Below, in pieces: positions 1 through 50,495 of a stretch of 50,495 bases of DNA. Source of the stretch: Chitinophagales bacterium (GTDB lineage Bacteria > Bacteroidota > Bacteroidia > Chitinophagales > JADIYW01); contig JADKZZ010000039.1 of the NCBI GenBank assembly GCA_020848475.1, positions 1 to 50,495 on the forward strand, in the 5' to 3' direction. Under the pieces are notes generated by a model, which did not search any database, was not told the DNA's origin, and saw only the letters and a list, made by a program, of their open reading frames with translations. Both the position numbers and the translations under genes were made by a program. Within the stretch, counting starts at the first letter, position 1; each line of letters opens with the position of its first letter.

Positions 1-1433
1 ACGATTGGCGCAGTCGCACCTTTACTGTATAATTGAAAAGTACCATCTAAGCAAGTAGATGTAATTTTATCAAGGCTTTTGTTGATTTCAGGATTGTTTG
101 GACTTGTCGTAAAATATTTAGCCGCATTTTCTATACTTAATTTTCCGATACTATATTGATAGAAAATCGTGTTTTGTATGCATTTTGGCTCAACGAATGT
201 AACAGCAGATTTTGGTGTAGAATTATTAGCCGCTTGGTCAAAATAGCTTGCTGCCATCTTGCCGGCTTCATGCATTTGTGTGTTCTCATATTGATACATC
301 AATAAGTTGATCATATTCTTTTTTGCATAAGCGTCAACGTTGCCACTTGCTACTTTTTCGTTTGCTGTGCCTGCAGTTTGTATGGCCGGCAAACTACTCC
401 ATTGCTGGTTAAAAGATGGCGTTTGAAAAACATGCGTTCCGTAGGCATTGATGTATGTATTATATGGAATATTATTTGCATCAAACATACTTCTAAGTGC
501 TAACGGACCCCAATTTTCGGGTCCTAAAATGGTGGTTTTATTCGGATTGACGACCCAGTCCAAAGAGCCACTAAAAAAGAAAGCAGGGGTTTTATCTTGC
601 TGGTCTATGATGGTGCCTAAGCCTTCCGCTGGCCCGGGAAGTCCGCCACCAAAAGCCGCTACTGCTACAATGCCATTGTTGTTTATTGGCTGATTGAAAC
701 CTAATTTATTTTTTACTGCATTATACAATGGATGTGTAAAGTTATTGCCATCTGCATACGTAAAAAATAAAGAAGCATTAGCACCCAAACTGCCGCCTGA
801 CAAATAGAACTTTGTTGTGTCAATGCCGACTTTCTCACTATTGTCTGCCATAAATTTGCGCGCTGCATTGGTCAAAAATAAATTGACATACATAGAGGCA
901 AAGAATTTGTCTTTTGCTGTAATAGCACCAACTTGATTGATTACTTTTGCTGTATAATAATTTACGGTATTGCCTTTGCCATCAAATCGGCCTGCAACAC
1001 TACCTACATTTTCATAATAAGCCACTACATAGCCACGTAATGCATAGTCAATGGCAGTACGATTGGACATCGACCAATTAAAATTTTCGCCATTGCCATT
1101 CGTCAACAGAATACAGCGTTTTGATGCATTATCATATACTGGCTGAATGATTAGCATTCTGCTATTGTCTTTGGTGTAGAAAACTTTAGTGACCTTAATG
1201 AGCTTGTTTAGATAATATTCTTTATTGACTTCTCCTTTTTTAAAAATATCAGCCAATTGATGTGACATGTCTAAAACAGACAAATTATATGCATTAAAAT
1301 AATTGCCTCCAGTTTGTGCTGTAGATACTGTTAAGGCCGCCTGATTGACATCGATATAGTTAAATGCAGTATTATTTTGAGCGAAAGATACTTGTACAAA
1401 TATCAAAATGATGATGGCCAAAAATTTATTCAT
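1..1433 (-). CDS. Secreted alpha/beta-hydrolase-like protein, C-terminus cut by window edge
   Basis: Reverse-strand reading from ATG at 1433 gives MNKFLAIIILIFVQVSFAQNNTAFNYIDV... (signal peptide), open to the window edge, with a GXSXG-type motif (YLSGGSLGANASLFF). Absent from the ORF track because it has no stop in the window. Confidence 0.75.
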   Translation of the reverse strand, partial: MNKFLAIIILIFVQVSFAQNNTAFNYIDVNQAALTVSTAQTGGNYFNAYNLSVLDMSHQLADIFKKGEVNKEYYLNKLIKVTKVFYTKDNSRMLIIQPVYDNASKRCILLTNGNGENFNWSMSNRTAIDYALRGYVVAYYENVGSVAGRFDGKGNTVNYYTAKVINQVGAITAKDKFFASMYVNLFLTNAARKFMADNSEKVGIDTTKFYLSGGSLGANASLFFTYADGNNFTHPLYNAVKNKLGFNQPINNNGIVAVAAFGGGLPGPAEGLGTIIDQQDKTPAFFFSGSLDWVVNPNKTTILGPENWGPLALRSMFDANNIPYNTYINAYGTHVFQTPSFNQQWSSLPAIQTAGTANEKVASGNVDAYAKKNMINLLMYQYENTQMHEAGKMAASYFDQAANNSTPKSAVTFVEPKCIQNTIFYQYSIGKLSIENAAKYFTTSPNNPEINKSLDKITSTCLDGTFQLYSKGATAPI

Positions 1434-1536
1434 ATTCCATTTTTTTAAGTATAGATACAATTATTATACCATAAAAATAAACAAAGCCTATCTAATAAAT
1501 GGCATTTAACGGCTAAATAAGAAATTAAAGCGAAAT

Positions 1537-1989
1537 TTATGCGCCAAGCAGTTCTTTTACCATTGCAGAAATGCGAGCTCCTTCGGCCTGCCCGGCTACT
1601 TTTTTGCTGACCATTCCGATTACTTTTCCCATGTCTTTAATGGAAGAAGCGCCTGTTTCTGAAATACTTGCTTGTACAATACTTTTTAGTGCTTCATCGT
1701 CTAATTGCTTAGGCAAATACGAGGAGATTACGTCCATTTCTTCTTTTTCTTTAATGGCTAATTCAGGTCGATTTTCTTTGGTGAAAATATCGAATGACTC
1801 TTTGCGTTGGTTGAATAGCTTTTGTAAGATTTTTATTTCTTGTTCAGCTGTAATTTCGCCACTTGCTCCTTTTTCTGTTTTGGCAATTAAAAATGCGGCT
1901 TTGATGGCCTTGATAGTACGCAATTTTATTTCATTCTTAGAAAGCATCGCTTCCTTTAATTCGTTGTTTATATTTTGATCGAGACTCAT
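1537..1989 (-). CDS. GatB/YqeY domain-containing protein
   Basis: 150 aa, YqeY-like pattern (LRTIKAIKAAFLIAKTEKG...EMDVISSYLPKQL...DMGKVIGMVSKKVAGQAEGARISAMVKELL). Confidence 0.9.
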   Translation of the reverse strand: MSLDQNINNELKEAMLSKNEIKLRTIKAIKAAFLIAKTEKGASGEITAEQEIKILQKLFNQRKESFDIFTKENRPELAIKEKEEMDVISSYLPKQLDDEALKSIVQASISETGASSIKDMGKVIGMVSKKVAGQAEGARISAMVKELLGA

Positions 1990-2076
1990 ATTAATTTAAA
2001 AATTTAGAAATGAAACAATTTAATAAGGCAAAATTACTGAATTCAGCATGGATTTACTAAAAACCAATACCAATAA

Positions 2077-2292
2077 CTACGTCACTTCTTCGTAGTCTAT
2101 CAATTCAGCATCATTAAATTTCTGCTTGGCAGCAGTATTGTAATGTTGCTGCTGCTGCTGTTGATTGTTGTTGATATTTTGACGTGGTGGCGCTGGTTCT
2201 ACTTTTTCTGGTGTCTGCATTTGGGCAAACAGCATTTTTAATGCTTTATAACCTAGAATAAATAAGACGATGTATTTAAAAAATCGAAACAT
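2077..2292 (-). CDS. Small membrane-anchored protein with polyglutamine tract (DUF4834-like, tentative)
   Basis: 71 aa, N-terminal hydrophobic helix, then NNNQQQQQQHYN. Confidence 0.55.
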   Translation of the reverse strand: MFRFFKYIVLFILGYKALKMLFAQMQTPEKVEPAPPRQNINNNQQQQQQHYNTAAKQKFNDAELIDYEEVT

Positions 2293-2410
2293 GATACAAA
2301 ATTAGTAGTTTACTATCATAATAGAACATTAAATAGGCGAAAATAGTTTCGCACACCAAATATCTATTTGGCATTATTCATAGAATCGATAATGATTATA
2401 CAGAAAAAGC

Positions 2411-2442
2411 TTTGTGCGTTATACCAAGAATTGGTATATTTG
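2411..2442 (+). promoter_or_regulatory. Promoter/operator of the ParDE-like operon
   Basis: TTTG (2411-2414), 20-nt spacer, TATATTTG (2435-2442), matching the Bacteroidota TTTG-N19-21-TAnnTTTG consensus. Perfect palindrome TATACCAA-gaa-TTGGTATA (2420-2438) overlaps the -7 element. Confidence 0.75.
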
Positions 2443-2457
2443 AATAAATAAAAAATT

Positions 2458-2709
2458 ATGGCTAAAAATACATCCATTTTATTAGGCGATTATTTTGATA
2501 ATTTCATTTCCCAACAAGTACAATCTGGAAAATATGCTTCTGCCAGCGAAGTGGTAAGAGCTGCATTACGTTTGTTTGAACACGAAGAAACTAAAAGAAC
2601 AGAACTTATTAAAGAACTTAAAAAAGGAGAAAAATCTGGTTTTGTAAAGAATTTTAATAGAGATACATACTTAAAGAAACTACATCAAAAACATAATGTA
2701 GAGAAATGA
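2458..2709 (+). CDS. Type II antitoxin, ParD/CopG family
   Basis: MAKNTSILLGDYFDNFISQQVQSGKYASASEVVRAALRLFE is a ParD-type ribbon-helix-helix sequence. Overlaps the downstream toxin by 4 nt. Confidence 0.9.
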   Translation: MAKNTSILLGDYFDNFISQQVQSGKYASASEVVRAALRLFEHEETKRTELIKELKKGEKSGFVKNFNRDTYLKKLHQKHNVEK

Positions 2710-2999
2710 AATATAAGATTAGTATTGAAGCTCAAAAAGACATTGAAAATATTTGGCTTTATACATTTGAAACATGGTCGGTAGAACAAGCGGATAGGTA
2801 TTATAATTTAATTCTTGATGAAATCGAATATATTGCCCTTCATCCAAATGCTGGTAAAGATTATAGCCACGTTAGAAAAGGATATTATCGCTCAGAAATA
2901 AAATCACATTTTATCTTCTATAAAATAAATTTACAGGTAGTAGAAATTATTAGAATATTACATCAACAGATGGATATACAAAATAGATTAAACGAATAA
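2706..2999 (+). CDS. Type II toxin, RelE/ParE family
   Basis: 97 aa, ParE-like (IEAQKDIENIWLYTFETWSVEQADRYYNLILDEIEYIA...GYYRSEIKSHFIFYKI...VEIIRILHQQMD). Confidence 0.9.
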   Translation: MKYKISIEAQKDIENIWLYTFETWSVEQADRYYNLILDEIEYIALHPNAGKDYSHVRKGYYRSEIKSHFIFYKINLQVVEIIRILHQQMDIQNRLNE

Positions 3000-3017
3000 T
3001 TCTAGTGCGTTGTGAGC

Positions 3018-4874
3018 TTATATCAACTCGAAACTGCGTTTTACAAAGGTTGTCAAAGCTTCGCCTTTCAACATATTTTGTGACAGCAATGCTAAATCGT
3101 ACAATTGCTTAATGTGTTTCTGCTGATGTGTTTCCTCTTCTTCTAATATCTTAGCATTTATTGGATGATTGGTATTAATAACTAAGTTTAATTTCTCTTC
3201 CATATTGCCAAACATAAATGGCGAACCGCCACCCATTTTTTGCATTTCCTGCATACGACGCATAAACTCATTACGTGTAATAACGATTGGCGCATCTGTA
3301 GGCGACAATGCTTTTAATTCGATATCTGCTTTTGATTTTTCAATCGTTGTTTCAAACAAGCTTTTTAGTTTTTCTTCTTGTTCTTTTGATAAAACAGAAT
3401 CGGCATTTTCTTCTTTAGGAATTAAATTAGAAACGATATCAGCGTCCACGCGTTTGAACTGTGTTTTTTCGTTTTTCATTTCTACTTGTTGTATGAAATG
3501 ATTGTCAATCATCGTATCTAATTTTGCTACTTCATAGCTGCGTTCTTTTGCTTGTTCAATATAACTGTGTTGCTCTTCTTCATCAGAAGTATAAAGCACA
3601 ACCAAATTGCCATCTTTATCCGTTTGATTGACAGCAATTTTTTCTTTTAATTCTGCAAAGGTGTAGAATGTGTTTTCTGTTGTTGGAAATAAGGCAAAAC
3701 CATTACTTCTTTCATAAAATTTCTCATCACTAATCATTCCATATTTTACAAAAAGACCAATGTCGCTCCATTTTTCTTCAAATTGTTTTCTGTCGTTATT
3801 AAATATTTCTTGCAACTTATCCGAAACTTTTTTGGAAATATGTTGGTTGATTTTTTTCACGTTTGCATCGCTTTGCAAGTAAGAACGCGACACATTTAAA
3901 GGAATATCTGGCGAGTCAATTACGCCGTGCAACAAGGTCAAATATTCAGGAACAATTTCTCCAACATTATCCGTCACAAAAACTTGATTGCTGTATAATT
4001 GTATTTTATCTTTTTGAACTTCAAAATTCTTTTTCAATTTTGGAAAATATAAAATACCAGTTAAATTGAAAGGATAATCTACGTTTAGATGAATCCAAAA
4101 CAATGGTTCTTCAAAATTCATTGGATACAACTCGCGATAGAAGTTTTTATAATCTTCATCTGTTAAAGACGAAGGCGTTTTTGTCCAAGCAGGTTGTGTG
4201 TTATTTATGATTTCAGGCTCTTGAGGTTTTTCTGCTTTTTTGTCGTCCTCACTTTGCCATTTAAAACCAAACTGAATTGGAATTGGCAAGAATTTACAAT
4301 ATTTATTAAGAAGAGATTTTATGCGATGTTCTTCTAAAAATTCAACTGAATCTTCGGCAATATGTAAAATAATTTCTGAGCCGCGTTGTTCTTTTGTTAT
4401 TTCTTCTAAAGTAAATTCAGTAGAGCCGTCGCATGTCCATTTTACTGCTGGCTCATCTTTGTAAGATTTTGTGTTTATTTCTACTTTTTCAGCTACCATA
4501 AATGCAGAATAAAAACCGAGACCGAAATGTCCGATAATGGCATTGTTGTCTGTGTTTTTTAGTTTTTCTACAAACTCGCCAGCCGAAGAAAAAGCGATTT
4601 GGTTGATGTATTTTTTCACTTCATCAGCCGTCATGCCTAAGCCTTTGTCGGCGATTGTCAATGTCTTGTTTTCTTTATCGATAGAAATTTGGATAGTTAA
4701 ATCGCCGATATCGCCTTTAGCTTCGCCAAGTTGAGATAATCCTTTTAGTTTTTTGGTAGCATCTACCGCATTAGATACTAATTCGCGCAAAAATATTTCG
4801 TGGTCTGAGTATAAGAATTTTTTGATGATAGGAAAGATATTCTCGGTTTGTACATTAATTTTTCCAGTTTCCAT
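3018..4874 (-). CDS. htpG: Molecular chaperone HtpG (Hsp90)
   Basis: 618 aa, Hsp90 motifs: YSDHEIFLRELVSNAVDA, IADKGLGMTADEV, GHFGLGFYSAFMVA. Confidence 0.98.
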   Translation of the reverse strand: METGKINVQTENIFPIIKKFLYSDHEIFLRELVSNAVDATKKLKGLSQLGEAKGDIGDLTIQISIDKENKTLTIADKGLGMTADEVKKYINQIAFSSAGEFVEKLKNTDNNAIIGHFGLGFYSAFMVAEKVEINTKSYKDEPAVKWTCDGSTEFTLEEITKEQRGSEIILHIAEDSVEFLEEHRIKSLLNKYCKFLPIPIQFGFKWQSEDDKKAEKPQEPEIINNTQPAWTKTPSSLTDEDYKNFYRELYPMNFEEPLFWIHLNVDYPFNLTGILYFPKLKKNFEVQKDKIQLYSNQVFVTDNVGEIVPEYLTLLHGVIDSPDIPLNVSRSYLQSDANVKKINQHISKKVSDKLQEIFNNDRKQFEEKWSDIGLFVKYGMISDEKFYERSNGFALFPTTENTFYTFAELKEKIAVNQTDKDGNLVVLYTSDEEEQHSYIEQAKERSYEVAKLDTMIDNHFIQQVEMKNEKTQFKRVDADIVSNLIPKEENADSVLSKEQEEKLKSLFETTIEKSKADIELKALSPTDAPIVITRNEFMRRMQEMQKMGGGSPFMFGNMEEKLNLVINTNHPINAKILEEEETHQQKHIKQLYDLALLSQNMLKGEALTTFVKRSFELI

Positions 4875-5019
4875 TTTTATAGATGATTAGATTTTAAGAA
4901 ATGAGATTTGAGAAAAACAATTCAAAAGTTGTTCCAATGGAAAATAGCTGACAAGTTGGCATTTTTAACTAAATTTGAGCGTAATTTTAGCTTAATAAAA
5001 TGTAATTTTGTGGAAGATA

Positions 5020-5187
5020 ATGAACATGAGATACCTAAGCGAGGCACACAAAAAAAATTCAGAAGGAGCGATAAAGATGCTCTCAGAACGTATATTGCCC
5101 ATAGACTTCAACAAGGCATTGAAACAGCTAAAGAAGAATTCGAAAGACGGCAAATTCTCTTCAGCCACCACGAGCAAGAAGATTTAG
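5020..5187 (+). CDS. Small 55-aa ORF upstream of kinase-like gene (not in ORF track)
   Basis: Reads MNMRYLSEAHKKNSEGAIKMLSERILPIDFNKALKQLKKNSKDGKFSSATTSKKI* just downstream of a TAATTTTG (-7 type) element at 5003-5010; stop is 2 nt before the next ATG. Confidence 0.6.
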   Translation: MNMRYLSEAHKKNSEGAIKMLSERILPIDFNKALKQLKKNSKDGKFSSATTSKKI

Positions 5188-5189
5188 AA

Positions 5190-5681
5190 ATGAGAATTAT
5201 CTTTGATATTGCAAAAGATGAATCCATTTGGATTGATGATTTATATTTGTTGGGAAAGCCAACACTTGTTGGTGGACATGAGAATACATTGGCATTAGAT
5301 GATACAACAGGCTTTTTATATAAAAGCAATAATTTGTTTAATGCAAAATTTCTTGTTTCAAATCTTCTAAAACAAATTAATCTGCATAATGAACTATTTC
5401 CAGAAACATATTGTGAGCTTGTTGGTTTTACAGGATTTGACAATGGAAAATGCCATGCACCTTACATTGAAGTTATATACAAGCAACAATATGTAGATAA
5501 TGCAATACAAGCAACACCTATTGAAATTCGCGATTTTATGTTAGCGATCGGTTTTAAACAAATTGACGAAACAAGATATACAAACGATGTTATTATAGTT
5601 GCAGATCTTTATCCAAGAAATGTGTTAAAAGACATGCATGGATATATTTATGTTGTAGATGATATAGTTACTTTAGTGTGA
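5190..5681 (+). CDS. Polyvalent-protein-kinase-like protein (163 aa); track ORF 4908-5681 is probably over-extended
   Basis: ATG at 5190 in frame: MRIIFDIAKDESIWIDDLYLLGKPTLVGGHENTLALDDTTGFLYKSNNLFNAK... ending ADLYPRNVLKDMHGYIYVVDDIVTLV. The GGHENT, DLYPRNVL and VVDD pattern resembles the putative polyvalent protein kinase domain of Bacteroidota mobile elements. Confidence 0.6.
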   Translation: MRIIFDIAKDESIWIDDLYLLGKPTLVGGHENTLALDDTTGFLYKSNNLFNAKFLVSNLLKQINLHNELFPETYCELVGFTGFDNGKCHAPYIEVIYKQQYVDNAIQATPIEIRDFMLAIGFKQIDETRYTNDVIIVADLYPRNVLKDMHGYIYVVDDIVTLV

Positions 5682-5688
5682 AATAATA

Positions 5689-6393
5689 TCACTTCGGATT
5701 TGTACTCCAAATAGTAGCTTCAGGAATGAAACCAACATCGCGCAGCTCTAACATAGAAACTATTAGATGTGCAACATCTTGCGCTTCTAATTTGGTGTTG
5801 TTAAAGTCGCGTTTTGGCCTGCCAGAATTTATCACAAAGTTCGTTTGCACTTCGCTTGGATGTACCATCATCACCCGAATATTATAAGGTCTGAGTTCTT
5901 CACGCCAGCATTCCGTCATGCCACGCAATGCCCATTTTGAAGTGCTGTAAGCCGTACCGTTTTGATGTCCTTTCAATCCAGATGTTGAGGCCACATTGAT
6001 GATGTTGCCGTGTTGCTGATGAATGAAATATTTAGCACATTCTCTGCCACATAACATGGCGCCAGTTACATTTGTTTCTATGATGGCTTTAAATTTTTCG
6101 GTATCTATATTTTGCAACACATCAAAATATCCAAAGCCTGCATTATTGATTAAAACATCTAATCCATTGAGTTGCGCAATCGTGTTTTTCACCAATTTAA
6201 TGACATCATTTTCATTTGTTACATCACAAGCAATTGCAATAGCTCCAATTTCTTCGGCTGTTTTTTTTAGTGTTTTTTTATTGCGTCCACTGATTACCAC
6301 TTGTGCGCCTTTTTTAATCAGCATTTTTGCCGTTGCTAATCCAATACCTGAGCTGCCGCCTGTAATTAATATTTTGGCATTTTTAATTTTCAT
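5689..6393 (-). CDS. SDR family NAD(P)-dependent oxidoreductase
   Basis: ITGGSSGIG (TGxxxGIG), NNAG and YSTSKWAL (YxxxK) motifs. Confidence 0.95.
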   Translation of the reverse strand: MKIKNAKILITGGSSGIGLATAKMLIKKGAQVVISGRNKKTLKKTAEEIGAIAIACDVTNENDVIKLVKNTIAQLNGLDVLINNAGFGYFDVLQNIDTEKFKAIIETNVTGAMLCGRECAKYFIHQQHGNIINVASTSGLKGHQNGTAYSTSKWALRGMTECWREELRPYNIRVMMVHPSEVQTNFVINSGRPKRDFNNTKLEAQDVAHLIVSMLELRDVGFIPEATIWSTNPK

Positions 6394-6441
6394 GTTAATG
6401 ATTTTTTTGAAGATAAGAAATCTGAGTGCAAAGTAAAAAGA

Positions 6442-8214
6442 TTAACGCTCACGCTCACCAATCTGTTGGCGCCACATAGCATAATACAATCCTTTCTCTG
6501 CTAATAAATGTTGGTGATTGCCGCTTTCAATAATTTTTCCTTTTTCTAATACATAAATTGTGTCTGCATGCATAATCGTAGATAAGCGATGTGCAATCAT
6601 AACGGTGATGTGTTCTTTTTTCGAAATTAGATTTTTGATGGTTTGCGTAATTTCATTTTCTGTAATCGAGTCGAGTGCCGATGTGGCCTCATCAAACACC
6701 ATTATTTTGGGCTGTCGCAGTAGTGCACGGGCAATAGATAAACGTTGTTTTTCTCCACCAGAAATCTTCATGCCACCTTCGCCAATTACAGTGTTGATGC
6801 CATTGTCGCTACGAGCGAGCAAGCTTTGACAAGCAGACTTATTTAATACATCATAGATTTCATCATCGCTTGCACTTGGATTGACAAACAGTAAATTTTC
6901 TTTTATTGTGCCGGCAAATAATTGTGTGTCTTGTGTTACAAATCCAATTTGTGCGCGCAATTCGTCGATGTCTATATTTTCCGCATCAAGATTATTGTAT
7001 AATATTTTTCCCGATTGTGCTTGATAAAGTCCTACTAATAATTTTACTAAAGTAGTTTTACCAGCACCAGACGGACCAACAAATGCGATAGTGTCGCCTT
7101 TTTTAGCTGTAAACGAAATATGTTCAATGGCATTTGTTGTAGCTGATTGATGTTGAAATCCAACATTGTCAAACGATAAAGATTCAATGGCATGTAGGCT
7201 CAATGCGACTTGTGGCTTGCGTTCGACGGCCGTGTTCATTAGCTTTTCAAAGTTTTTTAGTGATGCTTCCGCTTCGCGATAACTCATGATGACATTGCCC
7301 ATTTCTTGCAATGGATTGAAAATAAAAAACGAATAAAATTGAAGTGTGATTAATTGACCAGCAGTTAAATGGTCTTTAAAAATCAACATCAAAATAATAA
7401 ACATAATAACCTGCCGCAACGAATTGACCAAAGTGCCTTGCACAAAAGAGATACTGCGTATTTTTTTTACTTTATCTAATTCTAAATTTAGAATTTTAAG
7501 TGTGGTGTCATTGAGACGATTTACTTCTTGCTGTGTTAAACCAAGGCTTTTTATTAATTCGATGTTGCGCAAACTCTCCGTAGTAGCGCCAGCTAAGATG
7601 TTCGTTTTTTGTGTAATAGTAGCTTGTACCGTTTTTATTTTCTTGGATAAAATATTGATAGATGTACCGAGCAAAAATGATGCAATAAAATACATAAGAA
7701 TTAAGCCAGGATATACAAATGCCGAATAAATAATGACAAATACAATGCCGATAACAGCGACAAAAAGTACATTGATAAAGTTTTGCATGAAGCGTTCTGA
7801 GTCTTGCCGCACTTTTTGTAATATGTTTAATGTTTCGCCACTGCGCTGGTCTTCAAAAGCTTGAAATGGCAATTGTAGCGCGTGTTTTAGACCATCTGTA
7901 TATACATCTGCGCCAAATCGTTGTATGACGACGTTCATGCAATAATCTTGAAATGCTTTGGAAATGCGACTAATCATGGCCACAGAAATAGCACATGTGA
8001 TTAAGAATAAAACACCTTTTATAAATTCAGAAGAAGTTCTGCTAAATTGTTTTCCATCTACAATTTTTGTATGTGGATGTGTTGCATAATCATCGAATAT
8101 CTTACCAAATATGTATGGATCTAATAGAGAAAAACTTTGGTTGATAATGGCGAGGATAAATGTGAGTAATACCAGCCATTTGTATCTTTGTAAATAATAC
8201 AGTAAAATTTTCAT
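6442..8214 (-). CDS. ABC transporter, fused permease/ATPase (exporter type)
   Basis: Start set at MKILLYYLQRYKWL (8214). Walker A GPSGAGKT, signature SGGEKQRLSIARALL, Walker B IMVFDEATSALD. Confidence 0.95.
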   Translation of the reverse strand: MKILLYYLQRYKWLVLLTFILAIINQSFSLLDPYIFGKIFDDYATHPHTKIVDGKQFSRTSSEFIKGVLFLITCAISVAMISRISKAFQDYCMNVVIQRFGADVYTDGLKHALQLPFQAFEDQRSGETLNILQKVRQDSERFMQNFINVLFVAVIGIVFVIIYSAFVYPGLILMYFIASFLLGTSINILSKKIKTVQATITQKTNILAGATTESLRNIELIKSLGLTQQEVNRLNDTTLKILNLELDKVKKIRSISFVQGTLVNSLRQVIMFIILMLIFKDHLTAGQLITLQFYSFFIFNPLQEMGNVIMSYREAEASLKNFEKLMNTAVERKPQVALSLHAIESLSFDNVGFQHQSATTNAIEHISFTAKKGDTIAFVGPSGAGKTTLVKLLVGLYQAQSGKILYNNLDAENIDIDELRAQIGFVTQDTQLFAGTIKENLLFVNPSASDDEIYDVLNKSACQSLLARSDNGINTVIGEGGMKISGGEKQRLSIARALLRQPKIMVFDEATSALDSITENEITQTIKNLISKKEHITVMIAHRLSTIMHADTIYVLEKGKIIESGNHQHLLAEKGLYYAMWRQQIGERER

Positions 8215-8274
8215 TGGAATACAAATGTACAACAAATGAAAAATATTGTTTGTGAAGTACAACGTTATAAAATA

Positions 8275-8302
8275 AAAAAACACGGCGATTGCCGTGTTTT
8301 TT
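8275..8302 (-). terminator. Rho-independent-type hairpin downstream of the 8324-8869 gene
   Basis: AAAAAACACGGC-gatt-GCCGTGTTTTTT, perfect 12-bp stem with A/T flanks. Confidence 0.75.
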
Positions 8303-8323
8303 GTTTTAGTATCTCAGATATAC

Positions 8324-8869
8324 TTATTTGTCATTGTATGTATAGGCAATACCTTTTTTCAAAGATTGATTAGCTGATGCGATGCTGGCGATACCGCCGC
8401 CCCAGCCGCCCCAGCCGCCGCCGCTACTTTTGGATTCGCTGGTCATAAATACAAAAGGACATTTCATTTCCGCAGCAGCCTCTAACAATTTTTTATTAGC
8501 TTTTTTGTCAGATTTTGAACCGCTAAATCCACCTGTGCTTTTACCTTTGATTTCATCTACTTTTTTCAAGCCGACAATTTCAGACACATCTAGTAAGATT
8601 TCTACTTTTTCCCAGTCTTCTTTTCCGTTGATAACGATTTTCTCAGAAATAGGCTCTTCACGACCACTTGAATAAATTATTTTTTCGATGGCTTTTTTTG
8701 ACATGGTCTGTTCAGCATCTTCACCTTCATACTTGAAGATAACTTTGAAGTCATCTACTCTGACGACTTTTCCATCAATTGTTTTTCCGCTGTGTAAAAA
8801 AATTTGATCGCCAGCAAATACAGCTATAGCAGCAAATGCAAGCATTACAGTAGTTAGTAACTTTTTCAT
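8324..8869 (-). CDS. Secreted hypothetical protein with Gly/Trp-rich segment
   Basis: Signal peptide MKKLLTTVMLAFAAIAVFAG; C-terminal SSGGGWGGWGGGIASIAS. Confidence 0.7.
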   Translation of the reverse strand: MKKLLTTVMLAFAAIAVFAGDQIFLHSGKTIDGKVVRVDDFKVIFKYEGEDAEQTMSKKAIEKIIYSSGREEPISEKIVINGKEDWEKVEILLDVSEIVGLKKVDEIKGKSTGGFSGSKSDKKANKKLLEAAAEMKCPFVFMTSESKSSGGGWGGWGGGIASIASANQSLKKGIAYTYNDK

Positions 8870-9131
8870 AGAATACATTGTTTTAGTTAATTAAATTTAG
8901 TGTTTTTTCTTTAAAATACAACTTTTGTGCCAAATTGATTTCCGTAACTAATTATTTTACAAAGCTATTTATCTAATGATTATTTTATATCCGTGCTAAC
9001 ACGTAAAATGTATTTTTTTAAATAGTATAAAATTTTTTGGATATTTTATTCTCCGAATTGTTTAAATTGTGGAACTTAATAAAACAAACTGACGTTTTGA
9101 TTTTATATTATTCACTTAAAAATCATAAATT

Positions 9132-10058
9132 ATGTTGTATGCATTAATTGGCTTAATCGTATTAGGCATTTTCTTATCTTTTGTAACTGTGCAACAAGGC
9201 ACAATTGCGGTCATTACGATGTTTGGTAAGTACCAACGTATTTTAGGTCCAGGCTTAAATATGAAAATTCCATTTTTCGAACAAGTGTACAAACGTGTTT
9301 CTATTCAGAACCGCTCAGTAGAATTGGAGTTTCAGGCAATTACTATTGACCAAGCTAACGTATATTTTAAAGCAATGTTGCTATATGCAGTAGTCAATAC
9401 TGATGAGGTGACTATTAAAAATGTAGCGTTTAAATTTATTGATGAAAGAAACTTGATGCAAGCGTTGGTGCGCACCATCGAAGGCTCTATTCGTGGATTT
9501 GTTGCTACTAAAAAACAAGCAGAAGTGCTTTCTCTGCGTAAGGAAATCGTGGAAGATGTTAAAGAACAAATTGACCAAACCTTAGAAACTTGGGGTTACC
9601 ACTTGCTAGATTTGCAATTAAACGACATTACTTTTGACGAAGCAATTATTAAATCCATGGCGCAAGTAGTGGCATCTAGCAATTTAAAAGCAGCTGCGGA
9701 AAATGAAGGTCAAGCTTTATTAATTACAAAAACTAAAGCAGCGGAGGCTGATGGTAATGCGATAAAAATTGCTGCTGAAGCTGAACGTACTGCAGCGCAA
9801 TTGCGCGGACAAGGTGTGGCTTTATTTAGAGAAGAAGTAGCGAAAGGTATGAGCCAAGCAGCGAAAGAAATGGAACAAGCCAATTTAGATACATCGGTGA
9901 TTTTATTCTCTATGTGGACAGAAGCCATTAAAAACTTTGCTGAATATGGAAAAGGCAATGTTATTTTCTTAGATGGTTCGTCTGATAATATGCAGAAAAC
10001 GATGAAAGAAATGATGGCGATGAATAACCTAATGGATCCGAAAATAAAAAGAGGATAA
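9132..10058 (+). CDS. SPFH-domain protein (stomatin/prohibitin superfamily)
   Basis: N-terminal TM helix, VQQGTIAVITMFGKYQRILGPGLNMKIPFFEQVYKRVSIQNRSVE, C-terminal Ala/Glu-rich coiled coil. Confidence 0.92.
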   Translation: MLYALIGLIVLGIFLSFVTVQQGTIAVITMFGKYQRILGPGLNMKIPFFEQVYKRVSIQNRSVELEFQAITIDQANVYFKAMLLYAVVNTDEVTIKNVAFKFIDERNLMQALVRTIEGSIRGFVATKKQAEVLSLRKEIVEDVKEQIDQTLETWGYHLLDLQLNDITFDEAIIKSMAQVVASSNLKAAAENEGQALLITKTKAAEADGNAIKIAAEAERTAAQLRGQGVALFREEVAKGMSQAAKEMEQANLDTSVILFSMWTEAIKNFAEYGKGNVIFLDGSSDNMQKTMKEMMAMNNLMDPKIKRG

Positions 10059-10072
10059 GCATTTTCATTATC

Positions 10073-10106
10073 AAATAAAAAGACACCGTGAGGTGTCTTT
10101 TTATTT
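10073..10106. terminator. Bidirectional terminator between convergent SPFH and carB genes
   Basis: Perfect 15-bp inverted repeat AAATAAAAAGACACC-gtga-GGTGTCTTTTTATTT, A/T tract on both sides. Confidence 0.88.
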
Positions 10107-10112
10107 TGTTTG

Positions 10113-12929
10113 CTACCTGCTCAAGAACATGCTCTTATCCTTGTACAATTGTCTGAAGTAAGGATCAAATAAATCTTTGATAAAGTAAATAGCTTCACCA
10201 GTAGATTTCATTTCAGGACCTAATTCTTTGCTAACATTTGGAAATTTATCGAAAGAAAAAACAGGCTCTTTTATAGCATAGCCGCTTAGTTTTTCTGTGA
10301 ATGAAAAATCTTTAAGCTTATGTGTGCCTAACATGACTTTAGTAGCCACATTTAAATATGGAATTTGATAAGCCTTACAGATAAATGGTGTTGTTCTCGA
10401 TGCGCGTGGATTGGCTTCTATCACATACACTTTATCACCTTTTATTGCAAATTGAATATTAATCAAACCACGAATTTCTAATGCCTTACACAATTTTTCA
10501 GTGTAGTGTTTCATGGTTTCAATAATGATAGGTCCTAAACTATAGGGTGGCAACACGCTGTTACTGTCGCCACTGTGTATGCCAGCAGGCTCAATGTGCT
10601 CCATTACGCCCATAATTTGTACTTGTTCGCCATCATAGATGGCATCAATTTCTGCTTCTTTCGCTCTGTCTAGAAAGTGGTCAATAAGGATGACGTTGTC
10701 AGGAATATCTCTTAATAAATTAATGACAGATGTTTCGCATTCTTGGTCGTTTATCACAATGCGCATACGCTGACCTCCTAATACATAACTTGGTCGTACT
10801 AATACAGGATAGCCAACTTTATTGGCAACGGCTAATGCTTCATCAGCATCTGTTGCGGTGCCATAATCAGGATATGGAATATTCAGCGCTTTCAGCATGT
10901 CAGAGAAGCGACCTCTATCTTCTGCCAAGTCCATGCTATCAAATGAAGAGCCAATGATTTTTATGCCTCTTTCATGTAATTTTTTAGAAAGTTTTAATGC
11001 GGTTTGACCACCTAATTGCACAATAACGCCTTCTGGTTGTTCGTGTTCAATGAGCTCCCAAAGATGTTCCCAAAATACTGGCTCGAAGTAAAGCTTGTCC
11101 GCAATATCAAAATCAGTAGAAACTGTTTCTGGATTGCAATTAATCATAATAGCTTCATAGCCTACTTCTTTAATAGCTAGCAAGCCATGTACACAACAGT
11201 AATCAAACTCTATACCTTGTCCAATGCGATTTGGACCAGCACCTAATACAATAATTTTTTTCTTTTCAGAGCGAACACTTTCATTTTCTTCGTCGAAAGC
11301 AGAATAATAGTAAGGTGTTTTTGCTTCAAATTCGGCAGCACAAGTGTCCACCATTTTGTAAACGCGTTTGATGCCTAACGCTTTTCGTTTTTCATATACC
11401 TCATCTTCCGAAATTCTACCTAACAAAAAGGCAAGCTGTGCATCAGAATAACCTTTTTTCTTGGCACTTGTCAATAATTCCTTAGAGATATTATTAATGT
11501 TGTATTTCTGAATTTCTTTTTCCAGTTTTACCAGTTCTTGAATTTGCATCAAAAACCAATTGTCAATGCCTGTTAGTTTTTGAATAGAGTGTAAAGGAAC
11601 ACCTAAAGAAATCGCGTCTTTTATTTTAAAAATTCTATCCCAACTTGGATGCTGTAAACTTTCTAAAATTTCTTCTGGCTTAGACAGACTTTTACCATCA
11701 GCACCTAAACCAATTTTATTGTTTTCTAACGACTGACATGCTTTTTGCAATGCCTCTGCGAAGTTTCTGCCGATGCCCATTACTTCACCTACTGACTTCA
11801 TTTGTAAACCTAAAGTAGAATCGCAACCATAGAATTTGTCAAAATTCCAACGTGGAATTTTGACGATAACATAGTCTAAGGCAGGTTCAAAACAAGCAGA
11901 TGTTGTTTTGGTAATTTGATTATTTAGTTCATCTAAATTATAGCCAATAGCTAGCTTTGCGGCAATTTTTGCAATAGGATAGCCTGTTGCTTTAGAAGCT
12001 AATGCAGAAGAGCGAGACACACGCGGATTGATTTCAATAACGATGATTTCTTCTGTTTCTGGATTTACTGAAAATTGTACATTACAACCACCAGCAAAAC
12101 TACCTAAACCACGCATCATCTTTTGTGCTTGATTTCTCATTTCTTGAAAAACAGGATCTGGTAAGGTCATTGCTGGTGCAACTGTGATAGAGTCGCCAGT
12201 ATGAACGCCCATCGGATCGAGATTTTCAACGGTACAAATAATAACAACACTATCGTTTATATCTCTTAATAATTCTAATTCAAATTCTTTCCAGCCAAGC
12301 ACTGCTTTTTCCACTAACACTTCGTGTATTGGCGATGCTTTTAAACCATTAGCCAACATGTGTTCAAAGTCTTCGGCTCTGTGGCAAAAACCACCACCTG
12401 AACCACCAAGCGTATAAGAAGGACGGATAACAAGCGGAAAGCCTATTTTTTGTGCGGCTTCTTTTCCTTCCAACATAGAGTTGGCAACAAATGAAGGAGC
12501 AACGCCTAAGCCTAAATCGATACAGTATTTTCTAAAGGCTTCCCGATTTTCTGTCGTTTCAATGACATTTAAATCTACGCCAATCACACGCACATTGTAT
12601 TTTTCCCAAAGTCCAATTTCTGAGGCTTCCTTACATAAATTTAAGGCAGTTTGTCCGCCCATAGTAGGCAATACCGCATCGATTTGTCTTTCTTCTAAAA
12701 TTTCACGAATAGAATCAATGGTTAATGGCTTCAAATAGATGTGGTCAGCAGTGACCTCATCAGTCATAATTGTTGCTGGATTGGAATTGATAAGCGACAC
12801 TTCAATACCTTCTTCACGAAGTGAGCGTGATGCTTGCGAGCCGGAATAGTCAAATTCGCAAGCTTGTCCAATAATAATAGGTCCGCTACCTATGATAAGT
12901 ACGGATTTAATAGATGTATCCTTTGGCAT
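10113..12929 (-). CDS. carB: Carbamoyl-phosphate synthase large subunit
   Basis: 938 aa, duplicated ATP-grasp halves (KSVLIIGSGPIIIGQACEFDYSGSQA; KKIIVLGAGPNRIGQGIEFDYCCVH). Ends soon after EMKSTGEA, so no C-terminal MGS domain. Confidence 0.97.
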   Translation of the reverse strand: MPKDTSIKSVLIIGSGPIIIGQACEFDYSGSQASRSLREEGIEVSLINSNPATIMTDEVTADHIYLKPLTIDSIREILEERQIDAVLPTMGGQTALNLCKEASEIGLWEKYNVRVIGVDLNVIETTENREAFRKYCIDLGLGVAPSFVANSMLEGKEAAQKIGFPLVIRPSYTLGGSGGGFCHRAEDFEHMLANGLKASPIHEVLVEKAVLGWKEFELELLRDINDSVVIICTVENLDPMGVHTGDSITVAPAMTLPDPVFQEMRNQAQKMMRGLGSFAGGCNVQFSVNPETEEIIVIEINPRVSRSSALASKATGYPIAKIAAKLAIGYNLDELNNQITKTTSACFEPALDYVIVKIPRWNFDKFYGCDSTLGLQMKSVGEVMGIGRNFAEALQKACQSLENNKIGLGADGKSLSKPEEILESLQHPSWDRIFKIKDAISLGVPLHSIQKLTGIDNWFLMQIQELVKLEKEIQKYNINNISKELLTSAKKKGYSDAQLAFLLGRISEDEVYEKRKALGIKRVYKMVDTCAAEFEAKTPYYYSAFDEENESVRSEKKKIIVLGAGPNRIGQGIEFDYCCVHGLLAIKEVGYEAIMINCNPETVSTDFDIADKLYFEPVFWEHLWELIEHEQPEGVIVQLGGQTALKLSKKLHERGIKIIGSSFDSMDLAEDRGRFSDMLKALNIPYPDYGTATDADEALAVANKVGYPVLVRPSYVLGGQRMRIVINDQECETSVINLLRDIPDNVILIDHFLDRAKEAEIDAIYDGEQVQIMGVMEHIEPAGIHSGDSNSVLPPYSLGPIIIETMKHYTEKLCKALEIRGLINIQFAIKGDKVYVIEANPRASRTTPFICKAYQIPYLNVATKVMLGTHKLKDFSFTEKLSGYAIKEPVFSFDKFPNVSKELGPEMKSTGEAIYFIKDLFDPYFRQLYKDKSMFLSR

Positions 12930-13061
12930 TTTGGGAAAAAGTTTGACAAAATTACAAAAATCAGCTCAAATTTTTAGAATAAATAATGAGGTCTTGCATT
13001 AAATAATTCAGAGTAAAAGGTTAAATACTTCTTGTTAGTGTGTCATTTTCTCTATTTTTGC

Positions 13062-16000
13062 ATGATGAAGAAATATATTCTTTTATTGATTTTTAGTGCT
13101 TGTCTGTTTTTACAAAAAAGTATGGCACACACATTTAGTAGGTGGCGAGATGTCATATCGATGTCTTGGTGGCAATCAATATGAAATTACTTTAACAATT
13201 TTTAGAGACGATTATTATGGACAAGCAACGCTAGATCCAACGGCTAGAATTACAATTTTCAGAAATGGAAGTAATTCGGTATTACGTACAGAAGACATTA
13301 ATCTATTAGGTGGAGGCGGTACGATTTTGCCATTGGATGCCAATCCTTGTATTACTAACAGACCACGAGATGTGCGAATAGAAAAAGGCATTTATAAAAA
13401 AGTAATTACATTACCTGCCAATACGCTTGGATATAAAATTGTATATCAGCGCTGTTGTAGAAATGATGCAGCAGCAAACATTAACAATGGACTAGGAAGC
13501 ACGTATATGGTCAACATACCGAATACAAATCTTTGCAATAATTCGCCAACTTTTGACAATCAGCCACCTTTATTTTTATGTGCAAATTCAAAATTGGATT
13601 TTGATATGTCGGCCACCGATGCTGATGGCGACCAATTGGTATATAGCTTGGTTGCGCCACTGCAAGGATTAGATGAATTTAATCCACGAATTTGTGATGC
13701 ATTTGATGGTTGTAATTTGCAGCAATCTGCACCACCACCATATGATAGCATTTATTATTTAGATAGTTATTCTTCACAAGAGCCATTAGGTCCAACATCT
13801 ACAATATATATAAATCCGACTACAGGCATATTGACCACCATACCAAAAACAGTAGGACTATTTGTCGTTGGCATTCAAGTGCAAGAAATTAGAGGAGGCG
13901 TAGTATTAAGTTCTAATATTCGGGATTTCCAATTTAATGTAACTAATTGTTCTGTGAATTCATCAGTGCCTATTGTAATTACTGATAATTCACCAAATTC
14001 CGCGATTCAAGTAAACGACACTACTTTTAGTAATTGCCAGGGAAATATAGTGCGTTTTGATAATGGCGTAAACCAGCGAGCATTATCTTATTTTTGGGAT
14101 TTCGGCGTGCCATCACTTACAAATGATACTTCCAATCTAAAAAATCCGACTTATACTTATGCAGATACAGGCACATATTATGTGACTTTAATAATTAACA
14201 AAGGAAATCCTTGCTCTGATACCAGCAGGATTAAAGTAGTATATTATCCAGGATTAAACACTAATTTCGGATTTACTGGCGCTTGCCAAAATGATTTAAT
14301 TCAACTCAGTGACTCTTCGTCATCTCCTTATAATGATGTAAATCATTGGCAATGGATTTTGTCTGCTGGCGATACTTCGTATGTGAAAAATCCTACTACA
14401 CAATTTAATACAAGTGGCACTTTTCCTATTACGCTCATATCTTCCACTTCTCGTGGTTGTGTAGGAAAGACAACAAAAAATATTAATGTAAACCCAAAGC
14501 CAAAAGCGGCTTTTGCAGCCAATTTTTTATGCTATCGGCACAATGCCAATTTCACAGATGCTTCGACAATAACGTCAGGCACCATTACACGCTATCATTG
14601 GAATTTTGGAGATGGATTTACCGACACATTAAAAAATACCAGCCATACCTATAATGTTTTCGCAGACTCATTTGCTGTGCGACATATTGTGACAAGTTCA
14701 TTTGGTTGTAAGGATACCCTTATCAAAAAAATTAAAATGGACGATACTGTGAAGATCAGCTATACGACATCACCAGCTAGTCTTTGCGAAAAAATACCTA
14801 TAACTTTTACGAATACATCAAGCGGTGGCAATCCAACAGCGTTCCAATGGATTATTAATAATGGAGCTCCGATAAATGGCAATACAGCCACTGTTACTTT
14901 TCCAAATAGTGGCACATATCCAGTAAAATTGATATCTACAAATAGATGTGGTAATGATACATTGACGAAGACGATTACCATAAACGCTGGGCCTTCGATA
15001 AACTTAGGTGCTGATGTTGTAGTGTGTAATAAATCAACGAAATCGATTACAGCACTTGGCGCATTTGACTCTGTGCGCTGGAACACGAATGCAACAACTT
15101 CATCAATTATATTAGATGGTAATAAGTCGCCAATAGCAGTAAGTGTGTATAAAAATGGATGCTTTAATAAAGATACTGTATTGGTACAAAAACAAATCAT
15201 CACGCCAAACTTCTCCAATAATTTTCTATGTATCAACAAGCCAATTCAATTTAGTAATACTACTACAATCAACTTTGGCACTATACAACAATACGATTGG
15301 AAATTTGGTGATGGTCAATTTGCCAATAATATTCAACATCCAGCTCATGCCTATGCAACTTTTGGAAATTATAATGTGCAATTAATTGCGACTTCTACAG
15401 AAGGCTGTAAGGATACTATTGTAAAATCAATGCTTACAGACTCTTTGTTGCTAGTAGATTTTTCTACAGCAGAAACAATTTCTTGCCAACGCAAAGCGGT
15501 CAACTTTATCAACCAAACAAATGGCGGCGTCAATAATCAATATATTTGGAAGATTGAGAATAATCAAATCAATACAAAAAATACAACATATACATTTTTA
15601 GGAACAGGATTGTTTCCTGTGAAATTAATCGCGTCAAATAGATGCAACGTCGATTCTATCACTAAAAATATTCGCATTTTGCCTAGACCCAATGTGTCAT
15701 TAGGAAGAGATACTATTTTGTGTAAAAATCAAACAACAACATTTTCGGTGAATACTTCATCTTACGACTCTATACGATGGGTAAATGGATCGACATCAGC
15801 CACGCAAATAACAGATGGAAGTATCAATCCATTTAAAGTAAAAGTATATGTTGATGGCTGTGTAGCAGAAGATACCGTACAGGTAGTTGCGCCAAAATTT
15901 ACGCTTCAATTTTCTAACGATTTTGTATGTTATCAGAAGCCAATTATTCTTAATAATACATCAACAATATCACAAGGAAGCATTGTCAATTATCTTTGGA

Positions 16001-16875
16001 ATTTTGGTGATGGACAAACATTAAATGGCATAAAAAATCCGACACATACTTATGCGCATTTCGGACCCAAAACAATTGAATTAATTGCTACTGCAAGCTT
16101 AGGAGCTTGTAAGGATACGATTAAAAAACCATTGGTAATGGACGACAGTATTTCATTTTCCATTCGCCCGATACTGCAAGAAATTTGTTATGGATTGTCT
16201 GTGCAATATACTAATCAGTCTTCTGGTGGTGTGAATACAAATTACACTTGGACTTTAAATAATTCACAAGCACAGACTGGAAATACAGCAAGCTACACAC
16301 ACGTGCGTCCAGGTGCGAATGTAATACAGTTAATTGCATCACATCGCTGTGGTGCTGACTCCACAAAATATTCATTTTCGGTGTTGCCATTACCACGCGT
16401 AAATTTAGGTGCAGACAGTATAATTATGTGTCCAGGTGAGCTAAAAATGATAGGTATCAATCAGGCTTCAGATTCTATTTTTTGGAGCACTGGTGAGCGC
16501 AATGTCGATTCTATTGCCATCAATGGTTTGCAATCGCCAATACGTGTGCAAGTGTATAAAAATGGCTGCTTGGCAACAGATTCAATTCTGGTGTCAACGA
16601 ATTGTGATGTATTTATTCCGACGGCATTTTCTCCAAATAATGATGGTTATAATGATGCGTTTAATATGATGAATAAGAGTGTGAAAGAATACACCTTAAA
16701 AGTGTTTAATCGCTGGGGCGAACTTGTGTTTGAAACCAATGATTTAAATAATAGTTGGAATGGCATGTACAAAGGTGCACCATGTCCAGTTGATAGTTAT
16801 ACGTATATCGCTACTGGAAAACGTTTTAATGAGGAAGTATTTTATCTGAAAGGAACCGTATCCTTATTGCGATAA
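13062..16875 (+). CDS. Giant secreted multi-PKD-domain protein with T9SS type-B (gliding motility-associated) C-terminal domain; apparent frameshift near 13127
   Basis: Signal peptide MMKKYILLLIFSACLFLQKSMA is read from 13062 in one frame and HLVGGEMSYRCLGGNQYEITLTIFRDD in the track ORF frame (13096). Multiple WxFGDG PKD motifs; C-term CDVFIPTAFSPNNDGYNDAF...VFNRWGELVFET...YTYIATGK. Confidence 0.85.
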
Positions 16876-18471
16876 CTACAGCATTGTACATTCAGCTTCT
16901 TTGGCATGGCTTGGATAGTCTGTGGTGTAATGCAGGCCACGACTTTCTTTGCGTAGCATGGCACTACGTGTAATCAAATATCCGATGGTAATCATATTGC
17001 GCAATTCTAATAATTGCGGTGAAATGGTGGTTGTTTCGTACAGTTCTTCTGTTTCTTTGAATAGAAGATAGAGCCTTTCTTGTGCGCGTTTCAAACGACC
17101 ATTATTGCGAACAATACCAACATAATTACTCATAATATCTTTCAGCTCTTTTATACTTTGCGTAATGATGACCATTTCTTTTGGATGTGATGTACCATCA
17201 GCATTCCATTCTGGAAATTGCTCATTTGCAAAAGTAATTGTTGGCAGCGCTTGACAAATAGATTCAAATATTCTGTGTGAAAACACAATGGCTTCCAACA
17301 GTGAATTGCTGGCTAATCTGTTAGCACCATGCAAGCCTGTATTGCTACACTCACCACATGCATATAAATTTTTTATAGAAGTTCTGCCGTATTCATCTAC
17401 ATTAATGCCACCACATGCATAATGTGCCGCAGGCACTACTGGAATCATGTCTTTAAATACATCAATACCAATGGATTTGCATTTTTCATAAATATTTGGA
17501 AAATGATGTAAAAAATTATCTTTATCCATGTGACGGCAGTCAAGATACATGTAATCATCGCCACTTTTTTTCATTTCGTTGTCAATAGCACGTGCAACAA
17601 TATCACGTGGTGCTAATGAGCCACGCTTGTCGTAGGCAGCCATCAAATCTTGGCCATTTTTTGTGCGTAAAATTGCACCATCACCACGAACGGCTTCTGT
17701 AATTAAAAAGTTTGGACTCACACCTGGTTCATATAATGCGGTAGGATGAAATTGAACAAACTCTAAATTTCCTACTCTTCCTTTTGCACGATACAGCATC
17801 GCAATTCCGTCGCCTGTTGCAATGCTTGGATTTGTCGTTGCTCTGTAAATTTGTCCAAAACCGCCAGTAGCCAATACCACAATTTTACTTTCTATCTTTT
17901 CAATTTGGTTGGTTTCTAAGTTTAATACATAAACACCATAGCACTGAATATTTTCAGTTACACGGGTAATGATTTTTCCGAGATGATGTTGTGTCAATAG
18001 GTCGATGACAAAATGATGTTGCGAAATTTCAATGTTTGGCGTTTTGTGTACTTTATCTAACAAGGCACGCTCGATTTCCCAGCCAGTAATGTCCTTGTGG
18101 TGCAATACTCTAAACTCTGAATGACCACCTTCTTTTCCCAGCTTATATTCTCCTGCTTCACTTTTATCAAAGTTGGTGCCCCAACTGATTAATTCGTCCA
18201 CACGCTGTCTGCCTTCGCGAATTACTATATCAACTACGCCTTCATTGCATAATCCGTCGCCTGCAATCAGTGTATCTTGTATGTGTTTCTCAAAAGTATC
18301 TTTATGGAAATCCGTAACAACAGCAATGCCACCTTGTGCATATTGTGTATTGCTATCATCTTCTTTAGCTTTAGTAAGTACTAAAATTTTTTTATCTGGA
18401 AATTTATTTGCAGTTTTTACTGCTAAGCTTAAGCCGGCTATACCTGAGCCTATAATTACAATATCTGGCAT
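16876..18471 (-). CDS. nadB: L-aspartate oxidase
   Basis: IVIIGSGIAGLSLAVKTA FAD motif, QYAQGGIAVV, EFVQFHPTAL, AAHYACGGINVDEYGRT, LYACGECSNTGLHGANRLASNSLLEA. Confidence 0.97.
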   Translation of the reverse strand: MPDIVIIGSGIAGLSLAVKTANKFPDKKILVLTKAKEDDSNTQYAQGGIAVVTDFHKDTFEKHIQDTLIAGDGLCNEGVVDIVIREGRQRVDELISWGTNFDKSEAGEYKLGKEGGHSEFRVLHHKDITGWEIERALLDKVHKTPNIEISQHHFVIDLLTQHHLGKIITRVTENIQCYGVYVLNLETNQIEKIESKIVVLATGGFGQIYRATTNPSIATGDGIAMLYRAKGRVGNLEFVQFHPTALYEPGVSPNFLITEAVRGDGAILRTKNGQDLMAAYDKRGSLAPRDIVARAIDNEMKKSGDDYMYLDCRHMDKDNFLHHFPNIYEKCKSIGIDVFKDMIPVVPAAHYACGGINVDEYGRTSIKNLYACGECSNTGLHGANRLASNSLLEAIVFSHRIFESICQALPTITFANEQFPEWNADGTSHPKEMVIITQSIKELKDIMSNYVGIVRNNGRLKRAQERLYLLFKETEELYETTTISPQLLELRNMITIGYLITRSAMLRKESRGLHYTTDYPSHAKEAECTML

Positions 18472-18508
18472 GCTGTAAAATTAAGAGTTACATTTAGATA
18501 TATGACTG

Positions 18509-18545
18509 ATAATTTGATATTTTTTCATGAAAAATATCAAATTAT
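18509..18545. promoter_or_regulatory. 16-bp perfect inverted repeat in divergent nadB/deoC intergenic region
   Basis: ATAATTTGATATTTTT (18509-18524), tcatg, AAAAATATCAAATTAT (18530-18545); immediately upstream of TATTTTTG (-7 type, 18552-18559) in the deoC direction. Confidence 0.6.
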
Positions 18546-18607
18546 AAAGTTTATTTTTGTTATTCTGCTCAATATTAAAAAGTGCACCCTAAATATGAAT
18601 AATTAGT

Positions 18608-19276
18608 ATGAAGCTTTCAAAGTATATCGACCACACATTATTAAAAGCTAGTGCAGTTGAGGCTGACATTATTCAATTGTGTAACGAGGCGATAAAATAT
18701 GATTTTTATGCAGTTTGTGTAAATAGTTGTTATGTTGGTTTATGCGTAGAACAGCTAAAGAATACGGCTATAAAAACAGCAGCAGTAGTTGGTTTTCCAT
18801 TAGGTGCAATGGAAACTCATTCTAAAATATCTGAAGCTAAAAATGCCATTAATGCTGGTGCCGATGAAATTGATATGGTCATCAATATTGGTTTTTTAAA
18901 AGATAAAAAATACAGTGAAGTTGTAGCAGAGATGAAAGCGATTAAAAATATTATTGGCGATAAAATACTAAAAGTAATTATCGAAACTTGTTATTTGAGC
19001 GATGATGAAAAAAAGATAGCTACACAGTTAGTTGTTGACGCAGGTGCAGATTATGTGAAAACCTCTACCGGCTTTGGCAATGGTGGTGCAAATATCACAG
19101 ACATACAATTAATGAAAGCTATTACACAAGACAAGATAAAAATAAAAGCCAGTGGAGGCATACGCGATTATGAAACAGCGATTCAATATATTGAAAACGG
19201 TGTAATGCGCATTGGCACAAGCAATGGCATTCAGATTGTTACAAACAACTCGGATTCAAATTCAACAACGTATTAA
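18608..19276 (+). CDS. deoC: Deoxyribose-phosphate aldolase
   Basis: KYIDHTLLKASA, VVGFPLGAMETHSKISEAKNAINAGADEIDMVINIG, DYVKTSTGFGNGGA, IKASGGIRDY. Confidence 0.96.
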   Translation: MKLSKYIDHTLLKASAVEADIIQLCNEAIKYDFYAVCVNSCYVGLCVEQLKNTAIKTAAVVGFPLGAMETHSKISEAKNAINAGADEIDMVINIGFLKDKKYSEVVAEMKAIKNIIGDKILKVIIETCYLSDDEKKIATQLVVDAGADYVKTSTGFGNGGANITDIQLMKAITQDKIKIKASGGIRDYETAIQYIENGVMRIGTSNGIQIVTNNSDSNSTTY

Positions 19277-19285
19277 ACTACAATA

Positions 19286-19984
19286 ATGAGCATTCATATA
19301 GCAGCAAAAAAAGGAGAAATAGCAGAAACAATACTACTGCCAGGCGACCCACTGAGAGCGAAACATGTCGCAGATACATTTTTAGACGATGTTATATGCT
19401 ACAATGAAGTACGCGGAATGCTTGGTTATACAGGTTATTATCAAGGGAAGCGTGTGTCTGTGCAAGGCACAGGCATGGGCATTCCTTCCATTTCAATTTA
19501 TGTCAACGAATTAATACGAGAATATGATGTCAAAAATCTGATACGTATAGGAACGGCAGGCGCATTTCAAGAAAATTTAAAAGTAAAAGATATCGTGCTG
19601 GCATTAGCAGCCAGTACTAATTCGGCTGTGAACAGGAATAAATTTCAAGGATCTGATTTTGCACCAACTGCTAATTTTGACTTATTGCTAAAAGCGTATC
19701 AGACGGCGAATTCCTTGCAATTAAATGTGAAAACGGGCAATATACTTTCTTCTGATGAATTTTATGACGACAATCCTGATGCATTCAAAAAATGGGCGCA
19801 ATATGGCGTGTTATGTGTAGAAATGGAAACAGCAGCATTATACACAATTGCTGCCAAATACAGAGCGAGTGCATTGGCTATTTTAACCATTAGCGATAGC
19901 TTAATTACGCATGAATCAGCTTCGGCAGAAGAGCGCCAAAGCTCGTTTAATGAGATGGTAAAAATAGCATTAGGCACACTTTAA
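19286..19984 (+). CDS. deoD: Purine-nucleoside phosphorylase, DeoD type
   Basis: [60 protein letters not shown]. Confidence 0.96.
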
Positions 19985-20565
19985 GCACTAGGTTTGTGCT
20001 GGCTTGCTGCATAGTCTAATGTGTCATAAAATTCTTGGCCAAATTTTCGAACAAGTGCATCTTTTAAGAAAACATAAACAGGCACTTTTAGACTTTTTCC
20101 CAGTTTGCACGCATCGCTACAAATGTCCCAAACATCATAGTTTACAGCGGTGACTGTGTCCATCGGTTTTAGTCGTATTGGATACAAATGACAACTAATC
20201 GGTTTTTGAAAATCAACAACGCCATCTTTCCATGCTTTTTCAATGGCACAGGTGATAGTGCCGTCTTGTTCGTAGTTTACATAAGCACATGCGCCACCAT
20301 CAATTAATGGCGTGGCATAAGGTGTATATTCATCATCATCTTCTTTAACGAAAGTGCCTTGTTCTTCTATGGCTTTAATGCCTTCTGGCAATAAATACGA
20401 TTTTATTTTTGGATAGATTTTCTTTAAGATTTTTGTCTCCGATTTTTCAACCGGCGCGCCGCTATCGCCTTCCACACAGCAGATACCTTTGCACTTTTTT
20501 ATATTGCAGACGAATTGTTTTTCTACCACGTCATCGCTAATTAATTTGTCGTCTATGAGTATCAT
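19981..20565 (-). CDS. DUF3109 family protein (Cys-rich, possible metal cluster)
   Basis: [40 protein letters not shown]...[20 protein letters not shown]...SCHLYPIR; start set internally at 20565. Confidence 0.8.
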
Positions 20566-20587
20566 CTTTTTGCAATTGTATATGTAT

Positions 20588-21289
20588 TTATTTCCCAAAG
20601 ATAAAAATACAAGGTTTTTTATTGATATCAGGTTGATGTTTTTTCCAATCTGCTAATGGTAAAGTTTTGATGTATTCGTCTTTTGCGGTAATGTTGCAAG
20701 CAATGCACAGCATAGTATCAAATTTATTCGTGTTTATCATTTCACTTAATAATTTTTGATTTCGATATGGCGTATCCATAAATATTTGTGAGATGCCTTT
20801 TTTTGCTGCCATTTCCATCTGTTGCAGTTTGCTTTTTCGCTCATTTGCATCGATAGGAAGATAGCCGTTAAATGCGAACTGCTGTCCGTTAAATCCACTT
20901 GCCATCAGTGCCATTAGGATTGAATTTGGGCCAACGAGTGGCACCACTTTTATGTTCATTTCATGTGCAATTTCTACTACTCTATTTCCTGGATCTGCAA
21001 TACATGGTGTGCCAGCTTCGCTCATTAAGCCAATATTTTTTCCAGCAAATATTTCACTTAAAATAGCTTCATCAAATTTATAGTTATCGTGTTTATTTAA
21101 TTCTATAAAAGTGCAATCGTCAATGTTTTTTTCTTTATAAATAGATTTAATAAAGCGTCGTGCAGTTTTTAAATTTTCTACAATATAAATATCTGTCGCA
21201 ATGATAATGTCTTTAATGTATGCAGGTATTGTATGAACTGCATCTTCTGCTAATACTATTGGAATAAGATATAATTTGCCATGTTGCAT
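20588..21289 (-). CDS. Tetrapyrrole methylase-family SAM-dependent methyltransferase (RsmI-like)
   Basis: GLMSEAGTPCIADPGNRVVEIAHEMNIKVVPLVGPNSILMALMASGFNGQQFAFNGYLP. Confidence 0.9.
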   Translation of the reverse strand: MQHGKLYLIPIVLAEDAVHTIPAYIKDIIIATDIYIVENLKTARRFIKSIYKEKNIDDCTFIELNKHDNYKFDEAILSEIFAGKNIGLMSEAGTPCIADPGNRVVEIAHEMNIKVVPLVGPNSILMALMASGFNGQQFAFNGYLPIDANERKSKLQQMEMAAKKGISQIFMDTPYRNQKLLSEMINTNKFDTMLCIACNITAKDEYIKTLPLADWKKHQPDINKKPCIFIFGK

Positions 21290-21294
21290 ATCAA

Positions 21295-21630
21295 TTATTT
21301 TTCAGGCTGTATTGCTATTATTATTTTCTTTAGTGTAGCAACATTAATGGTGTCAAATTCCGACTTATCATAAATAGTTAGTAAATAGATTTCTTTCTGA
21401 GCGCTTACTAAATATGTAATAATACGCGCACCACCACTTTTACCCTTACCCTTACTCTTAATGGAAATTCGTATTTTATAAGTATCATTTCCTAATGGAG
21501 TTCCATAATCTGGCTTCTCGGATAAGATTTGCCCTAACTCTGCTAATTCATCTTTTAGAGAAGCATATTTCTTGATAAGCCTTTTGGCTTCTTTCTTGAA
21601 CTTGTCAACAGGAATGACTTTATAGTTCAT
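21295..21630 (-). CDS. RelE-like toxin
   Basis: 111 aa, MNYKVIPVDKFKKEAKRLIKKYASLKDELAELGQIL...ARIITYLVSAQKEIYLLTIYDKSE, RelE/HigB pattern. Confidence 0.75.
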   Translation of the reverse strand: MNYKVIPVDKFKKEAKRLIKKYASLKDELAELGQILSEKPDYGTPLGNDTYKIRISIKSKGKGKSGGARIITYLVSAQKEIYLLTIYDKSEFDTINVATLKKIIIAIQPEK

Positions 21631-21835
21631 GAAGGAAGTCAGTTAGTGTTTCTTTTTTTTTGGATTTCATCAAAGATTCTACCTGCTTTAATGCAATTTT
21701 CAAATCAGATTTTAGTTTTAGGCCTTGTTCTGATTTTTTAAGATACAACAATACTTTTTCCCATTCTGCTATAGGCAGCTGAACTGTCTTTGCATTGCCA
21801 TTATCATCATTGATATATTGGAAAGAGATTTTCAT
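21620..21835 (-). CDS. Cognate small antitoxin-like protein
   Basis: 71 aa, overlaps the downstream toxin start by 11 nt. Confidence 0.65.
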   Translation of the reverse strand: MKISFQYINDDNGNAKTVQLPIAEWEKVLLYLKKSEQGLKLKSDLKIALKQVESLMKSKKKETLTDFLHEL

Positions 21836-21871
21836 CTTTCAAAATTACTAATTTTCATACACAAATAACAT

Positions 21872-21988
21872 TTATTTTTTCTTCATCTGCGCCTGCAAAG
21901 ATTCTATCAGTAGTTTTTGGTTGTTGATTAAATCATCTTTGGCTTTCAGCAAAACTTCCCAATGTTTTCGTTCTTCATCATTGTATAA
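21872..21988 (-). pseudogene. Remnant C-terminal coiled coil, possibly of an XRE-type regulator
   Basis: Reverse strand reads LYNDEERKHWEVLLKAKDDLINNQKLLIESLQAQMKKK* with an in-frame stop just upstream and no start codon. Confidence 0.4.
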
Positions 21989-22201
21989 TTATGAATAATA
22001 TCTTACTTCCCAACATAGCCTCCTGTAATGACCTCTGCGTAAATAAAAGCAGTACGCAACCTTCAAGTAGCGTCACTTTGTGAGAATCTGATAGATAAGA
22101 CTAACAAACTGCAATAAGGCAACTTTTTTCTACTAAACTATAAAAATATCGCCACTTTTTTCTGTTTTAACATAGCATATCTTCGTTTCTTTGTACTACA
22201 C

Positions 22202-22786
22202 ATGAAACTGCCAATCACCTACTACCAAAACGAAGATGTTGTTTTTCTGGCAAAAGATTTATTGGGCAAGTCTTTAATGTCAAACATTAATGGCATAGAA
22301 ACAGGTGGAATTATTACAGAAACAGAAGCTTATAGTGAAATAGAAAAAGGTAGCCACGCCTACAACAAACGTAAAACAGAACGCACCAAAATCATGTTTG
22401 AAGCTGGTGGTTTGTCTTATGTTTATTTCTGTTACGGAATGCACCATTTGTTCAATATTGTTACAGGCAAAAAAGATTTCGCACAAGCGGTTTTAATTAG
22501 AGCCATACAACCAACAATTGGCATTGAAGAAATTTTAAAAAGAAGAAATAAGATAAAAATAGATAAAAATTTGTGCAACGGTCCTGGAAAAGTATGTCAA
22601 GCATTAGGAATTAGCAAGGCTCATTATGGATTATCATTGACAGGAAATGATATTTATGTTCAAACCTCAAAATTAGAATCAGCCGAACTTCAAATCATAA
22701 GTACTACTCGTATTGGCATTGATTATGCAGCTGAAGATAGATATTTACCATGGCGATTTCTATTAGTAAATAAAAAAAACAGGTAA
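22202..22786 (+). CDS. DNA-3-methyladenine glycosylase (AAG/MPG family)
   Basis: ARD-like core: LLGKSL, GIITETEAYSEIEKGSHAYNKRKTERTKIMFEAGGLSYVYFCYGMHHLFNIVTG, VLIRAIQP, LCNGPGKVCQALGI. Confidence 0.95.
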   Translation: MKLPITYYQNEDVVFLAKDLLGKSLMSNINGIETGGIITETEAYSEIEKGSHAYNKRKTERTKIMFEAGGLSYVYFCYGMHHLFNIVTGKKDFAQAVLIRAIQPTIGIEEILKRRNKIKIDKNLCNGPGKVCQALGISKAHYGLSLTGNDIYVQTSKLESAELQIISTTRIGIDYAAEDRYLPWRFLLVNKKNR

Positions 22787-22830
22787 AGGAACTATTTTTG
22801 ATTTTTTTATATTTACACATCTGAATCACT

Positions 22831-24660
22831 ATGAAATACAATAGCAAAAAAACGATAGCACTATTTCTGCTTTTCATTGTCCTTAGCACATCTATTTTTG
22901 CAGCAGCAGGTGGCGGCGGTGGCGGCAGTTCAAGTGGCGGCGGCGGTGGCGGCGATGGCGGTGGCGAAGCCATTTTCTACATTTTATATTTATTATTCCG
23001 ATTAATAATGTTGTTGCCATTTCCTATCAATGTTATTGTGTTAATCATCATCGTGTTTATCGTTTACAAACTTTCTAAGACTTATCAAGCGGGAAGTGGC
23101 TTAAATTCGATTCCAAATTATTCGCCTACCAATAATCATAACACATATGCTGGAACAGATAAGTTGCCCAAAGAATTTTTAATAAAAAATCCTGATTTCA
23201 ATAAAGAACAATTCAAGCAGAAAGTAAGAACTGCCTTTACGGAGATACAACAGGCATGGATGCAACAAGATTTATCGAAAGTCCGTAAATGGATTTCTGA
23301 TGGCGTGTATCAGCGTTTTAATACACAGTTCATCATGATGAAACAATTAGAACAGGTTAATAAAATCGATGACATTTTTATTGAACAGGTTTTTATTGAC
23401 GATGTCGAAACAGATGGCATATACGATATTATGCATGTCGGTATTCAATACTCGATGTATGATGCTTTTGAGTCCAAAAAATATAAACGACTAAACGACG
23501 GCGGACCCTTGAAAGCCATGGATTATTGGTCTTTCATCAAAAAATCGGGCGTCAAAGAGAAAGATTTATATCACACGACGAATTGCCCAAACTGTGGAGG
23601 CAATCTGCCTGATGATGGCGGTGAAACGGCAAAATGTCCTTATTGTGCTACGATTACTTACTTAGGCGATTACGATTGGATTTTAGCAGAAATTACTCAG
23701 CCTGATGATTATTATAATGCCAATGCGAAATACGAAAAACAAGGAAAATTTGCCAAAAGAATACGGGAACAAATTGGCGAAAAACAAGATTTTTCTTTGC
23801 AATTGCTTGAAGATAAAGCCAGCAATGGCTATATGCAAATGATGACGGCTTTGGTATTTAAAAAACCAGAAATTGCAAGACGATTTGTATCTGATATGTT
23901 GTATGACAAACTTACAAATCGCATGCAATCAGAGCCTACATTCGTTTTTAATCGATTGTATTTGAACCACGTCACGTCTTTCGATTATTTTAAATTAAAC
24001 AACAAAGACAATATCGTCATCGCATTAAAACGTTCTTCCCAGAAAATAAAAAATATTGATAGCGATTCGCCACAATATGAAAACAGTATTTTCTCGCAAA
24101 ATGAAGTCTTGATTATGAGCCGAGATGTCGATGCCAATCAACCACAAGGTTCATTATATGCGCATAGTTGTCCAAATTGTGGCGCACCAATAAAAGATAC
24201 GATAGAAGTAAATTGTACCTATTGTAATGCACAATTGAACAGCACAAAATACGAATGGATTATCAGCGATTGGATGTCACCCAATGAATATGATGCTTTC
24301 AAACAAGCAAATGCAGCCTCTTTTGTCGTTGATAAAAAAATAGATGATTTAGACGAATTATTTAAAGTAAGAGATTATGCATTAAATAATGTATTGATGA
24401 TGATTGCTGCTGATGGAAGAATTACCAATCAAGAAATGAAATTTGTAGAGACATTAGCAAAAAAATGGAATTACGATTTGTCGAAAATTCAAGGATTTTT
24501 GAGCATGGCACAAAATGGGAAATTGGTCGTGCGCATGCCACAAGAGGAAAAACAAAAAGCCAAAATAATTGCGTTAATGGAGAAAGCAGCCATCTTGGAT
24601 AATGAAATTACAACAGCAGAAAAAGAGTTGTTGGAGCAAGTAAAAAATGCATCAGCTTAA
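22831..24660 (+). CDS. Tim44-like/zinc-ribbon/TerB-like multidomain membrane protein
   Basis: Signal peptide, Gly-rich stretch, TM helix, two regions ending in zinc ribbons (CPNCGG..CPYC; CPNCGA..CTYC), and a C-terminal TerB-like helical domain (MMIAADGRITNQEMKFVETLAKKW). Confidence 0.75.
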   Translation: MKYNSKKTIALFLLFIVLSTSIFAAAGGGGGGSSSGGGGGGDGGGEAIFYILYLLFRLIMLLPFPINVIVLIIIVFIVYKLSKTYQAGSGLNSIPNYSPTNNHNTYAGTDKLPKEFLIKNPDFNKEQFKQKVRTAFTEIQQAWMQQDLSKVRKWISDGVYQRFNTQFIMMKQLEQVNKIDDIFIEQVFIDDVETDGIYDIMHVGIQYSMYDAFESKKYKRLNDGGPLKAMDYWSFIKKSGVKEKDLYHTTNCPNCGGNLPDDGGETAKCPYCATITYLGDYDWILAEITQPDDYYNANAKYEKQGKFAKRIREQIGEKQDFSLQLLEDKASNGYMQMMTALVFKKPEIARRFVSDMLYDKLTNRMQSEPTFVFNRLYLNHVTSFDYFKLNNKDNIVIALKRSSQKIKNIDSDSPQYENSIFSQNEVLIMSRDVDANQPQGSLYAHSCPNCGAPIKDTIEVNCTYCNAQLNSTKYEWIISDWMSPNEYDAFKQANAASFVVDKKIDDLDELFKVRDYALNNVLMMIAADGRITNQEMKFVETLAKKWNYDLSKIQGFLSMAQNGKLVVRMPQEEKQKAKIIALMEKAAILDNEITTAEKELLEQVKNASA

Positions 24661-25019
24661 GGATGCAGTTTGCCGTTATGGCATGTCATACAGCCAATAG
24701 TACCACTGTCTTTGCCAAAATATTTTTCATTGATTTCATTCGTCATGACCAACATTTTGCGTGCTATAATTTTTTCGTCTTTATCATCGGCTGCGTAATT
24801 GCCTCGCGTATGACAATGGCTGCAATTAACGCCTAATGAAGCCGACCATGCATCCATCACTTCGTCCATTTGTGGACGTGTAATCGTGGAAGGCAATACT
24901 TGTACGTTTTTCCACTCAATAGGTTCTTCCTCTTTATGAGTAAAAGAAGCTAATCCAATAATTAGTAGTAATAAAAATGAAGAAATAATGAGTGTGTTGC
25001 GATGCATATTTTTTATCAA
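24657..25019 (-). CDS. Small periplasmic c-type cytochrome (reaction-centre cytochrome-like)
   Basis: N-terminal signal/TM helix. CSHCH matches CXXCH; CMTCH also matches CXXCH. Two haem motifs in about 100 aa. Confidence 0.8.
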   Translation of the reverse strand: MIKNMHRNTLIISSFLLLLIIGLASFTHKEEEPIEWKNVQVLPSTITRPQMDEVMDAWSASLGVNCSHCHTRGNYAADDKDEKIIARKMLVMTNEINEKYFGKDSGTIGCMTCHNGKLHP

Positions 25020-25038
25020 TCAAGAATCTTACCAAAAT

Positions 25039-25071
25039 AAGTACGTCAATCTTATGCCGACTGACGTACTT
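25039..25071 (-). terminator. Hairpin downstream of cyclophilin gene
   Basis: AAGTACGTCA (25039-25048) / TGACGTACTT (25062-25071), followed by ATTTT in the minus direction. Confidence 0.65.
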
Positions 25072-25084
25072 TTAAAGAAGTTTT

Positions 25085-25768
25085 TTATTTTTCAATTTTC
25101 AATGTCATGCGAATATCTTTAAAAGGACGGTCATTAGGATCGCGTGGCGATGCAGCAATTTTATCGATAATATCTAATCCTGAGACAACTTCGCCAAAGA
25201 CTGTGTAATTCATATCTAAGAACGGCGTTCCACCCACTTCTTCATACACTTTCAATTGTTCTTCTGTCCAGCTATTGCCAGTGCGCTGTGCTAATATAGT
25301 AAGCTCAGGACGTGTGTATTTTTTTCCTTGCACTAAATAAAACTGACAAGAGGAGCTTGCTTTTGCAGGATTATTATCGCGCGCTGCAGACAAAGCGCCA
25401 CGTTTATGAATTAAATTTTTATTGAATTCTGCTGGCACACGATAGCCCAAACTGCCCATTCCAAGTGCTTGTCCAGCTTGCGCATTTTTAGAATTTGGGT
25501 CGCCACCTTGAATCATAAACTCAGGAATCACGCGATGAAATAAAGTAGAATCGAGCGTGCCTTCATTTACCAATTTGATAAAATTTGCTTTGTGTTGTGG
25601 CGTTTCATCGTATAGTTTTATTTTAATGTCGCCATACTCTGTTGTGAGTATTACATAAGTAGAAGTGTCCATTTTTGTGTTGCTTGTTTTATTTGAATTA
25701 TTGCTGGCAAAGCTAGTTTGAAAAAGGCAAATGCAAGCTAAAAAAAAGAGTAAAATTTGTTTGTTCAT
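25085..25768 (-). CDS. Peptidylprolyl isomerase, cyclophilin type, secreted
   Basis: Signal peptide; FHRVIPEFMIQGGDP, KRGALSAARDNNPAKASSSCQFYLVQG, VFGEVVSGLDIIDKIA. Confidence 0.95.
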   Translation of the reverse strand: MNKQILLFFLACICLFQTSFASNNSNKTSNTKMDTSTYVILTTEYGDIKIKLYDETPQHKANFIKLVNEGTLDSTLFHRVIPEFMIQGGDPNSKNAQAGQALGMGSLGYRVPAEFNKNLIHKRGALSAARDNNPAKASSSCQFYLVQGKKYTRPELTILAQRTGNSWTEEQLKVYEEVGGTPFLDMNYTVFGEVVSGLDIIDKIAASPRDPNDRPFKDIRMTLKIEK

Positions 25769-25772
25769 ATTA

Positions 25773-26150
25773 TTAATTTATTTGCTTAAAATATTCAATA
25801 ATCATTTTCTTTAACAACACCTCTTGTTGCTGATGCTCAAGTTTCGGCATTGCTCTATTGTATTCATAATGCGGCCAGCCATCTTCATCAAAGTCTAAAA
25901 ATGTATAATAATTGGCTCTGCTCAATAAAGCACAAACGCCTACATGTATCAAATCTTGCTTTTGTTCTTTGCTGAATTTTACTTGATGTTTACCCAGTTC
26001 ACGATGTCCTACTAAAAAGATAATGGTTTGTAAATCAGGTTTTTTGCCGAAGCGCTTTTCAATAAAATTTAAAACGTCTTGCCATTCGGACTCACTATAT
26101 GCTAAAGTTGCGTTTGTATTTTCCACGCGCAAATATACAGAATGCGCCAT
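25773..26150 (-). CDS. Conserved hypothetical protein
   Basis: 125-aa ORF between same-strand genes with short spacers and normal amino-acid composition. Confidence 0.7.
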   Translation of the reverse strand: MAHSVYLRVENTNATLAYSESEWQDVLNFIEKRFGKKPDLQTIIFLVGHRELGKHQVKFSKEQKQDLIHVGVCALLSRANYYTFLDFDEDGWPHYEYNRAMPKLEHQQQEVLLKKMIIEYFKQIN

Positions 26151-26166
26151 ACTTAATCGATTGTTT

Positions 26167-26940
26167 TTATTTTAATCTGTCTTTCCAAAATGGATATCTT
26201 TCCTTGTGTTCTGTTAATGCTGTCGCTGATAATTTTACAATTTCTATGCCATTTTTTTCAATCATATCGCAGCATGTATTACCTGTAAAATCAAAAACGC
26301 AACTATGACCGTTGTGTGCATTTCCATACCCATCTTTTCCAATTCTATTAACACCTACAGTATAACATTGGTTTTCAATGGCACGTGCCCGTAATAATGT
26401 TTGCCAATGATAAATGCGCTTTGTTGGCCAACTTGCCACATATATTTGAATATCTGCCAGCTCATTGTTTTGACACCAAGCCGGAAACCGCAAATCGTAA
26501 CAAATAAAAGGCTGAATTTTCCACCCTTTGTATTCGTGCGTAACCTTTTGAGCACCAGCCTGTAAAAATTGATTCTCTTTTACCAATGAAAAAAGATAAT
26601 GCTTGTCATACGTAAATAATATTTCACCATCAACTACAAAAACAAATCTATTATACACTTTTTCAGATTCATGAATTAACAAACTGCCACAAATAGCACA
26701 ATTTTGTTGCTTAGATATTTCTTTCAAAAAGGAAATGCTTTCGCCATGCATATTTTCGGCTAAGCTGCTATCATCAACACAAAATGCAGTATTAAATAAT
26801 TCTGGAAGTACAATCATGTCAATCGGTTCTTTAATCGTCATAACTAATTGACGTATCCTATTTAAGTTGGCGACTTTATCCTTCCAAGCTAAATCTGTTT
26901 GCACTAATGCAATGCTTATTTCATTTTGTTGTTCGCTCAT
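26167..26940 (-). CDS. Nitrilase-family amidohydrolase (omega-amidase-like)
   Basis: Glu-Lys-Cys triad context: VLPELFNT, YDKHYLFS, QPFICYDLRFPAW. Confidence 0.9.
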   Translation of the reverse strand: MSEQQNEISIALVQTDLAWKDKVANLNRIRQLVMTIKEPIDMIVLPELFNTAFCVDDSSLAENMHGESISFLKEISKQQNCAICGSLLIHESEKVYNRFVFVVDGEILFTYDKHYLFSLVKENQFLQAGAQKVTHEYKGWKIQPFICYDLRFPAWCQNNELADIQIYVASWPTKRIYHWQTLLRARAIENQCYTVGVNRIGKDGYGNAHNGHSCVFDFTGNTCCDMIEKNGIEIVKLSATALTEHKERYPFWKDRLK

Positions 26941-27000
26941 TTGTCATATAAATTACCTTTTGCTAAGTGCTTTTTTAATAAAAACCAATGCAAGCATTGA

Positions 27001-29067
<2,067 letters not shown>

Positions 29068-29090
29068 TTTGTTAATACATAACTATTGAT

Positions 29091-29497
29091 ATGAATATCG
29101 AAGCATTTAAGCAATCATTTTCAAAAGCAAATTTTATCAATGAATTAGGTTGTGAATTAATAGATATCGGAAATGGTACTTGCGAAATTCATTTGCCAAT
29201 ACAAGAAAAATTATGGCAACAAAATGGCTTTGTACACGCTGGCGTATTGGCTACACTGGCCGACCATGTTGCAGGTTGCGCTGCTTACACAGTAGCAAAA
29301 GCCAATACAAAAGTATTGACATCAGAATTTAAAATTAATTTGTTGCGACCAGCCGTAGGGCAAAAGCTAATAGCAAAAGGCAAAGTGCTAAGCCTGGAAT
29401 ATTAATCAGCGTATGCCAGTCTGAAGTATATGCAAGCAATGATGGAACAGAAAAATTGGTAGCTGTAGCTTTAGTAAGTATTACGAATGTAGAATAA
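29091..29497 (+). pseudogene. PaaI-like thioesterase with single-nt frameshift (track ORF stops at 29405)
   Basis: Hotdog-like NGFVHAGVLATLADHVAGCAAYT. The C-terminus continues in another frame as SVCQSEVYASNDGTEKLVAVALVSITNVE*; adding one A near 29391 gives KVLKPGILISVCQSEVY. Confidence 0.75.
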
Positions 29498-29586
29498 TAT
29501 GTTAACTCTATTGAAGAAAAACAGAATCTAAAAAAGAATACAAATTAAAAACAATCACACATCAAGTTATTCTCTTCATAAAAATC

Positions 29587-29617
29587 AAAATGGCTGTCCT
29601 TTTGAGACAGCCATTTT
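29587..29617. terminator. Terminator hairpin between convergent genes
   Basis: AAAATGGCTGTC-cttttga-GACAGCCATTTT, 12-bp perfect stem. Confidence 0.8.
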
Positions 29618-29637
29618 TACATAAGTCACCCAGTATT

Positions 29638-30498
29638 TTAATGTCTTAAATCTATCGTAAATGAACGACCATTATCTAATGTAACGGTAGCCTCATCATC
29701 GCACTCGCCAGTGCCAAAGTTGATGATGGCAAAACGTCTATTATCCGCTTGTCTTACTATTTTTAATTCGCCACTTACAAATTCATGGCAACTTACTTTA
29801 CGTATCAAAGCCGTCAAGGTATGTACTTGATAGGTAATGCCTCTTCTTGAAATATGCGTGCCTTCACCAATCACTCTAAAGATATCATCAGAAAAATCTA
29901 ATGGTGTGGAGGCACCTGCTAACCATTCGCGTCTTTTATGTACTGTGCTTTTATTACTGCTGCCATTTGGAAAGGTGACAATACGTTCAGCTTGTACATC
30001 AAAAACAAGATTGCCTTGCTCATTGGGTCCTAAATTTTTAATGGTTTTATCGATGTCAATTTTTTTGTCATTGACAAAGTAATTTTCAGAAACCACATGA
30101 ATCGCCGTGCCAGGTGCTCTATATGCACCAGTATATGTGATGATAATTTTTCCTTTACGCACTTTTCCGCCAGGTCCTGTGCATCCATCACCAAAATCGA
30201 TAGTGATAGATTTTGGAGAAGAAACAGTGTCTTTGGTAACTACAGCGCAGCCACCAAGAATATCGGCGTCGCTATTGTCATTAGGCGAGATGAGTCGTAG
30301 GTCGGAAACAGAGCCACTGCTTTCTGCTTGGTCGGCCATTAATTGCGTGTTGTCATCTTCAATTTCAGCAATGTTTAAACCTTGTGATGCTTCCGTTTCA
30401 TCATCGTTGGTCAAATCGCTTTTGTTACATGACGTGAGTCCGAATGTCAACACTAAAAAGATTGCTATTAGTCTTGACGTAATTAAGAATGTTTTCAT
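29638..30498 (-). CDS. Lipoprotein of unknown function
   Basis: 286 aa, N-terminal lipobox (LTFGLTSCNKSD). Confidence 0.75.
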   Translation of the reverse strand: MKTFLITSRLIAIFLVLTFGLTSCNKSDLTNDDETEASQGLNIAEIEDDNTQLMADQAESSGSVSDLRLISPNDNSDADILGGCAVVTKDTVSSPKSITIDFGDGCTGPGGKVRKGKIIITYTGAYRAPGTAIHVVSENYFVNDKKIDIDKTIKNLGPNEQGNLVFDVQAERIVTFPNGSSNKSTVHKRREWLAGASTPLDFSDDIFRVIGEGTHISRRGITYQVHTLTALIRKVSCHEFVSGELKIVRQADNRRFAIINFGTGECDDEATVTLDNGRSFTIDLRH

Positions 30499-30710
30499 GA
30501 TTATTTTGTTTTGGTTAGTAAATAGACTTACTCTGTTATAATAGGTTTAATGACGATATAATTTTTAACAAAAAAATGTAGCATAATGAAAAGTGAACGC
30601 CTACAACTTGAATTCACCATTCTTCAGTACATGTTTTTTGTCAGTCGAAATTCCCTTTTTTGATATAAATTTAAATTCGGAATTTTTCTAATCATAAAAT
30701 TAAAACCATT

Positions 30711-30935
30711 ATGAAAACAATTACCGTTTCTGTTCCTGATGAAAAAGTAGCTTCTTTGGAAGCATTTTTATATCAGTCAAATATTAAAATTATCAAAGAA
30801 AAAGAAGACTTGTTGGAATTGCGAATTCTTGAAATTGAAATGGAAGCAGCGGAGCCTGAAACACCAATAAATACAGCTGCTATCGAACAAGCCTTAGATG
30901 AAGAAATCTGGAAATTACATCGCTTTGGCGAATAA
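30711..30935 (+). CDS. Small antitoxin-like protein, paralog of 31043-31261
   Basis: MKTITVSVPDEKVASLEAFLYQSNIKIIKEKEDL... Confidence 0.6.
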   Translation: MKTITVSVPDEKVASLEAFLYQSNIKIIKEKEDLLELRILEIEMEAAEPETPINTAAIEQALDEEIWKLHRFGE

Positions 30936-31042
30936 TTTTTAAGTATTTCACACGAATAAAATTATGCTTTTAATAGTGCATAAGGCAAATTGTATTAGTT
31001 GTATTGGAACTAAAATCTAAGTTTTTTGATTAATTTTATTCT

Positions 31043-31261
31043 ATGAAAAAAATCACGATAACGGTGCCTGATGATAAAGCAGAAGAAGTAGAGCAATTTA
31101 TCAAGCAATTTATACAACAACTCAACATTTCTATTTTGAAAGAAGATGAAAAATTGAAGGTGGAAGAGTGGCAACGCGATACTGTTGTAAAAGATGAAAC
31201 GAGTGATGCTTATATCAGTAGCGATGAAATAGAAAAAACATCATTTAGTAGAGAGAAATAA
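31043..31261 (+). CDS. Small antitoxin-like protein, paralog of 30711-30935
   Basis: MKKITITVPDDKAEEVEQFIKQFIQQLNISILKEDEKL... Confidence 0.6.
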   Translation: MKKITITVPDDKAEEVEQFIKQFIQQLNISILKEDEKLKVEEWQRDTVVKDETSDAYISSDEIEKTSFSREK

Positions 31262-31316
31262 AAATCTAAATTTTGGGCAATCAATTTTTCGCGAAGCAAT
31301 ATTATAAATAGCGATT

Positions 31317-31739
31317 TTACAACATCGCCAAACTTTCTTCTTCCTTCTTACGCATCAGTGCAATATCGGCTTTCTTTTTATCTTTATAGCCACACAAATG
31401 TAGCACACCATGTGCGAGCACACGATGTAATTCATTTTCAAAACTCACCTTAAATTTTTTTGCATTTGCTTCTACACGTTCCAAGGAAATGAAAATATCG
31501 CTTTCAATTTTCCCTTTTATTTCCGCATTGTCAAACGTAATAATATCTGTATAAGTGTTGTGGTTTAAGTAGTCAATATTCATTTGTAATAATTCCTCAT
31601 CACTCATAAACACGACATTCAAATCTTGAATGTTAAATTGTTCATTTTTGGCAATTTGTTTGAGCCATGTTTTAATAACACTTGCTTTAAAAAATGCTGG
31701 TTTTTTTACGGTAGTATTAAAAAGGAAAGAAATCGCCAT
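31317..31739 (-). CDS. ybeY: rRNA maturation endoribonuclease YbeY
   Basis: LNHNTYTDIITFD and metal-binding HRVLAHGVLHLCGYKDK motif. Confidence 0.95.
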   Translation of the reverse strand: MAISFLFNTTVKKPAFFKASVIKTWLKQIAKNEQFNIQDLNVVFMSDEELLQMNIDYLNHNTYTDIITFDNAEIKGKIESDIFISLERVEANAKKFKVSFENELHRVLAHGVLHLCGYKDKKKADIALMRKKEEESLAML

Positions 31740-31777
31740 TATTCTACTTTGCTAAATTTTATGGCAAAGATAATGCA

Positions 31778-32182
31778 TTATGATAAAATAAATTTCATTT
31801 CAACACAGCGTCCTTCGTCGAAAAACAGTACTTCGTCGGCTAATTTTCGCATTAAAAATACGCCACGGCCATCAGGTTGTTCTAAGTATTCAGGTGTGGT
31901 TGGGTCGGGCAGTCGGTCTGGATTAAATCCATTACCTTGGTCGCGAACGGAAAGCCTAAAAATAGATTCGCATTTTTGCGCTTCAATGGCAACAATCTTT
32001 TTTTCGTCCAAATTATTGCCATGCTCGATAGCATTTGTGACAGCTTCGACGGACGCCAATAGCATATTGCCATATTGCTGGTCATTAATATGATACTGCA
32101 CCCTCAATGTTTCAATCATTGATTCTACTTTTGCAATATTTTTTAAGTTTGAATTAATTTTTAAATGAATCACCTCTGTCAT
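31778..32182 (-). CDS. RsbW-like ATP-binding anti-sigma regulatory factor
   Basis: HATPase motifs SVEAVTNAIEHGN, VRDQGNGFNPDRLPDP, GRGVFLMRKLADEV; start set at MTEVIHLKINSN. Confidence 0.85.
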   Translation of the reverse strand: MTEVIHLKINSNLKNIAKVESMIETLRVQYHINDQQYGNMLLASVEAVTNAIEHGNNLDEKKIVAIEAQKCESIFRLSVRDQGNGFNPDRLPDPTTPEYLEQPDGRGVFLMRKLADEVLFFDEGRCVEMKFILS

Positions 32183-32295
32183 CAAAAATGTTTTTTTGCG
32201 TGAATAGTTTTTATGGTCGGTAGGTTTATGTCGCCAAGCGTCAGGAAATAGCTGTTCATGCAAACAGACAAATAATTATACGTAAGTTTAATCAA

Positions 32296-35200
32296 TTAGT
32301 TAACAAGTCGCAAGTATTTTTCTACTAAATTTTTGTAGAAAGGCTTTAAATTCGGCGGAACGGTCTGATACAATTCGAGTGCAGATTTTCGTTTTTGCAA
32401 ATAATCTTCCAAATTAGGCGGTAGTTTTCTAGGAATTTCAATCGCAGATTTTGATTGTCTTTTTTCATCTTCTTCTTGATTGCGTTGTGCTTTCTCAAGC
32501 TCTAACAGTCTGGTTTCTATCTCTTTATGTCTTTTTAATGATTCTGACGAAAGCTTTTTTGTTGCTAATTCGCGTTCGAGTTCATCCATTTTTTTTATCA
32601 TTTCATCAACGCCACCAATGCCATTTTCTCCTTTTTTCTGATTTTGGCTCATTTGTTCTTTCATTTGTCGCAAGGCTTCGCGAATGGCGGCTTGTTGCTG
32701 TACGGCATCGGCAAAATCTTTTCCCATTTTTTTAGGATCTTGCCCTTGTTTCATGCCTTCTTGCATTTTACCGAGCTGCTCGCCGAGTTTTTTTTGCATT
32801 TCGCTCATCGATGGTTTTTCGCCTTTGCCACCAGGTTTTTTGCAGGCACCGCTGCCAGGCTTCGATTGGTTCATTTGCATTTGCATGTTGTCGAGCGATT
32901 CGCTGAGCATTAAGGCCAAGTTATTGGTAGCAGTCATGGCCATTTGTTGTGCCACACTCGCCACTATTTTATTGCGCTCTTCCATATTGTCAATGGCTTT
33001 TTTGATTTCGCGGTTGAGCTTATACATTTCATCGGAAATAAATGACTGCAACTGAAACTGACGTTTGCCTAAAGCTTGCAAACTATCGCCGATGAGCTTG
33101 GCATCGTCGCGCAAGTCATATTGCTTTTGCATAATTTGCGTGTACTTTGGACTTTCCGTTTCCGTTTTTTTCAGCTCGTTCATGAGTTGCTCCTGCTCGA
33201 AGGAAAGTTTGACCAAATTTTCCAATAGCTGACGTATCATCTTAATATCTTCTGCGGCTTGATCTTGTTGCATTTTATCTAAGCCAGATTTCATTTTCTG
33301 CGCCATCTTTTGCATTTTTTGTGCCGCTGATTTTTGCGATTTGGCAGCTTTATCGTTTTGCTCTTGTTGCAATTCGTCACTGCTATTTTCCATATTTTCT
33401 TTTATGTCTTCGGCATCACCTTCGTTGTCTTTGGTGTCGAGTTTGTTGTCGTTTTCTTTGTTAAATTGTTCGAGTTGTTTGAGGTCTTCTTTGATGTTGT
33501 CCATTTTTTTATTTAACGATTCCTGTTTTTTTTGCAAATCGCTTTGTGCCTCTTTTTTGTCTTTTGTTTGTTGTGCTAATTGTTCTTGTTCTTTCGCCAA
33601 TGCGTTGAGTTTGTCAATGGTTTCTTGTGCTTTTTGCTCTAATTGTAGCTGCTTAAAAAGCTTCTCCATTTTATCGAGCTCTGATTTTAAATCTTTGTTT
33701 GATAATTCCATTTTATCTAAATTCTCAAACGTATTTTTTTGCTCCATTTTTTGCAAAATGTCTTCGATTTGTTTCATCAAATCTTTCATTTCATCGCTGA
33801 GCATATCTTTTAGCATTTCCTGAAGCTTTTCTTGTTTTTGCAAGATGTCTTCATCAGGCTTTTTGAACTCGTCTTGGTTTTTTAAATTTTCGTCGTATTT
33901 ATCTTTTATCGCTTCCAGTTCTTTTGTTAATTCTTGATGTTTTTTTTGAATCTCTTCTAACTGTTTTTTGTCTTCCCATGAAAGTGATTTCTTGCTCAAT
34001 ATTTTCTCTTTCATTTCTTTTATTTGCGCTGCTAATTTGGCAGCACTTTTTGTGGCAGCGCTTAAGTTGTCTTTTATATCTTCGCTGTTCTGATATTCCT
34101 GCTTTTCGAGCTCATTAATTGTCGGCTTGTCGTACACAAAAAGTTGTGACTTGGTTGACTTAGGTCCTGTGACAGCATCATTGTCAAAAACCTCAAAATA
34201 ATAGTCCATTTTTTCGCCGTTGTTTAACTGATATTTTGCAAAATCAATTTGAAAATTGAAATCGGAAATGGATTTATTCGCTAATGGAAGTTGTTGTTTT
34301 TTGGAGATGATTAATTTTCCATTTTCATCTTTTATAGTATAATGAAATTCCAAACGAGATATACCATAATCATCGGCGACAGCACCTAAGAAAATGGCGA
34401 AATCTTTTTGAGTAGAATCCTGTATTTTTTCTACGCTGATGCTTGGAAAATTATCAGGAGTGGCAGCAATGGTGAAGGAAACCGAATCTCCATTTTCTAT
34501 TTCATGATTAGCCACATACACCGTATAACGTGTATCTCTTGTTATTTTTTTAGAAAAAGTGAATTGATTATTATTGTTTTTTACTGCATGATACAGTTTA
34601 CCATCAAATGCAATTTTTACATTATCTGTGCCTGACGTTTCAAAATTCCAATTCACAGAAGTGCCAACAGGTACAAGCAAATCGCCTGTGTTTTTAATGG
34701 TTTCGTCCTTTTTATTGATGTATGATGGATAATGCAGTTGTGTAGTAAAATTAGCGATAACAGGTTTTTTTAGTACGCGAATGTGATGTTCATCGCTGTT
34801 AAATTCTCCAGCAGAAAAATAAAACTGCATATCTTTTTGCAAGTTTGTAAAGCGATAGGAAAATAGATCGGTAGCTTTTTTTTCCATTTTGTAATTCTTG
34901 CCATCTTCATTGATGTACACTTCGTTGGGCACGGTTTTTCCTTTTATTTGCACATGTATTTCGATGTCATCATATTGCAACATTTTCATTTTTTTATTTT
35001 GCAACACAAATTCAAAAGGTGCTTTTTTAGCAAATCTTGTATTCGGATTTAATAGACGCGTATTGCTTTCTGTTAATATATTTGGTGCGGCAACGAGCAA
35101 AAACAATAGAATAAACAAAGGTGGTACTACATATTTTAAGTATTTTTTATTTTCATTTAAATTAACGGCATTTGAAAAAGGCACCAGCTTTATAGTTTCC

Positions 35201-35604
35201 AATTTTTGTTGAATACTGGCTTCAATTAATTCTTTATTATAAGCATTTTGTGATTGATGCTTCAGTTGTAGAATATTCAACAATTTATCTTTTACATCAG
35301 CAAAATGATTTCCGATAATGCTTGCTGCTTGCTCATGTGAAATCTGCTGACCGAGTTTTAAGTAGTGTATTAATGGTTTTAATATTAATGTACCAAAAGC
35401 AAATATTGTAATTCCGATAAATCCAAAAAGTAGAGATTTTCTTATTGTAGACGAAAGATATAGCTGGTACTCAAACAGTGAAATAAATAAATAAAAACCA
35501 AGCAATATTCCTGCGAACAAAAGTGCACCACGAAGCAATTTATTCAGATAAAATTTTCTGATAAATGCGTCTAATTTTTCGACGAGTAATTCGTAGTTAT
35601 TCAT
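32296..35604 (-). CDS. DUF4175-like large membrane/coiled-coil protein
   Basis: 1102 aa, N-terminal TM helices, then a very long Lys/Glu/Gln/Met coiled coil. Confidence 0.75.
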   Translation of the reverse strand: MNNYELLVEKLDAFIRKFYLNKLLRGALLFAGILLGFYLFISLFEYQLYLSSTIRKSLLFGFIGITIFAFGTLILKPLIHYLKLGQQISHEQAASIIGNHFADVKDKLLNILQLKHQSQNAYNKELIEASIQQKLETIKLVPFSNAVNLNENKKYLKYVVPPLFILLFLLVAAPNILTESNTRLLNPNTRFAKKAPFEFVLQNKKMKMLQYDDIEIHVQIKGKTVPNEVYINEDGKNYKMEKKATDLFSYRFTNLQKDMQFYFSAGEFNSDEHHIRVLKKPVIANFTTQLHYPSYINKKDETIKNTGDLLVPVGTSVNWNFETSGTDNVKIAFDGKLYHAVKNNNNQFTFSKKITRDTRYTVYVANHEIENGDSVSFTIAATPDNFPSISVEKIQDSTQKDFAIFLGAVADDYGISRLEFHYTIKDENGKLIISKKQQLPLANKSISDFNFQIDFAKYQLNNGEKMDYYFEVFDNDAVTGPKSTKSQLFVYDKPTINELEKQEYQNSEDIKDNLSAATKSAAKLAAQIKEMKEKILSKKSLSWEDKKQLEEIQKKHQELTKELEAIKDKYDENLKNQDEFKKPDEDILQKQEKLQEMLKDMLSDEMKDLMKQIEDILQKMEQKNTFENLDKMELSNKDLKSELDKMEKLFKQLQLEQKAQETIDKLNALAKEQEQLAQQTKDKKEAQSDLQKKQESLNKKMDNIKEDLKQLEQFNKENDNKLDTKDNEGDAEDIKENMENSSDELQQEQNDKAAKSQKSAAQKMQKMAQKMKSGLDKMQQDQAAEDIKMIRQLLENLVKLSFEQEQLMNELKKTETESPKYTQIMQKQYDLRDDAKLIGDSLQALGKRQFQLQSFISDEMYKLNREIKKAIDNMEERNKIVASVAQQMAMTATNNLALMLSESLDNMQMQMNQSKPGSGACKKPGGKGEKPSMSEMQKKLGEQLGKMQEGMKQGQDPKKMGKDFADAVQQQAAIREALRQMKEQMSQNQKKGENGIGGVDEMIKKMDELERELATKKLSSESLKRHKEIETRLLELEKAQRNQEEDEKRQSKSAIEIPRKLPPNLEDYLQKRKSALELYQTVPPNLKPFYKNLVEKYLRLVN

Positions 35605-35676
35605 CCTTGTTAAATATAGAAAAATGTTGTGCGCAACGCACGCATAAAATTGTTATTTTATTCTAATAATGTTTTA

Positions 35677-37407
35677 TTATTTTCCTTTCATTGGCACAAA
35701 ATAGACTTCGCGGAAATCGCGCTGTTCAGAAGCATTCTGCGGACAGTTGCGCACGTTTGCTTGTAATAATCGAAAATCGATATCGTAATAAATAGGCAAC
35801 ACCACGGCATCATCTATTACTTGCTGGTCGGCTTTCGCATATAATATATTTCGCTTTGCCTCGTCAGTAGTAGCCAATGCTTCATCGAATACCTTGTCGA
35901 AATTTTTATTTTTATAACGGAAAGAGTTGATATATGTTTTTACGTTGATGTCATCTGGCACATATTTACTATGAAATAAATTCAGAAAACTTTCCGCATC
36001 AGGATAATCGGCGACCCAACCTAAACGATAAAAATCTATTTTCGCTGTTTCTACGGCTTCCGTATGCTGTGCCCAAGGTACAATCAATAAATCGATTTCG
36101 ATATTCAAAGTTTCTTCTAACATTTTTTTCAAAGCCTCTGCTACTTGTGAGTTGCGCGAACCGCCAGAATTTAATTCTAATGTTACCTTTGGAAAGCCTT
36201 TGCCTTTTGGAAATCCAGCTTTTGCCATATATTCTTGTGCTTTCGCAGCATCATACGTATAACCTTTTACTAACTTAGAATCGAAGGTGCCAGTACCTGG
36301 CGGCACAGTGCCGTAAATAGCAGGAAATCCAGTACCTTTTAATGTGAAGTCGCACACTTTCTGACGGTCGATTGCATAGCAAAATGCCTTGCGCACATTG
36401 ATGTTATTAAATATTTTTCCTTGATGCTGAAAGCCATAATATTGCAATGCAATTTGTGGTTTATATTGTAAAATAAAATTTTTATAAGCTGGTTTTAAAT
36501 TCTTTTTATAATCTACTATTTCATCGATCATTTCCAATGGAAAACGATATACTAAATCGCTATTTCCTTTGGAAAATTCCATCAATTCATTTTTCTTTTC
36601 TTTGATGTAAGAAATGCGTAATGCATCTAAATAGGGCAATTGATTGCCGAATTCGTCTTTTTTCCAATAATGCGGATTGCGCGCCAAGAAAGTAACCTGA
36701 TTGTCTTTATTAATTTTTAGATAAAATGGACCTGTGCCAACAGGATGCATGCGAATTTCATTGCCATATTTCTCTACTGCTTCATGTGGATATATTTTTC
36801 CAAAAATTAAAGCTAAACGTGCCAAGAAAACAGCATACGAACGCTCTAATTCTATTTGAATAGTGTAATCATCTATTACTTTTATGCCACTTACACCCTC
36901 TTTAGGAATGATTTTTTTTGCCGTTAAAGAATCATATTCGTTAGCACCTTTTACTACATCTTTAAAAATCCAAAAACCTTGGTTGTCCGCTGGATTGTGA
37001 AAGCAAATTCTATCGAAGCAATATTTTACATCTTGTGCTTTCATTTCCCTACCTTTCCCATCAGCAAAGCACTTATCATCGTGGAAACGTACGCCTTTTC
37101 GCAAATAAAAAGTATATTTTGTAGCTGTTTCATCTATTTCCCAGCGCTCTGCTAATTGAGGAATAACAGCAAGCGTGCTGTCGTCAAAAGTAACTAAGCC
37201 ATCAAAAAGTTGCTCACCAATTCTATGTGCCACTACTTCGGTCACATTTAAGGGATACAATGTTTTAAAATACTCTTCTTCATTGGTGCGAAAAGTGCCA
37301 CCGTAATATCTGCCACCTTTTGCAGGACGCAATTTAAATTCGCGTTTTTGTTCTCCAATGCAGGAAAAAAGAAATAAACAGATAAAAGCGTAAAGAAGGT
37401 GCTTCAT
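35677..37407 (-). CDS. ABC transporter substrate-binding lipoprotein, family 5 (OppA/DppA-like)
   Basis: Lipobox LFLFSCIG; YTFYLRKGVRFHDDKCF, VGTGPFYL, NVRKAFCYAIDR motifs. Confidence 0.92.
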   Translation of the reverse strand: MKHLLYAFICLFLFSCIGEQKREFKLRPAKGGRYYGGTFRTNEEEYFKTLYPLNVTEVVAHRIGEQLFDGLVTFDDSTLAVIPQLAERWEIDETATKYTFYLRKGVRFHDDKCFADGKGREMKAQDVKYCFDRICFHNPADNQGFWIFKDVVKGANEYDSLTAKKIIPKEGVSGIKVIDDYTIQIELERSYAVFLARLALIFGKIYPHEAVEKYGNEIRMHPVGTGPFYLKINKDNQVTFLARNPHYWKKDEFGNQLPYLDALRISYIKEKKNELMEFSKGNSDLVYRFPLEMIDEIVDYKKNLKPAYKNFILQYKPQIALQYYGFQHQGKIFNNINVRKAFCYAIDRQKVCDFTLKGTGFPAIYGTVPPGTGTFDSKLVKGYTYDAAKAQEYMAKAGFPKGKGFPKVTLELNSGGSRNSQVAEALKKMLEETLNIEIDLLIVPWAQHTEAVETAKIDFYRLGWVADYPDAESFLNLFHSKYVPDDINVKTYINSFRYKNKNFDKVFDEALATTDEAKRNILYAKADQQVIDDAVVLPIYYDIDFRLLQANVRNCPQNASEQRDFREVYFVPMKGK

Positions 37408-37514
37408 GAAAATAAATTATGGCTAAAAATACGAATATTTAATGGAAGAAATAATTTTCAAAACACAATAAAACCATATAAATTGAGTTATATTTGAATA
37501 AATAAATTATAAAA

Positions 37515-37856
37515 ATGAAAAATCATGTTCTACTTTTAATGCCAATATTAGCATCAGTAATTCTTTTTGCTGCAAAACCTAAAACAGGTGTTCATTCGGT
37601 GAGTGAATTTGAAAAACTATACCAATCGAAAGAATTTCCGTTTAACAAAATTTCAGATACTACTTTTCAGCGTTTAAAATCAGGAATTGCCTTTGATGAT
37701 AAAGGACAATTCAGAGGTTTTCTGTTTATTGGCGGATTGCGCAAAGAACTCACGTATGAAGAATATGTAAGATTTAATGAGTTAATTAGCGGTTTTCAAC
37801 AAGCCACTTCAGAAGAAGATAAAAAAGAATATGAAAGACGCAGAAATTTAAAGTAA
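37515..37856 (+). CDS. Hypothetical exported protein
   Basis: 113-aa ORF with N-terminal hydrophobic segment; TATATTTG -7-type element at 37489-37496. Confidence 0.6.
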   Translation: MKNHVLLLMPILASVILFAAKPKTGVHSVSEFEKLYQSKEFPFNKISDTTFQRLKSGIAFDDKGQFRGFLFIGGLRKELTYEEYVRFNELISGFQQATSEEDKKEYERRRNLK

Positions 37857-37874
37857 TTATAAATTATTCCTTGA

Positions 37875-37969
37875 TTTGTTGGTTTTTTTGACCAACAAAC
37901 CATCATGATAATATTCGTCTATTGCGTTTTTATTCACGCTTGGCAGTTTGTTGGCTGCAAGCCAACAAA
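37875..37969. repeat. Two adjacent hairpins sharing TTTGTTGG/CCAACAAA
   Basis: TTTGTTGGT-ttttttg-ACCAACAAA (37875-37899) and TTTGTTGGCT-gca-AGCCAACAAA (37947-37969). Confidence 0.7.
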
Positions 37970-38072
37970 GGCAGAGGATAATTTCCGTCGCATTCATATG
38001 CAAATGTTATCCTTATTCCTAAATACAGCTTATCTATTTATTCAGAGTATGTGAATCTTCCGAACACTTATG

Positions 38073-38222
38073 GTGTCCTCACGAACCACATTACAAGAAA
38101 ACATTTCTATTGTTTTTTCAGTACGATACATACGTGTTTTAATTCCGCACAAGTATGCATCTTCACAAACCTTAGCTGCATACTTGCGCAAATTGTGATT
38201 TTATGTTGTTTTGTGAGGACAC
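38073..38222. repeat. Nested inverted repeats in intergenic region
   Basis: Outer GTGTCCTCAC (38073-38082) / GTGAGGACAC (38213-38222); inner CAAGTATGCA (38150-38159) / TGCATACTTG (38177-38186). Confidence 0.65.
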
Positions 38223-38247
38223 GAACCAAGGCTATCGGTTATTTACT

Positions 38248-38604
38248 TTATTCTGTGATGTCAAATATTTTTTTAAGCTTTGGTTTATTTATAACCTGTC
38301 CATTACATATCAAATAAGCAATATTTACAGTGTCTTCTGCAATTTTAAAATGTAATTTCTTACCTTCTATTCTGTATTGATTAGGTAATGACATTGTGAT
38401 AAATGAATCTAATGTATAATCAGAAACTTTCATTAAATACGGTGGTGTGTTTAGTCCTGTACTCACACACTCTGGATTATAATATCTTACTACTTCTCCA
38501 CTGTATATTTTATTTGGATCAAGAATTTCTTCTTTACATTTCTTTTTGCAAGCATTAGAAAATACGCTAAAAAGTGCTACTGTAATCAAAATTGTTTTTT
38601 TCAT
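38248..38604 (-). CDS. Small putative lipoprotein
   Basis: MKKTILITVALFSVFSNACKKKCKEE, lipobox-like; 118 aa. Confidence 0.65.
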   Translation of the reverse strand: MKKTILITVALFSVFSNACKKKCKEEILDPNKIYSGEVVRYYNPECVSTGLNTPPYLMKVSDYTLDSFITMSLPNQYRIEGKKLHFKIAEDTVNIAYLICNGQVINKPKLKKIFDITE

Positions 38605-38698
38605 TTTTAATTGTTTAAGTAAATATTATTTCCCTTGCCTTGCTAATCTTTTTGACCAACAAACTAGCATCCTTTCGCGAGTTTGGAGAGATAAATTT

Positions 38699-39481
38699 CT
38701 ATATCGAAATCTTCAAATAAATCGGACAATGGTCAGAGTGTTTGACGTCCATAAATATTTTTGCATCTTCAATTTGTTGTTCCATTTCTTTTGTCGTTAC
38801 TAAATAATCGATACGCCAACCTTTATTATTGCCACGTGCATTTGCCCTATTGCTCCACCAAGAATAATGATGCAATAAACTAGGATGAACATGTCTAAAA
38901 GTATCAATAAAACCACTATTAAATAATTTGCTCATCCATTCGCGTTCTTCCGGCAAAAATCCTGAACTATTTTTGTTTCCTTTTGGATCGTGAATATCAA
39001 TTTCGGTATGACAAATATTATAATCACCTGCTAGAATTATCTTTTGACTATCTTGCTTAATATCATGTATGTACTTGTACATATCATCGAGATATGCCAT
39101 TTTTACTTGTTGTCGTTCATCGCCGCTCGAACCTGAAGGAAAATAGCTGTTAATAATCGTGATGTCTCCAATATCCAAACGAATCAGCCTGCCTTCAAAA
39201 TCATATTGATGAATATCCATTCCCTTCACCACATTATCATGTAAAACCTCATTTTTTATGGCAATTCCAACGCCGCTATATCCTTTTTTTTGCGCAGAAA
39301 ACCAATGAGTTTGAAAGCCTATTTCATGAAAGTGTTCTGATGGTATATCTAATTCATTCGCTTTTATTTCTTGAAATAAATACACATCATGATTGGTCGT
39401 TTTTATCCAATCTATTAAACCTTTGGAGACAGCAGAGCGTATGCCATTTACGTTATACGAAATAATTTCTAATGACTTCAT
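38699..39481 (-). CDS. xth: Exodeoxyribonuclease III
   Basis: EIISYNVNGIRSAVSKGLIDWI, LFQEIKA, LAGDYNICHTEIDIHDPK, RIDYLVTT, SDHCPIYL. Confidence 0.95.
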   Translation of the reverse strand: MKSLEIISYNVNGIRSAVSKGLIDWIKTTNHDVYLFQEIKANELDIPSEHFHEIGFQTHWFSAQKKGYSGVGIAIKNEVLHDNVVKGMDIHQYDFEGRLIRLDIGDITIINSYFPSGSSGDERQQVKMAYLDDMYKYIHDIKQDSQKIILAGDYNICHTEIDIHDPKGNKNSSGFLPEEREWMSKLFNSGFIDTFRHVHPSLLHHYSWWSNRANARGNNKGWRIDYLVTTKEMEQQIEDAKIFMDVKHSDHCPIYLKISI

Positions 39482-39526
39482 TTACAAATATTTTTTTCAG
39501 CGATAATTTTTTAACTTCACCATTTA

Positions 39527-42004
39527 TTGAAAGCGGTAAAAGCAAATATACTAATCCTTTTTTTCTTAGGATATTTTTCTGTACATGCACAGACATTTAT
39601 AGATGGCATTGTGTTGGATAGTGTAAGCAAATCGCCGATAAGTTATGCTAATATTTACATTAAAGGCACCACCATTGGCGTCACTACAGATGATACAGGC
39701 TATTTTAAATTGCCACTCACGCAAGCTTTCGATTCTATCACGGCGGCATATTTAGGTTATGAAGAAAAAACAATTCGCCTCAGTAAGCAAAGCAAACAAA
39801 GACTTGTTTTTTTGTTGTCATCGAGCGCAAACACATTGGCAGAAACCGTAATTGTTGCCAACAAAGAAAGCTTGGAAGATTATCTTATTCGTAAAATATT
39901 AGAAAATAAAGAAAAGAACGACAAAAAACATTTACAAAATTACAGCTACGAACTGTATAATAAAATAGAGTTAGATGTGAAAAATATGTCTGACAAATTT
40001 ATGAATCGAAAAATACTAAAACCATTCAAGTTTGTATTCGACAATATTGACAGTACCTCTGAAGAAGAACCATTTTTGCCACTGATGTTGTCCGAAAATA
40101 TTTCCGATTATTATTATACCAATAAACTCAATAAAAAACGAGAGATAATTAAAGCCTCAAAAATGTCAGGCATTAGCGATGCAAGTTTTAATGAGTTTCT
40201 AAATGCAACTTATCAAGATATAAATGTCTATGACAACGCCTATACTATTCTCGAAAAGCAATTCATCAGCCCAATTGCAAACGTATGTAAAACGTTTTAT
40301 AAATATAAAGTAATCGATACTTTGGTGCTCGATAATATTGTGCACTACAAGATGTTATTTGAACCTAAAACAAAAGGTGATAACACATTTTTAGGTAGTT
40401 TTATTGTGTCAGAAAATAATTATGCTATTAAAAGCATTCAGCTAAGAATGGCTGCTCATGTTAATATTAATTTCGTCAAAAAAATAGAAATCAACCAAGA
40501 TTTTGATAATGTAGATGGCCTGTGTTGGATGATGACCAAAGACCATCTTGTCATCGAATTTAAACCTTTGGAAAAAACACCAGCGATTGTCACTAGAAAA
40601 AATACAGTATATAGAAATTTTAAAATCAACACAGCATATAATGATTCCATGATAGCTGTGCTTAAAGAGGAACTCACAATGGATGAGCATACGATAAAAA
40701 AAGATCAAGCATTTTGGGACACTTCTCGATTTATACAATTATCAAAAAACGAAGCAGCAGTTTATCATATCATTGATACTTTAAAAACGGTACCTGCTTA
40801 TAAAACATATGTCGATATTATCAATTTTGTGTTGACTGGCTATTACAAAGCAGGACCAGTAGAAATTGGACCAATATTGAATACAGTAAGCTTTAATAAG
40901 CTCGAAGGTTGGCGTTTTGGCATTGGTTTGCGCACGAATGATAAGATGTGTTCGTGGGCTCAAATTAGTGCTCATATCGCATATGGCTTGCGCGATAAAA
41001 AAGTGAAAGGCGATGTAGGTGTTCGATTTTTAGTTGACAAACGACCGCGTCAAATTATTAGTGCATCGTACACACACGATGTAAGCGAACTCAGCAAAAC
41101 TTCAGATTTACTGGCTACCGACAATATCTTGAGTATTATAATAAACAGAAGAAAACCAGATGTGCGTTTGCTATATTTTGAAGAAGCCAAACTCGGATAC
41201 TCAATAGAATATAAACAAGGCATGTCCTTTGGCATCGCATTTCAAAACAGATACATCAAGCAAGGATTAGTGCCATTTCGATATGCGCTCACCAATAAAG
41301 AATTAGTGACTGACACCTTACATAGTCTAAGGCAATCAGAGCTGATTTTTAATGCACGATTTGCGATTGGTGAGAAATATATCAACAAAAACTCCTTATT
41401 CAGAAGTAGCATAAATACTAGCAAAGTGCCTGTCATACAATTTGAATATGTCTATGGCATCAATAAATTTTTAGGTAGTCAATTTAATTATCATAAACTC
41501 ACATTGTCGTATGCACAAATCATTCCAATACGCACTATTGGAAGATTTGAAATGCATATTCAAGCGGGAAAAGTATTCGGCACAGTGCCATTTTTGTTAA
41601 ATGAAGTGCATGATGGCAATCAGACATATGCCTTTAGCAATACTGCATTTAATGTGATGAACGATTATGAATTTTATAGTGATAGATATTTACAATGGAA
41701 TTTTTCACATCATTTCGATGGTTTTTTTCTGAATAGAATTCCAGGTATTAGAAAATTGAAATTGCGCGAAGTTATTCATACACGTGGCATTTGGGGAAAT
41801 GCTTCAGCAAAAAATAGGACATTTAATCAATTAAATACGAGCTTCATCAAGCCGACAGGAAAAATTCCATATATCGAAGTTGGTTTTGGTTTGGAAAATA
41901 TTTTAAAATTTATTCGTTGGGACGTGATGTGGCGTGTTACACATCGAGATAATCCAAAAGCATATAAGTGGATGATGACATTTGGTTTTAACTTTAATTT
42001 TTAA
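39527..42004 (+). CDS. DUF5686-like outer-membrane protein with carboxypeptidase-like regulatory domain
   Basis: TTG start, signal peptide ILFFLGYFSVHAQ, GIVLDSVSKSPISYANIYIKGTTIGVTTDDTGYFKL, long beta-rich C-terminus ending in FNFNF. Confidence 0.85.
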   Translation: MKAVKANILILFFLGYFSVHAQTFIDGIVLDSVSKSPISYANIYIKGTTIGVTTDDTGYFKLPLTQAFDSITAAYLGYEEKTIRLSKQSKQRLVFLLSSSANTLAETVIVANKESLEDYLIRKILENKEKNDKKHLQNYSYELYNKIELDVKNMSDKFMNRKILKPFKFVFDNIDSTSEEEPFLPLMLSENISDYYYTNKLNKKREIIKASKMSGISDASFNEFLNATYQDINVYDNAYTILEKQFISPIANVCKTFYKYKVIDTLVLDNIVHYKMLFEPKTKGDNTFLGSFIVSENNYAIKSIQLRMAAHVNINFVKKIEINQDFDNVDGLCWMMTKDHLVIEFKPLEKTPAIVTRKNTVYRNFKINTAYNDSMIAVLKEELTMDEHTIKKDQAFWDTSRFIQLSKNEAAVYHIIDTLKTVPAYKTYVDIINFVLTGYYKAGPVEIGPILNTVSFNKLEGWRFGIGLRTNDKMCSWAQISAHIAYGLRDKKVKGDVGVRFLVDKRPRQIISASYTHDVSELSKTSDLLATDNILSIIINRRKPDVRLLYFEEAKLGYSIEYKQGMSFGIAFQNRYIKQGLVPFRYALTNKELVTDTLHSLRQSELIFNARFAIGEKYINKNSLFRSSINTSKVPVIQFEYVYGINKFLGSQFNYHKLTLSYAQIIPIRTIGRFEMHIQAGKVFGTVPFLLNEVHDGNQTYAFSNTAFNVMNDYEFYSDRYLQWNFSHHFDGFFLNRIPGIRKLKLREVIHTRGIWGNASAKNRTFNQLNTSFIKPTGKIPYIEVGFGLENILKFIRWDVMWRVTHRDNPKAYKWMMTFGFNFNF

Positions 42005-42048
42005 GCGAGAACGATAATTATTTTATACTTTTACAAAAAAGCTACACC

Positions 42049-42708
42049 TTGATTGCTACGCAATGCATAGATAATTCCATTCCATTTGTTAGACTGACAG
42101 ACACCGTTGGGTTTGCACTTGATTTAATGCAAGAGTTTAAGACACCAGCATTAGCAGTGCTTAACAAGGAAATGTATTGCGGTTTAATAACAGAAAATTT
42201 TTTATTAGAGCTCGATGATACCTTGTTAATTGATGCTTTAAATGAACATCTTCTAACATATAAAATTTCTAGTGATTTACATCTTTTTGATGTCATTAAA
42301 TCGTCGGCAGAATTCGATTCTTTCTTCCTTCCTGTGGTCAATACTACAAATGAATATCTCGGTATTAGCACACCACAAAAAATATTAGCAGCGTTTTCAC
42401 AAAACACAGCTTTAAATAATAGTGGCGGCATTGTAGTATTGGAAATGGATACAAAAAATTACTCGCTTACAGAAATATCAAAAATTGTAGAATCAAATAA
42501 TGCAATGATATTGCATAGTATGTTGGCATCAACAAGTCAAGCAAATCAGATACAAGTGTCATTAAAAATTAATAAAAATGACTTGAAAGACATTCAACTT
42601 TCCTTCGAGCGATTCCAATATAATGTAGTTGCGGTATTTCATCAATCAGAATATGAACATCAATTGCAAGAACGCTACGAGAGCCTTATGCGTTATTTAG
42701 AAGTGTAA
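42049..42708 (+). CDS. CBS-domain protein
   Basis: TTG start; IPFVRLTDTVGFALDLMQEFKTPALAVLNKEMYCGLITENFLL; overlaps the convergent gene end by 23 nt. Confidence 0.75.
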   Translation: MIATQCIDNSIPFVRLTDTVGFALDLMQEFKTPALAVLNKEMYCGLITENFLLELDDTLLIDALNEHLLTYKISSDLHLFDVIKSSAEFDSFFLPVVNTTNEYLGISTPQKILAAFSQNTALNNSGGIVVLEMDTKNYSLTEISKIVESNNAMILHSMLASTSQANQIQVSLKINKNDLKDIQLSFERFQYNVVAVFHQSEYEHQLQERYESLMRYLEV

Positions 42709-44191
42709 TTTTCTTTCTTACAAATTCATACATTTCAACTGCAAATATTGCGCCTGAAATATATAAAAACGGGAACATAGGCACTAAATATCTTGCTTCA
42801 AAATAATTGATGACATATAGCATGTAAAAACAATTAATGCAAACAAAAAACAAGATGGCAATATAGATAATTAAGTGTTTTTTTATAAATAAAATATTGC
42901 CGATTAAAGAGATAAATAAAAAAATATTCAATAGCAATAGGATTGCTTTTATAACAAAGAAAAGATAATTGTTTTTGTAATCATATAAGAAATATAGTGT
43001 GCCTGCATTACTTTGGAAAATAATGCTTTCCATCATTTTCATTGGCATGATTACATAATATGAAAATGGATGCTGGGCGATATGTTTGTCATTAATTTTT
43101 TTTATAAAGAGTACAGCATTTTGCTCAGCAATGGCAAGGTCTTTTTTTGTTGGCGATGTAAATTTGTAGGCATAGTAATCATAAACACAATTGTAAATGG
43201 AAGCGACAGTATTTTTGCTATAATGTGTAAATGCTGCTTTAGGTAAAGCAGTAAGCATAGAGTCAATTAATGTTTGTTTGTCGCGCTTGGATAAAATTTG
43301 TTGCCACATTTTATTAGAAACACTTTCTGCGCTATAATCAGCAGGATTGGTCCATGTAGAAATCCATTTTCTCAGTTCAATATTTTGTAAACCATAAGTC
43401 ATCGGATCGCCGTAATATTTTTCGAGTAAAATAAATTCGCCATTTGTTACTTTGTAATTGCGAATCACATACGGTGTAAATACAAGCAACACGCCTACGC
43501 CAAATGCAAAAGTTGTTTTTAGAAAGCTTGTTTTGTTTTTATAATATAGCAATAAAATGGAAATTGCAACAGCACCTCCAAAGAAGAAAATAGGTGGCCT
43601 ACACAACGATGCAATAGAAAAGAAAATGCCTGTTGTCAACCAATCACGGAGCTTGGAATTGCGTATTGCTTTTGAAAAAAAATATAATGTAAGTACTACC
43701 AATGCTGGACTTATCGACTCTGTAAGCGTGAAATATGTATTGCTAATCAAGGTTGGATTAAATCCATACAATAAAAATGCGAGCCATGCCATTTTTTTAT
43801 TTCTAGTCAGATTGTTTACTGCCAATAAAAAAAGAACAGCAGACAGTGCAAACAAAATCGTTTGTGTGATTTTTATAAAAAAGAAACTATTTTTTTTGCC
43901 AAATAAAAGATAATGAACACCATAAAACATAGGATAAATAGGTGTTCGGCGCACCAAGTATTTTTTATCGCTAGCGTCGCAAGTGAAACCATGTCCTGCG
44001 AGCCAATTTTTTATTTGTGGCAAGTAAAAACTATTGTCAATGGAATAAATGGTCTGCCCATGTACTAAGCGTTCATTTTCTGCTAAGAAGCTAGCATTTT
44101 TCACAAAATCAGCATTGATGGTATTGATTATAAAAGCAAATCCTATCACGCAAAAAAACGCTATTAAGATATTTTTTTTATTAATAGGCAT
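42686..44191 (-). CDS. Integral membrane glycosyltransferase-like protein (GT39-like)
   Basis: Multiple TM helices, start set at MPINKKNILIAFF, short loops with RRTPIYPMFYGVHYLLFG. Confidence 0.7.
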   Translation of the reverse strand: MPINKKNILIAFFCVIGFAFIINTINADFVKNASFLAENERLVHGQTIYSIDNSFYLPQIKNWLAGHGFTCDASDKKYLVRRTPIYPMFYGVHYLLFGKKNSFFFIKITQTILFALSAVLFLLAVNNLTRNKKMAWLAFLLYGFNPTLISNTYFTLTESISPALVVLTLYFFSKAIRNSKLRDWLTTGIFFSIASLCRPPIFFFGGAVAISILLLYYKNKTSFLKTTFAFGVGVLLVFTPYVIRNYKVTNGEFILLEKYYGDPMTYGLQNIELRKWISTWTNPADYSAESVSNKMWQQILSKRDKQTLIDSMLTALPKAAFTHYSKNTVASIYNCVYDYYAYKFTSPTKKDLAIAEQNAVLFIKKINDKHIAQHPFSYYVIMPMKMMESIIFQSNAGTLYFLYDYKNNYLFFVIKAILLLLNIFLFISLIGNILFIKKHLIIYIAILFFVCINCFYMLYVINYFEARYLVPMFPFLYISGAIFAVEMYEFVRKKITLLNNA

Positions 44192-45317
44192 ATTGCTCAA
44201 CAAATGTAGTAATGGTTGGAATAATAGTATGTGTAATTTCTTCTGTAGATAACTCATAGAATAGTGGTAAACGCAGTAAACATTGGCTATATCTATCCGC
44301 TTCTTGCAAAATACGACCATCGTGTTTGTCTAAAAAATATGGACTTTTATGCAGGGATTGATAATGAAAAACTGCTAAAATATTTTTACTTCTAAAAAAG
44401 TCTATAAGCTGGTTTCGGTCTTCCGCTTGCTGGCAAACCAAATAAAATGCATGAGCATTGTTGCTGGCATATTCATGAATGACAGGCAATTGAAAAAAAT
44501 CAGCATAAGCAAGGAGTGCTTCATAATAGGTATTCCAGAGGGAAATTCGTTTTTGTTGAATATCGTCTATGGCTTCTATTTGCGCCCACAAAAAGGCTGC
44601 TGTAATTTCAGATGGTAGAAAGGAAGAACCAATATCCACCCAATTATATTTGTCAATTTCACCACGATAAAATTTATTTCTATTAGTTCCTTTCTCTCGT
44701 ATTATTTCAGCACGTTCAATAAATTTTTCGTCATTAATGACGAGCATGCCTCCTTCACCTGCAATGATATTTTTTGTTTCGTGAAATGAGAACGCTGCTA
44801 AATGACCAATGCTTCCTAGTGGTTTGCCTTTGTAATAAGCGTCTATCGCTTGCGCAGCGTCTTCAATGACAAATAAATTATGATTGTTGGCTAATGCAAT
44901 GATGTTGTCCATATCACAAGCCACGCCAGCATAGTGCACCACAACAATTGCTTTCGTATTTCGTGTAATTAAGTTTGCAATTTTTGTTGCATCAATATTT
45001 GGGTGTTCGGCACTGCTATCCGCAAATACAATCTTTGCTCCACGCATAATAAAAGCATTTGCAGTAGAAACAAAAGTAAAGCTCGGCATAATCACTTCAT
45101 CGCCTTCTTGAATATTAATTAAAATGGCGGCCATCTCTAGCGCATCAGTACAGGAAGACGTAAGCATTGATTTTTTAAAGCCATATTTTTCTTCAAAAAA
45201 ACGTTCGCACCTTTTTGTAAAAACACCATCACCTGAAAGCTTTCCAATAGCGGCAGCTTCTTGTATGTAAGTGATTTCTTTTCCTGTTAAATATGGTTTG
45301 TTAAATGGTATTTGCAT
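44181..45317 (-). CDS. DegT/DnrJ/EryC1 aminotransferase, dTDP-4-amino-4,6-dideoxygalactose transaminase-like (RffA/WecE)
   Basis: PFNKPYLTGKE, TSSCTDALEMAA, PSFTFVSTANAFIMRGA, VIEDAAQA, SFHETKNI (PLP lysine). Confidence 0.88.
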   Translation of the reverse strand: MQIPFNKPYLTGKEITYIQEAAAIGKLSGDGVFTKRCERFFEEKYGFKKSMLTSSCTDALEMAAILINIQEGDEVIMPSFTFVSTANAFIMRGAKIVFADSSAEHPNIDATKIANLITRNTKAIVVVHYAGVACDMDNIIALANNHNLFVIEDAAQAIDAYYKGKPLGSIGHLAAFSFHETKNIIAGEGGMLVINDEKFIERAEIIREKGTNRNKFYRGEIDKYNWVDIGSSFLPSEITAAFLWAQIEAIDDIQQKRISLWNTYYEALLAYADFFQLPVIHEYASNNAHAFYLVCQQAEDRNQLIDFFRSKNILAVFHYQSLHKSPYFLDKHDGRILQEADRYSQCLLRLPLFYELSTEEITHTIIPTITTFVEQYAY

Positions 45318-46023
45318 GCTTCTTCCAATGATGGTGTGTATATAAAATGCTAATTTCTTGGCAGCCTACACGTTGGTAAAATGCACAAGCATTCTTGTTT
45401 TCTGTTTGTGTTATAATTTCTAATGTAGTAAAATTATTTTTAATTGCAAAGTATTCGGCTGCTTCCATTAAGGCTTTGCCAATGCCTTCATTTTGATGTT
45501 GCTGATCCACTGCAATTAAACCGACTTTCGCCAAATTTTCTTTAAAAACCAATGTGATAAATCCTTTTGGATATTGTATATCACCATATACCAAAACAAT
45601 ATCAGCGCTTACTTTTTGTACAGCATTTTCAATCCATTGTCGATATAGATTTTTATAGCTAGTAGCACCAAAATTTGGATCTAACTTAAACCGTGAAAAA
45701 GCGCCTGCTTGTATAGATAAATTAATTAAAGCGTCGTTAGTTGTGGCAAATGGATACACTGCTATTTGTTTGTCAACTGAAGTAACGTTACGAAGCAGTT
45801 GTTTTCTATAAATTGTTTTTATGTCCGTATATGTAATATTAAAATTTGTTTGATTTTCTAAAAACGTGTCGAGATTTTGTGCTGTTTGTTCAATGTAAAT
45901 TAAATCAAACGAATTAATTTCTGCTGCTGTAATAGATTGCAATTTACTGAGCTCATCGATTTTACCAATGCGTAGTTGAAAAAAATCAGAATCCCAGGTG
46001 AGTGCTTGTATTATTTCCATCAC
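45301..46023 (-). CDS. GNAT acetyltransferase, RffC/WecD-like
   Basis: VGLIAVDQQHQNEGIGKALMEAAEYFA acetyl-CoA motif and NACAFYQRVGC; overlaps RffA-like gene. Confidence 0.8.
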   Translation of the reverse strand: MMEIIQALTWDSDFFQLRIGKIDELSKLQSITAAEINSFDLIYIEQTAQNLDTFLENQTNFNITYTDIKTIYRKQLLRNVTSVDKQIAVYPFATTNDALINLSIQAGAFSRFKLDPNFGATSYKNLYRQWIENAVQKVSADIVLVYGDIQYPKGFITLVFKENLAKVGLIAVDQQHQNEGIGKALMEAAEYFAIKNNFTTLEIITQTENKNACAFYQRVGCQEISILYTHHHWKKHANTI

Positions 46024-46937
46024 CGCGTTGATTTTTCAATGATGTAGTAAGGTCTGTTTTTTACGGCATCGAAAGTTTTGCCAATATACAGTCCCAAAAT
46101 ACCTAGAATACAAATGATTAAACCTCCTAAAAACCAAATAGAAATAATGATACTTGCATAGCCAGGCACTTCGATTTGATGTGTGAGATGTTTGTATAAA
46201 TAAATAACGCCTACAACAAATGAAATGATTGATATAAAGATGCCAGTTTTAGTAACTAATCGCAATGGCTTTTCAGAATTCACTAATACAACATCTAGTG
46301 CCAAACGTATCATCTTGTTAAATGAATAGGTTGATTTTCCTTCATGCCGTGCTTGTTGTGGCATATCTATAGTCGTTTTCTTAAAGCCAACCCAATCGAC
46401 CATAGTTGGGAAAAATCGAATGGCATCACGCATCGAAATAATAGCATCGATAACACGTCGATGATAGATGCCAAAATTCGAAATGCTATGGTGTAGAGGT
46501 CTTCCAGTAAGGTAGCTTAATATCTTCCAAAAAACGATCGAGTAAATTTTGTTCAAAAAGGAAGTCTGCCTGCTGATGCGTTTTGCAACAACAATATCAT
46601 AACCTTCATTAGCCTTTGCAAGAAGTTGTTTAATGGCACTTGGATGGTCTTGCAAGTCGCCATCCATTACGATAATCCAATCGCCTTTTGCTTGTTCAAT
46701 GCCACACGCAATGGCGTAGTGCTGTCCGAAATTTCTACTTAATTTAATACCTCTCAGTTGAGGTATGTCAGCTGAAAGCACTTCAATTTTTTTCCAAGTG
46801 TTATCAGTGCTTCCATCTTCTACAAGTATGATTTCAAAGTCCATCTGCAACAACGAACACTCAGAAACAATTAGCTTTACAAGAACTTCTACAGAGTTTT
46901 GTGCAAAATAAATAGGCGCAACAACAGATAATAACAT
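46020..46937 (-). CDS. GT2 family polyprenyl-phosphate-type glycosyltransferase with C-terminal TM helices
   Basis: VVAPIYFAQNSVE, ILVEDGSTDNTW, DGDLQDHPSAI, two C-terminal TM helices. Confidence 0.88.
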   Translation of the reverse strand: MLLSVVAPIYFAQNSVEVLVKLIVSECSLLQMDFEIILVEDGSTDNTWKKIEVLSADIPQLRGIKLSRNFGQHYAIACGIEQAKGDWIIVMDGDLQDHPSAIKQLLAKANEGYDIVVAKRISRQTSFLNKIYSIVFWKILSYLTGRPLHHSISNFGIYHRRVIDAIISMRDAIRFFPTMVDWVGFKKTTIDMPQQARHEGKSTYSFNKMIRLALDVVLVNSEKPLRLVTKTGIFISIISFVVGVIYLYKHLTHQIEVPGYASIIISIWFLGGLIICILGILGLYIGKTFDAVKNRPYYIIEKSTR

Positions 46938-47101
46938 GCCAACCAAAGATAGAAAAAAGATGCTAAAGAATACTTTTATTAGAAAAAGTAAAAGTATTGC
47001 TAATTGTAAATCTCTTTTTAGATTTTAGATGCTTTACTGTATCTTTGTTGTAGTTGTGTGTCATTGCACCAACCCAGAAGATATAAAGTACACTTTAACA
47101 A

Positions 47102-48496
47102 ATGCAGCTATTCCCACAGCAAGTAGAAAATTTTTGGCTAAGGCAAGATTTAATATTTGCAAGTGATTTTATATTGGTGCCACTGTATTTGTATTTTATA
47201 CATGTCCAACTCAAAAAATATATAGCCAAAAAGCCAGAACATTACAAGGAGTACATGATGAAAGCATGGTATGTTCGTTTAGCAGGCTGCATACTTACTG
47301 CCTTAATGTATGATTATTATTACAACGGTGGCGATACCACTACATTTTACTTTTATGCACTTGGTGTAATTAAAATGCTGTTTACCGACCCTGAAATGAT
47401 ACCACAAATCATGTTGAATCCTAAAGGTTTTTATTCCTTACGTTATTTAAGTGAGTCTAAGTATTTTATTGAAAGTGGTTTATATTTTTATGACGGCACA
47501 ACTGCTATTATCATTTGGCTAACCTCAGCCTGTTTAGTTGTCTTTTTGCAATCATATATGCTCACCAGTATTACGTTTACACTTTTTGCTCTATATGGCT
47601 GTTGGAAAATATTTAGCATGTTTTATGATATGTATCCTCATCTCAAAAAACAAATGGCTATTTCCTGTTTGTTTATTCCTTCTGTGTTTTTTTGGGGCTC
47701 AGGTGTAATGAAGGAGCCAATATGTATTGGTGGTTTAGGCATGATGTCATATTATATGTATCATTTTTTCTTCAAAAAAGGAAATAAACTAAAAAGCCTC
47801 TTTTTAGCACTCTTAGGCGCTTTCATAGTTTTTTCTATTAAAGTATATATAATCTTGGCATTTTTACCTGCATTGGCAGTTTGGGTGTTTGCTCGTTATA
47901 GATATAATATCAAAAGTCCATTTCTAAAAACAATCTCAACTCCACTGTTTATTGTCTTAGGTCTTGGCGCTGGAGCTGTTGTCTTGCAGTCAATGGCAAG
48001 TTATGCAGAACGATATGCCTTTGAAGAAATTATGCGAACAGCAAAAGATACACAAAACTGGTTGGTATATTCAAGTAAAGAACAGAATGGCTCTTTTTAT
48101 ACACTCGGTGATATTGAATATTCAACAATGGGAATGCTAAAAGTATTCCCAAAAGCAATTAATGTTTCTCTGTTTAGACCATATATCTGGGAAATCCGAA
48201 AGCCGATTTTATTGGCTGCTTCACTAGAAGGAATTGTTACGCTATATTTAACGATTACTTTGCTATTTAAGACTGGATTTGTACGTTTTTTAAAATTAAT
48301 AGCCAGCAATCCTGAAGTTCAGTTTTGTTTGGTTTTTTCTATCATCTTTGGTTTTGCTGTTGGTTTTACCAGCTTCAATTTTGGAGCGCTTGCGCGATAT
48401 AAAATTCCATTTATGCCATTTTATTACATTGCCTTATTTATCTTGTCAGATGCACAGAATAAGACGCAAAATACGACTGCAAAAACTAAGAAATAA
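47102..48496 (+). CDS. Polytopic membrane protein of polysaccharide locus
   Basis: 464 aa, many TM helices, MYDYYYNGGDTTTFYFY, FWGSGVMKEP; TATCTTTG promoter-like element at 47040-47047. Confidence 0.7.
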   Translation: MQLFPQQVENFWLRQDLIFASDFILVPLYLYFIHVQLKKYIAKKPEHYKEYMMKAWYVRLAGCILTALMYDYYYNGGDTTTFYFYALGVIKMLFTDPEMIPQIMLNPKGFYSLRYLSESKYFIESGLYFYDGTTAIIIWLTSACLVVFLQSYMLTSITFTLFALYGCWKIFSMFYDMYPHLKKQMAISCLFIPSVFFWGSGVMKEPICIGGLGMMSYYMYHFFFKKGNKLKSLFLALLGAFIVFSIKVYIILAFLPALAVWVFARYRYNIKSPFLKTISTPLFIVLGLGAGAVVLQSMASYAERYAFEEIMRTAKDTQNWLVYSSKEQNGSFYTLGDIEYSTMGMLKVFPKAINVSLFRPYIWEIRKPILLAASLEGIVTLYLTITLLFKTGFVRFLKLIASNPEVQFCLVFSIIFGFAVGFTSFNFGALARYKIPFMPFYYIALFILSDAQNKTQNTTAKTKK

Positions 48497-48575
48497 AGTG
48501 TATATTTGGCACTCATTTGTTTTTTCAAAAAAGAATAAAAACTTTACGCATTTTTTATAGAATAAATTTTTAAAA

Positions 48576-49910
48576 ATGAATATTGCTGTAGTAGGTACGG
48601 GTTATGTAGGATTGGTGTCAGGCACTTGTTTGTCAGAGACAGGAAATAATGTAATTTGCGTCGATATAGATGCAAATAAAGTTGCAAAATTGCAGGCAGG
48701 AAATATTCCTATTTATGAGCCAGGTCTAGACGTGATTTTCCAACGTAATATCAAAGAAGGCAGGTTGCAGTTCACGACTAATTTAGAAGAAGCCATTAAA
48801 GATGTTTCACTAATTTTCTTAGCGTTGCCAACGCCACCAGGTGGAGACGGTTCCGCTGATTTGTCTTATGTCCTTGGTGTTGCTGAAAAACTAGGCATGA
48901 TCATGCAGGATTACAAAGTTATTATCAATAAAAGTACGGTACCAGTAGGAACGGCCGAGAAAACAAAAGCAGCTATAGCAAAACATGCGAAAGTGCCTTT
49001 TGATGTTGTGTCAAATCCTGAATTTCTACGTGAAGGTGTTGCCGTTGATGATTTTATGAAACCAGACCGCGTAGTCGTCGGCACTTCTTCGGAAAGAGCA
49101 CGTAAGCTAATGGAAGAACTATATCGTCCTTTTGTTAGACAAGGCAACCCAATTATTTTTATGGATGAGCGCAGCTCTGAGATGACAAAATATGCAGCGA
49201 ATTCCTATTTAGCAACACGGATTTCCTTTATGAATGAATTGGCGAATCTGTGCGAGAAAACAGGAGCCGATGTAGAAACCGTGCGAATGGGTATGGGTAG
49301 TGATGCGCGAATTGGAAAACGTTTCTTATTTCCTGGTATCGGATATGGCGGAAGTTGTTTTCCAAAAGATGTTCAAGCATTGGCAAAAACAGCAGATGAA
49401 AATCAATATGATTTTAAAATTCTAAAAGCAGTAATGCATGTAAATGACATACAAAAACATGTACTGGTAGAGAAAATTATCAATCATTTTGGTGCTGATC
49501 TTACTGGAAAAAAAATAGCAATTTGGGGCTTAGCATTTAAGCCAAATACCGATGATATCAGAGAAGCGCCAGCATTATATATAATCGAAGATTTGCTGAA
49601 TGCTGGCGCAGAAATTGTTGCTTACGATCCTGAAGCCATGCCGAACGTTCAGCAATATTTTGCCAACCTTTCGGAAGATAAAAAATCGAGATTACACTTT
49701 GTAGATAGCTATTACCTTGCTTTGCAAGATGCAGCATTCTTAGCAATTTTGACAGAATGGACAGAGTTTAGAACACCAGATTTCAATAAAGTAAAATCGC
49801 TACTAAAACAGCCTATAATTTTTGATGGCCGCAATTTATACGATCTTGATATTATGGAAAAAGAAGGATTTTATTATAACAGCATTGGTCGAAAAACCAT
49901 CATGCCATAA
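48576..49910 (+). CDS. ugd: UDP-glucose 6-dehydrogenase
   Basis: [73 protein letters not shown]. Confidence 0.97.
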
Positions 49911-49920
49911 ATTAGCACAT

Positions 49921-50495
49921 GTGGAAACAACAAAGAAACGAATATTAATTACAGGCGCAGCCGGATTTTTAGGCTCTCATCTATGCGATAGGTTTATTAA
50001 AGAAGGATATCATGTTATTGGCATGGATAACCTAATAACTGGAAATATTAAAAATATTGAACATCTTTTTCCAATAAAAGATTTTGAATATTATCACCAT
50101 GATGTCAGCAGATTTGTGCATGTGGCAGGAAAACTTGATTATATTTTACACTTTGCTTCACCTGCATCGCCAATAGATTATCTGAAAATGCCAATTCAGA
50201 CATTGAAAGTAGGCTCATTAGGTACACACAATCTATTAGGATTGGCTAAAGAAAAAAATGCGAGAATGCTCATCGCATCTACATCAGAAGTATATGGCGA
50301 CCCAACCGTGCATCCTCAGCCAGAAGAATATTGGGGAAACGTAAATCCAGTGGGCCCTAGAGGTGTATATGACGAAGCAAAACGATTTCAGGAAGCTATC
50401 ACAATGGCCTATCATAATTTTCATGGCGTTGAAACGCGTATTGTGCGCATCTTCAATACCTATGGACCACGAATGCGCTTAGATGATGGTCGTGC
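49921..50495 (+). CDS. UDP-glucuronate decarboxylase-like SDR epimerase, truncated by window edge
   Basis: GTG start: [42 protein letters not shown]...[28 protein letters not shown]...[15 protein letters not shown]. Not in ORF track because it runs off the edge. Confidence 0.9.

Follow-up and report, generated by a model that had tools for sequence, protein, structure and literature searches.

A probable small gene nested out of frame within the N-terminal coding region of a Kinase-PolyVal gene in Bacteroidota

Introduction

How many genes lie between htpG and the neighbouring SDR gene in this Chitinophagales genome, and in which frames are they read? In the window (the whole 50,495-nucleotide stretch of DNA that was analysed) a single plus-strand unit separates the two. 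Mechanical calling gives one ORF of 257 aa, which begins at TTG 4908 and contains a PF18762 domain. The sequence-only reading had taken the N-terminus of this ORF to be artefactual and proposed instead an end-to-end dicistron, in which a hidden 55-aa ORF is followed by a polyvalent-type kinase starting at ATG 5190. The 55-aa ORF is indeed present, running from ATG 5020 to TAG 5185-5187, and is followed by AA and then by ATG 5190, 2 nt beyond its stop. Out-of-frame overlapping genes in bacteria are often doubted and the evidence for them is usually thin. The features discussed are as follows.

3018-4874, minus strand: htpG, neighbour on one side of the kinase unit
4908-5009, plus strand: upstream part of the mechanical 257-aa ORF, non-coding as judged from in-frame stops in the congeners (L002 and L003)
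5003-5010, plus strand: TAATTTTG, read from the sequence as a match to the Bacteroidota -7 promoter element TAnnTTTG
5010-5681, plus strand: kinase reading frame, GTG 5010 to TGA 5679-5681, 223 aa, from homology
5020-5187, plus strand: small gene in the +1 frame relative to the kinase, from conservation, coding constraint and AlphaFold2
about 5187/5190-5672, plus strand: Kinase-PolyVal domain (PF18762), from profile match, alignment and model
5689-6393, minus strand: SDR gene, neighbour on the other side of the kinase unit

Results and discussion

The kinase and its relatives

Kinase-PolyVal (PF18762) is the kinase domain of polyvalent proteins (Iyer et al. 2017, PMC5512222); stand-alone versions from Bacteroidetes, and relatives from Verrucomicrobia and Chlamydia, have already been reported (PMC5512222). 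The window kinase matches the profile at 72-73 bits (E about 3.6e-20 to 5.9e-20) against a curated cut-off of 27 bits, which bears out the family named by the sequence-only reading and makes the protein a confident member by sequence. The active-site residues E91, Q159, D199 and N204 are invariant in the alignment (A7) and D217 nearly so; the D-x4-N motif (ADLYPRNVL) and the last Asp (VVDDI) are both retained. The chain stops just past this final Asp motif, having lost the C-terminal kinase subdomain, and covers the 160-position model as far as position 157. The predicted structure is confident from residue 20 on (mean pLDDT 88). Foldseek searches of the PDB with this model returned generic protein kinases at E of at least 0.006, and in a viral structure library its nearest relatives were phage polyvalent proteins. 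With at most 223 aa and one domain, the window gene is not itself a multi-domain polyvalent protein. The kinase queries found no relative among INPHARED phages and PLSDB plasmids (tblastn). Comparison by sequence with solved structures gave chance-level matches only, and PADLOC-DB gave no match for the window proteins and two chance-level matches among 31 kinases.

Searching with the 223-aa kinase frame from GTG 5010 matched ten genome loci and two viral contigs. The kinase-frame alignment with the congeners spans residues 1-220, therefore the segment 5010-5189 is not an artefact. The supposed artefactual N-terminus thus divides in two: residues 1-34 of the mechanical ORF (4908-5009) are interrupted by stops in the congeners and can be discarded, whereas from 5010 onward homologues carry the same N-terminal frame. 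ATG 5190 is not conserved among the relatives. Upstream of the small ORF the kinase frame of L004, L005 and L009 lacks a start codon, and it begins at an ATG within that ORF; L005 and L009 tolerate kinase-frame stops upstream of that internal ATG. In the window the true kinase start is not certain, with GTG 5010 lying at the edge of the promoter element.

PF18762 matched 66 of 300 genomes in one relative genus, which a single sister match suggests is Flavobacterium. Together with six to eight loci from a phylum-wide search, the loci of this genus gave a set of 73. Exactly in the +1 frame, 72 of them (every stand-alone kinase sampled, 72/72) have an ORF of about 47-60 aa; the remaining locus, L105, is the polyvalent locus of L008. 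The number of distinct loci is 71, because L031 and L082 are the same place taken twice. Three weak or degenerate matches (L023, L024 and L039) were left out of the statistics; L024 overlaps the true locus L122, and L039 is a kinase remnant. In genome G119 (L022/L040) the small ORF sits directly 5′ of the C-terminal part only of a kinase, an apparent internal deletion.

The small gene

If the kinase frame alone coded, the +1 frame of the window would be open by chance with a probability of 0.37. The openness of the 55-aa ORF is therefore unremarkable by itself, and it is comparison that makes the gene real. The +1 frame encodes the motif M-[KR]-Y-L-T-E-A-H-K-x-N-S-E-x-A-x-K in the window and in L002-L007, L009 and L019; L008 conserves the motif but has no nearby ATG of its own, and the +1 frame of L010 is divergent. 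Translated in the small frame, the overlap is 66% identical between the window and L002; translated in the kinase frame, it is 42% identical. From these comparisons the 55-aa ORF is almost certainly a real gene, lying out of frame over the N-terminal coding region of the kinase. Its product is more likely to have 53 residues (from ATG 5026) than 55 (from ATG 5020), because orthologues begin at the codon equivalent to 5026.

The protein is basic, of about 50 aa, and is modelled as two helices (residues 8-23 and 30-41) with a loose tail (AlphaFold2 mean pLDDT 81). Two groups of small proteins can be distinguished. Profile comparison of the two (probability 82%, E=1.1e-5) supports a common origin, a match that falls short of proof. 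Nothing credible was found for the small protein in Pfam, NCBIfam, PHROGs or PADLOC, nor in INPHARED phages or PLSDB plasmids, and by sequence it is an undescribed family. We found no description of the nested gene in the literature; the word 'overlapping' is absent from the main text of PMC5512222. As a separate candidate, a conserved RNA was ruled out as the cause of the pattern by the lack of an Rfam match and by the protein-like wobble pattern.

Selection on both frames

Between the window and its congeners L002 and L003, the overlap has 21, 9 and 10 differences at kinase codon positions 1, 2 and 3, compared with 21, 13 and 43 in the region that encodes kinase only (Fisher p=0.002). In its substitutions the overlap follows the 55-aa frame. 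The same was seen on a tree of 49 intact loci, where parsimony changes per site at kinase positions 1, 2 and 3 were 7.4, 3.2 and 2.5 in the overlap and 5.2, 2.7 and 12.0 in the downstream, kinase-only part; for the third position the difference (12.0 against 2.5) has p=6e-17. Within the overlap, changes are fastest where the small frame has its wobble position. The 55-aa ORF is thus both conserved and under codon constraint.

The kinase frame is also held open. Kinase-frame stops occur in the overlap at 3 of 69 loci, whereas synonymous resampling of the small frame predicts 68.7 if the small gene alone coded; the same resampling gives the chance of an open kinase frame as 0.0000-0.0005 in each of the window, L002 and L003. 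The resampling treats codons as independent, and related loci are not independent of one another, thus these counts are guides and not exact probabilities. Taken as a comparison of sequences, the two patterns leave little doubt that selection has kept both frames across Bacteroidota. The prediction of a hidden small gene ahead of a polyvalent-type kinase is upheld, and the pair behaves as a unit.

Promoter and start signals

The TAATTTTG element that the sequence-only reading had placed ahead of the 55-aa ORF is found at 5003-5010 and fits the Bacteroidota -7 promoter. With the reported spacing of 4-5 nt between this element and the start site (PMC6847099), transcription is predicted to start at about 5015-5016; the small ORF would then have the first start codon of the transcript, and GTG 5010 would precede the transcript start. 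TAnnTTTG lies 23-29 nt 5′ of the small-ORF ATG in the window, L002, L003, L005, L006, L007 and L019, 25-32 nt before it in most of the 72 loci and no more than 45 nt upstream in 62 of them. At -3, -12 and -13 of the small ATG, A is found in 93, 94 and 90% of loci, and A at these positions favours initiation in F. johnsoniae (PMC6847099). Around the kinase ATG (at -7 or -19/-22) the context is T-rich, with T the usual base at -3. These contexts lead us to predict that more small protein than kinase is made. In sum, a small gene and an enzyme gene overlap on one strand behind one predicted promoter.

These signals bear on the dicistron proposed earlier, in which the kinase would start at ATG 5190 by re-initiation and the kinase frame at 5010-5189 would be untranslated. 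The 2-nt separation between the small stop and ATG 5190, the completeness of PF18762 from 5190 and the position of GTG 5010, inside the promoter element and ahead of the predicted transcription start, all speak for this arrangement. It would leave unexplained, however, why no stop interrupts the kinase frame of the window and its congeners across the overlap, an outcome that resampling rarely reaches, why the kinase N-terminus aligns with relatives and why ATG 5190 itself is not kept. We consider the arrangement improbable. Conservation of the kinase frame continues across the 55-aa ORF, and the genes therefore overlap in different frames instead of lying end to end.

Loss of the kinase

The small-protein profile matches 85 of the same 300 genomes in which the kinase profile matches 66. 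We read 21 loci that have no kinase or only what is left of it in the overlap region; for one of these, L124, loss is not certain because the locus ends at a contig edge. All 21 have an uninterrupted small ORF (L135 has GTG for ATG), and 16 of them have accumulated 1-7 kinase-frame stops in the overlap, compared with 3 of 69 loci with a kinase (Fisher p=7.5e-11). The solitary small ORFs retain a ratio of 2.4 between the rates at wobble and other positions, as in loci with a kinase. Of the 72 loci with a kinase, 22 (in 20 or 21 independent places) have a broken kinase frame; no small ORF is interrupted (0/72), though one has lost its start codon. Were breaks spread by length, the probability of zero in the small ORF would be about 0.003. 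Some kinase breaks could be assembly errors, but the breaks vary in kind and place. In both congeners the kinase has stops at differing codons and the small ORF is intact, at the same htpG-SDR site.

Two further readings can be judged with these loci. One makes the +1 ORF a by-product of kinase conservation and no gene at all, and an open +1 frame is, as noted, not rare at single loci. The third-position substitution pattern, the conserved start context and the survival of an intact small ORF at loci with a broken or missing kinase all contradict it; the orphan loci refute it outright, and its probability is negligible. The other reading makes the small ORF the N-terminus of a fused small-kinase protein produced by programmed -1 frameshifting. 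The small frame does end in a Lys-rich, A-rich stretch in many relatives, and a shift of -1 would bring the two frames together; yet the kinase frame stays open 5′ of any shift site and has start codons of its own, long polyvalent ORFs are read through in the kinase frame with no shift, and small ORFs occur alone. This fusion is very improbable, and we reject it together with the by-product reading.

At six loci (L130, L131, L132, L135, L140 and L142) the solitary small gene adjoins a divergent helix-turn-helix-like gene of about 132 aa (MST..RNIGRNISRIRELRGMKQ...), which suggests one shared ancestral site. Genome G912 (L142 and L112) has two copies of the small gene at separate sites, one with a kinase and one without.

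Phage polyvalent genes and genomic settings

In L006, L007, L008, L019 and L021 the small ORF is nested in a long polyvalent ORF of the kinase frame, and L006, L007, L008, L011 and L019 are long fused ORFs. The nested copies of L006, L007 and L019 have TAnnTTTG 29 nt 5′ of the small ATG. On the viral contig L019 the following gene appears portal-like, from its translation only. At L008 (4798-5130) the nested +1 frame is longer, about 100 aa from ATG 4825, beginning MSKKEETPRRPMTPAERS; the small protein may thus carry an extra N-terminal part there. L008 is on the same contig as L105 and the viral contig L015/L017/L018.

Other settings were identified by eye from translations. In L029, L045 and L066 the module, with its small ORF around 1376 of the oriented strand, lies between a hemC-like gene upstream and hemD/hemE-like genes downstream, a lone insertion within a heme-biosynthesis-like operon. 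In L061 (707-3217, oriented strand) a PIN-domain-like protein lies upstream and a HepT/MNT-like pair downstream, neighbours which resemble other toxin-antitoxin pairs.

Proposed mechanism

Our preferred reading, to which we give a probability of roughly 0.55, is a compact module of promoter, small gene and kinase in which the small protein restrains the kinase. The TAnnTTTG promoter would drive the small gene, with both proteins encoded on one transcript. The small-gene ATG has an A-rich context of the kind that favours initiation in Bacteroidota, and the kinase would be read in the overlapping -1 frame from a start just before or inside the small ORF, depending on clade. The small, basic, two-helix protein would bind and restrain the PF18762 kinase as a partner of antitoxin or immunity type. 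The kinase would be the costly partner, phosphorylating cell proteins and repeatedly lost, and the small gene would be retained, possibly also protecting against the same kinase arriving in phage polyvalent proteins. Stand-alone chromosomal copies resemble the nested polyvalent segment living alone.

The toxin-type module suspected from the sequence at the outset fits the pattern of decay, with the kinase lost and the small gene kept. Repeated loss suggests that the kinase is costly, and since the small protein outlives it, we argue that the small protein is not the harmful partner. That it neutralises the kinase, as an antitoxin or immunity protein would, is a tentative proposal that we put at a little below even odds. 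Many known antitoxins are acidic; the basic character of the small protein counts against an antitoxin, and the lack of a convincing PADLOC match against the preferred reading as a whole. The position of GTG 5010 before the predicted transcription start counts against the preferred reading where the translation of the kinase N-terminus is concerned. The persistence of small genes long after kinase loss, with as many as 7 kinase-frame stops, is unexpected for a simple antitoxin to a linked toxin and suggests an independent role. The long persistence of solitary copies fits either immunity against incoming kinases or an independent regulator.

The small protein may accordingly have a cellular function of its own, for example as a small regulator, with the kinase acting on or with it, perhaps by phosphorylation, and with no toxin-antitoxin relation between them. 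The solitary small gene of about 20 kinase-less genomes, still evolving as a coding sequence, and the invariant Ser positions in the Flavobacterium-type family point this way. The patchy presence (85/300 genomes), the lone insertion among unrelated housekeeping genes and the occurrence inside phage polyvalent genes resemble a mobile conflict module, not a core regulator, and we regard an own function of this kind as the main rival, possible but less probable than restraint of the kinase. A more specific and rather unlikely form of the restraint reading is a mobile kinase-antidote module, the antidote encoded out of frame within the kinase coding sequence, with hosts keeping solitary antidotes against phage-delivered kinase. 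If this were true, capture or transfer of the kinase gene, or its fusion into a virion protein of a phage, would nearly always bring the antidote along.

Conservation of the overlap extends across Bacteroidota, to chromosomes and phage polyvalent genes alike, and kinase loss serves as a natural control: stops accumulate in the kinase frame and the small gene survives whole. The kinases concerned, from phages and mobile elements, are poorly understood as a class; the overlap brings to them a protein family not described before and a testable guess as to how such kinases are restrained. Annotation pipelines that drop contained ORFs will tend to miss the small gene.

Comparison with known systems

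In polyvalent proteins the Kinase-PolyVal domain is part of a multidomain chain, whereas the window gene stands alone. Type II toxin-antitoxin operons have a small gene first, a larger enzyme second, their own promoter and a patchy distribution. The module resembles them in gene order, in having its own promoter, in patchiness and in the decay of the enzyme while the small gene persists. It differs in that the whole small gene is overlapped out of frame and in that its protein is basic and unlike any described family, with toxicity and neutralisation both putative.

As a same-strand, out-of-frame overlap the locus shows coding constraint on both frames in the shared stretch. The nearest parallel is comS within srfA of Bacillus subtilis, a nested gene of the same kind (cited in PMC12350097), and the pairs are alike in that a larger gene contains, in a different frame, the code for a small protein. 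The comS and srfA products are described as functionally independent (PMC12350097). Unlike comS/srfA, the overlap seen in the window spans the N-terminus of a kinase, moves with that kinase through phages and chromosomes, and is backed by many loci and by cases in which the partner has been lost.
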